Positions 1-53,555 of a DNA stretch of 53,555 nt are shown here, piece by piece. Position 1 is the stretch's first letter; each line of letters starts with the position of its first letter. The notes below the pieces were generated by a model. That model had not been told where the DNA came from and searched no databases. It saw nothing but the letters and a program-made list of their open reading frames with translations. The position numbers and the translations under genes were made by a program. The DNA comes from an uncultured Oscillospiraceae bacterium (GTDB taxonomy: Bacteria > Bacillota > Clostridia > Oscillospirales > Oscillospiraceae), in assembly GCA_951801655.1 (NCBI GenBank), contig CATONV010000009.1, positions 1 through 53,555 of the forward strand, written 5' to 3'.

Positions 1-1265
1 TCAGCGGGGTGTTCCAGCAGATGTTTAACTGGGTGGACGCCTTTATCGTGGGCAATGTGGAGGGGGAGATGGCCCTGGCCGGAATCGGCGCGGTCACCTC
101 CACCTACAGCATGTTTGTAATGGTGATTGTTGGCTTTACCTCCGGGCTGTCCGTTTTGGCTGCCCAGCGGTTTGGCATGGGGCGCGCGGAGGAGCTGAGG
201 CACATTCTGACCTGCTTCAGCCTGGTGCTGGGCGGAATATTTTTGGTTGTCTGCTCTCTGGGCGCGGTGTTTACGGAACAAATCCTGATCCTGCTGGACA
301 CCCCGGAAAATATTTTCCAGAACGCGGAACATTACCTGCGCGTCATGTTTGTGGGCATCCCCTTTCTGGCGGTGTACAACACCGGCTGCGCCGTGCTGCG
401 GGGCATGGGAGACAGCCGAGCGCCCTTTCTCTCCGTGCTGGTGTGCTCCGTCATCAATGTGGCGCTGGACCTGGTCTTTGTGGCGGGTCTGCGGCAGGGG
501 ACGGCGGGGGCGGCCATCGCCACCGTGCTGTCTCAAATCGCCATGACGGTCTACCTGATTGGCTACGCGGCGCGCCGGTATCCTGTGCTGCGCTTCCGTC
601 CCGGCCAGGACCGGCTTGTGTGGAGAGACACCAGGGAGGGTGGCCGCTTCGGCCTGCCCCCGGCCATCCAGTCCGGGACCTCCTCCTTCGGCAATATTCT
701 GCTTCAGCGGTTTATGAACGGCTTCGGGGAGCAGACGGTGGCCGCGATTACCACGGCCTACCGGGTGGACACGGTGCTGCTGCTGCCCATTATCAACTTC
801 GGTTCCGGAATTGCCACCGTGGCGGCCCAGAACATTGGGGCGGGTCGTCCGGAGAGGGCAAAGCAGGCACTGAAGACCGGAACGCTGATGGTAGCGGGGG
901 TGGCCCTGCTGCTTACCCTTTTTATTCTGATGGCCGGGGAATTTCTCATCGCCATGTTTGGCCTGACACCGGAATCGGTGGAAATCGGGAAGCGGTTTTT
1001 TGTCCGGATTGCCAGCTTCTATGTGGTCTACGGCCTGGCCATGGCGGTGCGAGGCTATCTGGAGGGCCTGGGGGACATGACCTTTTCCGGCATGGCGGGC
1101 ATCGCCGCGCTGCTGGTGCGCCTTGCGGCCTCCTACGCCCTGGCCGGACTGCTGGGCAGAATGGTCATTGCCTACGCCGAGGCCCTCTCCTGGCTGGTGC
1201 TGCTGGGACTCTATCTGCTGCGTCTGGCCTGGAAGGGGAGGACTCCTGCATCCCCCGCAGGATAG
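1..1265 (+). CDS. MATE-family multidrug/Na+ antiporter, 5' end cut by window
   Basis: Integral membrane exporter of the MATE family, which uses Na+ or H+ gradients to expel cationic drugs and metabolites. The frame is open from base 3 to the TAG at 1263-1265, and the first residues visible (SGVFQQMFNWVDAFIVGN) correspond to the first transmembrane helix region of MATE proteins, so the true start lies upstream of the window. About 420 residues are seen against a usual 440-460. Two halves of alternating hydrophobic segments are visible, with the typical ALAGIGA, AVLRGMGDS and IATVAAQNIGAGRPERA stretches. Substrate cannot be told. Confidence 0.9.
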   Translation, partial: SGVFQQMFNWVDAFIVGNVEGEMALAGIGAVTSTYSMFVMVIVGFTSGLSVLAAQRFGMGRAEELRHILTCFSLVLGGIFLVVCSLGAVFTEQILILLDTPENIFQNAEHYLRVMFVGIPFLAVYNTGCAVLRGMGDSRAPFLSVLVCSVINVALDLVFVAGLRQGTAGAAIATVLSQIAMTVYLIGYAARRYPVLRFRPGQDRLVWRDTREGGRFGLPPAIQSGTSSFGNILLQRFMNGFGEQTVAAITTAYRVDTVLLLPIINFGSGIATVAAQNIGAGRPERAKQALKTGTLMVAGVALLLTLFILMAGEFLIAMFGLTPESVEIGKRFFVRIASFYVVYGLAMAVRGYLEGLGDMTFSGMAGIAALLVRLAASYALAGLLGRMVIAYAEALSWLVLLGLYLLRLAWKGRTPASPAG

Positions 1266-1278
1266 ACTCCTTAACTAT

Positions 1279-1336
1279 GATCGTATGTTTTGCTACGCAA
1301 AACGCAATCCTCCGCCCCGGTGTACGCACTGGGGCG
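1279..1336. repeat. Hairpin pair, degenerate relative of the MITE-like repeat
   Basis: A perfect 7-bp hairpin (GTTTTGC-TAC-GCAAAAC, 1287-1303) is followed by CAATCCTCCG and then a GC stem (CGCCCC...GGGGCG, 1313-1336). The hairpin plus CAATCCTCCG has the same layout as 48428-48458 in the MITE-like element, so this is probably a decayed partial copy. It may also end MATE transcription. Confidence 0.4.
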
Positions 1337-1409
1337 CCTTCTTTCTGGAGACTGTGGGGGACAAAAGGCGGACGCGCCGCAAAACCGTCAGGATTTTTGC
1401 CGAAAATCA

Positions 1410-1438
1410 TTGACATTTTGGGCATTACCCGCTATTAT
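1410..1438 (+). promoter_or_regulatory. Sigma-A promoter of the pot operon
   Basis: TTGACA at 1410-1415, 17-bp spacer, TATTAT at 1433-1438. It is followed by a roughly 110-nt leader containing a nested hairpin (CCGTCC...GGACGG inside TCACCG...CGGTGA, about 1462-1506) before the potA ribosome binding site (GGGGGAGG near 1547). Confidence 0.8.
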
Positions 1439-1558
1439 GTATCTCGCTATCCGTGAAAGCCGGTCACCGCACCGCCGTCCCCCCAGGACGGTCTGGCCGC
1501 CCGGTGAATAAATCGAGGGAGCTGAAAAGGTAAAATAAAAAGAAATGGGGGAGGATAC

Positions 1559-2725
1559 ATGTCCAAGGAGTTGATCCGCCTGACTGACTGCGTCATGGCG
1601 TTCGACGACGAGGTTGTACTCGACAAAATCAATTTAAGCATCAGGGATAAGGAATTCCTCACACTGCTCGGACCCAGTGGGTGCGGCAAAACTACCACGC
1701 TCAGAATTATCGGTGGTTTTCAAACGCCCACCTCGGGAGATGTTTTGTTCGACGGGGTGAGGATTAATGCTGTCCCGCCCCACAAGAGGACAATCAACAC
1801 GGTGTTTCAGAAGTACGCGCTGTTTCCTCACCTCAATGTGTATGAGAACATCGCCTTTGGCCTGCGTATCCCCAAGGCGGACGCCTCCGGGAAAAAGGTG
1901 AAGCTGGCCGAGGAGGAGATCGACCGGCGGGTGATGGAGATGCTGGAGGTGGTCAACCTGAAGGGCTTTGAAAAGCGGCGGACCACCCAGCTGTCCGGCG
2001 GACAGCAGCAGCGGGTGGCCATTGCCCGGGCGCTGGTGAACCGGCCCCGCGTGCTGCTGCTGGACGAACCCCTGGGGGCGCTGGATTTAAAGCTGCGCAA
2101 GGACATGCAAAATGAGCTCAAGCGCATCCAGCGGGCCATGGAGATTACCTTCGTCTACGTCACCCACGACCAGGAAGAGGCCCTGGCCATGTCCGACACC
2201 GTGGTGGTCATGGACGCCGGCCGCATTCAGCAGATTGGCTCCCCCGAGGACATCTACAACGAGCCGGAGAACGCCTTTGTGGCCGACTTTATCGGCGAGT
2301 CCAACATCATCGACGGCATTATGCGCGCCGACGGGGTGGTGGAGATCTTTAACCGGCGCTTTCAGTGCCTGGACAGCGGCTTCAACAAGGACGAGGCGGT
2401 GGACGTGGTCATCCGCCCCGAGGACGTGGACATCGTCCCCGAGGATCAGGGCCAGCTGAAGGGCACCGTCACCTCCGTCACCTTCAAGGGGATGCAGTAC
2501 GACATCATTGTGGACTTCTACGGGTTCAAGTGGCTCATTCAGACCACCGACCTGTCCCCCGTGGGCAGCCGTATTGGCATCAAAATTGACCCGGACGGCA
2601 TCCACGTGATGAAAAAGAGCGAGTACTCCGGCATGTTCGGCGACTACTCCTCCTACTCCGAGGAGTACGAGGAGATCAGCGATGCCAGCTATGATCCGGA
2701 GGAGGAGGACAGGGATGAGGAATAA
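1559..2725 (+). CDS. potA: Spermidine/putrescine ABC transporter ATPase PotA
   Basis: Cytoplasmic ATPase that powers the PotABCD polyamine importer. Walker [10 protein letters not shown] at residues 38-46, Q-loop Q84, ABC signature LSGGQ at 145-149, Walker B VLLLDEP at 165-171 and switch histidine H203 are all present, so the protein should be active. The C-terminal third carries the TOBE-like regulatory domain typical of PotA/MalK ATPases. Length 388 is slightly above normal because of a strongly acidic, Tyr/Glu/Asp-rich tail after about residue 355, whose role is unknown. First gene of a tight operon: potB begins inside its last codons. Confidence 0.95.
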
Positions 2726-3644
2726 GCTGTCCTGGTTTGCGGTCCCCTACGTGGGATGGATGGCGCTGATGGTGGTGATCCCCATTCTGATTATGGTGGT
2801 GTACGCCTTTACCACTGCGGAGTTCCAGGGCACACTGGAAAACTATGCTGAGATGGGGGTCTATGCCTCCGTCTTTCTCCGCTCCTTCCGTCTGGCCCTG
2901 ATCGCCACCCTGGTGTGCCTGCTCATTGGCTATCCGGTGTCCTACTGGATGGCCCACGAGGGCCCCGGTTTCCAGCGGGTGGCCATGGCCTTGATCATGC
3001 TTCCCATGTGGATGAACTTCCTGCTGCGGACCTACTCCTGGATGTCCATTCTGGAGAATAACGGCCTTTTAAACCAGCTGTTCCAGAACATTGGAGTGAT
3101 CGATCTCTACAACAGCGCCGGAACTCTCTTCACAGATCTGCGCAACAGCGTTGCCATCCGCTTCGCGGAGGATCCGGCTGAATTTATTCCCATAAAATAT
3201 TTTCCGATTGATCATTTTGAACTGATCGGCACCCCCGGGGCGGTGGTGCTGGGCATGGTGTATAACTACCTGCCCTTTATGATCCTGCCCATCTACTCGG
3301 TTATCGTCAAGCTGGACAGCAGTCTGCTGGAGGCCGCCCGGGATTTGGGCGCCGACTCGGCGGGGGTGTTCCGGAAGGTGATCCTCCCCCTGTCCCTGCC
3401 CGGGGTGCTGTCCGGAGTGACCATGGTATTTGTCCCTTCGGTGTCCACCTTTGCCATCTCACGCTTGCTGGGAGGCGGCGCGCAGCTGATGCTGGGCGAC
3501 CTCATTGAACAGCAGTTTTTGGGCGGGGCCTACGACCCCCACCTGGGAGCAGCCATCTCTATGGTAATGATGGTTATTGTGGTGGTGTGCATGGTGGTGA
3601 TGAATCGCTTCGGTGAGGGCGAGGAACAGGCGGTGATGCTGTGA
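2715..3644 (+). CDS. potB: Polyamine ABC transporter permease PotB, with a loop insertion
   Basis: Inner permease subunit of the polyamine importer, 309 residues. The start at 2715 is chosen because an AGGAGG-type site (2702-2707) sits just upstream; an in-frame start at 2682 lacks one. It overlaps potA by 11 nt. The EAA coupling loop ([20 protein letters not shown]) is clear near residues 210-230. Relative to remembered PotB proteins, the loop between NNGLLNQ and [11 protein letters not shown] holds about 35-40 extra residues (roughly nt 3105-3225) written in noticeably more AT-rich codons, so an in-frame insertion is possible. Confidence 0.92.
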
Positions 3645-5653
3645 AAAAGCAGAACCTCGCGGGCCGCCGCCTGCTGATTGGCCTGATGTTTCTCTTTTTG
3701 TACGCCCCCATTATTCTGTTGATTATTTTTTCCTTCAACGCGGGGGACTCGGGCGCGGTGTGGAAGGGCTTCTCCCTCCACTGGTACGGCCGGCTGTTCC
3801 GAAACCGACTGATTATGGAGAGTGTCTACACCACTCTGCTGGTCTCTCTGCTGGCCACCGCCATCGCCACCGTGGCCGGCACCTTTGCCGCCATCGGGCT
3901 GTACAGCTTGGGCCGGCGGCGGCGGGAAGCCCTGCTCACGGTGAACAACATCCCCATGATGAACGCGGATATTGTCACCGGCGTCAGCCTGTGTCTGTTT
4001 TTTGTGGCATTTTTTCAGGGCTGGGGGATATTCGCCCGGTGGTTTAACTCCATCCAGAGTGCGGTGGAGCTGCCTGAACGGCTGGTGCTGGGCTTTACCA
4101 CCCTGCTGCTGGCCCATGTGGCCTTCAACATCCCCTATGTCATTCTCAACGTAGCCCCCAAGCTGCGGCAGATGGACCGCAACCTGATGGACGCGGCCCA
4201 GGACCTGGGGTGTACTTGGATGCAGGCCTTCTGGAAGGTGATGCTGCCGGAGATCAAGCCGGGTATCGTCTCCGGGGCCCTCATCGCCTTCACCATGTCC
4301 ATCGACGACTTCATCATCTCCTACTTTACCGCCGGGTCGGCCAGCTCTACCCTGGCCATGACCATCTACGGCATGACCAAAAAGCGAGTCACCCCGGAGA
4401 TCAACGCCATCTCCACCCTGCTGTTCCTTTCGGTGCTGGTGCTGCTGGTGCTGTCCAACCTGAAGGAGGTGCGCTCCGAAGCCCGGGAGAGGCTGGGAAC
4501 GGCCCGAAAGTCCTCCGCCCTGGATCGGGCCCGGCAGAAATTTGCAGAGCCCCGTTTCCTGTGGGTCCGGCGGGGGCTGGCCGGGGTTCTGGTCTGTGCC
4601 TTCGTCGTGTCGGTGTCTCTGCTCAGCTACGCCACCAGTTCCCGGCCGGTGGTCAATGTGTGTTCCTGGGGGGAGTATATCGACACCAGCCTGATTGATG
4701 AGTTTGAGGAGAAAACAGGCGTCCGGGTCAACTATCAGACCGCCGAGAGCAACGAGGCATTGTACTCCCTGCTGAAGAGCGGAGGAGCGGACTACGACGT
4801 GATTGTCCCTTCGGACTATATGATCGGTCGGCTGATCGCGGAGGACATGCTGGAGCCCCTGGACTACAGCCAGATTTCCAACTTCTCCCTGATTGACGAC
4901 CGGTTTAAAAACCTGTCCTATGACCCGGACAACCGCTACACCGTGCCCTACACCTGGGGCACTCTGGGCATCATCTATAACACCGCTATGGTGGAGGAGG
5001 AGATCACCAGCTGGGGTGCCCTTTATGACGACAAATATGCCGGCAAGGTACTTCTCATCAACAACTCCCGGGATGCCATCGGAGAGGCCCTGCTGTATCT
5101 GGGCTACTCGGTGAATACCACCGACGAGGAGGAGATTCGGGAGGCCTTTGCCCTTTTGGCGAACGCCAATCGCCGGGGTGTATTCCAGGGCCGGGTCATG
5201 GACGAGGTTTTTCAGAAGATGGAGGGGGGCAACGCCGCCATCGCCACCTACTACGCCGGGGACTATCTGTCCATGACGGACAACCAAGCCGATGGGGTGG
5301 ATCTGGCCTTCGTTATCCCGGAGGAGGGCTCCAACTGGTTTGTAGATGCCATGTGCATGCTGAAGGACGCCCCTCACCAACGGGAGGCCCATATGTGGAT
5401 CAATTTTATCGCCTCCACCCAGGCCAATCTGGCCAATATGGACTATATCTGGTATGCCTCCCCCAACCGGGACGCCCTGGAACAGTACCCCGCCTACTAC
5501 GAGGAACTCTACGGCGAGGAGCTGGACCCGGAAGTTTATGAGATCATCGCTCCTCCGCCCGAGACCCTGGAGAGGTGCGAGGCCTACGAGAATCTGCCCC
5601 CGGAGACGCTGAACCTCTATAAGACCCTGTGGACCCAGCTTGGGGTGGAGTAA
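3641..5653 (+). CDS. potCD: PotC-PotD fusion: polyamine permease joined to its substrate-binding protein
   Basis: One 670-residue polypeptide. Residues 1-275 are a PotC permease with the EAA loop (MDAAQDLGCTWMQAFWKVML, 183-202). A charged linker (about 276-308) and one further membrane helix (about 312-330) lead to a complete PotD-like periplasmic-binding domain starting at VNVCSWGEYIDTSLIDEFEE. The binding domain is therefore tethered outside the membrane rather than being a separate lipoprotein. The GTG start at 3641 overlaps the potB stop by 4 nt, so translation is coupled. PotABC plus D make a full polyamine importer; spermidine versus putrescine preference cannot be read from sequence. 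Confidence 0.93.
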   Translation: MKKQNLAGRRLLIGLMFLFLYAPIILLIIFSFNAGDSGAVWKGFSLHWYGRLFRNRLIMESVYTTLLVSLLATAIATVAGTFAAIGLYSLGRRRREALLTVNNIPMMNADIVTGVSLCLFFVAFFQGWGIFARWFNSIQSAVELPERLVLGFTTLLLAHVAFNIPYVILNVAPKLRQMDRNLMDAAQDLGCTWMQAFWKVMLPEIKPGIVSGALIAFTMSIDDFIISYFTAGSASSTLAMTIYGMTKKRVTPEINAISTLLFLSVLVLLVLSNLKEVRSEARERLGTARKSSALDRARQKFAEPRFLWVRRGLAGVLVCAFVVSVSLLSYATSSRPVVNVCSWGEYIDTSLIDEFEEKTGVRVNYQTAESNEALYSLLKSGGADYDVIVPSDYMIGRLIAEDMLEPLDYSQISNFSLIDDRFKNLSYDPDNRYTVPYTWGTLGIIYNTAMVEEEITSWGALYDDKYAGKVLLINNSRDAIGEALLYLGYSVNTTDEEEIREAFALLANANRRGVFQGRVMDEVFQKMEGGNAAIATYYAGDYLSMTDNQADGVDLAFVIPEEGSNWFVDAMCMLKDAPHQREAHMWINFIASTQANLANMDYIWYASPNRDALEQYPAYYEELYGEELDPEVYEIIAPPPETLERCEAYENLPPETLNLYKTLWTQLGVE

Positions 5654-5719
5654 CGAAAACGGTTGAGAATGCGCGCCCTAAAGGGGGCGTTGGAGGAGAC
5701 CTGAAATCATGATAAAAGA

Positions 5720-5761
5720 CCGGCCCCGCCTTTCCATCAAAGGCGGGGCTGGTATGTTTTT
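5720..5761. terminator. Bidirectional intrinsic terminator between potCD and msmK
   Basis: Perfect 11-bp stem (GCCCCGCCTTT / AAAGGCGGGGC, 5723-5733 with 5739-5749) followed on the plus strand by a T-rich run. On the minus strand the same stem is followed by TCTTTTAT, so it can stop both convergent transcripts. Confidence 0.85.
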
Positions 5762-5773
5762 GGGGAGGAAGGA

Positions 5774-6964
5774 TTAGAACTCCAGATTCTTGCCCTCTTT
5801 GTCGAAGATGTGGCAGACGTTGCCGCTGAAGGTCAGATTCAGCTTATCTCCGGCGTGGTAGGAATCAATGCGCTCGCCGTCGGCATTCATGGTGGGCACG
5901 ATGACCACAACGTCTTTGCCGTTGGCATTGGCGTGGAAGTGGACCTCGGAGCCCATCAGCTCAGAGACGTCGATGATGGCAGACAGGGTGTTGCCGGGCT
6001 GCTTGGCCAGCACCATGTGGCTGGGACGCACGCCCAGGGTGATGTCCTGGGGCTGTACGTTGTGGGCAGTCAGGTTCTTCTGCTTCTCGTCGGAGAGAAC
6101 CACCTTGCAGCTTTCCACGGACACGGCGTACTTGTCGCCCTCTTTGACCAGCTTGGCGTTGAAGTAGTTCATCTGAGGCATGCCGATGAAGCCGGACACG
6201 AACAGGTTGGCGGGGTGGTCAAAGACCTCCTGGGGGGTGCCGATCTGCTGGATGAAGCCGTCCTTCATGATGACGATCCGGTCGCCCAGGGTCATGGCCT
6301 CGGTCTGGTCGTGGGTGACGTAGATGAAGGTGGTGTTGATCTTCTGACGCAGCTTGATGATCTCGGCACGCATCTGGTTGCGCAGCTTGGCGTCCAGGTT
6401 GGACAGCGGCTCGTCCATGAGCAGCACCTTGGGCTCGCGGACAATGGCGCGGCCAATGGCCACACGCTGCCGCTGGCCGCCGGACAGGGCCTTGGGCTTG
6501 CGGTCCAGATACTGGGTGATGTCCAGAATCTCGGCCGCCTCCTTGACCCGGCGGTCAATCTCGTCCTTGTCCATTTTGCGCAGCTTCAGGGGGAAAGCCA
6601 TGTTCTCGTACACCGTCATATGGGGGTACAGAGCGTAGCTCTGGAACACCATGGCGATGTCGCGGTTTTTGGGCTCCACATCGTTCATCAGCTTGCCGTC
6701 GATGTACAGCTCGCCGCCGGAGATTTCTTCCAGGCCGGCCACCATGCGCAGGGTGGTGGACTTGCCGCAGCCAGAGGGGCCGACCAACACGATGAATTCC
6801 TTGTCAGCAATGTCCAGGTTAAAGGACTGGACAGCGATGACGCCCTGCTCAGTCACCTGCAGGTTGGTCTTCTTCTCGGGCTCACCCTTCTTCTTCTTGG
6901 CTTTCTTCTGGTCTCCGCTGTGGGGGTAGATCTTCTGGATGTTCTTCAGGTTCAGAGTTGCCAT
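5774..6964 (-). CDS. Sugar ABC transporter ATPase, MsmK/UgpC type
   Basis: ATPase of carbohydrate (CUT1) importers, 396 residues. Walker A GPSGCGKST at 62-70, signature LSGGQRQR, Walker B VLLMDEP and a C-terminal TOBE/OB regulatory region are present. Residues 15-40 carry a lysine-rich insertion (runs of KK and KKKK) between the first two beta strands that the common MsmK/UgpC proteins lack. The gene lies downstream of nagA on the same strand, so it is the likely motor for the two permeases at 9236-11067; such ATPases often serve several importers at once. No strong promoter of its own was found in the 332-bp gap upstream. Confidence 0.93.
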   Translation of the reverse strand: MATLNLKNIQKIYPHSGDQKKAKKKKGEPEKKTNLQVTEQGVIAVQSFNLDIADKEFIVLVGPSGCGKSTTLRMVAGLEEISGGELYIDGKLMNDVEPKNRDIAMVFQSYALYPHMTVYENMAFPLKLRKMDKDEIDRRVKEAAEILDITQYLDRKPKALSGGQRQRVAIGRAIVREPKVLLMDEPLSNLDAKLRNQMRAEIIKLRQKINTTFIYVTHDQTEAMTLGDRIVIMKDGFIQQIGTPQEVFDHPANLFVSGFIGMPQMNYFNAKLVKEGDKYAVSVESCKVVLSDEKQKNLTAHNVQPQDITLGVRPSHMVLAKQPGNTLSAIIDVSELMGSEVHFHANANGKDVVVIVPTMNADGERIDSYHAGDKLNLTFSGNVCHIFDKEGKNLEF

Positions 6965-7193
6965 AACAGTTCGGCTTTGATGGGGCGGCCTCCGCCACCT
7001 CCACCTCGCCCTGGAGCAGCGTAGTCCCCAGGAGCCTTACGACAGGTCTCCACACTGCCGTACCGCAAGCCGCAGCGGTTTATTTCCTCCTTTTGTTTTG
7101 GTGTCGGGCACTATAGTGATGGAGTAGTGTCCCGACCCTTGGATTATATTTGGAAAGGCGGGTGGACCCGCCCATTCCAACGGGGGGATTGAC
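6965..7193 (-). other. Upstream region of the ATPase gene, no supported gene
   Basis: Holds an imperfect 12-bp inverted repeat (GTCGGGCACTA...TAGTGTCCCGAC, about 7101-7134), a second inverted repeat (TTGGAA-GGCGGGT...ACCCGCC-TTCCAA, about 7149-7180) and a strong AGGAGG on the minus strand near 7083-7090 that is not at usable distance from any convincing start codon. These may be RNA hairpins or operator sites. Confidence 0.4.
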
Positions 7194-7303
7194 TGTAGGG
7201 CGGGGACGACTTGCCCCGCCGTCTCATTTGACCGCAGGGCGCCGGGGTCGCCGCCCCCTACAGGAATCGTAACGCAGGGGCGGATAATATCCGCCTCTAC
7301 ACT
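7194..7303. repeat. TGTAGGG-family repeats, two units
   Basis: Unit one (7194-7262) begins TGTAGGGCGGGG and ends CGCCCCCTACA. Unit two (7272-7303) is the short GCAGGGGCGGATAATATCCGCC form and runs into nagA, whose TAG stop is the unit's own (G)TAG. Same family as copies at 15653, 31023, 33473, 42187, 44027, 44657, 45689 and 47710. Confidence 0.8.
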
Positions 7304-8424
7304 GGCTTGCCCTTGAAAATAATCGCCTTGATAGACAGGTCCTTCTCGTCCAGCAGCACAATGCTGGCCTCCTTGCCCACGTCCAAGGTGCCCGCCCGGT
7401 GGTCGATGCCGATGGACTGGGCGGGGTTGTAGGTGCAGGCGCGCACCACGTCGGCCACGGGGATGCCGAAGGACACCGCCTGACGCAGGCAGCCCATCAG
7501 GCTGGTAACCGATCCGGCCAGCGTCTCTGGATGGCCCAGGATGGTGGCCCGGTTGCCGTGGACCTCGATCATCTGCCCGCCGAAGGGGTACTCGCCGTCG
7601 GGCATGCCGGTGGCGCGGAGAGAGTCGGAGATGATAATCATCCTCTCCTTGCCGAACAGGCCGAAGGTGAGACGAACCACGGCGGGGTGGATGTGGATAC
7701 CGTCGCAGATCAGCTCCGCCTTGACGTGGGGGACCTCCCAGGCCGCGCCGATGACGCCGGGGTCCCGGTGGGCCAGGGGGGGCATGGCGTTGTAGAGATG
7801 GGTGGCGTGGTCGGCCCCCGCTTCAAAGGCGGCCTTGGCCGTGTCGTAGCTGGCCACGGTGTGGCCCACGGAGACGTGAATGCCCAGCTCTGAGGCCGCT
7901 TTGATAAACTCAATGGAACCGGGCTGCTCCGGGGCCAAAGTGACCAGCTTCACGCAGCCTTCCGCCGCTTGCTGAAGGCGCTTCAGCATGGCGGCGTCCG
8001 GGGCGTGGAGGTAATCGCCGTTCTGAGCGCCCTTTTTGGCCATGCACAGGAAGGGGCCCTCCAGGTGAGCGCCCACCACCTCGGCTCCGCCGGAATGATT
8101 CTTTCGGTGGACGGCGGTGGTTTTACAGATGGACGTCAGCTGATCCTCGGGTAGGGTCATGCCGGCGGGGCAGATATAGGTGACGCCCTGGGACAGCTCA
8201 AAGTCGGCGATTTTTTGCAGGCCGTCAGGGGTGGCGTCGGAAAAATCCTCCCCCACACAGCCGTGGAAGTGGACGTCCACCAGTCCGGGGATGACGCGGC
8301 ACCCGACGGCGTTGAGGACGGTGTCGTCCCCGCTGGTATTGGAAATCAGTGCGCCATCCGTACACACATCCCGGGAGACAAATCCCTGTTCCAGATCGAA
8401 GACCTGGCCGCCAATTATTTTCAT
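7297..8424 (-). CDS. nagA: N-acetylglucosamine-6-phosphate deacetylase NagA
   Basis: Hydrolyses GlcNAc-6-phosphate to glucosamine-6-phosphate and acetate in the cytoplasm. 375 residues, amidohydrolase fold. Metal and catalytic residues match NagA: E122 in HLEGPF, H188 in VGHT, H209 in ATHLYNAM and the catalytic aspartate D267 in IISDSLRATG. The start at 8424 is chosen because ATGA there overlaps the nagB stop; open frame continues upstream but only as a shadow of nagB. The TAG stop coincides with a dispersed repeat. Confidence 0.95.
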   Translation of the reverse strand: MKIIGGQVFDLEQGFVSRDVCTDGALISNTSGDDTVLNAVGCRVIPGLVDVHFHGCVGEDFSDATPDGLQKIADFELSQGVTYICPAGMTLPEDQLTSICKTTAVHRKNHSGGAEVVGAHLEGPFLCMAKKGAQNGDYLHAPDAAMLKRLQQAAEGCVKLVTLAPEQPGSIEFIKAASELGIHVSVGHTVASYDTAKAAFEAGADHATHLYNAMPPLAHRDPGVIGAAWEVPHVKAELICDGIHIHPAVVRLTFGLFGKERMIIISDSLRATGMPDGEYPFGGQMIEVHGNRATILGHPETLAGSVTSLMGCLRQAVSFGIPVADVVRACTYNPAQSIGIDHRAGTLDVGKEASIVLLDEKDLSIKAIIFKGKPV

Positions 8425-9167
8425 ACCTTCACTCCCGCAGCGATCAGTTTGCTCAGCGCGGCTTCGTCGGCGACCAGCACCACATTGGGATGGAGCTGGA
8501 GGATGGAACCGGGACAGCCGGGCGTGATGGGCCCGCATACGGAGTTGTAGATGGCGTCCGCCTTCTCCTCGCCGCTGGCGCACAGAAGAATCTTCTTGGC
8601 GCCCATGATGGCGCCCATGCCCATACTGATGGCCTGCTTCGGCACATCGTCCCAAGTGGGGAAGAAGCGGGCGTTGGCGTCGATGGTACTCTCGGTCAGG
8701 TCCACCACATGGGTCTGCTTGACAAAGCAGTCGCCGGGCTCGTTGAAGCCAATGTGGCCGTTGCGGCCAATGCCCAGCAGCTGGAGGGAGGCGTAACCCA
8801 GAGAGAGGATATAGGCGTCGTACCGGGCGCACTCAGCGTCGGTGTCGGCGGTCAGACCGTCAGGCACCCGGGTGTTTTCCGGGACGATATCCACATGGTC
8901 GAACAGGTTGCTCTGCATAAAATAGCGGTAGCTCTGGTCGTGGTCGGGAGACAGGCCCACATACTCGTCCAGGTTGACAGAAAGCACATGGCGGAAGTTG
9001 ATGAAGCCCTGCTTGTACCAATCCACCAGATACCGATAGGCCCCCTCAGGGGTGGAACCGGTGGCCAGACCCAGCACACAGGCGGGGTTGTGGATGATCT
9101 CTCCGGCGATGACTGCGGCGGCGCGGCGGCTCATAGCCTCATAGTCCTTTTCGCGATAGATTCTCAT
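8421..9167 (-). CDS. nagB: Glucosamine-6-phosphate deaminase NagB
   Basis: Converts glucosamine-6-phosphate to fructose-6-phosphate and ammonia, delivering amino sugar carbon to glycolysis. 248 residues, close to the family norm. GLATGSTPEGAY (phosphate loop, 33-44), NLDEYVGL (65-72) and GIGRNGHIGFNEPG are the diagnostic motifs. The start at 9167 follows an AAGGAG site; codons further upstream in the frame lack NagB similarity. It overlaps nagA by 4 nt, so the two act as a coupled pair. Confidence 0.95.
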   Translation of the reverse strand: MRIYREKDYEAMSRRAAAVIAGEIIHNPACVLGLATGSTPEGAYRYLVDWYKQGFINFRHVLSVNLDEYVGLSPDHDQSYRYFMQSNLFDHVDIVPENTRVPDGLTADTDAECARYDAYILSLGYASLQLLGIGRNGHIGFNEPGDCFVKQTHVVDLTESTIDANARFFPTWDDVPKQAISMGMGAIMGAKKILLCASGEEKADAIYNSVCGPITPGCPGSILQLHPNVVLVADEAALSKLIAAGVKV

Positions 9168-9235
9168 GCTGCAAGACTCCTTTACTGTTTGGTGTTTTAA
9201 TTTAAACATAGATTGATGGGATTTGCAAGGGAAAT

Positions 9236-10102
9236 TTAGCCCTTCACGCCGCCGGAAGCCAGGCCGCTGACCAGGTTCTTCTCGATGCACATGAAGAGGA
9301 TGACCACGGGGATGATGGCGAAAATGGAGGCGGCAAAGAGGTACTGCCACTCGATGATGTTGTAGCCGTTGAAGATGTTGATCCCCACGGTAAGGGGCTT
9401 GAGGGTGTCGGTGGAGATGAGGACCAGGGCTACCGTGTACTCATTCCAGGCGTTGATGAAGATGAAAATCAGGGTGGTAACGATACCGGGGGCGGCCACG
9501 GGCAGAAGCACCCGCATCATGGACTGTACCCGGTTGCAACCATCGATGGTTGCGGCCTGCTCCATCTCGGCGGAGATGCCCATAAAGGTGCCCCGCAGCA
9601 GCCAGATGGTAAAGGCCTGGTTAAAGGCGGCGTTAATGAACACCAGGCCCAGCAGGCTGTCCGTCAGACCAAGCTGCATCATAACCTGATAGATGCCGAT
9701 GAGCAACACCACCGGGGCAAACATCTGGGAGACAATGACAAAGCCCAAAAAGGCGGTCTGGCCCCTGAACTTCATCCGGGCCAGGGCGTAGGCGGCGGGG
9801 ATGCCGCACAGCATGGCGATAATGGTGGAGCCGCTGGCGATAAGGATGGAGTTGAGCATGTACTTGGCCATGGGGGCCTTGCTCCAGATGTCGATAAAAT
9901 TGGACCAAAGGGCGGTAACGGGCAGAACGGTACCGCCGGAGAAGATTTCCACCCGGTTTTTCAGGGCGGTACACAGCATGGCGAAGTAGGGGTACAAGGT
10001 GATGACGCACACGTCCAGCACCACAAAGTAGAGAAGCAGGCGCAGAATCACCTTTTTCATGGAGACCGGTTTTTTCCGGACGGCATTGGCGGGCTGACTC
10101 AC
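9236..10102 (-). CDS. Sugar ABC transporter permease, MalG/UgpE type
   Basis: Second membrane subunit of a CUT1 carbohydrate importer, 288 residues with six predicted membrane helices. The EAA coupling loop (EMEQAATIDGCNRVQSMMRV, about 179-198) contacts the ATPase. ATGA overlap with the upstream permease implies translational coupling. Substrate is inferred from neighbours (nagAB, N-acetylhexosamine kinase) to be an amino-sugar-containing oligosaccharide. Confidence 0.93.
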   Translation of the reverse strand: MSQPANAVRKKPVSMKKVILRLLLYFVVLDVCVITLYPYFAMLCTALKNRVEIFSGGTVLPVTALWSNFIDIWSKAPMAKYMLNSILIASGSTIIAMLCGIPAAYALARMKFRGQTAFLGFVIVSQMFAPVVLLIGIYQVMMQLGLTDSLLGLVFINAAFNQAFTIWLLRGTFMGISAEMEQAATIDGCNRVQSMMRVLLPVAAPGIVTTLIFIFINAWNEYTVALVLISTDTLKPLTVGINIFNGYNIIEWQYLFAASIFAIIPVVILFMCIEKNLVSGLASGGVKG

Positions 10103-11067
10103 AGATCGTCATCTCCTTTCCGCAGAGTGTAAACCATGTAGACGCTGGCGCACATCAGCAGAATGATAAAGCCGATGACCGACACGGCGGAGGCCTCGCC
10201 CTGTTTGCCGTTGTAGAAGGCCAGCTTGTACAGGTAGGTCACCAGGGTGTCGGTGCGGTTGGCGGGGTCACCCTTGGTCATGGTCCAGATAATGGGGAAG
10301 GAGTTGAACACGTAGATGATGTTCAGCACGGTGGACACGGTCAGGGAGGATTTGACCAGGGGGAGGGTGATGTTGAACAGCTTCTGGAAGTAGCCCGCCC
10401 CGTCCACGGTGGCGGCTTCATAGTAGGAAGAGTCGATGCTCTGCAGCCCAGACAGCACACAGAAGGTGACAAATGGGATGGTGACAAAGATGCCGCAGGC
10501 AATCTCCCAGGCGAAGTAGGCCGTGGGATTGGGGGTCCAGTTCACCGGTGCGCTGATAAGGCCGAACTTCATCAGCAGGGTGTTCAGGGTGCCGTAGTCC
10601 TTGTTGATGATGAAGTTCCACACGCTGGCCTGAATGACCAGAGTGGTGGCCCAGGGGAAAACCACGATGGCCCGGGCGATTTTGCGGCCGTGGAACTTGT
10701 TATTGAGAATCAGGGCCAGGATAAAGCCCAGTACGGTGGAGATGATCACCACGGCGATGGTCCAGACAATGGTGTTTTTCAGCACCAGGGAAAAGGCGGG
10801 GCTTTTCAGCACCTTGGTAAAGTTTTCAAAGTTGTTGAAGCCCTTGAGCTGGCCAGCCCGGGTCACCTTGCTCATGGAGAGCTGAAACACCTTGAAGATG
10901 GGGGTGACAATAAAAATGGCCATTAGAATAATACTGGGGGCGATCCAAATATAGGGTTCCACGGTACGGAAGAGCTTTTTGCTGCTGGGATTGGGCAGCC
11001 GGGGCTCCTTTTGAGAATGTTTCGCCGTGGGAGCCTTTGCGGGAGCGGCAGGGGTTTTTGTACTCAC
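10099..11067 (-). CDS. Sugar ABC transporter permease, MalF/UgpA type
   Basis: First membrane subunit of the same CUT1 importer, 322 residues. A polar N-terminal stretch of about 35 residues, rich in Ala/Pro/Lys, precedes the first membrane helix. The EAA loop (YYEAATVDGAGYFQKLFNIT) is present near residue 225-245. It sits between the binding-protein gene and the second permease, the standard order. Confidence 0.93.
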   Translation of the reverse strand: MSTKTPAAPAKAPTAKHSQKEPRLPNPSSKKLFRTVEPYIWIAPSIILMAIFIVTPIFKVFQLSMSKVTRAGQLKGFNNFENFTKVLKSPAFSLVLKNTIVWTIAVVIISTVLGFILALILNNKFHGRKIARAIVVFPWATTLVIQASVWNFIINKDYGTLNTLLMKFGLISAPVNWTPNPTAYFAWEIACGIFVTIPFVTFCVLSGLQSIDSSYYEAATVDGAGYFQKLFNITLPLVKSSLTVSTVLNIIYVFNSFPIIWTMTKGDPANRTDTLVTYLYKLAFYNGKQGEASAVSVIGFIILLMCASVYMVYTLRKGDDDL

Positions 11068-11157
11068 GGAGACACCTCCTATTATGTATTGGGCTCCTTC
11101 CGGCCGCTTTTCAAGGGCAGAACCGGGGTTCCGTCCTTGGAAAACGGCTGGAAGAGA

Positions 11158-11192
11158 CGCGGGGGCCGGGCCGTTTTGGCCCGGCCCCCGCG
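11158..11192 (-). terminator. Strong intercistronic hairpin after the binding-protein gene
   Basis: Perfect 15-bp GC stem (CGCGGGGGCCGGGCC and its complement) with a 5-nt loop. It lies between the solute-binding gene and the permease gene and has no long U-run on the minus strand, so it is better read as a 3'-stabilising or partial terminator that keeps binding protein in excess over permeases. Confidence 0.7.
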
Positions 11193-11224
11193 GTCATATG
11201 TGGAAGCTGAATGGAAGCGCGGAC

Positions 11225-12553
11225 TCAGCCGGCGATCTCAGCCTGGAGATTGTCCAGCAGCTCCTGAACGTTGCCGCCCAGAAGGGCCTGCTGCTCCACA
11301 TTGATAACGCCCTGCTTCACGTCAGCCCACTCGGCCTTGGCGGTGGGGTAGAACTTGCAGGAACCCACGATGTCAACCCAGGGGGCCATGGAGGGATCGG
11401 AAGCGGCCACGATCTCGCCGCCGGCGGAGGTGGCGGGCAGGAAGCCCTCCATCAGAACCCACTCGGAGTAACGCTCGTCCTCATAGAAGAAGTCAAAGAA
11501 CTGCTTGATGGCCTCCAGTTTCTCGTCAGAGTGGCCGTTGTCGAAGCACATGAAGCGGTCCATAACGCCGGCGGAGACGGAGGGGTTGCTGCCGTTGGTG
11601 GGGATGGCGGCGAAGGCGTAGTTAATCTGCTCCTCCTCGGGGGTTTCGGCCTTGGCATAGTTGTCGGCGATGTAGGTGGGGATGGAGTTGGGGCCAATCA
11701 CCATGGCCAGCTTGCCGGCACCAAACAGATCCTGGAGCATATAGCGGGTCTCAGTAGCGGGGTCGGTGTTGGTGTAGCCGTCCTTGTACAGGCTGATGGC
11801 GTACTCAATAGCCTCTACGTTCTTGGGGTCGTTCAGAATCCAGTTGCCGGAGGCGTCGGTAAAGTCGCTGCCGTTGTTCCAGATGTAGTAGGCAAAGGCG
11901 GCCTGGCCCTCATCGGTGGTCATGTCGATGCCCCAGGGGTAGATGGAGGAGTCATAGGCCTTGATCTTCTCACAGGCGGCCTTCAGCTCGTCCCAGGTGG
12001 TGGGCACTTCCACGCCGGCGGCGTCCAGAATGTCCTTGTTGTAATACATGGCGCGGGCGGAGGCCAGGTCGGGGATGGCCCAGACGGTTCCGTCGATGTT
12101 GGACTGCTCCAGGAAAGCGGGGTACATCTTGGCATACGTCTCGTCAGAGACAAAATCCTTGGCGGGCAGGAGAAGGTCGTCAGCCTGATAGTCGGCGAAC
12201 ACGTCGATATTCAGGATGTCGGGGGCGTCGTTATTGGCAATGCGGGCGTTGACCACGGTGTAGATGTCGTTCCAGGACACGGTTTCTACGGTCAGGTCGA
12301 TGTTGTCATGACTGCCGTTAAAATCACTCTGGAAGTCGGCCCACCACTGCTTGGTGTTCTGGCCGTACTCGGCGGCGATCACCTTGATGGGAATCTTCTC
12401 CCCGCTGGTAGAGGGGACGGAGGCACCGGGGTTGGAGGTCGCAGGGTTGCTGGTGGCGGGAGTGCTGGTGCCACCGCCGCCTCCGCCGCAGGCGGCGAGT
12501 GCCAGCACCATGGCGCTGGCAAGAACAGTCGCAAGAATTTTCTTCATTTTCAT
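11225..12553 (-). CDS. Extracellular solute-binding lipoprotein, CUT1 sugar family
   Basis: Captures sugar outside the membrane and passes it to the permeases at 9236-11067. 442 residues. An N-terminal signal peptide ends in lipobox LALAAC with the lipidated cysteine at 22, then a flexible Gly/Ser/Thr/Pro linker (to about 50) before the mature fold. Features such as NNDAPDILNIDVFADYQ, VWAIPDLASARAMYYNKDIL and TWDELKAACEKI are typical of family 1 solute-binding proteins. First gene of the transport operon and downstream of the regulator's terminator, so it has its own promoter. Confidence 0.94.
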   Translation of the reverse strand: MKMKKILATVLASAMVLALAACGGGGGGTSTPATSNPATSNPGASVPSTSGEKIPIKVIAAEYGQNTKQWWADFQSDFNGSHDNIDLTVETVSWNDIYTVVNARIANNDAPDILNIDVFADYQADDLLLPAKDFVSDETYAKMYPAFLEQSNIDGTVWAIPDLASARAMYYNKDILDAAGVEVPTTWDELKAACEKIKAYDSSIYPWGIDMTTDEGQAAFAYYIWNNGSDFTDASGNWILNDPKNVEAIEYAISLYKDGYTNTDPATETRYMLQDLFGAGKLAMVIGPNSIPTYIADNYAKAETPEEEQINYAFAAIPTNGSNPSVSAGVMDRFMCFDNGHSDEKLEAIKQFFDFFYEDERYSEWVLMEGFLPATSAGGEIVAASDPSMAPWVDIVGSCKFYPTAKAEWADVKQGVINVEQQALLGGNVQELLDNLQAEIAG

Positions 12554-12630
12554 TCTCCTTCTTTGTTGATATTGACCTGTGAAAAATAAGGCGTATAGAG
12601 ATAATCTACAAATACGCCCTTCTGAATGTA

Positions 12631-12680
12631 ATTATACTTGTCGATTCTGTAAATTCTAGTGTGTAAAGTTCGGAATATAG
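12631..12680 (-). promoter_or_regulatory. Probable activator-dependent promoter of the transport operon
   Basis: A consensus TATAAT (plus-strand coordinates 12631-12636) reads toward the binding-protein gene, but the hexamer 17 bp upstream (CTAGAA) is poor. Two TTTACA direct repeats 14 nt apart lie just upstream. A good -10 with a bad -35 next to an AraC-type gene suggests activation by that regulator; this is inference. Confidence 0.5.
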
Positions 12681-12718
12681 AAAAATCGTACGAACCACTG
12701 GAAGGTCGTACGATTTTT
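12681..12718. terminator. Intrinsic terminator of the AraC-family gene
   Basis: Perfect 13-bp inverted repeat (AAAAATCGTACGA / TCGTACGATTTTT) with a 12-nt loop, placed 10 nt after the regulator's stop. Each arm contains the self-palindrome TCGTACGA, so a second role as a protein site is possible. Confidence 0.8.
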
Positions 12719-12727
12719 ACTGAGACT

Positions 12728-13582
12728 TCAGGAGAATGTGTCCTTGTCCCGAATCTTTTTCCGAAAGGCGCTGGGGGTGGTGCCCGTCATGGAGCGGAAG
12801 ACCTTGGAGAAGTAGTTATAATCGCTGATGCCCACCTCCTCCGCCACGGCGGAGATAGGCATATTGCTCTGAAGCAGCAGCCGCTTGGCGGCGTTAATGC
12901 GCCGCTGAGCGATGAGGTAGGACAGAGTCTCGCCTCCGGACAACTCCTTGGCCAGGGCGCACAGCTTGGTGCGGCCGATGTGCAGGTGCTTGGAGATGGA
13001 GGCCAGAGACAGCTTTTCCATGTAGTGCTGGTCCAGATAGAGTTCCAGCTTTTGGGCGTCGGTCTGCTCGGTAGTAAGGATCATGCCCTTGAGGCGAATG
13101 TAGGCGGACAGGGCCTCTAGGGTCTCGGCATAGGCCTGAATTTCCCGCTGAGAATACTGGCGGAACTGGAAAAAGGCCTCTTTCAACTCGTCGGGGTCTC
13201 CGGGCCACCAGTCTAAAAGGGCGCGAGTGTGTTCCCACTGTTGCTCTATAGGGGAGTCGTCCAGGTAGCAGCCGAAAATCAGGTAGGCCAGGGGACTTTT
13301 CTTGTCGTACAGCGGCATGAGGGCTTCGCAGACGCCCAGATAACAGCGGTAAAACTGAAAGCCCTTTTCCGCACGGTAATTTTTTGTCTTCCACATATCA
13401 CAGGCGACGCATCTCTCATGGCCCTCGGGCAGGTCGTTGATCATGCGGCAAAAGGGCGGGTGGCCCTGAAACAGATTGATGTCCCGGCCCTCCGGGTCCA
13501 GGATGTTGGCGGGCAGCCCGGTGAGGATATTCAGGTTGGAGGTCAGCTGACGCAGCTGGTCTTCATCAAACAGTGTGTTCAT
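12728..13582 (-). CDS. AraC-family regulator with N-terminal PocR sensor domain
   Basis: Transcription factor, 284 residues. Residues about 8-165 look like a PocR-type ligand-sensing domain with the cysteine pattern C45, C58, C61, C80, C85. Residues about 182-280 are the double helix-turn-helix of AraC proteins (MEKLSLASISKHLHIGRTKL and ISAVAEEVGISDYNYFSKVF). The gene sits between the sugar-activation genes and the transporter operon, so it probably activates the locus when the substrate is present. It overlaps the kinase gene upstream by 4 nt (13579-13582). Confidence 0.9.
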   Translation of the reverse strand: MNTLFDEDQLRQLTSNLNILTGLPANILDPEGRDINLFQGHPPFCRMINDLPEGHERCVACDMWKTKNYRAEKGFQFYRCYLGVCEALMPLYDKKSPLAYLIFGCYLDDSPIEQQWEHTRALLDWWPGDPDELKEAFFQFRQYSQREIQAYAETLEALSAYIRLKGMILTTEQTDAQKLELYLDQHYMEKLSLASISKHLHIGRTKLCALAKELSGGETLSYLIAQRRINAAKRLLLQSNMPISAVAEEVGISDYNYFSKVFRSMTGTTPSAFRKKIRDKDTFS

Positions 13583-14691
13583 TTCAGATAACGTTTTACA
13601 ATGGCCTCCAGTTCAGCCCAGTGCGCCTCCATATCGGCCACCAGCTTGAACTGGGTACGGCAGCGATCCAGGTTGTGGGTTTCCCGGCTGATGTGGAAAT
13701 AGTTGTCACCGTCCAGATAGTCGGTGAGGAAGCGGATGCCGCATTCCAGGGTCATCAGCTTGGCTCCCCAGGGCAGGTACTCGATCTCCTCGTTGGTGAG
13801 GGAGCCGTCCACCCCCTCCAGAAAGGCGGCGGTGTAGACGGCGAAGAGGTCCACGTCCAGGCTGACCTTTCTCAGGTCGGTCTCGTCCTCGGCGCAGTGG
13901 TTGGCCCCGAAGCGGATGGAGTCGCCGAAGTCGTAGAGGACCAGGCCGGGCATCACGGTGTCCAGGTCGATGATGCAGATGCCCTCGCCGGTCTGTTCGT
14001 CCATAAGGACGTTATTCAGCTTGGTGTCGTTGTGGGTGACCCGCAGGGGCAGCTTGCCGGCGCGCAGGGCGTCCAGGGCCACGGAGCAGTCGGACTGATG
14101 GGCCAGGACGAAGTCGATCTCAGGCTGGCAGCTCTTGGCCCGGCCCAGCTTGTCCGCCTCCACGGCGGCCTTGAATTTGGCCAGCCGGTCCTCGGTGTTG
14201 TGGAAGTTGGGGATGGTCTCGTACAGGGTGTCGGCGGGGTAATCCCGCAGCAGCTGCTGGAAGCGGCCGAAGGCTCGGCCGGAGGCGGCGAAGAGACCCG
14301 GGGTGTCCGCCGCCTGGTGGCAGACGGTGCCCTCCACAAAGGGGTACAGCCGCCAGGCGCCCCCCTGGCTGTCGGTGTAGTAGTCCTGGCCGTTTTTGGG
14401 ACGGATAACCTCCATGGCCTCCCGGGAGCGGTTGCCTCCCCGGGTGGTGATCTGTTTCCCCAGATATTCGGTGACGCCGATGATGTTGTCCATCAGCTGA
14501 TCGGGCCGCTTAAAGGCGGCGGCGCTCATCCGCTGGAGGATGAACCGGCGGCAGCAGCGGTCGGCGGGCTGGGTGTGGACCACAAAGGTGTCGTTGATGT
14601 GGCCGCAGCCGTACCGGATGGCGCCCACCACGGGGGCGCCGAAGTCAAAAGCCCCCAGTACTTCCTGGAGGGTCTGTTCTGCCTGTACCAC
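13579..14691 (-). CDS. nahK: N-acetylhexosamine 1-kinase-like phosphotransferase (NahK type)
   Basis: Aminoglycoside-phosphotransferase fold, 370 residues. The catalytic loop THNDTKLNNVL (219-229) and metal-binding DLDTVMPG (242-249) match the NahK/LnpB enzyme of Bifidobacterium, which phosphorylates GlcNAc or GalNAc at the anomeric carbon. Its neighbours, a sugar-1-phosphate nucleotidyltransferase and GalE, are the next two steps of that pathway, which strengthens the call over a generic homoserine/choline kinase. Only 3 nt separate it from the nucleotidyltransferase upstream. No lacto-N-biose phosphorylase is present in the window. Confidence 0.82.
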   Translation of the reverse strand: MVQAEQTLQEVLGAFDFGAPVVGAIRYGCGHINDTFVVHTQPADRCCRRFILQRMSAAAFKRPDQLMDNIIGVTEYLGKQITTRGGNRSREAMEVIRPKNGQDYYTDSQGGAWRLYPFVEGTVCHQAADTPGLFAASGRAFGRFQQLLRDYPADTLYETIPNFHNTEDRLAKFKAAVEADKLGRAKSCQPEIDFVLAHQSDCSVALDALRAGKLPLRVTHNDTKLNNVLMDEQTGEGICIIDLDTVMPGLVLYDFGDSIRFGANHCAEDETDLRKVSLDVDLFAVYTAAFLEGVDGSLTNEEIEYLPWGAKLMTLECGIRFLTDYLDGDNYFHISRETHNLDRCRTQFKLVADMEAHWAELEAIVKRYLK

Positions 14692-14694
14692 GGC

Positions 14695-15615
14695 TTACAC
14701 CTCCCACAGCCGGTCGGGGTAGAGCCCAGCGGCCGTTTTTTCGGCGATGGCGGCCACCACCGTGGGCTTGTCCTCACGGTAGGTGACGCCGTACCACTTG
14801 TCCTCGCTGCGCAGCACCTTTACCCGGGCCTTGCCCTCGTCGATGAGCTGGCTGACCACGGTGGGCAGGAAGTACTCCCCCTTTTCCGGGTTCTCGGCCA
14901 GGGTCTTGTCCAGGAACGCGGGGAAGCGGGCCAGGGCCTCGTCCAAAAAGCTGCGGGTAAAGCCCCACATATTCATGGACACAATGGTGTCGGCGGACAG
15001 ATCGGTCCAGGTCTTGCCGTCGTCCTCGGTATACCGGGGGGGCTCCCCCTTCTCAATCTTGGTGCGCTCGGTGACCTGGGTCAGGTAGTGGTCCGCCGTC
15101 TCCTCGCACACCCCCCGGGCCACGGTGCCGTTTTCGGTGACGGTGTTTTTCAGCAGGTAGCCCACCATGACATACTCATAGACTTCTCCATCCTGGTGGG
15201 TGCTGAGGTAGTTGAAGATCTCCTGATAGGCCTCGGGGCCGTAGTAGTCGTCGGCATTGATGACGGCGAAGGGGCCGTCCACGATCTTCCGGGCGGCCAG
15301 GGCGGCGTGGGCGGTGCCCCAGGGCTTGGTCCGCCCGGCGGGGACAGTGTACCCCTGGGGCAGGTCTTCCTTGAGCTGATAGGCGTACTTCACGTTCATC
15401 ACCTTGGACACCCGGTCGCCGATGGCCTCCTTGAAATCGGCCTCGATCTCCGGCTTGATGACGAAAACCACCGTCTCAAAGCCCGCCCGGCGGGCGTCGT
15501 AGATGGAATAGTCGATGATCAGCTGACCGTAACTGCCCACCGGGTCCAGCTGCTTCAATCCGCCGTACCGGCTTCCCATGCCGGCGGCCATGATCACTAA
15601 AACAGGCTTGTTCAC
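14695..15615 (-). CDS. Sugar-1-phosphate nucleotidyltransferase
   Basis: 306-residue nucleotidyltransferase of the NTP_transferase fold. The nucleotide loop MAAGMGSRYGGLKQL (9-23) replaces the usual GxGTR with GMGSRYG, and VINADDYYG carries the metal aspartates. It probably makes UDP-HexNAc or UDP-hexose from the sugar 1-phosphate formed by the adjacent kinase. The Bifidobacterium pathway uses a GalT-type uridylyltransferase instead, so this would be a different enzyme solution to the same step. Which NTP and sugar it takes cannot be read directly. Confidence 0.8.
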   Translation of the reverse strand: MNKPVLVIMAAGMGSRYGGLKQLDPVGSYGQLIIDYSIYDARRAGFETVVFVIKPEIEADFKEAIGDRVSKVMNVKYAYQLKEDLPQGYTVPAGRTKPWGTAHAALAARKIVDGPFAVINADDYYGPEAYQEIFNYLSTHQDGEVYEYVMVGYLLKNTVTENGTVARGVCEETADHYLTQVTERTKIEKGEPPRYTEDDGKTWTDLSADTIVSMNMWGFTRSFLDEALARFPAFLDKTLAENPEKGEYFLPTVVSQLIDEGKARVKVLRSEDKWYGVTYREDKPTVVAAIAEKTAAGLYPDRLWEV

Positions 15616-15652
15616 TGCTCTGCTCCTCCCAAATCATATTTTTGGAATTGTA

Positions 15653-15720
15653 TGTAGGGCGGGACGACTCGGCCCGCTGTCTTTGATATCAGCGGCGCGC
15701 CGGGGTCGCCGCGCCCTACA
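15653..15720. repeat. TGTAGGG-family repeat, long form
   Basis: 68-bp element starting TGTAGGGCGGGACGACTC and ending CGCGCCCTACA, with a GATATC centre. It fills most of the gap between galE and the nucleotidyltransferase. Its reverse complement aligns closely with both ends of the segment embedded in polC at 33473-33578. Confidence 0.85.
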
Positions 15721-15726
15721 GGTGTA

Positions 15727-16746
15727 TTACCCCTTGTATCCGTTGGGGTTCATGGACTGCCACTTCCAGGAGGAGGCGCACATCTCCTCAATGCCCAGCT
15801 GGGCCTCCCAGCCCAGCTCATCCCGGGCCTTGGCGGGGTCGGCGTAGCACGCAGCGATGTCACCGGGGCGGCGGGCCTCGATGGCATAGGGCAGCGCATG
15901 GCCGCAGGCCTTCTCGTAGGCGTGAACCACGTCCAGCACGGAGTAGCCCTTGCCGGTGCCCAGGTTGCACACAAACAGGCCGCAGTTGGTATCCAGCTTC
16001 TTCAGGGCGGCCACGTGGCCCTTTGCCAGGTCCACCACGTGGATATAGTCCCGCACGCCGGTGCCGTCGGGGGTGGGGTAGTCGTCGCCGTAGACGTGGA
16101 GCTTTTCCAGCTGGCCCACCGCCACCTTGGCGATGTAGGGCACCAGGTTGTTGGGGATGCCGTTGGGGTCCTCGCCGATGAGGCCGCTCTCGTGGGCGCC
16201 GATGGGGTTGAAGTAGCGCAGCAGGGCCACGTTCAGGTCGGGGTCGGCGGAGCAGATGTCCATGAGCATCTTCTCCTGGAACAGCTTGGAGGTGCCGTAG
16301 GGGTTGGTGGTGCCGCCGGTGGGGAAGTCCTCCCGGATGGGGACGGTGGCGGGGTCGCCGTACACCGTGGCGGAGGAAGAGAAGACAAAGTTCTTCACTG
16401 CGTGGCGGCGCATGGCCTGGAGCAGGTAGAGGGTGCTGATGAGGTTGTTGGAATAATACTCCAGAGGCTTGGACACACTTTCGCCCACAGCCTTCAGCCC
16501 GGCGAAATGAATCACCGCGTCAATGTCCGGGTGCTGGGCGAAGAGGGCCTCCACCTCGTCCTTGCTGCACAGCTCGGCCTTGACGAAGGGGACCTTCTGC
16601 CCGGTGATCTTCTCCACCCGGCGCAGGGCCTCCTCGCTGGCGTTGTACAGATTGTCCGCCACAACAATGTCGTAGCCCGCCTGGATCAGCTCCACGCAGG
16701 TGTGGCTGCCGATATAGCCGGCGCCGCCGCAGACCAGAATAGACAT
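15727..16746 (-). CDS. galE: UDP-glucose 4-epimerase GalE
   Basis: Short-chain dehydrogenase/reductase-type epimerase interconverting UDP-glucose/UDP-galactose and often the N-acetyl forms. 339 residues; NAD loop GGAGYIGSH (7-15), catalytic S125, Y150 and K154 (YGTSK) are present. Placed at the head of the minus-strand sugar locus with kinase and nucleotidyltransferase, it can recycle UDP-GalNAc/UDP-Gal to UDP-GlcNAc/UDP-Glc. Ribosome site AAGGAG lies upstream of the ATG at 16744-16746. Confidence 0.96.
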   Translation of the reverse strand: MSILVCGGAGYIGSHTCVELIQAGYDIVVADNLYNASEEALRRVEKITGQKVPFVKAELCSKDEVEALFAQHPDIDAVIHFAGLKAVGESVSKPLEYYSNNLISTLYLLQAMRRHAVKNFVFSSSATVYGDPATVPIREDFPTGGTTNPYGTSKLFQEKMLMDICSADPDLNVALLRYFNPIGAHESGLIGEDPNGIPNNLVPYIAKVAVGQLEKLHVYGDDYPTPDGTGVRDYIHVVDLAKGHVAALKKLDTNCGLFVCNLGTGKGYSVLDVVHAYEKACGHALPYAIEARRPGDIAACYADPAKARDELGWEAQLGIEEMCASSWKWQSMNPNGYKG

Positions 16747-16795
16747 AAAAACTTCTCCTTTATTTAAAATAGTGTGGGACCCCTTTGGTGCCTCT

Positions 16796-16824
16796 ATTGT
16801 ATCCCCTTGTGAGGAAAAAGGAAA
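16796..16824 (-). promoter_or_regulatory. Candidate galE promoter
   Basis: TTTCCT, 17-bp spacer, TACAAT reading leftward. The -35 is weak. A GACGAT...ATCGTC inverted repeat (about 16827-16853) lies just upstream and could be an operator. Confidence 0.4.
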
Positions 16825-16925
16825 GAGACGATTTCACCAATAATCTAGAATATCGTCCGCTCTTTTGAATATTTTTATAGTTCAGGCCTCTTGTTAAAAT
16901 TTCACCTCCGCTTTTGATTTATCCG

Positions 16926-16954
16926 TTGCTTTTTGTTACATTTTATATTATACT
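16926..16954 (+). promoter_or_regulatory. Promoter of the NSS transporter gene
   Basis: TTGCTT, 17-bp spacer, TATACT. It is divergent from galE within a 266-bp gap. Confidence 0.55.
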
Positions 16955-17012
16955 CGGAACTGTGGAGAGAATCATGCGGCCGGGAGAGGCCGCACGAAAA
17001 AAGGAGTTTTAT

Positions 17013-18341
17013 ATGGACAACAAGAAACATCATCGATTTTCCAGCGGCTGGGGCTTTGTCCTCTCGGCGGTAGGGTCTGCCGTGGGCATGGCCAACGTGT
17101 GGGGCTTCCCGGCCAAGATGGGCAGCAACGGCGGCGGGGCCTTTCTGCTGGCCTACCTGTTTTTTATTATGCTATTCGGCACGGTGGGGCTGTCCGCCGA
17201 GTACGCCGTGGGCCGCCGGGCCCACACCGGCACCCTGGGCTCCTATGAGATGGCCTGGTCCAGCCGGGACAAGAAGCTGGGACCGGCCGGCGGCCTGCTG
17301 GGCTGGCTGCCTCTGGCGGGCTCCATGTGCATCGCTCTGGGCTACGCGGTTATCATCGCCTATGTCCTTAAGGCGTTCGCCGCCTCGGTGGGCGGGTCGC
17401 TGATGAGTGTGGACCCCGGGCCCTGGTTTGAGTCCTTCTCCTTATCGAATTACTCGGTGGTGCCCTTCCATGTGGTTGTGGTGGTGGGCACCCTGCTCAC
17501 CCTGCTGCTGGGAGCGAAAAGCATTGAAAAGAGCAACAAGGTGATGATGCCCCTGTTCTTCATCATCTTTCTGATTTTGGCGGTGCGGGTGGCCTTCCTG
17601 CCCGGGGCCGTGGAGGGCTACAAGTATATGTTCACCCCCCGGTGGGCCGATCTGCTCAACCCCATGGTGTGGATCTGGGCCATGGGCCAGGCCTTCTTTT
17701 CGCTGTCTATTACGGGCAGCGGCATGATTGTCTACGGGGCCTACCTGTCTCCGGAGGAGGACGTGGTATCCCTGGCCAAGCAGACTGCCTTTTTTGACAC
17801 CGTGGCTGCCTTGGTGGCCGCTCTGGTGATCATCCCCGCCTGCTTTGCATACGGGCTGGACGTGGGGGCCGGGCCCTCCCTTCTCTTTGTCACCCTGCCC
17901 CATATTTTGCAGGACATCCCCCTGGGACGGCTGTTCGCGGTGATTTTGTACACCGCCATGATTTTCGCTGGGGTGAGCTCTCTGCAGAACATGTTCGAGG
18001 CAGTGGGCGAGTCCCTTCTCCACCGCTTCCCCAGGCTGAACCGGAAGGTGATGCTGGTTATCCTGTGCGTGATCTGCCTGGGCATCGGGTTGAATATGGA
18101 GCCTATTTTCAAATGGGGTCCCTGGATGGATATTGTCTCCATCTATATTATCCCCATTGGAGCCACGCTGGGGGCCCTGTCCTGGTTCTGGATCATGAAG
18201 CGGGACGAGCTGATGGAGGAGATTAACCGGGGATCGAAAAAGCCGGCGGGCCAGGTGTGGTACCATGTGGGCCGGTTTCTCTACGTCCCCTGCGCCATTA
18301 TTCTGTGCTGCGTGGCCCTGTTTTTGAAGGTGGCGTTTTAA
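17013..18341 (+). CDS. Neurotransmitter:sodium symporter (NSS/SNF) family transporter
   Basis: Na+-coupled amino-acid-type transporter with the LeuT fold, 442 residues. The first helix carries the unwound-site signature (GFVLSAVGSAVGMANVWGFP). The start at 17013 has an AAGGAG at 7-nt spacing; an upstream in-frame ATG (16914) would place coding sequence over the promoter. Eleven or so membrane helices follow. The substrate is unknown. A second, divergent paralogue lies at 19354-20745. Confidence 0.92.
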   Translation: MDNKKHHRFSSGWGFVLSAVGSAVGMANVWGFPAKMGSNGGGAFLLAYLFFIMLFGTVGLSAEYAVGRRAHTGTLGSYEMAWSSRDKKLGPAGGLLGWLPLAGSMCIALGYAVIIAYVLKAFAASVGGSLMSVDPGPWFESFSLSNYSVVPFHVVVVVGTLLTLLLGAKSIEKSNKVMMPLFFIIFLILAVRVAFLPGAVEGYKYMFTPRWADLLNPMVWIWAMGQAFFSLSITGSGMIVYGAYLSPEEDVVSLAKQTAFFDTVAALVAALVIIPACFAYGLDVGAGPSLLFVTLPHILQDIPLGRLFAVILYTAMIFAGVSSLQNMFEAVGESLLHRFPRLNRKVMLVILCVICLGIGLNMEPIFKWGPWMDIVSIYIIPIGATLGALSWFWIMKRDELMEEINRGSKKPAGQVWYHVGRFLYVPCAIILCCVALFLKVAF

Positions 18342-18343
18342 CC

Positions 18344-18377
18344 TGTAGGGGCCGGGCTCTGTCCCGGCCCGTTTTCT
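18344..18377 (+). terminator. Hairpin terminator made from a TGTAGGG repeat
   Basis: TGTAGGGGCCGGG form of the repeat; the stem GGGCCGGG/CCCGGCCC (18348-18370, 6-nt loop shared) is followed by GTTTTCT. It probably ends the upstream transporter mRNA. Confidence 0.6.
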
Positions 18378-18433
18378 AAAAGCGCAGGTGGGCGCAGAGG
18401 CCCGCCCAAACATTTATGATGGGAGGAGAAAAT

Positions 18434-19309
18434 ATGCAATTCGAACTGAAAAAGGACTCCCTGCGGGCTGTGGCGCGGACAAAGGGCGGGGAGCTGGTCT
18501 CCCTGAAGGATGCAGACGGCCTGGAGTATATCTGGCAGGGGGACCCGGCCTTCTGGACAGGACAGAACCCCATTCTGTTCCCCATTGTGGGCTCGCTGAA
18601 AGATGGGAAAGTGAACATTGGCGGCAAGAGTGTTGAGATGGGCCGCCACGGCTTTGCCCGGAACATGGAGTTTTCCCCTGTGGAACAGGGGGAGGACTTT
18701 GTCACCCTGGAGCTGCGGGAGAATGAGGAGACTCTGTCCTGCTATCCCTTCCCCTTCTCCCTGAAGGTGACGCACCGCCTGCTGGACGACGGCTTTTCCA
18801 CCGCCTTTACGGTGGAAAACACTGGAGACGCCCCCATGCCCTTCTGCATCGGGGGACACACCGCCATCCGCTGTCCCCTTCAGGAGGGGGAGAGGTTTGA
18901 GGATTATGAGCTGCTTTTCGCGGAGTCTGAACGGGCGGACAGCCGCCTGCTTAGCCCTGAGGGCATCATCCTCCACGACGGCCGCAGGCCCATGCTCAAT
19001 GAGAGAGGGGTTCTCCCTCTGAATTACGATATTTTTGCCGAGATGGATACCATCATTTTCAGCATGCTTCGCTCAGGGCGGGTCTCTCTGGTCCACCGGG
19101 AGAGAGGTCAGGGAGTCTGCCTGGACTTCCACGAATTTCCCATGGTAGCCTTCTGGACCAAGCCGGGCGCCCCCTACCTGTGTCTGGAGCCCTGGCAGGG
19201 CTGCGCCGCTTACGACAACGAGAGCGGGAGGTTTGAGGACAAGCCCTTCTGCGCCGTCCTGGCGCCGGGGAAGGAGAAATCTCTGACCTACGCGTTCCAT
19301 ATCGCGTGA
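18434..19309 (+). CDS. Aldose 1-epimerase-like protein (LacX type)
   Basis: 291-residue galactose-mutarotase-fold protein, most like LacX-type enzymes that interconvert alpha and beta anomers of free sugars. Visible family features include NPILFPIVGSLKDGKV, the GRHGFARNMEF stretch with the conserved histidine, GGHTAIRCPL and a C-terminal LCLEPWQG containing the catalytic glutamate region. The start at 18434 is set by a GGAGGAG 6 nt upstream. It stands alone after the transporter, so its substrate is not fixed by context. Confidence 0.87.
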   Translation: MQFELKKDSLRAVARTKGGELVSLKDADGLEYIWQGDPAFWTGQNPILFPIVGSLKDGKVNIGGKSVEMGRHGFARNMEFSPVEQGEDFVTLELRENEETLSCYPFPFSLKVTHRLLDDGFSTAFTVENTGDAPMPFCIGGHTAIRCPLQEGERFEDYELLFAESERADSRLLSPEGIILHDGRRPMLNERGVLPLNYDIFAEMDTIIFSMLRSGRVSLVHRERGQGVCLDFHEFPMVAFWTKPGAPYLCLEPWQGCAAYDNESGRFEDKPFCAVLAPGKEKSLTYAFHIA

Positions 19310-19316
19310 TAAAAAA

Positions 19317-19358
19317 GTGCGCCTCACCGCTCAAGGTGAGGCGCACCGCCGTTTTATT
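19317..19358. terminator. Bidirectional intrinsic terminator
   Basis: Perfect 12-bp stem (GTGCGCCTCACC / GGTGAGGCGCAC) with a 6-nt loop between convergent genes. T-rich tracts follow on both strands (GTTTTATTT on plus, TTTTTTAT on minus). Confidence 0.85.
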
Positions 19359-20745
19359 TGGCAACAAACTGATTCCAATAGCCCATGACAAAGATAAACA
19401 ATACGATGACGGGCAGGATATAGCGGACGTAGAACCGAATCCCCTGTGGGAAGGTCAGTCCCACGCCCTCGTTGGCCTCGGCCAGGAAATTGTCCCAGCC
19501 CCAGCCCCGTTTGCTGGTGCAGAACAGCACATACAGCAGCGACCCCAGAGGCAGGATGTTCTGGGACACCAGGAAGTCCTCGATCCCGGAGATATCCATC
19601 CCCAAAATGGTGATCCCGGCCCACAGGTTGGACCCCAGCACGCAGGGCATGGACAGCACCAGCACCCCAATCAGATTAAGGAACACTGCCTCCGGCCGGG
19701 TGCGGCTCCAGCGCTCCATGGTAAAGGCGATGATGTTCTCAAACACGGCGATTACCGTGGACAGGGCGGCGCAGGACAGGAACAGGAAGAAGGCGGCTCC
19801 CCACAGCCGGCCCAGAGGCATGGCATTGAAGATGTTGGGCAGGGTGACAAAGACCAGGGCGGGCCCCTCCCCGGTGGACACACCGAAGGCGGAGCAGGCG
19901 GGGAAGATGATGAGGCCCGCCACAAAGGCCACACAGGTGTCCAGCACGCCGATGCGCAGGGCCTCGCCGGCCAGCCGGTGCTCCTTGCCGATGTAGCTGC
20001 CAAAGATGGCGATGGCCCCGATGCCCAGAGACAGGGTGAAGAAGGCCTGTCCCATGGCGGCAAAGACCGCCTCGCCCAAAATCCAGTTGCCGTCGACGTC
20101 GTAAACCAGGTTGTGGAAGTTAGGCTGGAGATAGAATCGCAGACCCTCCCCCGCCCCCGGGAGCAGGACAGAGTTTACCGCCAGCACTACCATCAGGGCC
20201 AGCAGGCAGAGCATCATGAGCTTGTTTACCCTCTCCACCCCGTTGCGCAGGCCCCGGTTGCAGACATACATGCCAATACACACCACAATGACCATATACA
20301 GGGCCATGGTTCCGGGGCGGCTGAGCAGATCGCCGAATTTGCCGGCCACTCCCTCGGCGTCCAGGCCGGTAAAGCCGCCCCGGAGCATTTCTACAAAGTA
20401 GTACAGCAGCCACCCGGCGATGACGGTGTAGAACATCATCAGCAGATAGTTGCCCGCAAAGCCGAAGTAGCTGTACCAGTGCCACTTGGTGCCCTTGGGC
20501 TCCAGCCGCTGAAAGGACAAAGCAATGCTCCGTTGACTGCCCCGACCCACCGCCAGCTCCATCACCATGACGGGCAGGCCCAGGATGATCAGGAACAGCA
20601 GATACAGCAGCACAAAGGCTGCCCCGCCGTATTTCCCCGTGATGTAGGGAAAGCGCCACACATTACCAAGGCCGATGGCGCAGCCCGCCGAGATGAGAAC
20701 AAAGCCCAGGCGGGAGGAAAATGTCTCTCGTTTCTCCATTGACAA
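19354..20745 (-). CDS. Neurotransmitter:sodium symporter (NSS) family transporter
   Basis: LeuT-fold Na+ symporter, 463 residues, with the helix-1 signature (GFVLISAGCAIGLGNVWRFP) and helix-6 region FFTLSLGIGAIAIFGSYI. The arginine after the first helix (WRFP) is the conserved gate residue absent from the paralogue at 17013, which has WGFP. A TTG start at 20745 is preferred because AGGAG lies 7 nt upstream; the in-frame ATG at 20739 is 13 nt away. Substrate unknown. Confidence 0.92.
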   Translation of the reverse strand: MSMEKRETFSSRLGFVLISAGCAIGLGNVWRFPYITGKYGGAAFVLLYLLFLIILGLPVMVMELAVGRGSQRSIALSFQRLEPKGTKWHWYSYFGFAGNYLLMMFYTVIAGWLLYYFVEMLRGGFTGLDAEGVAGKFGDLLSRPGTMALYMVIVVCIGMYVCNRGLRNGVERVNKLMMLCLLALMVVLAVNSVLLPGAGEGLRFYLQPNFHNLVYDVDGNWILGEAVFAAMGQAFFTLSLGIGAIAIFGSYIGKEHRLAGEALRIGVLDTCVAFVAGLIIFPACSAFGVSTGEGPALVFVTLPNIFNAMPLGRLWGAAFFLFLSCAALSTVIAVFENIIAFTMERWSRTRPEAVFLNLIGVLVLSMPCVLGSNLWAGITILGMDISGIEDFLVSQNILPLGSLLYVLFCTSKRGWGWDNFLAEANEGVGLTFPQGIRFYVRYILPVIVLFIFVMGYWNQFVAK

Positions 20746-20767
20746 TCCATTTCTCCTTTGCTATAAT
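20739..20767 (+). promoter_or_regulatory. Consensus promoter reading into the gap, candidate antisense RNA promoter
   Basis: TTGACA, 17-bp spacer, TATAAT, a perfect sigma-A promoter on the plus strand, overlapping the start of the minus-strand transporter and aimed at the 3' end of the small peptide gene at 20866-20943. Confidence 0.7.
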
Positions 20768-20773
20768 AAGTGC

Positions 20774-20875
20774 AGGAAGGGCGACCTGGTGGTGCAGGTC
20801 CCACGACTCTCCCTCAAAGATTTAGAATCTGTAGAAAAGCCGGTTCCTTACACAGGGGGGGCCGGTTATTTCTTT
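20774..20875 (+). ncRNA. Candidate antisense RNA of a type I toxin-antitoxin pair
   Basis: Predicted from the perfect promoter just upstream and from a stem at 20840-20865 (CCGGTTCC with GGGGCCGG, two G-U pairs) followed by TTATTTCTTT, which can act as terminator. The RNA, about 100 nt, contains a GACCTG...CAGGTC hairpin and would overlap only the 3' end of the peptide mRNA made from the other strand, the layout of TxpA/RatA and BsrG/SR4. Inference; no expression evidence. Confidence 0.5.
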
Positions 20876-20943
20876 ACATTAAGAATACCGAAAATAACAA
20901 CGGCGATCAGGTTAGGTAGTGACAGGACTTCCAACACTGACAT
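20866..20943 (-). CDS. 25-residue hydrophobic peptide, putative holin-like type I toxin
   Basis: Encodes a 25-aa peptide beginning MSVLEVLSLPNLIA and ending in VKK: a short polar start, one hydrophobic segment, and a lysine end. That layout resembles the holin-like toxin (TxpA/BsrG/Hol_Tox-type) family. It has an excellent ribosome site (GGAGG, 6-8 nt upstream) and its own promoter. It could instead be a leader peptide of the transporter mRNA, since that gene lies downstream on the same strand. Confidence 0.6.
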   Translation of the reverse strand: MSVLEVLSLPNLIAVVIFGILNVKK

Positions 20944-20990
20944 CTTGTCACCTCCTTACGGAGGTCAAGCCGTTCCCTTCCTGCCCGAAT

Positions 20991-21020
20991 ACTATACCAC
21001 AGAACCTCTCATCGGGACAA
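20991..21020 (-). promoter_or_regulatory. Promoter of the small hydrophobic peptide
   Basis: TTGTCC, 18-bp spacer and an extended -10 (TGG-TATAGT) on the minus strand, about 50 nt upstream of the peptide start. Confidence 0.6.
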
Positions 21021-21035
21021 GTCCTCTTTTTCCGG

Positions 21036-21106
21036 AAAATTCCCCTTGACAGGGGAATTTTTTGCGCTATAATGATAGTACGGTTGTTCTATCGAAAGTG
21101 CGTTCG
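21036..21106 (+). promoter_or_regulatory. Promoter with flanking palindrome and LexA-like box
   Basis: TTGACA at 21046-21051, 16-bp spacer, TATAAT at 21068-21073. The -35 hexamer is exactly the spacer of a perfect 10-bp inverted repeat (AAAATTCCCC / GGGGAATTTT, 21036-21061). In the leader, 21093-21106 reads CGAAAGTGCGTTCG, one base off the palindromic Gram-positive LexA consensus CGAAC-N4-GTTCG. Confidence 0.6.
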
Positions 21107-21121
21107 GATAGGAGGTCCCCC

Positions 21122-22381
21122 ATGGAGCTGCTGGACAAGCTGAATATTTTGGCCGACGCCGCCAAGTACGACGCGGCCTGCACCTCCAGCGGACTGGACC
21201 GGTCCGGCCAGGCGGGCGCCGTTGGGAGTACCATGCTGGCGGGCTGCTGTCACTCCTTCTCGGCGGACGGCCGGTGCGTCACCCTGCTGAAGGTGCTTCA
21301 GACTAACGTCTGTATCTACGACTGCCAGTACTGCGTCAATCGCCGGTCCAACGACGTGCCCCGGGCGGCCTTTACTCCGGAGGAGCTGTGCGAGCTGACC
21401 ATAGGCTTTTACCGCCGCAACTATATTGAGGGGCTGTTCCTGTCCTCGGCGGTGATCCAAAACCCGGACTACACCACCGAGTTGATGATACGCACCCTGC
21501 GGATTTTGCGGGAGAAACACCGCTTCGGGGGTTACGTCCACGCCAAGGCCATCCCCGGGGCGGACCCGCTTCTCACCCGGAGACTGGGCCTGCTGGCCGA
21601 CCGGATGAGTATAAACATTGAACTGCCCTCCTCACCCAGCCTGGCCCTGCTGGCCCCGGACAAGAAAAAGGAGGCCATTCTTACCCCCATGGGACAGATC
21701 CGGGACGGCATTGTCCAGTCCAAGCGGGAGCTTGCGGTGTATCGCCACGCCCCCCGGTTTGCCCCGGCGGGACAGTCCACCCAGATGATCGTGGGGGCCA
21801 CCCCGGAGAGCGACCGCCATATCCTCACCCTCACCCAGGCCCTCTATGACCGTTACCAGTTAAAGCGGGTGTTCTACTCCGCCTACATGCCGGTCAGTCC
21901 CCTGGTGCCGGTGGCGGAGGACTACAAGCCCCCCCTCCTCCGGGAGCACCGGCTGTATCAGGCCGACTGGCTGCTGCGGTACTACCACTTCCGGGCGGAG
22001 GAGATCCTGGACGAGGACCAGCCCGACCTGGACCCGCGCCTGGACCCCAAGTGCTGTTGGGCCCTGCGTCATCTGGAATTCTTCCCGGTGGAGGTGAACC
22101 GGGCAGACTACGAGACCCTGCTCCGGGTGCCTGGGCTGGGGGTGCGGTCGGCCAGGCGGATTCTCAGGGCCCGGCGGGTGGGACCGCTGAACTTTGAGGG
22201 ACTGAAGCGGCTGGGCGTGGTCCTCAAGCGGGCTCAGTATTTTCTCACCTGTTCCGGAAGGATGATGACCGGCCTGCGGATCAGCGAGGACGGCCTGCTG
22301 CGCCACTTGGTCTCCCTGGAGGCCCCCGCCCTGGCAGCGCCCATGCCGGAACAGCTGTCACTGTTTGACAGTGCCGTCTAG
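21122..22381 (+). CDS. Putative DNA modification/repair radical SAM protein (TIGR03916-like)
   Basis: 419-residue radical SAM enzyme. The 4Fe-4S/SAM motif is C64, C68, C71 (CIYDCQYC). The C-terminal part contains a helix-hairpin-helix-like segment (LRVPGLGVRSARRILRARRV), pointing to DNA as partner. The family is named for its constant pairing with a TIGR03915-type protein, which follows here 15 nt downstream. The start at 21122 has AGGAGG 6 nt upstream; earlier in-frame codons would overlap the promoter. The chemistry on DNA has not been worked out to my knowledge. Confidence 0.88.
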   Translation: MELLDKLNILADAAKYDAACTSSGLDRSGQAGAVGSTMLAGCCHSFSADGRCVTLLKVLQTNVCIYDCQYCVNRRSNDVPRAAFTPEELCELTIGFYRRNYIEGLFLSSAVIQNPDYTTELMIRTLRILREKHRFGGYVHAKAIPGADPLLTRRLGLLADRMSINIELPSSPSLALLAPDKKKEAILTPMGQIRDGIVQSKRELAVYRHAPRFAPAGQSTQMIVGATPESDRHILTLTQALYDRYQLKRVFYSAYMPVSPLVPVAEDYKPPLLREHRLYQADWLLRYYHFRAEEILDEDQPDLDPRLDPKCCWALRHLEFFPVEVNRADYETLLRVPGLGVRSARRILRARRVGPLNFEGLKRLGVVLKRAQYFLTCSGRMMTGLRISEDGLLRHLVSLEAPALAAPMPEQLSLFDSAV

Positions 22382-22396
22382 GAAGGAGGTATTCCC

Positions 22397-23182
22397 ATGC
22401 CCTGGACACAAATTGCCTGTCAATATGACGGTAGCTACTCCGGGTTCCTCTCCTGCGTGTTTGACTGCTACGTCAACCGGGAGGAACCGGTGGAATTTCA
22501 TACGCCGGAGGACATGTGCTGTTCTCTCTATCCCCTGCGGACGGTGGAGACCGACGAGACCCACGCCCGGCGAGTATACCTCTCCTTTGGCAAATTCGGG
22601 GCGGAGGGCCGGCGGCTGGCGGTGCGGACCTTTCTCACCTGCCTGCCCGACAAGGAACTGTGGCTGTGGCGCTATCTCTGTCTGGCCTATGAGCAGGGAC
22701 CCGGGGTGGGGAGAAACCTTACCAACCCCACGGTGGACAGGGTGCGCAAGGCGGTGTGGCACCTGGAGCACGAGGCTCACCAGTACAAGGGCTTTACCCG
22801 CTTCTCAGAGCTGGACGGCGTTCTGGTGGGGGAGATCGAGCCAAAAAACCGGGTTCTCCCCCTGCTGCGGGACCACTTCTGCGGGCGGTATCCCCAGGAA
22901 CGTTTTGCCCTCCACGACCGCACCCACGGCGAGGCCCTGTTTCACCGCCCCGGTCCCAATGGCTGGGCCATCCTGCCGGTGGAGGACTTTTCCCCGAACC
23001 CTGCCGGGGCGGAGGAGATAGCTTACCGAAAGCTGTGGCGGGCCTTTTACGACACCATCGCCATCGAGGGCCGCTACAACCCCAAGTGCCGCATGACCAA
23101 CATGCCCAAGCGGTACTGGGCCATGATGACCGAGTTCCAGAAGGACTGGGATACCGCCCTGCCCGAGCTGCGCACGAGATAA
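22397..23182 (+). CDS. Probable DNA metabolism protein, TIGR03915 family
   Basis: 261 residues, partner of the radical SAM protein in a two-gene operon (15-nt gap, AGGAGG site). It begins with the family-typical YDGSYSGFLSCVFDCY and ends with a DUF4130-like region (RYNPKCRMTNMPKRYWAMM). In some bacteria related domains are fused to uracil-DNA-glycosylase-like domains, so a role in handling damaged or modified bases is plausible. No catalytic residues can be assigned with confidence. Confidence 0.83.
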   Translation: MPWTQIACQYDGSYSGFLSCVFDCYVNREEPVEFHTPEDMCCSLYPLRTVETDETHARRVYLSFGKFGAEGRRLAVRTFLTCLPDKELWLWRYLCLAYEQGPGVGRNLTNPTVDRVRKAVWHLEHEAHQYKGFTRFSELDGVLVGEIEPKNRVLPLLRDHFCGRYPQERFALHDRTHGEALFHRPGPNGWAILPVEDFSPNPAGAEEIAYRKLWRAFYDTIAIEGRYNPKCRMTNMPKRYWAMMTEFQKDWDTALPELRTR

Positions 23183-23226
23183 GCCGGAGAGAGGGCCGGG
23201 ATCTGACGAATTGGATGTTTTAGCCC

Positions 23227-23255
23227 TTGCCTAACCGGCCATGTTGTGTTATAAT
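23227..23255 (+). promoter_or_regulatory. nrdR promoter
   Basis: TTGCCT, 17-bp spacer, TATAAT with TG extension, 42 nt before the nrdR start. Confidence 0.7.
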
Positions 23256-23296
23256 CTGGAAGAACAGACCCCCAAACACAACAGGAGGTGTGCGCC

Positions 23297-23752
23297 ATGA
23301 AATGTCCCTACTGTGCCTATCTGGAGAGTAAGGTGGTGGATTCCCGGCCTGCCGACGAGGGAACCAGCATCCGCCGCCGCCGGGAGTGCCTGGCCTGCCA
23401 TAAGCGGTTTACCACCTACGAGACCGTGGAGAGTTTGCCCCTGATGGTCGTCAAAAAGGACGGCAGCCGCCAGAGCTTCGACCGGGGGAAGGTGATGGGC
23501 GGCCTGATTCGGGCCTGCGAGAAGCGGCCCGTCTCCTACCAGACTCTGGAGGGGCTGGTGGCGGAGATTGAGCAGACCCTGCAAAATCAGATCGACCGGG
23601 AGGTAGGCTCCTCTCAGATTGGCGAGCTGGTGCTGGAGAGGCTGAAGGGGCTGGACGAGGTGGCTTATGTCCGCTTTGCCTCGGTCTACCGGGAGTTTAA
23701 GGACGTCAGCTCCTTTATGTCAGAGCTGACGCAGCTGATGAAGGATAAATAA
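23297..23752 (+). CDS. nrdR: Transcriptional repressor NrdR
   Basis: Repressor of ribonucleotide reductase genes that senses ATP/dATP. 151 residues: an N-terminal zinc ribbon (C3, C6, C31, C34) followed by an ATP-cone domain from about residue 47. The ATG at 23297 is chosen because it places MKCPYC at the N-terminus, as in all NrdR proteins, 7-8 nt after an AGGAGG. It stands alone with its own promoter and terminator. Confidence 0.95.
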
Positions 23753-23770
23753 AACCACGCCCTTTTTCAG

Positions 23771-23800
23771 GGACGCCCGGCGCCGGGCGTCCTTTTTATT
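23771..23800 (+). terminator. nrdR terminator
   Basis: Perfect 10-bp stem (GGACGCCCGG / CCGGGCGTCC) with a 2-nt central spacer, then TTTTTATTTT. Confidence 0.88.
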
Positions 23801-24005
23801 TTGCCAGCCGGCGCTCCAGACAGCGCAGGTCCAGGGCGTGCTGGGAAAGATAGTTGCTCAGCCGAAAAAGGGTCCGGGGAAAGCAGTCCGTCGGCCCATC
23901 GCAGAAGAGATAGAGGGACAGGGCACGCAAAAGCAGGGCGTCCTCCTCGATGTCCTGGCAGGTTTCGCTGAAGTCCTCAAGCCAGCAGGTTTTTGGGATT
24001 TCCAT
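23796..24005 (-). CDS. Small acidic helical protein, divergent from an XRE regulator
   Basis: 69 residues, starting MEIPKTCWLEDFSETCQDIEED; I do not recognise a family. It is predicted all-helical with four cysteines. The start at 24005 is set by GAGGTG 6 nt upstream. It is divergent from the helix-turn-helix gene at 24132, with the two promoters in the 126-bp gap. The arrangement copies the two paralogous modules at 29290-29850 and 47723-48311, although the protein itself is not clearly related to theirs. Confidence 0.65.
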   Translation of the reverse strand: MEIPKTCWLEDFSETCQDIEEDALLLRALSLYLFCDGPTDCFPRTLFRLSNYLSQHALDLRCLERRLAK

Positions 24006-24020
24006 ATGTTTCACCTCATT

Positions 24021-24114
24021 GCATATATCTCTAAAAGCGATTATAACACACGAGACTGGGGAAGTCAATCGCTGTAAGAGATATATTTTCAAAATGATAG
24101 CTCTGCGCTATAAT
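24021..24114. promoter_or_regulatory. Divergent promoters with long inverted operator
   Basis: Leftward promoter TTGACT-N17-TATAAT (plus coordinates 24040-24068 region). Rightward -10 TATAAT at 24109-24114 with a weak -35. Half-sites ATATATCTCT...AGCGATT (24023-24043) and AATCGCT...AGAGATATAT (24067-24087) form an inverted pair spanning the leftward promoter, as expected for control by the XRE protein. Confidence 0.6.
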
Positions 24115-24131
24115 AGCCTGTGGTGATAATG

Positions 24132-24326
24132 ATGGAAGATTATCGAAAAGTTTTTCGTGACAAACGAAAAAAGCTTGGCTGGAGCCAGTACAAACTGGCA
24201 AAAGAGACGGGGTTTGCCCAGTCTTTTATCAATGAGATCGAGAGCGGAAAGAAGAATCCTTCACTGGACGGCTTCTTCCGCATCTGCGAGGCTCTGGAGA
24301 TCAAGGTATTCCCGGAGGAGGAGTGA
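24132..24326 (+). CDS. XRE-family helix-turn-helix regulator
   Basis: About 64-residue single-domain DNA-binding protein. The helix-turn-helix is SQYKLAKETGFAQSFINEIESG. The -10 box ends at 24114, so transcription should begin near 24121, leaving 10 nt or less before the start codon and no ribosome site; the mRNA is close to leaderless, as in some phage repressors. ATG at 24129 or 24132 are both possible. It probably controls its own and the divergent promoter. yigZ begins 4 nt after its stop, so the two are co-transcribed. Confidence 0.82.
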   Translation: MEDYRKVFRDKRKKLGWSQYKLAKETGFAQSFINEIESGKKNPSLDGFFRICEALEIKVFPEEE

Positions 24327-24330
24327 ACCA

Positions 24331-24978
24331 GTGACGGAATATTACATCCCCACCGGCCACAGCGAGGCCGAGCTGGTGGAGAAGCGGTCCCGGTTCATCG
24401 GCCAGGTGTGGCGGGTGGCCTCGGAGGAGGAGGCCCGGGCGCGGATTGAGGAGACGAAGAAAAAGCACTACGACGCCCGTCATAACTGCTGGTGCTACCG
24501 GATCCGGGAGGGGGGCGCGGAGAGGTATTCCGACGACGGCGAGCCCCAGGGCACCGCAGGGCAGCCCATTCTCAACGTGTTCCAGCGGGAGCATGTCACC
24601 GACGTGGTGTGTGTGGTCACGCGGTATTTCGGCGGCATCCTTCTGGGCGCGGGAGGGCTGGTCCGGGCCTATACCCAGGCGGCCAAGGACGCCCTGGATG
24701 CCTCCGGCATCTCCGTCGTCCGCCGCTGGGTGGCCATGGAGGTGCCCTGCCCCTACGCCCGGTTCGAGGAGGCGCGCCGGGAGGTGTCCCGCTTCGGCGG
24801 CGTGGAGGAGAGAGTGGACTACGGCGCCGACGTTCTCCTGTCCGTGCTGATTCCCGAGGAGGACGCCGCCGCCTTTGCCGCCCACCTGCTGGACGCCTCC
24901 GCCGGGACGGTGGAGGCCCTGGAGGCCGGAGAGAGGTTTAAGGACGTCCCCTGGAAGGAACCGGTTCGAACAGATTGA
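24331..24978 (+). CDS. yigZ: YigZ/IMPACT family protein
   Basis: 215-residue member of the UPF0029/IMPACT family. The N-terminal domain has the family core KKKHYDARHNCWCYRI...YSDDGEPQGTAGQPIL...RYFGGILLGAGGLVRAYTQA, followed by a C-terminal DUF1949-like domain. Bacterial members are linked to ribosome or translation-related functions, but the role is not settled. GTG start at 24331 after a GGAGGAG site. It shares an mRNA with the small XRE regulator upstream. Confidence 0.92.
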   Translation: MTEYYIPTGHSEAELVEKRSRFIGQVWRVASEEEARARIEETKKKHYDARHNCWCYRIREGGAERYSDDGEPQGTAGQPILNVFQREHVTDVVCVVTRYFGGILLGAGGLVRAYTQAAKDALDASGISVVRRWVAMEVPCPYARFEEARREVSRFGGVEERVDYGADVLLSVLIPEEDAAAFAAHLLDASAGTVEALEAGERFKDVPWKEPVRTD

Positions 24979-24986
24979 GGACGTAC

Positions 24987-25022
24987 AAAAGCGGGACAGG
25001 TAAAAAAACCTGTCCCGCTTTT
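24987..25022. terminator. Bidirectional terminator between yigZ and ribU
   Basis: Perfect 14-bp inverted repeat (AAAAGCGGGACAGG / CCTGTCCCGCTTTT) with an A-rich 8-nt loop. The A/T arm ends give U-runs on both strands. Confidence 0.88.
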
Positions 25023-25039
25023 GGTATAGGGAGGACTGC

Positions 25040-25669
25040 TTACTTGCTTGTTCCGTGGAGGATGGGGGAGAGGGGCTTATAGATCAGGAAGCACAGCGCG
25101 GTGGTCAGCAGGCCCTTAAGCAGGGTGAATGGGGCGTTGAAGATGATCAGGCACTCCATCAGACCGTTGACGCCGGGACGAATTTGCTGATACATGCTGA
25201 TAATGGCGTCGATGGGCATGAACTTAGTGTACACGGGGTAGGAGATGTAGTAGTTCAGGGGGATGGACAGCACTGCCATTACCACGGCGCCGGTGAGGAC
25301 GCCGATCAGGGCTCCCCTGCGGGTCTTCATGCGCTGATAAATCAGGCCGGCGGGAAGGGTGAAGCAGACTCCCAGCAAGAAGTTGCAGATTTCCCCGGCT
25401 CCACCAGTGGTGGTCATGGTGATGAAATGGACCAGATTCTTTACCAGGCAAACCACCACGCCGTAGACTGGCCCCAGGCTGAAGGCGGCCAGCAGGGCGG
25501 GCAGCTCGGAGAAGTCCATTTTCACAAAGGGTGGGATGAGGAAGGGGATGGGGAAGTCCAGGAACATCAGGACAAAGGCCACAGCGGACAGCATAGCAGT
25601 GATGGTCAGCTTGTGGACCCGGGAACGGTCGATGGCCTTCCCGTTGATGGTGGCGGGGGCAGTGGACAT
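25040..25669 (-). CDS. ribU: Riboflavin ECF transporter substrate-binding subunit RibU
   Basis: S-component of an energy-coupling-factor importer for riboflavin, 209 residues with about six membrane helices. The N-terminal part (KLTITAMLSAVAFVLMFLDF...PPFVKMDFSELPALL) is characteristic of RibU. The shared EcfAA'T module is not in the window. An FMN riboswitch lies directly upstream on the same strand, which independently supports riboflavin as substrate. The start at 25669 follows AAGGAG; open frame continues upstream into the leader only by chance. Confidence 0.94.
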   Translation of the reverse strand: MSTAPATINGKAIDRSRVHKLTITAMLSAVAFVLMFLDFPIPFLIPPFVKMDFSELPALLAAFSLGPVYGVVVCLVKNLVHFITMTTTGGAGEICNFLLGVCFTLPAGLIYQRMKTRRGALIGVLTGAVVMAVLSIPLNYYISYPVYTKFMPIDAIISMYQQIRPGVNGLMECLIIFNAPFTLLKGLLTTALCFLIYKPLSPILHGTSK

Positions 25670-25781
25670 AAAAACACTCCTTTTTTGTATTTGACCGCTG
25701 AAAGACCATGTCTTCCAGGTGTCAAAACAAACAAGGAGGTGCGCTGACGCACGCCGAAGCGGCGCGTGTTGTTTTACACAC

Positions 25782-25955
25782 ATCTTCTTCCATCCGGACT
25801 AGGAAAATTCAGAATGCTCCAGCGCCTGCGGCACCGGGCAAACCGGAATTTTCGTCACCGTTGGTCCCGGAGTTTCACCGGGTCAGCGGACGCATTGCTG
25901 CGTCCGGTCGCGGACTTTACCGCCAGTGGGGAATTTCACCCCGCCCTGAAGACAT
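25782..25955 (-). promoter_or_regulatory. FMN riboswitch (RFN element)
   Basis: On the minus strand the conserved RFN blocks appear in order: CTTCAGGGCGGGGTGAAATT, CCCCACTGGCGGTAAAGTCC, GCGA, a variable hairpin (GGACGCA...TGCGTCC), CCGGTGAAACTCCGGGACC, a variable stem-loop, and AGTCCGGATGGAAGAAGATG. FMN binding should shut off ribU when flavin is plentiful. Between aptamer and gene, overlapping stems (CGCGCCG...GGCGTGCG against GTGCG-TCAG-CGCAC) followed by CTCCTTGTTTGTTTT form the likely terminator/antiterminator switch. Confidence 0.95.
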
Positions 25956-25976
25956 CGTATCCAGTTGTCGCTTTGC

Positions 25977-26005
25977 ATTATACAATAGGCCAGGGGAAAA
26001 TGCAA
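25977..26005 (-). promoter_or_regulatory. Promoter of the riboswitch-ribU transcript
   Basis: TTGCAT, 17-bp spacer, TATAAT on the minus strand, about 20 nt before the aptamer. Confidence 0.75.
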
Positions 26006-26166
26006 GACCTAATTTTTACAAAGAGACGAAAGGGCCTGACAGGGGTGAGACGACAGCCGCATTCGGCAATTTATGGACAATTTGAAAAACTTTGTCTTAC
26101 CCTCTATGCAAACGGTAAAAAATATATTAAAATAAGCTTAAGAAAAAAGACAGGAGTGGTTCAAAC

Positions 26167-26880
26167 ATGGAGAAGCCCAAATTTAAGCGTGTGCTTTTGA
26201 AGATCAGCGGCGAGGCCCTGGCGGGAGACGCGTCCAGAGGTTTGGACTTTCACGTCATCGGCCAGGTGTGCGATGTCATCAAGCGGTGTGTGGAACTGGG
26301 CGTGCAGGTGGGCGTCGTGGTAGGCGGCGGCAACTTCTGGCGCGGACTCAAGGACGGCGGGGACGCTATGGAGAGGGTCCGGGCCGACCACATGGGCATG
26401 CTGGCCACCGCCATCAACGCCCTGGCCGTGGCCGACGTGCTGGAACAGAAGGGGGTGGAGGTCCGGGTGCAGACCGCTATCGCCATGCAGGCCGTGGCTG
26501 AGCCCTACATTCGCTCCAAGGCCATTCGCCACCTGGAGAAGGGCCGGGTAGTCATCTTCGGCTGCGGCACGGGCAATCCCTTCTTCTCCACTGACACCGC
26601 CGCCGTGCTGCGGGCTGCCGAGATCGACGCCGACGTGATCCTGCTGGCCAAGAATATCGACGGCGTCTATTCCGCTGACCCCAAGCTGGACCCAACTGCC
26701 ACCAAGTACGATGCCATCTCCTACGACGAGGTTCTCGCCCAGCACCTGAAGGTGATGGACTCTACCGCCACCTCCCTGTCCATGGACAACAAGATTCCCG
26801 TTCTCCTCTTCGCCCTGAAGGATCCGGAAAACATCATCCGGGCGGTGATGGGGGAGACCATCGGGACCATTGTGGGATAA
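26167..26880 (+). CDS. pyrH: UMP kinase PyrH
   Basis: Hexameric UMP kinase of the amino-acid-kinase family (UMP to UDP), 237 residues, usual length. [12 protein letters not shown] (nucleotide loop), GGGNFWRG (UMP site) and [12 protein letters not shown] are diagnostic. First gene of the pyrH-frr-uppS-cdsA-dxr-rseP-ispG-polC run. Upstream the only promoter-like sequence is weak (TTGAAA-N17-TATGCA), so its start of transcription is uncertain. Confidence 0.96.
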
Positions 26881-26904
26881 AAAATCAGAAAGGAAGTAAT
26901 GACC

Positions 26905-27459
26905 ATGAGCCCTGAGATCGTAAGCTATGACGAGAGAATGAACAAGACCATCGAGGTAGTCAAGAGCAATTTCGCCGCCGTCCGGGCGGGCCGGGCCAAC
27001 GCCGGTGTGCTGGACCGGATTACCGTGGAGTACTACGGCGCCCCCACGCCCCTGAATCAGGTGGCCAACATCGGTTCCCCCGATCCCCGGACCTTGACCA
27101 TCCAGCCCTACGACATGTCCCTGCTCAAGGCCATTGAAAAGGCGATCCAAACCTCTGATCTGGGCATCAACCCCCAGAATGACGGTCGTGTGATCCGCCT
27201 GTCCTTCCCCCAGCTCACCGAGGAGCGCCGCAAGGAGCTGACCAAGCAGGTGCGCAAGTACGGCGAGGAGGGCAAGGTGGCCCTGCGCAACATCCGCCGA
27301 GACGCCATGGATGACATCAAGAAAAAGACCAAGAAGTCCGAGCTCACCGAGGACGACCAGAAGAAGCTGGAGAAGGAGCTCCAGGACCTGACTGACAAAC
27401 GCTGCAAGGACATCGACGACCTCACCGCCAAAAAGGAAAAGGAACTGATGGCGGTATAA
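26905..27459 (+). CDS. frr: Ribosome recycling factor
   Basis: Splits post-termination ribosomes with EF-G. 184 residues. Conserved SNFAAVRAGRANAGVLDRI at the start of the long helix bundle and VRKYGEEGKVALRNIRRDAMD are typical. The second ATG (26905) is chosen because AGGAAG sits 8 nt upstream; the ATG at 26899 is only 2 nt from it. Confidence 0.96.
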   Translation: MSPEIVSYDERMNKTIEVVKSNFAAVRAGRANAGVLDRITVEYYGAPTPLNQVANIGSPDPRTLTIQPYDMSLLKAIEKAIQTSDLGINPQNDGRVIRLSFPQLTEERRKELTKQVRKYGEEGKVALRNIRRDAMDDIKKKTKKSELTEDDQKKLEKELQDLTDKRCKDIDDLTAKKEKELMAV

Positions 27460-27487
27460 ATCTGCTCCGGACAGGAGGTAGATGGGA

Positions 27488-27661
27488 ATGAATGAGGTTA
27501 TGACCGAGAAGGAGACGGCAACTGCTTTGATCGAAGAATATACCAAGCTGCAAAGGATTAAGGCGACCCCAAACCGGGATGAAGAGATCGACTATCAGAT
27601 CAAAACAGCAAAAGCTAAGCTGGAGGCTCTGGGTATTGTAACTGAAAACCTGGATAAATAA
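27488..27661 (+). CDS. 57-residue hypothetical protein between frr and uppS
   Basis: Small ORF MNEVMTEKET...VTENLDK with an AGGAGG 9 nt upstream of the ATG. The composition (charged, helical, no membrane segment) and the good ribosome site argue that it is real. It is followed at once by a hairpin. I do not recognise a family; the sequence could form a short coiled coil. Confidence 0.6.
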   Translation: MNEVMTEKETATALIEEYTKLQRIKATPNRDEEIDYQIKTAKAKLEALGIVTENLDK

Positions 27662-27666
27662 ATGCT

Positions 27667-27691
27667 GGCCCCCTTTCAAAAGGGGGCCTTT
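27667..27691 (+). terminator. Hairpin after the 57-aa ORF
   Basis: GGCCCCCTT / AAGGGGGCC stem with a TCAA loop, then TTTGAAT. The weak U-run suggests partial termination or mRNA processing inside the operon. Confidence 0.5.
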
Positions 27692-27726
27692 GAATGGAAC
27701 GATAAACCGACAAAGGAGCGACCGCA

Positions 27727-28473
27727 ATGGCTCTCTTCTCAAAAAAACCGGCGGTCCGGGACGAGGTGGATTTTTCCCGCCTGCCCCGGCACATTGCCAT
27801 CATCATGGACGGCAACGGCCGGTGGGCAAAAAAACGCGGCCTGCCCCGAACGGCGGGCCACGCCGCCGGGGCGGAGACCTTCCGCACCATCGCCACTTAC
27901 TGCAAGGACATCGGACTGGACTATCTCACCGTCTACGCCTTCTCCTCCGAGAACTGGAAGCGGCCGGAGGAGGAGGTGGGGACCATTATGAGTCTGCTGA
28001 AGAAGTATCTGCTGGAGGCGATCAGCCGGATGGAGAGAGACAAGGTGAAGATGGAGTTCTTCGGCGATCTGTCCCCCCTGACACCGGAGCTGCGGGAGCT
28101 GTGTGAGAGAACCCGGGAGATTTCCCGGCACTATGAGGGCTGTCAGGTGAACGTCTGCCTCAACTACGGCGGACGGGACGAACTGGTTCGGGCTGCCAAG
28201 GCCTTTGCCCGGGACTGCGCAGAGGGAAAGGGCGACCCAAACCACCTGACGGAGGAGAAGTTCAGCGGTTATCTCTACTCCGGAGGGGTGCCTGATCCGG
28301 ACCTGATCATCCGTACCAGCGGAGAGCTGCGGCTGTCCAACTTTTTGCTGTGGCAGGCGGCTTATTCGGAGTTCTATATTACAGATGTGCTGTGGCCTGA
28401 CTTCTCCAAGGAGGAGCTGCACCGGGCCATCGCTTCCTATCAGAGCCGGGAACGCCGGTTTGGAGGTGTGTAA
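27727..28473 (+). CDS. uppS: Undecaprenyl diphosphate synthase (isoprenyl transferase)
   Basis: Cis-prenyltransferase that makes the C55 lipid carrier for peptidoglycan and teichoic acids. 248 residues. Catalytic aspartate D28 in IIMDGNGRWAKKRG, YAFSSENW, and RTSGELRLSNFLLWQAAYSE near the C-terminus are family signatures. Followed 1 nt later by cdsA. Confidence 0.97.
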   Translation: MALFSKKPAVRDEVDFSRLPRHIAIIMDGNGRWAKKRGLPRTAGHAAGAETFRTIATYCKDIGLDYLTVYAFSSENWKRPEEEVGTIMSLLKKYLLEAISRMERDKVKMEFFGDLSPLTPELRELCERTREISRHYEGCQVNVCLNYGGRDELVRAAKAFARDCAEGKGDPNHLTEEKFSGYLYSGGVPDPDLIIRTSGELRLSNFLLWQAAYSEFYITDVLWPDFSKEELHRAIASYQSRERRFGGV

Positions 28474-28474
28474 T

Positions 28475-29293
28475 TTGGCAACCCGCATTATTGTGGGCCT
28501 GGCCCTGGGCCCGGCCTTTCTGGCGGCCCTCTTTCTTCTGCCACCCATTCCCCTGGCGGTGATTGTGGCGTTCATTGCGGGGATGGCCTGCTTTGAGCTG
28601 CTGCGGGCGGCGAAGGTGGCCCATCACAATGGCATGTACATTACTGCCGTCCTGGCCGCCGTCCTCATTCCGTTGGGCCACGCACTGGGCCATGGCAGCT
28701 GGACCACCCGGGCGGTGGCGATCCTGCTGATGGCGACCTTGTTTCTCCCAGCCCTGGGGCGCTACGGCACCGGAGGCGAGATTCGTTTTGAGAACATCAT
28801 TGTTTGTCTGTTTGGGGGAATCGGTATCTCCCTGTTCCTATCTGCCCTGGTGGAGCTCAAACGGTTTGACAACGGACAGTTCTATGTGCTTCTCCCGGTA
28901 ATCTGTGCCTTCACCACCGATATTGGGGCCTATTTTTTTGGCGTCTTTCTGGGAAAGCATCGGGGGATCACTCAGGTCAGCCCCAACAAGTCCCTGGAGG
29001 GCTATGTGGGCGGCATCCTGTCCGGATGCCTGTTCATGCTGGTTTATGGGCTGCTGGTTCAGAATTTTGGCGGCCTGCCCGTAAAGCTGCCTGTGATGGC
29101 TCTCTACGGCCTGCTGGGCAGCGCCATCACCGAGATTGGGGATCTCTCCTTCTCTCTCATCAAGCGGCAGTGCGCCGTGAAGGACTACGGTACCCTCCTC
29201 CCCGGCCACGGGGGCATGCTGGACCGATTTGACTCCACCATCTTCGCCGCGCCCATGCTGCTGCTGCTGGTGGAGATTCTGCCGGCGTTTTAG
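28475..29293 (+). CDS. cdsA: Phosphatidate cytidylyltransferase CdsA
   Basis: Membrane enzyme making CDP-diacylglycerol for phospholipid synthesis, 272 residues with about eight membrane helices. The C-terminal signature (KRQCAVKDYGTLLPGHGG then DRFDS) is complete. The TTG start at 28475 follows GGAGGTG inside the uppS end; upstream frame is a uppS shadow. Normally dxr would follow directly, but a two-gene module sits in between. Confidence 0.95.
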   Translation: MATRIIVGLALGPAFLAALFLLPPIPLAVIVAFIAGMACFELLRAAKVAHHNGMYITAVLAAVLIPLGHALGHGSWTTRAVAILLMATLFLPALGRYGTGGEIRFENIIVCLFGGIGISLFLSALVELKRFDNGQFYVLLPVICAFTTDIGAYFFGVFLGKHRGITQVSPNKSLEGYVGGILSGCLFMLVYGLLVQNFGGLPVKLPVMALYGLLGSAITEIGDLSFSLIKRQCAVKDYGTLLPGHGGMLDRFDSTIFAAPMLLLLVEILPAF

Positions 29294-29553
29294 GATGCCA
29301 GGGCGGAAAGTACCTCTTGACGAAGGGATAATCCAAAGAGATAATAGGCGTGGACATACCGGGCAAGATAGGTGGAAAGGTCCTCGTCAAAGGCGTTGGC
29401 CTCCTCTGTTCCCAGCTGCGCCTCCAGGCGTTTCAGATGGGCGTTGTAGCGGCTTTCCGCCTCCCGGAACTCGGGAAGCTGGTTGCAGAAGTGATAAATT
29501 TGCTCGGGGATGTACGGGTTGTCGAGAAAGAGAGTTTTAATCATATCGTTCAT
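29290..29553 (-). CDS. Small helical protein (DUF6809-like), module copy A
   Basis: 87 residues, charged and all-helical, ending YVHAYYLFGLSLRQEVLSAL. The end resembles proteins I know as DUF6809, though that name is from memory. It is clearly paralogous to the protein at 47723-47986 (shared FC...PE, A...LE.L.G, YL.R...YYL.GL.LRQE.L). It runs against the host operon and overlaps the cdsA stop by 4 nt. The ATG at 29553 has AAGGAG 9-10 nt upstream; a TTG at 29562 is too close to it. Divergent from the XRE gene at 29638. Confidence 0.78.
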   Translation of the reverse strand: MNDMIKTLFLDNPYIPEQIYHFCNQLPEFREAESRYNAHLKRLEAQLGTEEANAFDEDLSTYLARYVHAYYLFGLSLRQEVLSALAS

Positions 29554-29579
29554 AGAAAGCAACTCCTTTATATGAGGAA

Positions 29580-29621
29580 ATAACTCGCCTCCATTATAGG
29601 CGAGTTATACCCTCGTGTCAA
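29580..29621 (-). promoter_or_regulatory. Promoter and palindromic operator of module copy A
   Basis: Leftward TTGACA (plus coordinates 29616-29621), 17-bp spacer, TATAAT (29593-29598). A perfect 11-bp inverted repeat (ATAACTCGCCT / AGGCGAGTTAT, about 29580-29608) covers the -10 box and part of the spacer. This is the expected binding site for the adjacent XRE protein. Confidence 0.75.
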
Positions 29622-29637
29622 GGGGCTGGAGGTAATT

Positions 29638-29850
29638 ATGGCAAGTTTTTCGGAACGACTGCGAGGATTGAGAAAAGAACGAGGGTTGAAGCAGAAAGAA
29701 ATGGCGGAAATCTGCGGGTTGAAGGTAAGAAGTTATCAACAGTACGAATATAATGAAAATTATCCAACTGTTCCCGGCCTGGTCTTTCTGGCCGACTATT
29801 TCGGTGTCAGCCTGGATTACCTGATGGGGCGGAAGGACGAGCGCACATAG
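29638..29850 (+). CDS. XRE-family helix-turn-helix regulator, module copy A
   Basis: 70-residue Cro/cI-type DNA-binding protein (LKQKEMAEICGLKVRSYQQYE as helix-turn-helix) ending VSLDYLMGRKDERT, the usual tail of small XRE proteins in Bacillota. Paralogous to the regulator at 48090. GGAGG ribosome site at about 29629. It points in the operon direction and ends 40 nt before dxr, so its promoter may also feed dxr. Confidence 0.88.
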   Translation: MASFSERLRGLRKERGLKQKEMAEICGLKVRSYQQYEYNENYPTVPGLVFLADYFGVSLDYLMGRKDERT

Positions 29851-29890
29851 GGGCGGTCTGTGGCCGTCCGGATGGAAAGGAACGCAAGCT

Positions 29891-31027
29891 ATGAGCAGAA
29901 AAATCACAGTGTTAGGTTCTACCGGCTCCATCGGGCGGCAGTCATTAGAGGTGATTGCCGCCTGCGGCATGGAGGCGGTGGCCCTGGCGGCCAACTCCAG
30001 TGTTAAGCTGATGGAGGAGCAGGCCCGAACCTTCAGGCCGTCCATTGTCGCTCTGGCGGACGAACGCGCCGCCGCCGATCTGCGGGTGCGTCTGGCGGAC
30101 ACCAATGTTCACGTCCTCAGCGGACTGGAGGGGGTGCTGGAGGCGGCCACCATCTCCAGCGCCGACACGGCGATCGCCGCCCTGGTGGGCATGGTGGGTC
30201 TGCGGCCCACCCTGGCCTCCATCCGGGAGGGCAAGCGGGTGTGTCTGGCCAACAAGGAGACCCTGGTGTGTGCCGGCCCCCTGGTGCTGGAGGAGGCCGC
30301 CGACTATGGGGCCAAAATATACCCCGTGGACTCGGAGCACTCCGCCCTGTTCCAGTGCCTGGAGGCCAACCGGGACCGGGGAGAGGTCAAGCGGCTCATC
30401 CTCACCTGCTCCGGCGGGCCCTTCTATGGCAGAAAGCGGGAGGAACTGGCTGATATAACAGTGGAGGACGCCCTGCGCCACCCCAACTGGTCCATGGGGG
30501 CCAAAATCACCGTGGACTCCGCCACCCTGATGAACAAGGGGTTGGAGGTCATCGAGGCCATGCACCTGTACCGGATGCCGGCGGAAAAAATTTCTGTGGT
30601 GATTCATCGGGAGAGTATCATTCACTCTCTGGTGGAATACTGTGATAATGCCATGATTGCCCAGATGGGGGCGCCGGACATGCGGTTGCCCATTCAGTAT
30701 GCGCTGACCTACCCCAAACGGGTGGCCGGGCCGTCCACGCCGCTGGACCTGTGGAACTGCGGGCCCCTTACCTTTGACTCTCCCGACCTGGAGGCTTTCC
30801 CCTGCCTGACTCTGGCCCTGAAGGCGGCCGAAACAGGCGGCACCGCCGGAGCCATCCTCAACGGCGCCAACGAGGCGGCAGTGGGGCTGTTTTTGGAGGG
30901 GAAAATCGGCTTCCTGGACATCCCCGCTAGGGTGGAGAAGGCCATGGCCCAAGTCAAGGCGGTGCAGAACCCCACCATGCAGGATATTCTGAACGCAGAC
31001 AAGGCGGCGCGGGAAATCGTTCTGTAG
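29891..31027 (+). CDS. dxr: 1-deoxy-D-xylulose 5-phosphate reductoisomerase
   Basis: Second step of the MEP isoprenoid pathway (DXP to MEP, NADPH-dependent). 378 residues. NADPH loop GSTGSIGRQ (8-16), LANKETLVCAG, and the metal/substrate motif PVDSEHSALFQCL are intact. The stop codon TAG is the start of a dispersed TGTAGGGGCGG repeat. Works with ispG downstream in the same pathway. Confidence 0.97.
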   Translation: MSRKITVLGSTGSIGRQSLEVIAACGMEAVALAANSSVKLMEEQARTFRPSIVALADERAAADLRVRLADTNVHVLSGLEGVLEAATISSADTAIAALVGMVGLRPTLASIREGKRVCLANKETLVCAGPLVLEEAADYGAKIYPVDSEHSALFQCLEANRDRGEVKRLILTCSGGPFYGRKREELADITVEDALRHPNWSMGAKITVDSATLMNKGLEVIEAMHLYRMPAEKISVVIHRESIIHSLVEYCDNAMIAQMGAPDMRLPIQYALTYPKRVAGPSTPLDLWNCGPLTFDSPDLEAFPCLTLALKAAETGGTAGAILNGANEAAVGLFLEGKIGFLDIPARVEKAMAQVKAVQNPTMQDILNADKAAREIVL

Positions 31028-31051
31028 GGGCGGATCTTATCCGCCCTTACA
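31023..31051. repeat. TGTAGGG-family repeat, short form, at the dxr stop
   Basis: TGTAGGGGCGGAT-CTT-ATCCGCCCTTACA hairpin. The TAG within it is the dxr stop codon. It lies between dxr and rseP and may also act as a processing hairpin. Confidence 0.8.
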
Positions 31052-31105
31052 CTCAGGTTCCCCAAAGAAAATTGGAAACAACACATTTTTGGAGGTCCCT
31101 ATTCT

Positions 31106-32170
31106 ATGCTCTATATCATCATTGCGGTTCTGATTTTTGGCATTCTGGTGGCCACCCACGAGCTGGGCCACTTCGCTTCGGCCAAGCTGCTGGGGGTGAA
31201 GGTGAACGAGTTCTCCGTGGGCATGGGACCCGCTCTGCTCAAGTGGGAGAAAGGGGAAACCCTTTATAGCCTGCGCCTGCTCCCCATCGGCGGCTTCTGC
31301 GCCATGGAGGGCGAGGACGGCGGCTCTGCCGACCCCCGTTCCTTTGAGAGGGTATCCTGGTGGCGGAAGGTTGTGATTTTGTGCGCTGGCGCCGCTATGA
31401 ACTTTCTCACCGGTCTGGTGATCATTGCCATTCTCTATGCCCCGGCCACCGGCTTCCGGGCGGAGGTCTATGGCGGACCCATTGAGGGTTACGGCACCGA
31501 GAACTGCGGCCTTGTGGCCGGGGACCGGTTCCTGTCCGTGGACGGCCACCGGGTGCTGGTCTACGGCAACGCCCGTTTCTATCTGGACCGGGCAGGGGAG
31601 ACCCTCGACTTTGTGGTGCAGCGTGGCGCAGAGAGGGTGGAGCTGAAGGACGTCCACCTGCCCTATCAGGAGAGAATCGACGAGAACGGCCATTTTACCC
31701 GCCTGCGGGGGATGACCATGGCTGTGACAGCCGACACGACAAACTTCTTCGGCAAACTTCTCTACGCCTGGAATACCGCCCTTGATTTTGTGCGCACAGT
31801 TTGGATCAGTCTGGGCGACCTGGTCACCGGGGCGGTGGGCCTGCGGGATCTGTCCGGGCCGGTGGGCATCGTGGATATGATGGGGGAGGTGGGCAGTCAG
31901 TCCCCCACCCTCTTTGACGCGGTGTGGAATTTGGGCTACCTGGCCGCCCTGATTGCCGTCAACCTGGCGGTGATGAACCTGCTCCCTCTGCCCGCTCTGG
32001 ACGGGGGCCGGGTGTTTTTCCTGCTGATCAACGGCCTTCTCTATGGGCTGTTTCGGAAAAAGATCGACGCCCGCTACGAGGGCTACGTCCATCTGGCCGG
32101 CCTGGCCGCCCTGATGTGCCTGATGCTGGCGGTCACCCTCAGCGACGTGGGCAAGCTGCTTGGGAGGTAA
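31106..32170 (+). CDS. rseP: Site-2 intramembrane metalloprotease RseP/RasP
   Basis: Zinc protease that cuts transmembrane anti-sigma factors and signal peptide remnants within the membrane. 354 residues: HExxH motif H18-E19-L-G-H22 in the first helix, a PDZ domain (about 115-200) and the second metal motif in NLLPLPALDGGRVFF. The position between dxr and ispG is the standard one in Clostridia. It could act on the anti-sigma-like membrane protein at 42297-43415, but that link is inference. Confidence 0.95.
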   Translation: MLYIIIAVLIFGILVATHELGHFASAKLLGVKVNEFSVGMGPALLKWEKGETLYSLRLLPIGGFCAMEGEDGGSADPRSFERVSWWRKVVILCAGAAMNFLTGLVIIAILYAPATGFRAEVYGGPIEGYGTENCGLVAGDRFLSVDGHRVLVYGNARFYLDRAGETLDFVVQRGAERVELKDVHLPYQERIDENGHFTRLRGMTMAVTADTTNFFGKLLYAWNTALDFVRTVWISLGDLVTGAVGLRDLSGPVGIVDMMGEVGSQSPTLFDAVWNLGYLAALIAVNLAVMNLLPLPALDGGRVFFLLINGLLYGLFRKKIDARYEGYVHLAGLAALMCLMLAVTLSDVGKLLGR

Positions 32171-32172
32171 CT

Positions 32173-33210
32173 ATGACAAAACAGATCAACGTGGGCGGTG
32201 TCCTCATCGGCGGGGGCGCCCCCGTTACCATCCAGTCCATGACCAACACCCCCACTCAGGACGTGACCGCTACCGTGGACCAGATTAAAAAGCTGGCTGC
32301 CGCCGGGTGCGAGATCGTCCGTGTGGCCGTCCCCGACCTGGAGGCCGCCCGGGCGGTGGGGAAAATCAAAGAGGCTAGCCCAATACCGGTTGTAGTGGAC
32401 ATCCACTTTGATTACAAATTGGCCCTGGAGGCCATCGCCGCCGGGGCGGACAAGGTGCGCATCAACCCGGGCAACATCGGCGGGGAGGACCGGGTGAAGG
32501 CGGTGGCGGAGGCCTGCCGGCGACATCATGTCCCCATTCGCGTGGGGGTCAACGGCGGCTCCCTGGAAAAGCCCATTTTGGCCAAACACGGAAAAATCTG
32601 TCCCGAGGCCATGGTGGAATCCGCCTTTGGTCACATTAAGCTGCTGAATAAGTTTGACTTTGACGACATCTGTATCTCGCTGAAGTCCTCCAGCGTACCG
32701 GTTACCATGAGAGCCTATCAGCTGATGAGAGAGGCCAGCGATTACCCCTTACATATCGGCGTCACCGAGGCAGGCACCGTGCGCATGGGCACCCTGAAAT
32801 CCGCCGTGGGCATCGGCGGCCTGCTGGCCCTGGGGATCGGCGACACCATGCGGGTGTCCCTGTCCGCCGACCCGGTGGAGGAGGTCTACGCCGCCGGGGA
32901 AATTCTAAAAGCCGCCGGCGTGCGGCGGGAGGGCCCGGAGCTGGTGAGCTGCCCCACCTGTGGCCGGACGAAAATCGACCTGATCGCCCTGGCCAACCAG
33001 GTGGAGGAACGGCTGAAATCGGTGGACAAGCCCATCACCGTGGCCGTTATGGGTTGCGCCGTCAACGGCCCCGGCGAGGCCCGGTCTGCCGACTGCGGCA
33101 TTGCCGGGGGAGCCGGCGAGGGCCTGCTGTTCCAAAAGGGGGAGATTGTGAAGAAGGTCCCCCAGGACCGGCTGGTGGATGAGCTGTTCCGACTCATTGA
33201 GACACTGTAA
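32173..33210 (+). CDS. ispG: 4-hydroxy-3-methylbut-2-enyl diphosphate synthase (flavodoxin)
   Basis: 4Fe-4S enzyme of the MEP pathway converting MEcPP to HMBPP. 345 residues. Cluster cysteines are in SCPTCGRTKIDL and MGCAVNGPGEA. The start at 32173 is 2 nt after the rseP stop, with GGGAGG upstream inside rseP; longer frames are rseP shadows. Pathway partner of dxr. Confidence 0.97.
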   Translation: MTKQINVGGVLIGGGAPVTIQSMTNTPTQDVTATVDQIKKLAAAGCEIVRVAVPDLEAARAVGKIKEASPIPVVVDIHFDYKLALEAIAAGADKVRINPGNIGGEDRVKAVAEACRRHHVPIRVGVNGGSLEKPILAKHGKICPEAMVESAFGHIKLLNKFDFDDICISLKSSSVPVTMRAYQLMREASDYPLHIGVTEAGTVRMGTLKSAVGIGGLLALGIGDTMRVSLSADPVEEVYAAGEILKAAGVRREGPELVSCPTCGRTKIDLIALANQVEERLKSVDKPITVAVMGCAVNGPGEARSADCGIAGGAGEGLLFQKGEIVKKVPQDRLVDELFRLIETL

Positions 33211-33224
33211 AGGAGATCCGTTTC

Positions 33225-36200
33225 ATGTCCCAGAAGATACCGTTTTTGCAGATGTTTGCTGCCCTGCGCCAGTGGACCGAGCTGTCCAATGGGGTGGAGG
33301 GCTGGCTGATTGTGTCCGCCGCCATTGACAAATACAGCCGCAGCGCCAAAATTGTGGTGGAGGGGGCGTACGGGGCGGGACCTAACCTCATCGCCCAGGC
33401 GGAGGACACCCTGTGCCGGGCCTACGGCCTGAACAACGTCAAAATCGAGGCGGCTCCTGCCCCGGAATCATCTGTAGGGCGCGACGACCCCGGCGTGCCA
33501 CCCTTACATACCCCTGCGCCGTCCAATACAGATACCGTTTCTGAAAAGCGGCGGGCCGAGGTTGTCCCGCCCTGCGTACCGTCCGCAGACGAGTCCGACG
33601 CCTTCGCCCGCACCGAGGCGATCCGAAAGGCAGCCCTGAAGAAGAGCGCCCGGCCCACCGCCGCCCCGCCCAAGAAGGAGAAAAAGCCCCAGGGGAAGGC
33701 CATCTTCGGCAAGGCCATTTCCAAGGCCCCCACCCCCATCGGGGAGCTGGAGCTGGACATGGGCATGGTGGTGGTAGAGGGGGACGTCTTCGCCATCGAC
33801 AACCGGGAGCTGAAAAAACGGAGGGCCTGGGTGGTGGCCTTCGACATGACCGACTACACCGGCTCCATCCGGGTGAACAAGTTCTTCCCCGGGGACGAGG
33901 GCAAGCCCCTGGTGGACGGCATCAAAAAGGGGATGCACGTCAAGGTTCAGGGCCGCCTGAACATGGACCGGTTTTACGGCGACATGGTGCTGGAGCCGGT
34001 GGCCGTCACCACGGCGGAGAAGAAGCTGAAGGAGGACACCGCCGAGGAGAAGCGGGTGGAGCTCCACCTCCACACCACCATGTCCGCCATGGACGCCCTC
34101 ACCAGCGTGGGCCCCAAGCTGGGCCCGGACAAAAATGTGGTCAAGCGGGCGGAGGCCTGGGGACACCCGGCCATCGCCATCACTGACCACGGGGTGGCCC
34201 AGTCCTTCCCAGACGCCTGGCACTCGGCCAAGAAGATCAAGATTTTGTACGGCGTGGAGGCCTACTTCATCAACGACGTGGACGACCGGGTGGCCGTCCA
34301 CGGCCAGACGGACGCCTCCTTCGGCAGCGAGATTGTCTGCTTCGACATTGAGACCACCGGACTGAATAAAAAGCATGAGGTCATCATCGAGATTGGCGCA
34401 GTGGTGCTGAAAAATGGGGAGATTACCGATCGGTTCAATACCTTTGTCTCCCCGGGGCGCATTCTGTCCCCGGAGATTATCCGCCTCACCGGCATCACCG
34501 ACGAGATGCTGGAGGGGGCCCCCTCCCAGGAGGAGGCCATCCGCGCCTTTCTGGCCTTCGCCGGGGACCGGCCCCTGGCCGCCCACAACGCCGACTTTGA
34601 CATGGGCTTCATCGCCGCCGGGTGCAGGAAGTATGGAATTTCTTTCCATAATCCCTCGGTGGACAGCCTGATTCTGGCCCAAAACCTTCTCCCTGAGCTG
34701 GGCAAGTACAAGCTGGATATTGTGGCGGAGCACTTGCACCTGCCCGCCTTCAACCACCACCGGGCCAGCGACGACGCGGCCACAGTGGCCTACATGCTGC
34801 CCCACTTTTTCCGGATGCTGGAGACGGCCGGACTGCACAATCTGTCTGAGGTCAACCCCTACATGACCACCCTCCGGGGAAAGGGGAAGGCCAAGCGCCA
34901 GCCCAAGCACCTCATCGTGCTGGCCAAGAACCAGACCGGCCTGCGGAATCTGTACAAGCTGGTGTCCCTGGCCCACCTGGAGCACTTCAAGCGCTACCCC
35001 ATCATGCCCAAGTCCCTGATTAACGAAAACCGGGAGGGGCTTATCATGGGCTCCGCCTGCGAGGCGGGGGAGCTGTTCCGGGCCCTCACCGAGGGCAAGG
35101 ACTGGGAGGAGCTTAAGCGCATTGCCTCCTGGTACGACTATCTGGAGATTCAGCCCATCTGCAACAACATGTTCATGCTCCGCAAGGGGCTGGTGCGCTC
35201 TGAGGAGGAGCTGCGGGATTTCAACCGGGACATCGTCCGCCTGGGGGAGGAGCTGGGCAAGCCGGTGTGCGCCACCGGGGACGTTCACTTCCTGGACCCG
35301 GAAGACGAAATTTACCGCCACATTCTTCTGGCCTCCAAGGGCTTTGAGGACGCGGACGAGGATTTGCCCATCTACTTCAAGACCACCGACGAGATGCTCC
35401 GGGAGTTTGCTTACCTGGGGAAGGAGAAGGCCCGGGAGGTGGTGGTTACCAACACCAACCTGATTGCCAGCTGGTGCGACCCCATCGAGCCGCTGCCCCA
35501 GGGCCTGTTCGCCCCCAAGCTGGAGGACTCCGACGGGGAGCTGAAGCGCCTCGTCTGGGGCAAGGCCCATGAGCTCTATGGAGAGAACCCGCCCCAAATT
35601 GTGGTGGACCGCATTGAAGCGGAGCTGGGGGACATAATCCGGTGTAAGTACGACGTGATCTACATGTCCGCTCAAAAGCTGGTGCAGAACTCCCTGGAAC
35701 ACAGCTACCTGGTGGGCTCCCGGGGGTCGGTGGGCTCGTCGCTGGTAGCCTTCATGTCGGGGATCACTGAGGTGAACTCCCTGCCCGCCCACTACCGCTG
35801 TCCCAACTGCAAGCACACCGACTTCGACTACGCCGCAGACCCGGATCACCCTTACGGCTGCGGGGCGGATATGCCCGACGCAGTCTGCCCTGTCTGCGGG
35901 GCCAAGTACGTAAAGGACGGCTTCAATATCCCCTTCGAGACCTTTTTGGGCTTCGGCGGTGACAAGGTGCCCGATATCGATCTGAATTTTTCCGGGGAAT
36001 ACCAGTCCAGCGCCCACAAATACACCTTTGAGCTCTTCGGCCAGACCCACGTGTTCCGGGCGGGGACCATCGGCACAGTGGCGGAGAAGACCGCCTTCGG
36101 CTATGTGAAGAAGTACCTGGAGGAGAAGGGCAAGGTGGCCTCCAAGGCGGAGGAGAACCGCCTGGCTATCGGCTGCACCGGGGTGAAACGGACCACCGGC

Positions 36201-37412
36201 CAGCACCCCGGCGGCATGGTGGTTATCCCCCAGGACAAGGAAATTTACGACTTCTGCCCCGTCCAGCACCCCGCCGACGACCCCAACAGCGACATCATCA
36301 CCACCCACTTTGAATACCACTCCATGGAGTCCAACCTCTTAAAGCTGGACATGCTGGGCCACGACGATCCCACCATGATCCGCATGCTGGAGGTGCTGAC
36401 CGGGGTAAACGCTCGGGAGATTCCTCTGGATGACCCGGACACCATGTCCCTGTTTTCTTCCTCCAAGGCCCTGGGCTACGAGAACGACAAAATTCTGGGT
36501 CCCACCGGGGGCACCGCCATTCCGGAGTTCGGCACCTCCTTTGTCCGGGGGATGCTGGAGGAGACTCAGCCCAATCAGTTTGACATTCTGGTGCGGCTGT
36601 CCGGCTTTTCCCACGGCACCGACGTGTGGCTTGGCAACGCACGGGATATTATCCTCTCGGGCACTGCCAAGGTCAACGAGGCCATCGGCTGCCGGGACGA
36701 TATTATGCTCTTTCTCATCTCCAAGGGGATGCCGCCCAAGCGGTCGTTCAAGATTATGGAGGCTGTCCGAAAGGGCCGAGGCCTGCCCGACGGGGCGGAG
36801 GAGGAGATGCGGGCCGCCGGGGTGCCCGACTGGTACATCGGTTCCTGCAAGAAGATTGCCTACCTCTTTCCCAAGGCCCACGCCGTGGCCTATGTGATGA
36901 TGGCCTTCCGCATCGCCTGGTTCAAGGTCCACCGCCCCCTGGCCTTCTACGCCGCCTACTTCTCCATCCGGGCCAAGGCCTTTGACGAGGCCTTCATGTG
37001 CCGGGGCATGGACGTGTGCCAGCGGAAAATGCGGGAGATTGTGGCCAAGGACAAGGAGGCCACCGCCGTGGAGCAGGACATGCTCACCACCCTGGAGGTG
37101 TGCTACGAGTTCTACCTCCGGGGCTTCCAGTTCGACCGCATGGATATCTACCGCTCCCAGGCCGTCCACTTCACCGTGGACGAGGAGAAGGGCACCCTGC
37201 GCCCGCCCTTCGTGTCGGTGGCGGGGCTGGGAGAGACTGCCGCCATCTCCCTGGCCGAGCAGCGGGAGGGAAAGCAGTTTATCTCCATCGAGGAGGTGTC
37301 CGCCGCCTGCCCCAAGGTGTCCAAGACCCATATCCAGCTGCTGAAGGAAGCCGGCGCCTTCGGCGACCTGCCCGAGACCAGCCAGATGGATTTGTTTTCC
37401 ATGTTTGGATAA
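33225..37412 (+). CDS. polC: DNA polymerase III alpha subunit, Gram-positive PolC type
   Basis: Replicative polymerase with built-in proofreading, 1395 residues. Order: N-terminal domain (1-80), variable linker, OB fold (about 170-270), PHP domain (from KRVELHLHTTMSAMDALTSV near 277) interrupted by the DEDD exonuclease (FDIETTGLNKKHEVIIEIGA near 372-391), then the polymerase core with a four-cysteine zinc site (CPNC...CPVC, about 860-900) and catalytic PDIDLNFSGEYQ. The linker at residues 84-118 is encoded by an embedded TGTAGGG-family repeat in frame. Codons elsewhere match neighbours. Ribosome site AAAGGAG. Confidence 0.98.
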   Translation: MSQKIPFLQMFAALRQWTELSNGVEGWLIVSAAIDKYSRSAKIVVEGAYGAGPNLIAQAEDTLCRAYGLNNVKIEAAPAPESSVGRDDPGVPPLHTPAPSNTDTVSEKRRAEVVPPCVPSADESDAFARTEAIRKAALKKSARPTAAPPKKEKKPQGKAIFGKAISKAPTPIGELELDMGMVVVEGDVFAIDNRELKKRRAWVVAFDMTDYTGSIRVNKFFPGDEGKPLVDGIKKGMHVKVQGRLNMDRFYGDMVLEPVAVTTAEKKLKEDTAEEKRVELHLHTTMSAMDALTSVGPKLGPDKNVVKRAEAWGHPAIAITDHGVAQSFPDAWHSAKKIKILYGVEAYFINDVDDRVAVHGQTDASFGSEIVCFDIETTGLNKKHEVIIEIGAVVLKNGEITDRFNTFVSPGRILSPEIIRLTGITDEMLEGAPSQEEAIRAFLAFAGDRPLAAHNADFDMGFIAAGCRKYGISFHNPSVDSLILAQNLLPELGKYKLDIVAEHLHLPAFNHHRASDDAATVAYMLPHFFRMLETAGLHNLSEVNPYMTTLRGKGKAKRQPKHLIVLAKNQTGLRNLYKLVSLAHLEHFKRYPIMPKSLINENREGLIMGSACEAGELFRALTEGKDWEELKRIASWYDYLEIQPICNNMFMLRKGLVRSEEELRDFNRDIVRLGEELGKPVCATGDVHFLDPEDEIYRHILLASKGFEDADEDLPIYFKTTDEMLREFAYLGKEKAREVVVTNTNLIASWCDPIEPLPQGLFAPKLEDSDGELKRLVWGKAHELYGENPPQIVVDRIEAELGDIIRCKYDVIYMSAQKLVQNSLEHSYLVGSRGSVGSSLVAFMSGITEVNSLPAHYRCPNCKHTDFDYAADPDHPYGCGADMPDAVCPVCGAKYVKDGFNIPFETFLGFGGDKVPDIDLNFSGEYQSSAHKYTFELFGQTHVFRAGTIGTVAEKTAFGYVKKYLEEKGKVASKAEENRLAIGCTGVKRTTGQHPGGMVVIPQDKEIYDFCPVQHPADDPNSDIITTHFEYHSMESNLLKLDMLGHDDPTMIRMLEVLTGVNAREIPLDDPDTMSLFSSSKALGYENDKILGPTGGTAIPEFGTSFVRGMLEETQPNQFDILVRLSGFSHGTDVWLGNARDIILSGTAKVNEAIGCRDDIMLFLISKGMPPKRSFKIMEAVRKGRGLPDGAEEEMRAAGVPDWYIGSCKKIAYLFPKAHAVAYVMMAFRIAWFKVHRPLAFYAAYFSIRAKAFDEAFMCRGMDVCQRKMREIVAKDKEATAVEQDMLTTLEVCYEFYLRGFQFDRMDIYRSQAVHFTVDEEKGTLRPPFVSVAGLGETAAISLAEQREGKQFISIEEVSAACPKVSKTHIQLLKEAGAFGDLPETSQMDLFSMFG
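33473..33578. repeat. TGTAGGG-family repeat embedded in frame in polC
   Basis: 106-nt segment starting TGTAGGGCGCGACGACCCC and ending GTCCCGCCCTGCGTA. Both ends match the reverse complement of the intergenic element at 15653-15720 almost base for base, with a longer centre. It keeps the polC frame open and adds about 35 Pro/Thr/Val-rich residues to a linker between domains. Confidence 0.85.
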
Positions 37413-37415
37413 AAT

Positions 37416-37452
37416 AAGCCGCCGTCACATTTTCGTGACGGCGGCTTTAAAA
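37416..37452 (+). terminator. polC terminator
   Basis: Perfect 13-bp stem (AAGCCGCCGTCAC / GTGACGGCGGCTT) with an ATTTTC loop and TTTAAAA. It ends the long pyrH-polC run. Confidence 0.85.
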
Positions 37453-37468
37453 TGTTGCTGAAAGTGTA

Positions 37469-37666
37469 TCAGCGGAAGCGGTGCGCAATGCCGCTCTGCT
37501 TCATAATTGCGTTTGCGGTATGGCGGGACTTGATTTTGCTGTCTACTGTGATGTGGCGTTTGGTGAGAGGACTATACCAAATATCATGGTCGCCCTTTCC
37601 CCGCCGCACAAAGACACAGCCATTTAAAGATAAGATATCCCGAACCATTTTTTCATATTCTGACAT
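37469..37666 (-). CDS. hicA: HicA-family mRNA interferase toxin
   Basis: 65 residues with the double-stranded-RNA-binding-like HicA fold; catalytic histidine is H27 in GKGDHDIW, and the C-terminal SRHTANAIMKQSG helix fits. Toxins of this family cleave mRNA and slow growth until bound by HicB. The ATGA overlap with hicB ensures coupled synthesis. Antitoxin-first order is the reverse of classic hicAB. Confidence 0.88.
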   Translation of the reverse strand: MSEYEKMVRDILSLNGCVFVRRGKGDHDIWYSPLTKRHITVDSKIKSRHTANAIMKQSGIAHRFR

Positions 37667-37884
37667 CAGATTGCTACCTGTTCATGCCGGTAAGAGACAA
37701 AATTCAAGCGCAGGGGGGAGCAGGAGGTACCATTAAGCTGAAGCATTTCAGGGATTGCGAAGCGCAGCTTTTCAATCAGTGCGTCACAGGAGCCGGATTC
37801 CATCACCAGACCGGGCACATCGTCGCTTTCAGCGACCCAAACGAGCGCCTCCGGGTCCCAAGTCATTTTAATCAATAATTCCAT
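37666..37884 (-). CDS. hicB: HicB-like antitoxin (DUF1902 type)
   Basis: 72 residues. The N-terminal segment WDPEALVWVAESDDVPGLV followed by a helix (ALIEKLRFAIPEMLQLN) is the partial RNase-H-like HicB/DUF1902 fold. There is no obvious C-terminal DNA-binding domain. GGAGG site 4-5 nt upstream. Transcribed first, followed by hicA with a 3-nt overlap. Confidence 0.85.
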   Translation of the reverse strand: MELLIKMTWDPEALVWVAESDDVPGLVMESGSCDALIEKLRFAIPEMLQLNGTSCSPLRLNFVSYRHEQVAI

Positions 37885-37933
37885 AACTGCCTCCGTTTTC
37901 CTCCGTGTTGGCGGTGATTGTTTTCATACTTCT

Positions 37934-37962
37934 AGGTTAAGCTACACCAAAAAGGTTGTCAA
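37934..37962 (-). promoter_or_regulatory. Promoter of the hicBA pair
   Basis: TTGACA, 17-bp spacer, TAACCT on the minus strand, about 45 nt upstream of the hicB start. Confidence 0.6.
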
Positions 37963-37977
37963 GCAAAATTTATCAAA

Positions 37978-38012
37978 ATCAGCCGCCGCCACGTTTTCAT
38001 GACGGCGGATTC
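37978..38012 (-). terminator. Terminator of the unknown membrane-protein gene
   Basis: CCGCCGTCA...TGGCGGCGG stem (one mismatch) followed on the minus strand by CTGATTTTGAT. Confidence 0.65.
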
Positions 38013-38018
38013 AAGCTG

Positions 38019-38711
38019 TTACTGCCTTGTCTTATTAACTTCTTCCAGGGATTTCAGGAAGGCTTTTTCCTCCTTGGAACCGCCTGACTGTACTTGAGGC
38101 GCGGCGGCGGCCAGGGCCTCGCAGCACCGCTTGGCCTCGCTTTTGCGGGCGAAGGTAGGGAAGGCGATCAGCCGGGTGGAGTCGTAGATGTTGACATCGT
38201 AGGAGGTGGCGACCACCTTGCTGCTGGTATGGACCTTTTTGATCCAAAAAACGCCCTGGAGACTGCGCAGCAAAATGGCCTGATCCCCAATCAAAACCCA
38301 GGTGCGGCCTAGATCAACATTGCCGAAGGTCTGGCCTCCGGCTAAATCTTTGTCCACCAGGGCGAACAGCTCCGGGACAGGAAGGCTGGACTGGTCTGCT
38401 GGGACCTGGGCACGGATAGACTGGATCAGGTTGCTGTTTTCTACGTCGGCGCCGATGGCCAGGCGTTTTTTGCGGTGGATACGGGCGCCCCAGACAAAGC
38501 AGATTCCGATGAAGAGGAAGCCCGCACCGAAAAACAGCGATATGATTACGCCGCCGACTCCAAAGGATGCCCACTCAAAGATCGACATGTATCCCAGCAT
38601 ACACAGAAGGATTATGCCGACCAGCGCGAAGGGGACGGCGCATATGTACATAATAATTTCTGATACCGTACCACCCTTTTCTTTTTTCAGATGTTTTTCA
38701 CAGTAGCCCAT
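38019..38711 (-). CDS. Membrane protein of unknown function
   Basis: 230 residues. Two membrane helices (about 18-42 and 52-76) are followed by a soluble C-terminal domain containing RTWVLIGDQAILLRS, FWIKKVHTSSKVV and DVNIYDSTRLIAFPT, a beta-rich stretch that could be a PH-like fold. I do not recognise the family. ATG at 38711 is preferred to an earlier in-frame codon because that extension (to 38801) overlaps a strong hairpin; the ribosome site (AAGGG) is weak. Stands alone. Confidence 0.72.
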   Translation of the reverse strand: MGYCEKHLKKEKGGTVSEIIMYICAVPFALVGIILLCMLGYMSIFEWASFGVGGVIISLFFGAGFLFIGICFVWGARIHRKKRLAIGADVENSNLIQSIRAQVPADQSSLPVPELFALVDKDLAGGQTFGNVDLGRTWVLIGDQAILLRSLQGVFWIKKVHTSSKVVATSYDVNIYDSTRLIAFPTFARKSEAKRCCEALAAAAPQVQSGGSKEEKAFLKSLEEVNKTRQ

Positions 38712-38739
38712 TCGTTTCAATCCCTTCTTTATTTTACCG

Positions 38740-38810
38740 CAGCTCCGGGGGCGTTCGCCGTCCCCGAGAGCTGGGGAAACAAAAATGCCGTGCAGGTGCA
38801 AAGCCTACAC
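38740..38810 (-). promoter_or_regulatory. Structured leader, possible attenuator, of the unknown membrane-protein gene
   Basis: Reading leftward: a GTGTAGG...CCTGCAC stem (38790-38810) followed by GGCATTTTTGTTT, a terminator-like unit; then a long hairpin (CAGCTCTCGGGG...CCCCCGGAGCTG, 38740-38773) about 30 nt before the gene. The piece GTGTAGGCTTTGC and the tail GCATTTTTGTTT also occur, nearly identical, in the plus-strand RNA at 38899-38997. Confidence 0.4.
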
Positions 38811-38865
38811 AGCAAGGAAGAATCTTGGCAACACGACCACACGAATACCACAACAAACCAGACCC

Positions 38866-38894
38866 TTTACAAAAAGGACCGTCCGTCGTATAAT
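38866..38894 (+). promoter_or_regulatory. Promoter of an orphan structured RNA
   Basis: TTTACA, 17-bp spacer, TATAAT. No ribosome site or open frame follows before the terminator-like end at 38997. Confidence 0.7.
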
Positions 38895-38898
38895 ATCC

Positions 38899-38997
38899 AT
38901 GCGGTGCGGCCGATGGCCGTTGTGTAGGTGAGAGCTATTCACCTGTGCAGGCTTTGCGGGTGTTGGCGCACCCATAAAGCTGCCGCATTTTTGTTTT
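38899..38997 (+). ncRNA. Orphan structured RNA, about 99 nt
   Basis: A closing stem (ATGCGG 38899-38904 with CCGCAT 38983-38988) encloses three hairpins: CGGCC-GAT-GGCCG (38907-38919), AGGTGA-7 nt-TCACCT (38926-38944) and GGGTG-6 nt-CACCC (38958-38973). It ends in TTTTTGTTTT. A promoter at correct distance and a terminator-like end make it a free-standing small RNA. It does not match SRP RNA, 6S, tRNA or a riboswitch class that I can recall. Confidence 0.6.
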
Positions 38998-39092
38998 CGA
39001 CGCTATTATAGCAGAAACTGACATGCTTTGCAAGAGTCATTACAAATGCTTCCCGTGGGGCGGTATGTTTTAAAAAAATTAAAAATTTATCC

Positions 39093-39121
39093 CTTGACTG
39101 GGATGGAACAAGTGAGTAAAG
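39093..39121 (+). promoter_or_regulatory. Promoter of the LTA-synthase-like gene
   Basis: TTGACT, 17-bp spacer, TAAAGT, about 40 nt upstream of the start codon. Confidence 0.55.
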
Positions 39122-39159
39122 TAGATAGGTAAAACAGGTAATTTTGGGGGTTGATTCCA

Positions 39160-41304
39160 ATGGGTTATACAGGCAGGCGGATGAGTGGCAGCCGAAGCCA
39201 CTCCCGGCGCGGCGAGGCTGCGGTGCTGATGCAGACGCTGGAACGGGTGCTGCTGTTTCCGGCGCTTCTTCTCTACCTGGAGCTGGTGCTGCACATCTAC
39301 ATGAAGACCTCCCTGGCCTACGCCCCGGTGTATGTGGCGTTCAGCTTTGCGGCGGGCTTTTTTCTCTCCTGCCTCACCCTGGCCTGGCCGCCGAAGGTGA
39401 ACGGTATGCTGTCCAAGGTGCTGGCGGTGGGTATTTCGCTCATTTACGCGGTGGAGATCATCGCCAAGACCATCCTCCAGACCTACTATGGCCCCAGCGC
39501 CCTGGGGGTTGCGGCGGGCAATAGACTCACCGACTACTCTGATGTAATTATCTCCACGGTGATCCACTCCATCCCCATCATCCTGATCCTGCTGCTGCCC
39601 TCCATCCTGCTGTGCATTTTCGGGGCGGGCTTTCCGGGCTTTGACCGGTTTGACATCCGGTTTGCCGGCCTGGTGCTGGGGGGTTGCGTGCTGTGCCACA
39701 TTTTGGGGGTCGGCGTCACCCTGCTGCCCTGGAAGGGAGACATCACTCCCGCTATGCTGTACAAAATGGACACCAATGTGGATGACCAGGTGGAGCAGCT
39801 GGGCCTTCTCACCATGCTGCGGCTGGACGTGAAGCACATGATCTTCCCGGTGAAGAACACCATGGGCGATGACTTCAGCGACATCGGAGCCCTGACTCCT
39901 CCGGACTCCTCCTCCGCCGGGGACACCGGGGACAACTCCCAGACAGCAGACCCCGCGCCAGTGGTGGATACCTCCCCCAACGTGATGGACGTGGACCTGG
40001 CCGCCTTGGCCGAGAACGGGAAGAACGACGACGTAAAATGGCTGGCCAGCTACTTCAATAGCGTCACCCCCACCCGGAAGAACCAGTATACCGGCATGTT
40101 TGAGGGGTACAACGTGATCGAGGTTGTGATTGAGGGCTTCTCCGGCTACGCCATCGACCCCCAGCTTACCCCCACGCTGTATAAGCTGACCCACGAGGGC
40201 TTCGTCTTCAACAACTACTACACCGCCCTCCACTACACCAGCACCTCCAACGGTGAGTGCCAGACCCTGCTGGGCCTCTACCCCAAGAACGGCAACCCCA
40301 TCACCATGAAGCGCACCGGCGAGGTGAAGTTTAAGGAGAACGGCCAGAGTGTAGGCTTCGACGCCTACCTCACCCTGCCCCAGCAGCTGAAGCGGGCGGG
40401 CTACAACGTGCTGGGCTACCACGCCAACTCCGAGATGTACGGCCGCAAGGCCTCCCACACCAACCTGGGCTACGACTGGCGCCAGTTTGGAGACGGCTTC
40501 GAGGGACTGGAGCTGAAAAATGACGGCGGCCTGCAGTGGCCCCAGCGGGACACGGTGATGGTGGAAGCCAGTGTGGACAACTATTTGGGCAGCGACACCC
40601 CCTTCCACGTCTATTACCTGACCATCAGCGGCCATATGCCCTACTCCAACAACCGCATCGTGGCCCCCTACCGGGACACCGTCCGGGCCCTGCCCTACAG
40701 CGAGACCACCCAGAACTATGTGGCCACCGTTATGGAGGTGGACCGGGCCCTGGAGCTGCTGCTCCAGAAGCTGGAGGCGGCGGGCAAGCTGGACAAGACC
40801 CTCATTGTGGCCACCGGCGATCACATCCCCTACTTCAATGTGGACACCCTGGAGGAGCTGTCCGGCCAGACCTTTGGCAGTTCCGAGGCCATGGAGCATC
40901 TGGACGAGAAGAATATCAACTTTGACGTGTACAAAAATTCCCTGATCCTCTGGTCGGCCAGCATGGAGGAGCCGGTGGTGGTGGATAAGCCCTGCTGCCA
41001 GGTGGATATTCTGCCCACTGTTTCCAACCTGCTGGGACTGGAGTACGACTCCCGGATGCTGGCGGGCAGCGACATCCTGTCCGATAGTGAGGGCCTGGTG
41101 GTCTTCACCTCCACCTGCTGGATGACCGACCGGGGCTTTTACAACCGCTTCACCCAGGAGTTCACCCCGGCGGAGGGGGTCACTATGACCGCCGAGGAAC
41201 AGGAGAGCTACGTCTCCGCCATGAAGAAGCTGGTGAACTACAAGCTGAGCGCCACCCCGATGATTGTGGAGAACAACTTCTATCATGAGGCGTTCGGAGG
41301 GTGA
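39160..41304 (+). CDS. LTA synthase family membrane sulfatase-fold protein
   Basis: 714 residues. Five membrane helices in the first 200 residues, a linker with a Ser/Thr/Asp-rich patch, then an extracellular alkaline-phosphatase/sulfatase domain. The nucleophile threonine region is YTSTSNGEC (near 358-366), the metal glutamate is in VVIEGFSGYAID (near 325) and the metal Asp-His pair in TGDHIPYF (near 552-559). Family members transfer glycerol-phosphate from phosphatidylglycerol to build lipoteichoic acid, or related modifications. The exact polymer is unknown. The ATG at 39160 has GGGGG 9 nt upstream. Confidence 0.9.
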   Translation: MGYTGRRMSGSRSHSRRGEAAVLMQTLERVLLFPALLLYLELVLHIYMKTSLAYAPVYVAFSFAAGFFLSCLTLAWPPKVNGMLSKVLAVGISLIYAVEIIAKTILQTYYGPSALGVAAGNRLTDYSDVIISTVIHSIPIILILLLPSILLCIFGAGFPGFDRFDIRFAGLVLGGCVLCHILGVGVTLLPWKGDITPAMLYKMDTNVDDQVEQLGLLTMLRLDVKHMIFPVKNTMGDDFSDIGALTPPDSSSAGDTGDNSQTADPAPVVDTSPNVMDVDLAALAENGKNDDVKWLASYFNSVTPTRKNQYTGMFEGYNVIEVVIEGFSGYAIDPQLTPTLYKLTHEGFVFNNYYTALHYTSTSNGECQTLLGLYPKNGNPITMKRTGEVKFKENGQSVGFDAYLTLPQQLKRAGYNVLGYHANSEMYGRKASHTNLGYDWRQFGDGFEGLELKNDGGLQWPQRDTVMVEASVDNYLGSDTPFHVYYLTISGHMPYSNNRIVAPYRDTVRALPYSETTQNYVATVMEVDRALELLLQKLEAAGKLDKTLIVATGDHIPYFNVDTLEELSGQTFGSSEAMEHLDEKNINFDVYKNSLILWSASMEEPVVVDKPCCQVDILPTVSNLLGLEYDSRMLAGSDILSDSEGLVVFTSTCWMTDRGFYNRFTQEFTPAEGVTMTAEEQESYVSAMKKLVNYKLSATPMIVENNFYHEAFGG

Positions 41305-41329
41305 CCTCTTGCCTCCCCTCACAAAACAG

Positions 41330-41357
41330 TTGCTTTTTTTCAATGGAGTGCTATAAT
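41330..41357 (+). promoter_or_regulatory. Promoter of the Bax-inhibitor-1 family gene
   Basis: TTGCTT, 16-bp spacer, TATAAT, about 60 nt before the start codon. Confidence 0.65.
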
Positions 41358-41419
41358 AGAACCAACCTCAGATGGGCAGACTGAGAAGAAAACTGCCCAA
41401 TCGGAAAGGAGTGTTATTT

Positions 41420-42136
41420 ATGAGTTTTGATCCCTATGAATTCGACCGCGGCTATGCCTCCAGCCAGGGGGACACCCTGGGGCAGTACACGGCCAAGACC
41501 TTTTTGTGGATGGTGCTGGGTTTGCTGGTCACCTTCGGGGTGGCGGTGGGCTGCTGGCTCACAAATGCCACACTTTACGCTGTGTACTATATTCCCTATG
41601 TCCACCTGATTGTGCTGATTGCTACGCTGGTGATCTCCTTCACCATGGTTCACCGCCTGGAGAAGATGGCGGTGGGGACGGCCATCGGCCTGTTTGTGCT
41701 GTTCTCGGCCCTGTTCGGTTTCACCCTGTCCATCTATCTGCTGGCCTTTCATGTGACCTCTATTGTACTGTGCTTCCTGCTCACCGCCGTCTATTTCGGC
41801 GCGCTGGCGGCCTACGGCTTTTTCACCAAGCGGGACCTGTCCGGCCTGCGGACCATCCTGTTTTCCGGGCTGGGCTTCCTCATTGTTTTTGGACTGCTGT
41901 CCATGTTTATCCCTGGCTTACAGATGTTCGACCGGGTGGTCTGCCTCATTGGCATCGCCCTCTTCCTGGGCTACACTGCCTACGACACCCAGAAGATCCG
42001 CGCCTTCTACCACTACTACTCCGCCTCCCCCGACATGCTGGCCAAGGCCTCCATCTTCTCCGCCCTCCAGCTGTATCTGGACTTTATCAACCTGTTCCTG
42101 TACCTGCTGCGCTTCCTGGGCAACAAGCGCAACTGA
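41420..42136 (+). CDS. Bax inhibitor-1 / YccA family membrane protein
   Basis: 238 residues with seven membrane helices. The C-terminal LGYTAYDTQKIRAFYHYY is the family signature containing the aspartate pH/Ca2+-sensing region. Bacterial members (YetJ, YccA) leak calcium or modulate FtsH-type proteolysis. The start at 41420 follows AAAGGAG. It has its own promoter and terminator. Confidence 0.93.
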   Translation: MSFDPYEFDRGYASSQGDTLGQYTAKTFLWMVLGLLVTFGVAVGCWLTNATLYAVYYIPYVHLIVLIATLVISFTMVHRLEKMAVGTAIGLFVLFSALFGFTLSIYLLAFHVTSIVLCFLLTAVYFGALAAYGFFTKRDLSGLRTILFSGLGFLIVFGLLSMFIPGLQMFDRVVCLIGIALFLGYTAYDTQKIRAFYHYYSASPDMLAKASIFSALQLYLDFINLFLYLLRFLGNKRN

Positions 42137-42147
42137 CATAAACGGCA

Positions 42148-42186
42148 CAGCGGTCGCTCCATTTCGGAGCGGCCGCTGTTTTGCTT
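42148..42186 (+). terminator. Terminator of the Bax-inhibitor-1 family gene
   Basis: 13-bp stem (CAGCGGTCGCTCC / GGAGCGGCCGCTG, one G-T) with an ATTTC loop followed by TTTTGCTTT. Confidence 0.85.
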
Positions 42187-42301
42187 TGTAGGGGCGGCCT
42201 GTGGCCGCCCGCGATCATGTCTGCTTCCCCGTGACGGGCGGCCACAGGTTGCCCCTCTGTGCTGCTGAAAGAACGGGCCGCCGAGGGCGGCGGCCCCTAC
42301 T
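42187..42301. repeat. TGTAGGG-family repeat, compound
   Basis: Two back-to-back units: TGTAGGGGCGGCC...GGGCGGCCACAGG and GGGCCGCCGAGGGCGGCGGCCCCTAC. The second unit's GTAG (minus strand) is the stop codon of the gene at 42297-43415. Confidence 0.8.
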
Positions 42302-43415
42302 CTTGAGGGAAACTGGAAGCGGCGGTGTCCTCCTCCGGGGCAGTGTCCACCCCGAAAGCGGGCAGCTTCTGCTGGGGCAGCTCCTCGGGGAGCTGCTCCA
42401 GGTCGTAGCGGGCCCCGTCGTACCAGGGCTCCTCGGCGATGGGGGCCTTGGGGTCCTCCCCTTCGGGGACGGTGACCCCGCCGGGCATGATGTCGTGGCT
42501 CACCGGCTCCTCCCCCTCGGGGATGACAGACGGCTCATCGGCGGCAATGTCCACGCTGCTGACCCGCCGGCCCACCCGGACCAGAATGGCGTCGTCGTCG
42601 GGGTCCAGCTTGGCCAGGAGGGCCAGGGCCTCGTCGGTAACCTCGGGCAGGGTCAGCTCCAGCCGGTTGAGCTCCTCGTTCGTGCCGCAGATGAATCCCA
42701 GGCCCAGGTCGTAATACAGGGCGTCGCAGATCTTTTCTTGCAGATCAAGCAGGTGGGCCAAAGAGTACTTGACATCGGTGAAGGCGATCCGGTCGCTGCC
42801 TGTCCACTCTAACACCTGCAGCTCCAGAGACTTGTCCCCGGGGTCCTGACTCTCCACCAGACAGACCACCAGCGTGCCGGTGTTGTCAATATATGCCCCG
42901 CCGTACCAGTCGGGGTGGGAGCGAGTGAAGGGGGCAAGCTTATCATAGGCCTGCATGGCCTCCTCCTGGGTGGAGACGTCCCCAACATAGGCCCCGCCGG
43001 GCAGGTCGCCGGTGTTGTGGGACTGAGTGTGGTCCAGGATATCGCCTGTGTAGGTTTCCTCATTGCGGTCGATGACACCCAATGAGTCGTTTTCCCCGCC
43101 GCTTCCGAGGCCGAGATCATAGACAGTTCCGTTCTCCGTGGTATAGACATCCGCGTCCTCCGCCGTCACATAGCTGTGGAGTTTGGTCTCCAGAATACTG
43201 GGACGGAAGTTTTGAAGGATGTGCTCCCAGCTTGGGTATTGAGAGGCGCCCAACACCCCGACGGCCAGCACCGCGCAGGCAGCGATGACTCCGTACTTTT
43301 TCCAGGGGACGGGCCGCTTTTTTGCCGGCTGGGTCAGCTGTTCGGTGAGGGCCGCCCGGACCTCGGGGGAGGGGGTCATCTGCTTCTGCATGGAATCAAA
43401 TAATTCCTTATTCAT
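42297..43415 (-). CDS. Membrane protein, probable anti-sigma partner of the ECF sigma factor
   Basis: 372 residues: a cytoplasmic N-terminus of about 40 residues, one membrane helix (41-57), and a large extracytoplasmic domain rich in acidic residues and Pro toward the end. Its start overlaps the sigma gene's end by 8 nt, the usual layout of sigma/anti-sigma pairs. There is no zinc-binding HxxxCxxC motif, so it is not a ZAS-type anti-sigma. The partner call rests on context. Confidence 0.72.
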   Translation of the reverse strand: MNKELFDSMQKQMTPSPEVRAALTEQLTQPAKKRPVPWKKYGVIAACAVLAVGVLGASQYPSWEHILQNFRPSILETKLHSYVTAEDADVYTTENGTVYDLGLGSGGENDSLGVIDRNEETYTGDILDHTQSHNTGDLPGGAYVGDVSTQEEAMQAYDKLAPFTRSHPDWYGGAYIDNTGTLVVCLVESQDPGDKSLELQVLEWTGSDRIAFTDVKYSLAHLLDLQEKICDALYYDLGLGFICGTNEELNRLELTLPEVTDEALALLAKLDPDDDAILVRVGRRVSSVDIAADEPSVIPEGEEPVSHDIMPGGVTVPEGEDPKAPIAEEPWYDGARYDLEQLPEELPQQKLPAFGVDTAPEEDTAASSFPQE

Positions 43416-43911
43416 CGAAAAATTCTCCTTTCAGCTTCTCTCGGAGCTGTTCCCGGCCCCTTGTCAGCCGCATCCGGACGGCCCCGGGGCGTATTGCCAG
43501 CACTTTGGCGATCTCCCGGGTGGACAGCTCCTGGAAGTAAAACAGATAGATGGGCAGGCGGTAGTCCTCGGCCAGGGTTTGCAGCGCCTCCCACACCCGG
43601 TTTTCCTCGGACTCCCGGAACTGGACGGGTGCGTCCTCCCTCTCCGACAGGGGGACAGTCTTCCGCTTCCAGCTGGAGGCCGTCACCCGCCGGGACTGGT
43701 TGACGGTGGTGCGCAGCAGCCAGGCCTTCCGGTGCTCCTCGTCCCGGAAAGTCTTGCCGCACTGGCAGTAGGCCAAAAATACCTCCTGAAATACGTCGTC
43801 GGCGTCGGCCCGATTGCCCGTCCGGGCCAGGGCCAGGCCGTACACCGTGTTCTGATAGCGGTCTATGATCGAATCCATCTCACCGCCCGCGCGCAGCGGC
43901 AGAGTCTCCAT
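43408..43911 (-). CDS. ECF-type RNA polymerase sigma factor
   Basis: 167 residues with sigma-70 region 2 (ADDVFQEVFLAYCQCGKTFR) and region 4 (LSTREIAKVLAIRPGAVRMRLTRG). ATG at 43911 is chosen because AGGAGG lies 8 nt upstream; a TTG two codons earlier is too close. It directs polymerase to unknown stress promoters, probably including its own, and is probably held by the membrane protein encoded next. Confidence 0.92.
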   Translation of the reverse strand: METLPLRAGGEMDSIIDRYQNTVYGLALARTGNRADADDVFQEVFLAYCQCGKTFRDEEHRKAWLLRTTVNQSRRVTASSWKRKTVPLSEREDAPVQFRESEENRVWEALQTLAEDYRLPIYLFYFQELSTREIAKVLAIRPGAVRMRLTRGREQLREKLKGEFFDE

Positions 43912-43999
43912 ACGCAAGACCTCCTTTCACCTATAACTCAAAGCTGGAGGGGGAAATGTCACAGAGATAAAAAACTTTCTTCCCATTCTACCACACTTG

Positions 44000-44008
44000 T
44001 GCTATACT
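44000..44008 (+). promoter_or_regulatory. Extended -10 promoter of the ruv genes
   Basis: TGC-TATACT with no good -35. It lies about 115 nt upstream of ruvC, with a TGTAGGG-type repeat between. Confidence 0.4.
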
Positions 44009-44026
44009 TATTATGTATTATTGTGA

Positions 44027-44094
44027 GTAGGGGTCGGCCCCTGGGCGACCCGCACACGGGCAAAGTAGGCCGCCGAGGGCGGCGATCCCTACGG
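44027..44094. repeat. TGTAGGG-family repeat upstream of ruvC
   Basis: GTAGGGGTCGGCCCCTGGGCGACC...GGCCGCCGAGGGCGGCGATCCCTAC. It forms stable hairpins in the ruvC leader. Confidence 0.7.
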
Positions 44095-44124
44095 GTATAT
44101 GTGGAAGCGGGCAGGGGGGAGTAT

Positions 44125-44646
44125 ATGATTATCCTGGGCATCGATCCCGGGGTGGCCACCATCGGCTTCGGGGTCATCCGGGCGGACCGGCAGAAAAATA
44201 CCCTGCAGCGCTACGGGGTGATTACCACCCCGCCGGGGATTCCCCTGTCCCACCGGCTGCTCCAGATTTCCAACGACATGGAGGAGCTGATTCACACCTT
44301 TCACCCAGACGAGATGGCGGTGGAGGAGCTGTTCTTCACCAAGAACATCACCACCGGCATCGCCGTGGCCCACGGTCGGGGGGTCATCCTTCTCTCAGCG
44401 GAAAAGCTGGGGGTGCCAATTTTTGAGTACACCCCCATGCAGGTGAAGCAGGCGGTAGCGGGCTACGGCGGGGCGGACAAGCGGCAGGTGATGCTTATGA
44501 CACAGCGGCTGCTGAACATGAAAGAAATTCCACGGCCCGACGACGCCGCCGACGCCCTGGCCATCGCCATCTGCCACGCCCGGTCGGCCACCAGTCTGCT
44601 CAACACCGAGAGGGTCTTCGACCCGGAGAAATACGATACACGCTGA
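44125..44646 (+). CDS. ruvC: Holliday junction endonuclease RuvC
   Basis: Resolves Holliday junctions with RuvAB. 173 residues. Acidic active site: D7 in GIDPG, E67/E68 in AVEELFF, and the aspartates in RPDDAADALAIAICH (near 137-151). The start at 44125 follows GGGGGGAG; the long upstream frame is not RuvC-like. Confidence 0.96.
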   Translation: MIILGIDPGVATIGFGVIRADRQKNTLQRYGVITTPPGIPLSHRLLQISNDMEELIHTFHPDEMAVEELFFTKNITTGIAVAHGRGVILLSAEKLGVPIFEYTPMQVKQAVAGYGGADKRQVMLMTQRLLNMKEIPRPDDAADALAIAICHARSATSLLNTERVFDPEKYDTR

Positions 44647-44656
44647 TTGCCTGTTC

Positions 44657-44727
44657 GTAGGGGCGGATATCATCTGCCCGCGAAACACACAGATATAAGC
44701 TTTGGGTGGATAATATCCACCCCTACA
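44657..44727. repeat. TGTAGGG-family repeat between ruvC and ruvA
   Basis: GTAGGGGCGGATATCATCTGCCC...GGGTGGATAATATCCACCCCTACA. Its end touches the ruvA ribosome site (AGGAGG). Confidence 0.78.
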
Positions 44728-44741
44728 AGGAGGAACCCGAT

Positions 44742-45350
44742 TTGTTCTATTATCTCAACGGCACGGTGGCGCACATCGAGCCCTACCTGGCCGTGATCGA
44801 CTGCGGCGGTGTGGGCTATGCCTGCCGCACCACCAGCTACACCCTGTCCGCCCTGAAGCAGGGGGAGAAGGGCAAGCTGTTCACCCACCTGAATGTCCGG
44901 GAGGACGCCATGGAGCTCTACGGCTTTGCCACGGCGGAGGAGCTGCGGCTGTTTCAGCAGCTCATCTCCGTGTCCGGGGTGGGGCCCAAGGCGGCGCTGT
45001 CCATTTTGTCGGCCAGCACCCCGGCCAATCTGGCCTTGAGCATTATTACCGGAGACGAAAAGGCCCTCACTTGCGCCCAAGGCATCGGCAAGAAGATTGC
45101 CCAGCGGGTCATCCTGGAGCTGAAAGACAAGCTGGCCAAGGGCCAGTCCATCAACGCCGCCGGAGAGAGCTACAGCGGCACCGGTGTCACCGTCATCCCG
45201 GAGAACAAGCTGTCTGAGGCCACCGCCGCCCTGGCGGTGCTGGGCTACTCCCAGGGGGAGATCAACCTGGCCCTGAAGGGCATCGACCTGGATGGCCTGA
45301 CTCTGGAACAGATCATCAAGCAGGCCCTGAAAAAGATGGTGAAGGGGTGA
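44742..45350 (+). CDS. ruvA: Holliday junction branch-migration protein RuvA
   Basis: Tetrameric junction-binding subunit that loads RuvB. 202 residues with TTG start giving MFYYLNGTVAHIEPYLAVID, which aligns with the usual RuvA N-terminus. Helix-hairpin-helix motifs are SVSGVGPKAALSIL and CAQGIGKKIAQRVI; a C-terminal RuvB-contact domain follows (from about residue 155). Confidence 0.96.
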   Translation: MFYYLNGTVAHIEPYLAVIDCGGVGYACRTTSYTLSALKQGEKGKLFTHLNVREDAMELYGFATAEELRLFQQLISVSGVGPKAALSILSASTPANLALSIITGDEKALTCAQGIGKKIAQRVILELKDKLAKGQSINAAGESYSGTGVTVIPENKLSEATAALAVLGYSQGEINLALKGIDLDGLTLEQIIKQALKKMVKG

Positions 45351-45354
45351 CAAA

Positions 45355-45687
45355 ATGGCAAAATTTGAGTGTACCTTACAAGGCGACTACGACCAGGCCC
45401 TGCGCTACTTTCACGAGGGCATCCTCAACGGCAGCATGTCGGCCAGCTTTGAGGACGAGAGCTATTTCCAGACCTTCGGCGTACGGGTGACTGTCCGTGT
45501 CTACGAGAGATACAGTATGACCGGGGGCAACCGGCTGTCCATGACCCTGACGCTGGTGGGAGACGAAGAGAAGCTGTACCTGTCCGGCATCACTGCTGGA
45601 GGCAGCCAGGGGATGCTGTTCAAATTCAACACCTTCGGCGAGGAGGCCTTTTTGGATACCCTCCGGGAATTGGCGCAGAGGTGGTAA
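45355..45687 (+). CDS. Small conserved protein between ruvA and ruvB (DUF6054-like)
   Basis: 110 residues, start 4 nt after the ruvA stop. A mixed alpha/beta protein with SASFEDESYF, RVYERYSMTGGNRLSMTLTL and FNTFGEEAFLDTLREL. I recall similar proteins under the name DUF6054; function unknown. Tight coupling to ruvA makes it part of the ruv operon, although ruvA and ruvB are usually adjacent. Confidence 0.75.
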   Translation: MAKFECTLQGDYDQALRYFHEGILNGSMSASFEDESYFQTFGVRVTVRVYERYSMTGGNRLSMTLTLVGDEEKLYLSGITAGGSQGMLFKFNTFGEEAFLDTLRELAQRW

Positions 45688-45688
45688 G

Positions 45689-45754
45689 GATGCTTCACGA
45701 AGCGTCCGCAGAACAAAGGAAAACGGAAGCATCATGATGCGTCCCTACAGATAA
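45689..45754. repeat. TGTAGGGACGC-type repeat before ruvB
   Basis: On the minus strand: CTGTAGGGACGCATCATGATGC...GGACGCTTCGTGAAGCATCC, a variant of the dispersed family. It lies between the small ORF and ruvB. Confidence 0.65.
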
Positions 45755-45780
45755 CCTGTCCGTAAAAAGGAAGTGACATT

Positions 45781-46845
45781 TTGAGCATTGATTTTTCCGG
45801 CGGCGGGCTGGACGCCGAGGAGCTGGAACCCCTGGTGACCACCTCGCTGACCCGTGAGGACGAGGGGGAGTATTCCCTTCGGCCCAAGACACTGAAGGAG
45901 TACATCGGCCAGGAGAAGGCCAAGGGCAACCTGGAGGTCTTTATCCAGGCGGCGAAAATGAGAAATGAGCCCCTGGACCATGTGCTGCTCCACGGTCCGC
46001 CGGGGCTGGGCAAGACCACCCTCAGCGGCATCATCGCCAACGAGATGGGGGTGAATGTGCGCATTACCTCGGGTCCGGCCATTGAGAAGGCGGGGGACCT
46101 GGCCGCCCTTCTCACCAACCTGAACGAGAACGACATCCTCTTCGTGGACGAAATCCACCGGCTGAACCGGGCGGTGGAGGAGATTCTCTACCCGGCCATG
46201 GAGGACTACGCAATCGATATTATCATTGGCAAGGGTCCCTCGGCCAACTCCATCCGGCTGGACCTGCCCAGGTTCACCCTCATCGGGGCGACGACAAGGG
46301 CGGGTCAGCTGTCCGCCCCCCTGCGGGACCGGTTCGGGGTGACGCTGCGGCTGGAGCTGTATTCCCCGGAGGAGCTGTCCTGGATTATCACCCGGTCCGC
46401 CGGTATCCTGGAGGTACCCATCGAGCCCGAGGGCGCCATGGAGATTGCCAAGCGATCCCGGGGGACGCCGCGGATTGCCAACCGGATGCTCCGCCGGGTG
46501 CGGGACTTCGCCCAGGTGCGGGCGGGAGGTGTCATCACCAAAAAAGTGGCCGACGAGGCCCTCACCGCCCTGGAGATCGACCAGCTGGGTCTGGACTCCA
46601 TCGATCACCGGATGCTGCGGAGCATCGTGGACAATTACCGGGGCGGGCCGGTGGGCCTGGACACCCTGGCCGCCACCATCAACGAGGAGGCCGTCACCCT
46701 GGAGGACGTGTACGAGCCCTACCTGATGCAGCTGGGCTTTCTGACGAGGACTCCACGGGGCCGGTGCGTCACGCCCAAGGCCTATGAACATCTGGGCCTG
46801 CCCGTCCCCGGCGGACCGGCCGAGCTGGACCAGCTGAGTTTTTAA
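45781..46845 (+). CDS. ruvB: Holliday junction branch-migration helicase RuvB
   Basis: AAA+ motor of the RuvAB complex, 354 residues. Walker [11 protein letters not shown] (near 71-80), Walker B ILFVDEIH (near 119-126), sensor [18 protein letters not shown], and a winged-helix C-terminus. TTG start at 45781 after AAGGAAG; this gives MSIDFSGG, with a short acidic lead-in before the conserved region. Confidence 0.97.
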
Positions 46846-46856
46846 AGGAGACTGCG

Positions 46857-47324
46857 ATGGAATTCAGAAAAGCGGGTCGGGAGGATGTCCCATCCATTCT
46901 GACTCTGATTCAGGATACGATCCGAACAGTCTATCCCCGCTACTATCTGCCGGGGATTGTGGACTACTTCCTGGACTGGCACAGCCGGGAGAGGGTGGCC
47001 GCCGCGGTGGAGGCCGGCCAGGTGGAGGTTTTGCTGGACGGTGGTCGTCTGGTGGGCACAGGAAGCCGGGAGGGCAATTATATCGGCCGTTTGTTTGTCC
47101 TTCCGGAGTGCCAGGGCAGGGGGTGGGGAAGCCTGATCCTTGCCCGTTTGGAGGCGGAGGCCGCGAAGGAGAAGCACACCGCTGTGTGGCTGAGTGCCTC
47201 CCTGCCCGCCGTGTGCCTCTATGATCGGCGGGGCTACCGCACGGTGGAACACCGGAGGGAGGAGACCAAAGACGGGTCTATGCTGGTGTGGGACGTGATG
47301 GAGAAGCAGCTGAGAGAGGAGTAG
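46857..47324 (+). CDS. GNAT-family N-acetyltransferase
   Basis: 155 residues. The acetyl-CoA loop is FVLPECQGRGWGSLIL (motif QGRGWG). The C-terminal CLYDRRGYRTVEHRREE is the usual beta6-beta7 region. The substrate is unknown. It starts 11 nt after ruvB with AAAGGAG, so it is probably co-transcribed. Confidence 0.9.
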   Translation: MEFRKAGREDVPSILTLIQDTIRTVYPRYYLPGIVDYFLDWHSRERVAAAVEAGQVEVLLDGGRLVGTGSREGNYIGRLFVLPECQGRGWGSLILARLEAEAAKEKHTAVWLSASLPAVCLYDRRGYRTVEHRREETKDGSMLVWDVMEKQLREE

Positions 47325-47332
47325 GAGGACAT

Positions 47333-47713
47333 ATGGACCAAAATACCCTGTTCTTTTTTAACCAGCATCCGGAGGCCATCCCCCTGTACGAGGCCTTTGA
47401 GGAGAGGCTTTTGTCCGAGCTGGAGGGGGTTGCCATCCAGCCCCAGAAGAGTCAGATCACCCTGAAAAACCGCCGGGTGTTCGGGGCGGTGTCCTTTCTC
47501 CCGGCACGGAAGGCCAAGGTCCGGCCCGACCCCTATATCACCATCACCCTGGGGCTGAACCGGCGGGAGGACTCCCCCCGCGTCGACCAGGCCTCCGAAC
47601 CGTACCCGGGAAGGTGGACCCACCACCTGGTCATTGGTTCCCCGGAGGAGATCGACGACGAGCTGATGGCCTGGGTAAAAGAAGCCTACGATTTCGCAGC
47701 GGCGAAACGGTAG
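47333..47713 (+). CDS. DUF5655-like small protein
   Basis: 126 residues beginning MDQNTLFFFNQHPEAIPLYE. The pattern of an N-terminal helix pair, QKSQITLKNRRVFGAVSFL and HHLVIGSPEEIDDELMAWVKEAY resembles DUF5655 domains. Function unknown. AGGAGG lies just upstream. Its TAG stop is the first part of a TGTAGGG-type repeat. Confidence 0.78.
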   Translation: MDQNTLFFFNQHPEAIPLYEAFEERLLSELEGVAIQPQKSQITLKNRRVFGAVSFLPARKAKVRPDPYITITLGLNRREDSPRVDQASEPYPGRWTHHLVIGSPEEIDDELMAWVKEAYDFAAAKR

Positions 47714-47737
47714 GGGCGGATATTATCCGCCCGCGCC
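47710..47737. repeat. TGTAGGG-family repeat, short form
   Basis: GTAGGGGCGGATATTATCCGCCC, an 8-10 bp hairpin that supplies the stop codon TAG of the preceding gene and lies at the end of module copy B. Confidence 0.8.
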
Positions 47738-47986
47738 AATCGCCTGCAAAAACTCTTGACGAAGGCCCAGCCCGTAGAGATAATAGAGGTCGGCGGTGCG
47801 GTACAGATAGGCCCACAGGCTTTTTTCAAACGCGTCGTACAGACCGGGACCGACCAATTTCTCAATTTGGTCTGCGATCTTGTAAAATCCTTGTTTGGCT
47901 TTATGGTATTCCGGGTCGCTGGCGCAGAACGCCTCGATGTTCTCAATGACTGTTTCGTTGAGGAATAGAGACGGCAGTGTGTTCAT
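47723..47986 (-). CDS. Small helical protein (DUF6809-like), module copy B
   Basis: 87 residues, all-helical, ending DLYYLYGLGLRQEFLQAI. Paralogue of the protein at 29290-29553. AGGAGG about 9 nt before the ATG. Divergent from the XRE gene at 48090. No catalytic or membrane feature is visible. Confidence 0.8.
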   Translation of the reverse strand: MNTLPSLFLNETVIENIEAFCASDPEYHKAKQGFYKIADQIEKLVGPGLYDAFEKSLWAYLYRTADLYYLYGLGLRQEFLQAIGAGG

Positions 47987-48004
47987 GAGACAAGACCTCC
48001 TGAT

Positions 48005-48071
48005 TTGATATTAAAATTAATAGTATTACTATTGATATCAATATTATAACTCGAAAGCCTTTTTCTGTCAA
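48005..48071 (-). promoter_or_regulatory. Promoter and AT-rich palindromes of module copy B
   Basis: Leftward TTGACA (plus coordinates 48066-48071), 17-bp spacer, TATAAT (48043-48048). Just downstream are the palindromes ATTGATATCAAT (48031-48042) and AATAGTATTACTATT (about 48019-48033), probable binding sites of the XRE protein. The -35 lies only 18 nt from the XRE start codon, as in copy A. Confidence 0.72.
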
Positions 48072-48089
48072 GGGGAGAGGAGAAATACA

Positions 48090-48311
48090 ATGGAAATATT
48101 TCCGCGTCGATTAAAAGCAACTCGAATAGAATTTGGATTAAAGCAACATGAAGTAGCCTCGGATTTGGGGCTTTCTGATGCCGGTTATCGTTTATACGAG
48201 CAAGGAAAAGGCTATCCGGATGTCCCCCGCTTATACAAGCTTGCGGAGTATTTCAACGTCAGCATCGACTACCTCCTGGGCCGCACCGATAAACGGGAAG
48301 TTAACAGGTAA
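48090..48311 (+). CDS. XRE-family helix-turn-helix regulator, module copy B
   Basis: 73-residue Cro/cI-type protein (LKQHEVASDLGLSDAGYRLYE as helix-turn-helix, VSIDYLLGRTDKREV tail), paralogue of the protein at 29638. Codons are clearly AT-richer than the surrounding genes, a sign of transfer. Ribosome site GAGGAG, 7-8 nt upstream. Confidence 0.88.
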   Translation: MEIFPRRLKATRIEFGLKQHEVASDLGLSDAGYRLYEQGKGYPDVPRLYKLAEYFNVSIDYLLGRTDKREVNR

Positions 48312-48317
48312 GCACCC

Positions 48318-48502
48318 AAAGGCTCCTTTTGAAAGGAGCTGTCAGCCGCAGGCTGACTGAGGATTGCGTCCGGCGAAGCCGGACATACGAAGTAAACAGG
48401 ACTTCTGAGTACCGATTTGCTTCGCATATTTTGGCTTCGCCAAAATACAATCCTCCGTCATCCGCTTCGCGGATGCCACCTCCTTTCAAAAAGGAGGCTT
48501 TT
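48318..48502. repeat. MITE-like hairpin-rich repeat
   Basis: About 185 bp with imperfect terminal inverted repeats of about 48 bp: AAAGGCTCCTTTTGAAAGGA at the left and its counterpart TCCTTTCAAAAAGGAGGCTT at the right, each leading inward to (GA)GGATTG / CAATCC(TC). The inside is a chain of short hairpins capped with CTTCG/CGAAG (GTCCGGCGAAGCCGGAC, ATTTTGGCTTCGCCAAAAT, CATCCGCTTCGCGGATG). No transposase. It separates module copy B from glmM. Confidence 0.82.
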
Positions 48503-48566
48503 GAGCGGCCTGTGGCCGCTCCTGTGGAAATAATGAAATCTAAATGAGGATTTGAGGTGTATCAGC

Positions 48567-49919
48567 ATGGGCAAATTATTTGGAACGGACGGCATCCGGG
48601 GCGTGGTGAACGCCGGGCTGGACGCGGACCTGGCCTACAAGGTGGGGTTGGCGGCGGCCACGGTGCTGGCGAAGAAGAAGGGGAGCAAGCCTCTGGTGAC
48701 CATCGGCAAGGACACCCGCATTTCGGGGGATCTGCTGAAGGGGTCGCTGATCTCCGGGCTGTGTACCGCCGGGGCGGACGTGCTGGACCTGGGCACCCTG
48801 CCAACCCCCGGGGTGGCCTGGGTGACGGTGGACGAGCAGGCGGACGCGGGCATCGTCATCTCGGCCAGCCACAACCCCTTTGAGCACAACGGCATCAAAA
48901 TTTTCAACGGCCAGGGCTTCAAGCTGTCCGACGAGCTGGAGGAAAAGATTGAGGACATTGTCCTCTTCGGCTCCAACAACGTGCCCATGAAGACCCACGG
49001 CGACATCGGCAGGGTGAGCTACGTGGCCCCCAAGGCCAGCGAGGACTACATCGACCATCTGGAGTCCACCATCGATTCCACCCTGGGCGGCCTGCGCATT
49101 CTGGTGGACTGCGCCAACGGCGCCGCCTCCGCCACCGCCGCCCGGCTGTTCGACCGCTTCTCCAAGCTGCGTACCGACGTCATCAACGCCGACCCGGACG
49201 GGGTAAACATCAACGACAAGTGCGGCTCCACCCACATGGATGCCCTGGCCGCCATGGTGAAGGCGGGAGGCTACGACATCGGCATCGCCTTTGACGGGGA
49301 CGCCGACCGGTGCCTGGCCGTGGATGAGAAGGGAAGCCTCATCGACGGTGACCAGATCATGGCCGCCTGCGGCCTGGACATGAAGTCCAAGGGCAGACTC
49401 CCCGGCGACACGGTGGTGGCCACCGTCATGTCCAACCTGGGGTTCCACGTCTACGCCAAAGAGAACGGCATGAACCTGGAGTGTACCGACGTGGGCGACC
49501 GGAACGTGCTGGAACGGATGGTGGAAAAGGGCTACCTCTTGGGAGGGGAGCAGTCGGGCCACATGATCTTCCTGGACCACGCCACCACCGGCGACGGCCA
49601 GCTCACCGCCCTGCAGATTCTGTCCCTGCTGAAGGAGAGCGGCAAAAAGGCAAGCCAGGTGTTCAGCGCCTGTCCCCGGTATCCACAGGTGCTCATCAAT
49701 ATCCCCGTGGCCGACAACGACGTGAAAAAGGCCGCCATGGCCAGCCCCCTGCTGGCCCAGGCTGTGGCCCGGGAGGAGGAGGCCCTGGCCGGCGAGGGCC
49801 GGGTGCTGGTCCGGCCCTCGGGCACCGAAGCCTTGATGCGGGTGATGGTGGAGGCCAAAACACAGGAAAAAGCCCAGGAGACCGCCCAGCGTCTGGCGGA
49901 TCTGATCCCTGGCCTTTGA
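48567..49919 (+). CDS. glmM: Phosphoglucosamine mutase GlmM
   Basis: Converts glucosamine-6-phosphate to glucosamine-1-phosphate for UDP-GlcNAc and cell-wall synthesis. 450 residues. Phosphoserine S101 in ISASHNPFEHNG, metal loop FDGDADRC (near 240), and the C-terminal phosphate-binding RPSGTEALMRVMVEA are intact. GAGGTG site 8-9 nt before the ATG at 48567. It competes with NagB for the same substrate pool. Confidence 0.97.
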   Translation: MGKLFGTDGIRGVVNAGLDADLAYKVGLAAATVLAKKKGSKPLVTIGKDTRISGDLLKGSLISGLCTAGADVLDLGTLPTPGVAWVTVDEQADAGIVISASHNPFEHNGIKIFNGQGFKLSDELEEKIEDIVLFGSNNVPMKTHGDIGRVSYVAPKASEDYIDHLESTIDSTLGGLRILVDCANGAASATAARLFDRFSKLRTDVINADPDGVNINDKCGSTHMDALAAMVKAGGYDIGIAFDGDADRCLAVDEKGSLIDGDQIMAACGLDMKSKGRLPGDTVVATVMSNLGFHVYAKENGMNLECTDVGDRNVLERMVEKGYLLGGEQSGHMIFLDHATTGDGQLTALQILSLLKESGKKASQVFSACPRYPQVLINIPVADNDVKKAAMASPLLAQAVAREEEALAGEGRVLVRPSGTEALMRVMVEAKTQEKAQETAQRLADLIPGL

Positions 49920-50026
49920 ATAACAAATCCTTTCCTTTTTTGCCGTTTCACCCCTGAAAGTGGGCAGAAATCTTTCAGCCCTCCAGAAGGGACTGGAAAT
50001 TTCAACAAACTTTTTTGGGAAAACCC

Positions 50027-50055
50027 TTGACAAATCTAAACATTTTGTTTATTAT
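50027..50055 (+). promoter_or_regulatory. Promoter of the SigH-like gene
   Basis: TTGACA, 17-bp spacer, TATTAT. Transcription should begin near 50062, leaving only about 16 nt before the start codon and no clear ribosome site. Confidence 0.75.
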
Positions 50056-50077
50056 GAAGGGTAGTCGGGATAATAGT

Positions 50078-50689
50078 ATGGAACAGATATCTCCAAATCC
50101 TCCCGATGAGGAATTATGTCAGGATGCGGCCCGGGGAAATCCCGGGGCAGAGACAGAACTGGTGCGCCGCTATGGCTGGCTGGTCCGAGCCTGTGCCCGC
50201 CCTCTGTTTTTGGCGGGGGGCGACAGCGAGGACCTGATTCAAGAGGGCTTTCTGGGCCTGCTTACCGCCATCCGGAGCTTTGCCCCGGAGAGAGACGCCG
50301 CCTTTCGTACCTTTGCAGAAGTCTGCATCCGCAGCCGCCTGCACACTGCGGTCCGGGCGGCCCAGGGCGGCAAGCACGCCCCGCTGAATCACAGTGTTTC
50401 CTATGAGCCCCCTCTTTTTGACGGAACCAATGCGCATTTGTTTTCCAGTGCCGAAAGCCCGGAGGACGTGGTTATCGGCAGAGAGGAACTGAGAGAGCGT
50501 CTGGAGGCGCTCAAGGGCCGCTTATCCAAGTTTGAAGCACAGATACTACCCCCCTACCTGAACGGCCTCTCCTGCGGAGAGATCGCCCAGCGGGTGGGCC
50601 GCTCGCAGAAGTCGGTGGACAACGCCATTCAGCGTATCCGCCGCAAAACGGCCCTGCAAATTTCAACCGGCGTATCCAGCGAGAGCTGA
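50078..50689 (+). CDS. sigH: Sigma-70 family factor, SigH/Spo0H-like
   Basis: 203 residues. Region 2 (DSEDLIQEGFLGLLTAIRSF, FRTFAEVCIRSRL) and region 4 (LSCGEIAQRVGRSQKSVDNAIQRIRRK) match the Clostridia/Bacilli SigH group that starts sporulation and post-exponential genes. ATG 50078 is preferred because earlier in-frame starts fall in or before the -10 box. The very short leader without a good ribosome site suggests low or controlled translation. Confidence 0.88.
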   Translation: MEQISPNPPDEELCQDAARGNPGAETELVRRYGWLVRACARPLFLAGGDSEDLIQEGFLGLLTAIRSFAPERDAAFRTFAEVCIRSRLHTAVRAAQGGKHAPLNHSVSYEPPLFDGTNAHLFSSAESPEDVVIGREELRERLEALKGRLSKFEAQILPPYLNGLSCGEIAQRVGRSQKSVDNAIQRIRRKTALQISTGVSSES

Positions 50690-50748
50690 TCGCAATATCA
50701 CACGCCCAGGCCCAGCGCCGGGCAAAAAGTCAAAGAGAGGGAATATCC

Positions 50749-51030
50749 ATGTACGAAGACAAGATCCTGGTATGCAAAGAGTGCGGCAACGAGTTCACCT
50801 TTACCGCTGGTGAGCAGGAGTTCTATGCGGAGCGCGGCTTCCAGAACGAGCCCCAGCGCTGCAAGCCCTGCCGTGACGCCCGCAAGAACGCCGCCCGCGG
50901 CCCCCGTGAGTACTTCACCGCCGTGTGCGCCGCCTGTGGCGGTGAGGCGAAGGTTCCTTTCGAGCCCAAGTCTGACCGTCCCGTCTACTGCAGCGACTGC
51001 TTCGCTAAGATGCGTGAGCAGCAGGGCTGA
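50749..51030 (+). CDS. Zinc-ribbon protein with two Cys4 sites
   Basis: 93 residues. First site C9, C12, C38, C41 (zinc-ribbon, zf-trcl-like); second site C60, C63, C81, C84 (CxxC...CSDC). Such small proteins are common in Clostridia and are thought to bind zinc; their function is unknown. GAGAGGG ribosome site. Base composition fits the chromosome. Confidence 0.87.
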   Translation: MYEDKILVCKECGNEFTFTAGEQEFYAERGFQNEPQRCKPCRDARKNAARGPREYFTAVCAACGGEAKVPFEPKSDRPVYCSDCFAKMREQQG

Positions 51031-51055
51031 TTTTCAAGCCAGGAAAAAAGTCCGC

Positions 51056-51092
51056 CGAAGGGTGGCACTTCATAAAGAAGTGCCACCCTTCG
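51056..51092. repeat. Perfect 16-bp hairpin at the edge of the recombinase region
   Basis: CGAAGGGTGGCACTTC and its exact complement around ATAAA. It stands 3 nt after the stop of the first recombinase fragment, exactly where core chromosome gives way to mobile-element debris. No U-run follows on either strand. Confidence 0.75.
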
Positions 51093-51094
51093 GG

Positions 51095-51841
51095 CTACCT
51101 GAACAGCCTTTGTAGGCCCTCCAACACCAACTGCCCCACAACGCTTTCCCTGATATAGTGAGCGGAGCATACGTTGGAATTTTTGCGGTAACTGGAACAG
51201 AAGAAATAGGCTTGTGGCTGTTTACTGCTCTTGCTGCTTGCATAATACAGTTTTTCACCGCAATCAGCACAATAGAGAAACCCAGAGAACATACTTACGA
51301 TGCCGGTACGGTCTGGTCTGCGGCGGTGTTGACGGAGGTTTTGGACAAGGGCAAAGGTTTCCCGGTCAATGATGGCGGGGTGGGTGTCAGAAAATACTTT
51401 CCAATCCTCCTGCGGCCTGTCCAACTGCTTTTTCTGCTTGAAAGACTGGCGGCAGGTACGGAAATTGACAGTATCGCCTACATACTCCTGCCTGTCCAGA
51501 ATGCCCGCCACTGTGCCGGAACTCCAGTTACAGGGGTGTGCAGGAGGTTTGGTCGGACAATTGATACCCACGCTTTGAAAATACTCGCTGGGAGTCATCA
51601 CGCCCTCAGAGCGTAGTTTCTTGGCGATTTGAGTAGGCCCCAGGCCGCTGATCGACAACTGGAAGATTTGCCGCACTACCTTCGCCGCTGGCTCGTCTAC
51701 GATCCAATGGTTTTTGTCCTCCGGGGCTTTCTTGTACCCGTAGGGGGCGCTGGTAGTCAGCGGTATCCCGGCGTTGCCTCGGCTCTGCATGACACGGCGC
51801 ACCTTATCGCTCGTATTTTTTGCGTGCCATTCATTATAGTG
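51095..51841 (-). pseudogene. Large serine recombinase fragment A (both ends missing)
   Basis: An open stretch of about 248 codons from an in-frame TAA at 51842-51844. It reads YNEWHAKNTSDKVRRVMQSR then APYGYKK: the Recombinase domain (DEPAAKVVRQIFQL...CNWSSGTVAGILDRQEYVG) and a zinc ribbon (CADCG...CSSYR...CSAHY). The N-terminal catalytic serine domain and the C-terminal coiled coil/DUF4368 part are absent, so it cannot be active. An internal ATG at 51802 would give 235 aa. Confidence 0.85.
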
Positions 51842-51863
51842 TTATCCATAAAGAATGATACTC

Positions 51864-53201
51864 TTACAGTTCCACAAAACCGACAAAATTGTAATAGATT
51901 TTAATGTCACGCTCATCGTGCCCGTTGACCGCCCTGCGCTCTCCGACCTCAATGCGCTTCACCAGTCGCAGGAGGGTAGGGCGGTCCAGTTCCTCCAGTC
52001 TGGAGTAGTCCCGGATTATCGCCAGCCAATCATCAGCGGCCTTTTCGTCCTCCTGACAGACTTCCAGCTGAGCGGACAGTTTTGCCCGCTGTTCCAGCTT
52101 ATCCGCACGTTCATCCTCATACCACTTCAGCAACTGGACGCATACTGCCTCCGGGATCACACCTTTTACCTTGTCCTCGTAGGCTGTCACCACCAGCTTT
52201 TCCAATTCTGCAAGCCGTTTATCCAGCGCATCCATGGTCGCTTGGAGCGTTTTCCTCCGTTCCAGACTTGCGGCATTATGTTGAGCCATGATCTTCTCCT
52301 TGAGGCCAATAGGGTTATTCTGTGCCAGCGCTGCTTTGAAGCGAATGTCAATCAAAAGCAGCTCGATCAATACTCGTTGATTGATGATGTGGCCCGAGCA
52401 AGTGGTTTTGCCGCCAGCGGCGTAGCGGTTACAGGCGTAGCCTTGATAGGTACCATAGCTTCCGTCCTTATGCTTTCGGCTGTCCCGATAGCGCCGCATG
52501 GGAGATTTGCAGTCCATACAGAAAAGAACGCCTGTGAATAACGCTGTCTCCCCAGCCTTGCCACTCCGAAATATTGTGTTCCGGGCATCCAGTTCCCGCA
52601 CCAAATCCCACGTTTTCTGCGAAATGATTGGTTCATGGGTGTTTTCCACCCTGATCCACTCGCTCTCCGGCTTGACGATCTGCTTGTGGACTTTGTAGGA
52701 CAGGTTTCCGGTTTTATTTTGGACCATATGCCCAAGATAAACCTCGTTGCGGAGGCTAGCCTTGACCGTGGGAGCCGCCCAAAAATCACTGTCCTTGCGG
52801 ATATTGGGCTTGCCCTGCCTCATGTAGTAGAAGGTGGTAGGCGTAGGCACATTCTCGGTGTTCAGCGTGGTGGCGATCTTGCGGTAGCTGTACCCCTGAC
52901 AGAGCAAGTCGAAAATGCGTGTCACCACGGGAGCAGTCACAGGGGCGATGATAAAAACATGCTTATCCTCCGGGCTTTTCAGGTAGCCGATGGGAGCGTA
53001 GCAGCCGACATATTTTCCACTTTTGAAGGTGGAGTGTTTGACGGCCCGGATTTTGTTGCTGGTGTCCCGGGCGTACAGGTCGTTCATCACGTTTTTCAGA
53101 ATGACCAACATCTCGTTATTCTTGTGAATGGTGTCCACTCCGTCATTCAGGGCAATGAAGCGGCAGCCGAGGCTGGGAAATACAACGTCCGTGTTATTCA
53201 G
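51864..53201 (-). pseudogene. Large serine recombinase fragment B (catalytic domain missing)
   Basis: Open from an in-frame TAA at 53202-53204. Reads FPSLGCRFIALNDGVDTIHK then NDLYARDTSNKIRAVK, i.e. the last part of the resolvase domain, then a complete Recombinase domain, zinc ribbon (CMDC...C), coiled coil (about 270-340) and DUF4368-like tail ending IKIYYNFVGFVEL. The catalytic serine segment is lost. From an internal ATG (53138) 424 residues could still be made and might bind DNA. Confidence 0.87.
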
Positions 53202-53223
53202 TTAAGGATACAAATTCTTGTAG

Positions 53224-53529
53224 TCAATCAATCTTGCCGATGAAGCGGTAGAAAATCTCGATTTCCTGCTCCTGTTCCCCGTCCTCACCCTTGATGGACT
53301 CATGAATCACAATCTTATCAATCAAGGCGTTCAGCAGAGGGGCGGTTAACTCCGTGGGATTGGCGTACTGCTGGATGAGTTCGACCCACTGCTTGGCATC
53401 GCTTTCCGTCTGCTTTGCGGTGTCCAATTCCACAGTCAGGGCATCAATCTTCTCGGTCAGCTCGTTCTGCTCAGTCTGGTATTTGGTGGTAAGCATATTG
53501 AGAAGCTGTACCAATAGGCTAAAGCCTTT
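53224..53529 (-). pseudogene. Large serine recombinase fragment C (C-terminal tail)
   Basis: About 101 codons: a coiled-coil segment (MLTTKYQTEQNELTEKIDAL) and a DUF4368-type end (IDKIVIHESIKGEDGEQEQE...FYRFIGKID). The reading frame is closed upstream by TAA at 53530-53532, so it is a remnant. It lies directly upstream of fragment B on the same strand. Confidence 0.75.
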
Positions 53530-53555
53530 TTAACAAAGTGCGAAAAGCGGCGATC

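Follow-up and report, generated by a model that had tools for sequence, protein, structure and literature searches.

Small XRE repressor/helical-protein modules nested antisense in housekeeping operons of an Oscillospiraceae genome: a predicted transcriptional switch

The 2.54-Mb genome of an uncultured Oscillospiraceae bacterium (Lawsonibacter/Flavonifractor group) carries about 20 two-gene modules (18 clear and two marginal), in each of which a gene for an XRE repressor of 69–81 aa stands divergently from a gene for a small helical protein, termed here the payload. Two of these modules lie in the window, the stretch of 53,555 nt (contig CATONV010000009.1) that was analysed. We consider it probable that the module is a small transcriptional switch that sits antisense within a housekeeping operon, with XRE silencing the payload. 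The promoter that appears to be written into invariant payload codons and the uniform orientation of the modules are the strongest parts of this case, and function is the weakest.

Results

The first payload of the window (P0001), the family DUF6809 (PF20648) and an XRE query were searched against the window's own genome and matched six, 14 (at a loose E-value) and 47 places, respectively. Reading the surroundings of the matched places yielded 20 divergent XRE/small-protein pairs, the partner ORF being picked by profile, by ribosome-site and motif criteria, and by eye. The gap between the two genes measures 67–103 nt in the 18 clear modules; in the marginal pair, L033 and L037, it is 46 and 59 nt, the payloads are very short and there is no consensus payload promoter. 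The initial annotation had described two small genes with their own divergent control between cdsA and dxr, as well as a paralogous copy elsewhere in the window; both pairs are present (Table 1), the second at 47723–48311, although the modules number about 20 in total rather than two. The two helical paralogues of the window are 36% identical to each other and their XREs 51%.

Table 1. Positions and strands of the module features in the window, with the evidence for each
Feature	Position	Strand	Evidence
cdsA, host-operon gene upstream of the module (context)	28385..29293	+	ORF list; tblastn to relatives; junction table
Payload (helical protein, 87 aa), opposite in strand to the operon	29290..29553	-	ORF; median dN/dS 0.23 at this site
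Predicted XRE promoter, TTGACG-N17-GATAAT, within the payload coding sequence and antisense to it	29317..29345	+	Promoter scan; invariant codons
Candidate operator, second of the pair, CGAG-N7-CTCA	29573..29587	.	Direct reading; paired-repeat test
11-bp inverted repeat spanning the payload -10	29580..29608	.	
Payload promoter, first copy, TTGACA-N17-TATAAT	29593..29621	-	Promoter scan
Candidate operator, first of the pair, CGAG-N7-CTCG, in the promoter spacer	29601..29615	.	Direct reading
XRE repressor, 70 aa, in operon direction	29638..29850	+	Pfam HTH_3, E 1.9e-12; median dN/dS 0.10
dxr, host-operon gene downstream of the module (context)	29891..31027	+	
Second-copy payload, 87 aa	47723..47986	-	
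Second-copy predicted XRE promoter, TTGACG-N17-GATAAT, within the payload gene	47756..47784	+	
Second copy, two overlapping palindromes (TATTGATATCAATA; AATAGTA-a-TACTATT)	48019..48043	.	
Second-copy payload promoter, TTGACA-N17-TATAAT	48043..48071	-	
Second-copy XRE repressor, 73 aa	48090..48311	+	

Gene direction is uniform across the modules. All flanks seen run in the direction of XRE, with the payload antisense, in 20/20 modules of the genome, one downstream flank lying beyond the end of its contig; judged by gene direction, each payload is thus an opposite-strand gene between genes of one presumed operon. These directions were taken from coding-potential maps, an automatic table and, for the first copy, direct reading. 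The automatic table covers 14 of the 20 modules and gives 14/14 upstream and 13/13 downstream flanks in sense; the other six fell outside its motif filter, and their flanks come from the maps or direct reading. By our own arithmetic, such agreement would arise by chance about twice in a million if either orientation were free and insertion bias is ignored. The same rule holds in the relatives described below, where the identified flanks follow XRE in 46/46 loci. Furthermore, the payload's 3′ end overlaps the upstream gene or lies no more than about 20 nt from it in most modules of the genome; in the first copy its stop overlaps that of cdsA (29291–29293), as had been noted. The XRE stop overlaps the start of the next gene in L002, L011 and L033, and no terminator-like site was found on the + strand either between cdsA and dxr or, for the second copy, between the upstream gene and glmM. 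From their protein sequences, read by eye, we take other flanks to be infB–rbfA, recX–rimO, dut–maf, dprA–topA, smc–ftsY, ecfT, truA and hemZ.

Relatives were collected by scanning genome contigs with DNA patterns for the peptide YLFGL[GS]LR[QR]E, all codons left free, and the conservation of this peptide in the 49 loci found therefore proves nothing. The loci lie in records named Lawsonibacter, Colidextribacter, Pseudoflavonifractor, Flintibacter, Oscillospiraceae, or uncultured Firmicutes, Clostridium or bacteria. A divergent XRE gene stands 68–100 nt away (median 81) in 46 of them, and the other three have no XRE: L178 retains only the end of the payload, and in L142 and L143, from two genomes, an intact payload faces a different, unrelated small protein that is also divergent. 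The XRE gene is intact and the payload frameshifted in L171 and L175. The proposal that the module is a self-contained unit under divergent control of its own is borne out, in that each of the 46 intact helical genes is accompanied by a divergent regulator, XRE in 44 cases and the other small protein in two, rather than being mostly found without an XRE partner.

Both copies in the window carry the perfect leftward payload promoter that the initial annotation had recognized, its −35 element lying 16 nt (first copy) and 18 nt (second copy) from the XRE ATG, and the palindromes reported at the −10 element are also there, an 11-bp inverted repeat running across it in the first copy and TATTGATATCAATA adjoining it in the second. 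A further segment, TCAAGGGG, which had been described as conserved ahead of the XRE ribosome site, is in part only the reverse complement of the −35 element (CCCCTTGA); CCCC does precede TTGACA in 12 of 43 scored modules. At spacings of 16–18 nt the whole genome holds 70 perfect promoters of this kind, with none for the reversed-pattern control, and by coordinates ten of these coincide with the payload promoters of its own modules. Judged from sequence, a payload promoter with 10–12 of 12 consensus bases is present in 18 of the 20. Among 48 modules, comprising the window's two and the 46 relatives with a divergent XRE (L142, L143 and L178, which have none, thus fall outside both the promoter and the operator sets), the score is 12/12 in 30, 11/12 in 16, 10/12 in one and 9/12 in one, whilst shuffled controls reach 11/12 in 0.1% of cases and never 12/12. 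The shuffles used for this, the bracketing-repeat and the gap-promoter tests preserve base composition only.

Candidate operators were sought around the same promoter. Direct repeats that bracket the −10 element match at ≥10 of 13 bases in 29 of 47 modules, a level reached by 1.3% of shuffles and by about 7% of combinations drawn across modules; the window's two copies have poor direct repeats (7/13 each). A test for palindromes around the −10 element, run after the removal of four near-duplicate rows, was weakly positive (largest z 2.4). The operator sequences co-vary with the regulator: operator similarity was correlated with XRE similarity (partial Mantel r 0.43, 0/2000 permutations, n=45) and, to a smaller degree, with payload similarity (r 0.12, p 0.0035, n=45), which suggests that the candidate operators track XRE more than the payload. 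L141, which shows no clear promoter, was removed from the palindrome, repeat and Mantel tests, and L171 and L175 from the Mantel set. By sequence, the modules thus have the RacR-type layout of a divergent repressor with repeats in the common intergenic region, weakly so in the window's copies. By eye, ACGAG-N7-CTCGT occurs at both candidate-operator places in the relative L138.

A second promoter-like element lies within the payload gene itself. The promoter scan found TTGACG-N17-GATAAT on the + strand, antisense within the 3′ end of both payload genes of the window, opposed to the payload promoter at a distance of about 240 bp. With predicted starts near 29352(+) and 29586(−), the two transcripts would overlap by about 235 nt. 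Across 48 intact payload genes this buried element is present in 39, which are exactly those of the LRQE type (39/39), and absent from all nine of the LRRE type; in a check on 35 loci found by protein search, largely of the same species as the pattern-found set, it is present in 25/25 LRQ genes and 0/5 others, five loci being without a score. As the LRRE genes specify a similar peptide without the promoter, constraints on protein and on DNA may coexist here. The initial annotation had not remarked on this element.

The payload codons that coincide with this element are invariant or nearly so. Under or beside the hexamers, CGT, CAA and CTC are each found in 39/39 genes, the two TAT codons in 39/39 and 38/39, and GAG in 37/39, whilst in eight genes of the window CGT, CAA, CTC and TAT make up 5%, 6%, 18% and 29% of their amino acids' codons, respectively. 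Excess synonymous conservation is 0.47 to 0.75 at the invariant codons, compared with −0.03 to 0.24 between the hexamers and a mean of 0.13 over 49 columns. Three positions elsewhere in the gene (L47, P27 and A69) have a synonymous conservation of 0.80–0.90 and an excess of 0.49–0.55, none of them being invariant. The broken payloads L171, L175 and L178 were left out of the codon and dN/dS sets; the element is nevertheless kept in both frameshifted genes, in the truncated remnant L178 and where the other regulator replaces XRE. The genome has five exact copies of the pattern, of which three lie in modules, and the buried promoter is at its usual place in only three of the 20 own-genome modules. 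In the remaining modules, as in the LRRE genes, XRE would have to be supplied differently. No strong XRE-directed promoter was found in the gap, where a mild excess of promoter-like matches (20/48 at ≥9/12, compared with 13% of shuffles) leaves room for a second XRE promoter.

Both products look like real proteins under constraint. At three sites, from pairs with dS below 1.5 and with L142 and L143 left out, the payload gave median dN/dS values of 0.23, 0.31 and 0.20; those of XRE were 0.10, 0.19 and 0.05 (the last from 8 of 28 pairs). Both sets point to purifying selection. NCBIfam, PHROGs and PADLOC assign no function to the payloads, the sole match being a weak one of the second payload to a PHROG of unknown function (E 0.003). 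Neither XRE of the window has a Pfam domain besides the HTH, and their matches to antitoxin models are weak and far below the cut-offs. The curated cut-off of DUF6809 is 27 bits; P0001 scores 15.4 bits and P0003 gives no match, placing both below it, whilst some other modules of the genome (L008, L009 and L011) exceed it.

The pairing of the two proteins is loose in places. L147 and L159 are 99% identical in XRE and 94% in gap DNA, with payloads only 48% identical; conversely, L147 and L148 have payloads 99% identical, XREs 73% and gap DNA 57%. A preset search for pairs with payloads ≥85% and XREs ≤70% identical returned none, L147/L148 falling just outside these limits. In addition, the protein that stands in place of XRE in L142 and L143 is read, by eye, as a ribbon-helix-helix (RHH)-like DNA-binding regulator. 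It occurs at 18 places across 37 genomes, and among the seven that we viewed only L179, which is the L142 locus, has a payload. The re-pairing of XRE and payload, together with this replacement, argues against a strictly cognate protein–protein pair.

The placement of the modules gives no support to recent mobility. The sites ecfT–truA (16 loci), cdsA–dxr (nine), metallo-hydrolase–hemZ (eight), a lipid-kinase-like gene (six), a dacF-like gene (four) and glmM (three) account for 46 of the 49 relatives, the other three lying elsewhere. Matches to P0001 occur in 26 of 60 genomes, all of one genus, and the A3 profile finds matches in 2 of 150 genomes sampled from the family and in 1 of 291 from the class; each of these counts includes the window's own genome. 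The A3 distribution does not point to an insertion ancestral to the whole order. Outside the genus, 30 loci were examined, of which 11 held only XREs too long to score and L257 gave none, and the module is clearly present in L226 and perhaps in L232. The operon was said to be normally uninterrupted, and cdsA and dxr are indeed contiguous in relatives, with junctions of 13 nt in L086 and L087. Thirty genomes with dxr comprise eight with a full module at this site, two with remnants (part of XRE in L091 and, by eye, a payload-like tail in L094), 19 without the module by tblastn, and L104, not assignable for want of cdsA in its stretch; the ninth filled site, L054, is on a contig that ends before dxr. 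In the dxr+rseP tree, a well-supported clade of 15 unites seven of the eight full modules, both remnants and six genomes without the module. The eighth full module belongs to G018, which lies outside that clade and whose cdsA and dxr are 83% and 77% identical to those of the window. The simplest reading of this history would be one old gain, repeated losses and one transfer into G018. No relatives of P0001 were found in phages, plasmids or viral contigs, nor any phage match for two other payload types, and with housekeeping-like flanks this gives no indication of prophage carriage.

Discussion

In the switch that we favour, XRE would bind the paired operators that bracket the −10 element of the near-perfect payload promoter and thereby keep silent a payload that may be an effector in need of tight silencing. 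XRE would be transcribed in the direction of the operon, in LRQE-type modules from the weaker promoter on the opposite strand of the payload's 3′ end, and would probably be supplied by operon read-through as well. As this promoter lies within the 3′ coding sequence of the payload, XRE transcription would cross the payload gene antisense; transcription of the payload would in turn enter the XRE leader and the upstream gene of the operon. Two states, which should be mutually exclusive and could make the locus bistable, may be expected from this arrangement: one with XRE on, the operon read through and the payload off, and another with XRE lost, the payload strongly on and antisense interference acting on the operon.

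A possible alternative is addiction of the RacR/YdaST type, in which the payload is toxic and XRE is kept since its loss would kill or arrest the cell. It would explain why no intact payload lacks an intact divergent regulator (46/46, among 49 loci) whilst intact XREs with a broken payload exist (L171 and L175). The orientation by which the payload escapes operon read-through (20/20), and a payload promoter whose strength demands tight repression, would fit as well. There is also a precedent in RacR of the E. coli rac prophage, a divergent repressor described as sufficient to silence the toxic genes of YdaS–YdaT by repression alone (PMC5700373). Against it, PADLOC matches neither payload, and several genomes seem to have lost the module from cdsA–dxr. 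The modules resemble RacR/YdaS–YdaT in arrangement, with a repressor divergent to the small genes that it would silence and repeats in the common intergenic region; they differ in that they show no prophage signs, have one payload gene instead of two, and have a predicted XRE promoter inside it.

Two further readings appear unlikely. The first, a regulator–corepressor or anti-repressor pair, would have the helical protein act on XRE, as SinI acts on SinR. The constant pairing and gap, and the lack of any Pfam domain besides the HTH in either XRE, are compatible with it; it is disfavoured by the re-pairing of XRE and payload and by the loci in which an RHH-like regulator has replaced XRE with the payload still intact. 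The second, to which we give no greater weight, holds that the module serves mainly to control the host operon by antisense, the payload protein being of little import. The identified flanks share one direction and resemble housekeeping genes (names by eye), which agrees with this, as does the report that a nested antisense gene in S. aureus reduces MenE/MenC (PMC7154746), whereas purifying selection on the payload protein (median dN/dS 0.20–0.31) does not.

Somewhat more doubtful still is an extension by which the roughly 20 modules act across the genus as independent sentinels, each with an operon-fed XRE specific to its own operators. If transcription of the operon, or of the whole host as in a phage shutdown, were to fail, XRE would decay, the silenced effector would be fired from its consensus promoter and the operon would be blocked; with the XRE promoter inside the effector's code, the silencer would be hard to lose whilst the effector is intact.

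A type II toxin–antitoxin system, in which XRE neutralizes the payload by direct binding, we regard as improbable. Small size, adjacency, co-occurrence and the weak matches of XRE to antitoxin models would suit such a system, but the two genes do not form one operon (46 of 49 loci have them in divergent arrangement and the remaining three lack XRE), near-identical payloads go with XREs of 73% identity and a near-identical XRE with payloads of 48%, and two payloads have an RHH-like protein in XRE's place. Least probable is a recently mobile two-gene element, as the initial annotation had suspected, since the many paralogues in one genome and the closer match of the window to G018 in cdsA than in dxr, which suggests recombination, stand against 46 of 49 relatives at six conserved sites, a distribution at cdsA–dxr that fits one old gain, a content of two genes neither of which is recombinase-like, no P0001 relatives in phage, plasmid or viral collections, and no near-identical copies in the genome, where the closest paralogues of P0001 are 44% identical.

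As a switch of the kind favoured above, the modules would combine features of noncontiguous operons, RacR-type pairs and pCF10-type face-to-face promoters. In the switches of pCF10, coliphage 186 and lambda, repressors are involved and transcripts overlap. Face-to-face promoters act as switches at prgX/prgQ of pCF10, pR/pL of coliphage 186 and PR/PRE of lambda (PMC4519249), and the opposed promoter-like sequences and predicted transcript overlap of LRQE-type modules would be akin to these, with the differences that the modules are chromosomal and nested among housekeeping genes and that the repressor promoter overlaps conserved payload codons. The noncontiguous operon is described for menE-menC-MW1733-ytkD of S. 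aureus, and reciprocal expression of nested antisense genes both there and for Tha/Ith of phage 80alpha (PMC7154746; PMC11087260). The modules likewise place a gene with its own predicted promoter antisense within a presumed operon, for which reciprocal expression would be expected; unlike those cases, they add their own repressor gene in the operon direction and occupy about 20 sites in one genome. Bistable expression has been reported for a locus containing a toxin–antitoxin system (PMC8630535).

In the reports cited, operon-nested antisense genes are individual cases, whereas here about 20 paralogous ones share one genome and one orientation, with module-specific candidate operators and an exchangeable regulator. 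On its opposite strand, moreover, a protein-coding sequence appears to carry a promoter, seen as invariant uncommon codons. The modules provide naturally occurring replicates on which to test how switches are built from antisense interference and repression. Our literature search found no paper on divergent Xre/RacR-type toxin–repressor pairs, on toxin–antitoxin systems in Lawsonibacter/Flavonifractor or on a DUF6809-like family, to which the modules provide an entry point. The payloads are similar in size to DUF6809 proteins and, by eye, share a C-terminal helix with a G-x-x-L-G-like motif. They differ in context, since among the 30 top-scoring DUF6809 loci three have an XRE-like ORF (co-directional in two cases and roughly 640 nt distant in one) and none is module-like by eye. 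A canonical DUF6809 protein matched two plasmid and three phage records.

Probable exchange of regulators and module segments

At two loci (L142 and L143), the place of the XRE gene, upstream of the payload gene, is taken by an unrelated small protein that resembles a ribbon-helix-helix regulator. As the tail of this protein, APDGTA, is similar to the XRE tails at L139 and L171, its sequence suggests that the XRE was swapped in place for the ribbon-helix-helix-like protein. L044 looks by eye to be a different divergent pair, in which a small ribbon-helix-helix-like protein stands opposite a short XRE and both would be DNA-binding. Additionally, one payload gene is adjoined by two XRE genes at each of L054, L070 and L076; these pairs are apparently tandem duplicates.

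The module is also carried by G018, a genome set apart on the tree. Compared with the window, at L053/L100 of this genome cdsA is the closer of the two flanking genes (83 % vs 77 % for dxr). Given this difference, and the presence of the module despite the tree position, recombination of the cdsA–module segment in G018 is likely.

Associated sequence elements

Another candidate XRE promoter, TTGTCN-N17-TATA(C/G)T, was identified in LRRE-type modules at the hemZ site (L157, L158, L160–L162 and L164). It lies at one constant position, in the payload 5' end, in six of the nine listed LRRE modules, and is also contained in L143. A repeat containing GTCAGCCGCAGGCTGACTGAGGATT adjoins several modules, both in the window and at L004, L005, L020, L031 and L138; its 23-base core is present in 14 of 260 loci, some of these loci overlapping. 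For the top DUF6809 match in the window's genome (L007), no XRE was found in the stretch around the locus, and the DUF6809 gene is followed by a gene that appears integrase-like by eye.

Locations of individual features
Feature	Sequence	Position
Repeat adjoining a module	window	48341-48365
Top DUF6809 match (L007)	G000:C18	20172-20420
Divergent ribbon-helix-helix-like/XRE pair (L044)	G000:C27	10244
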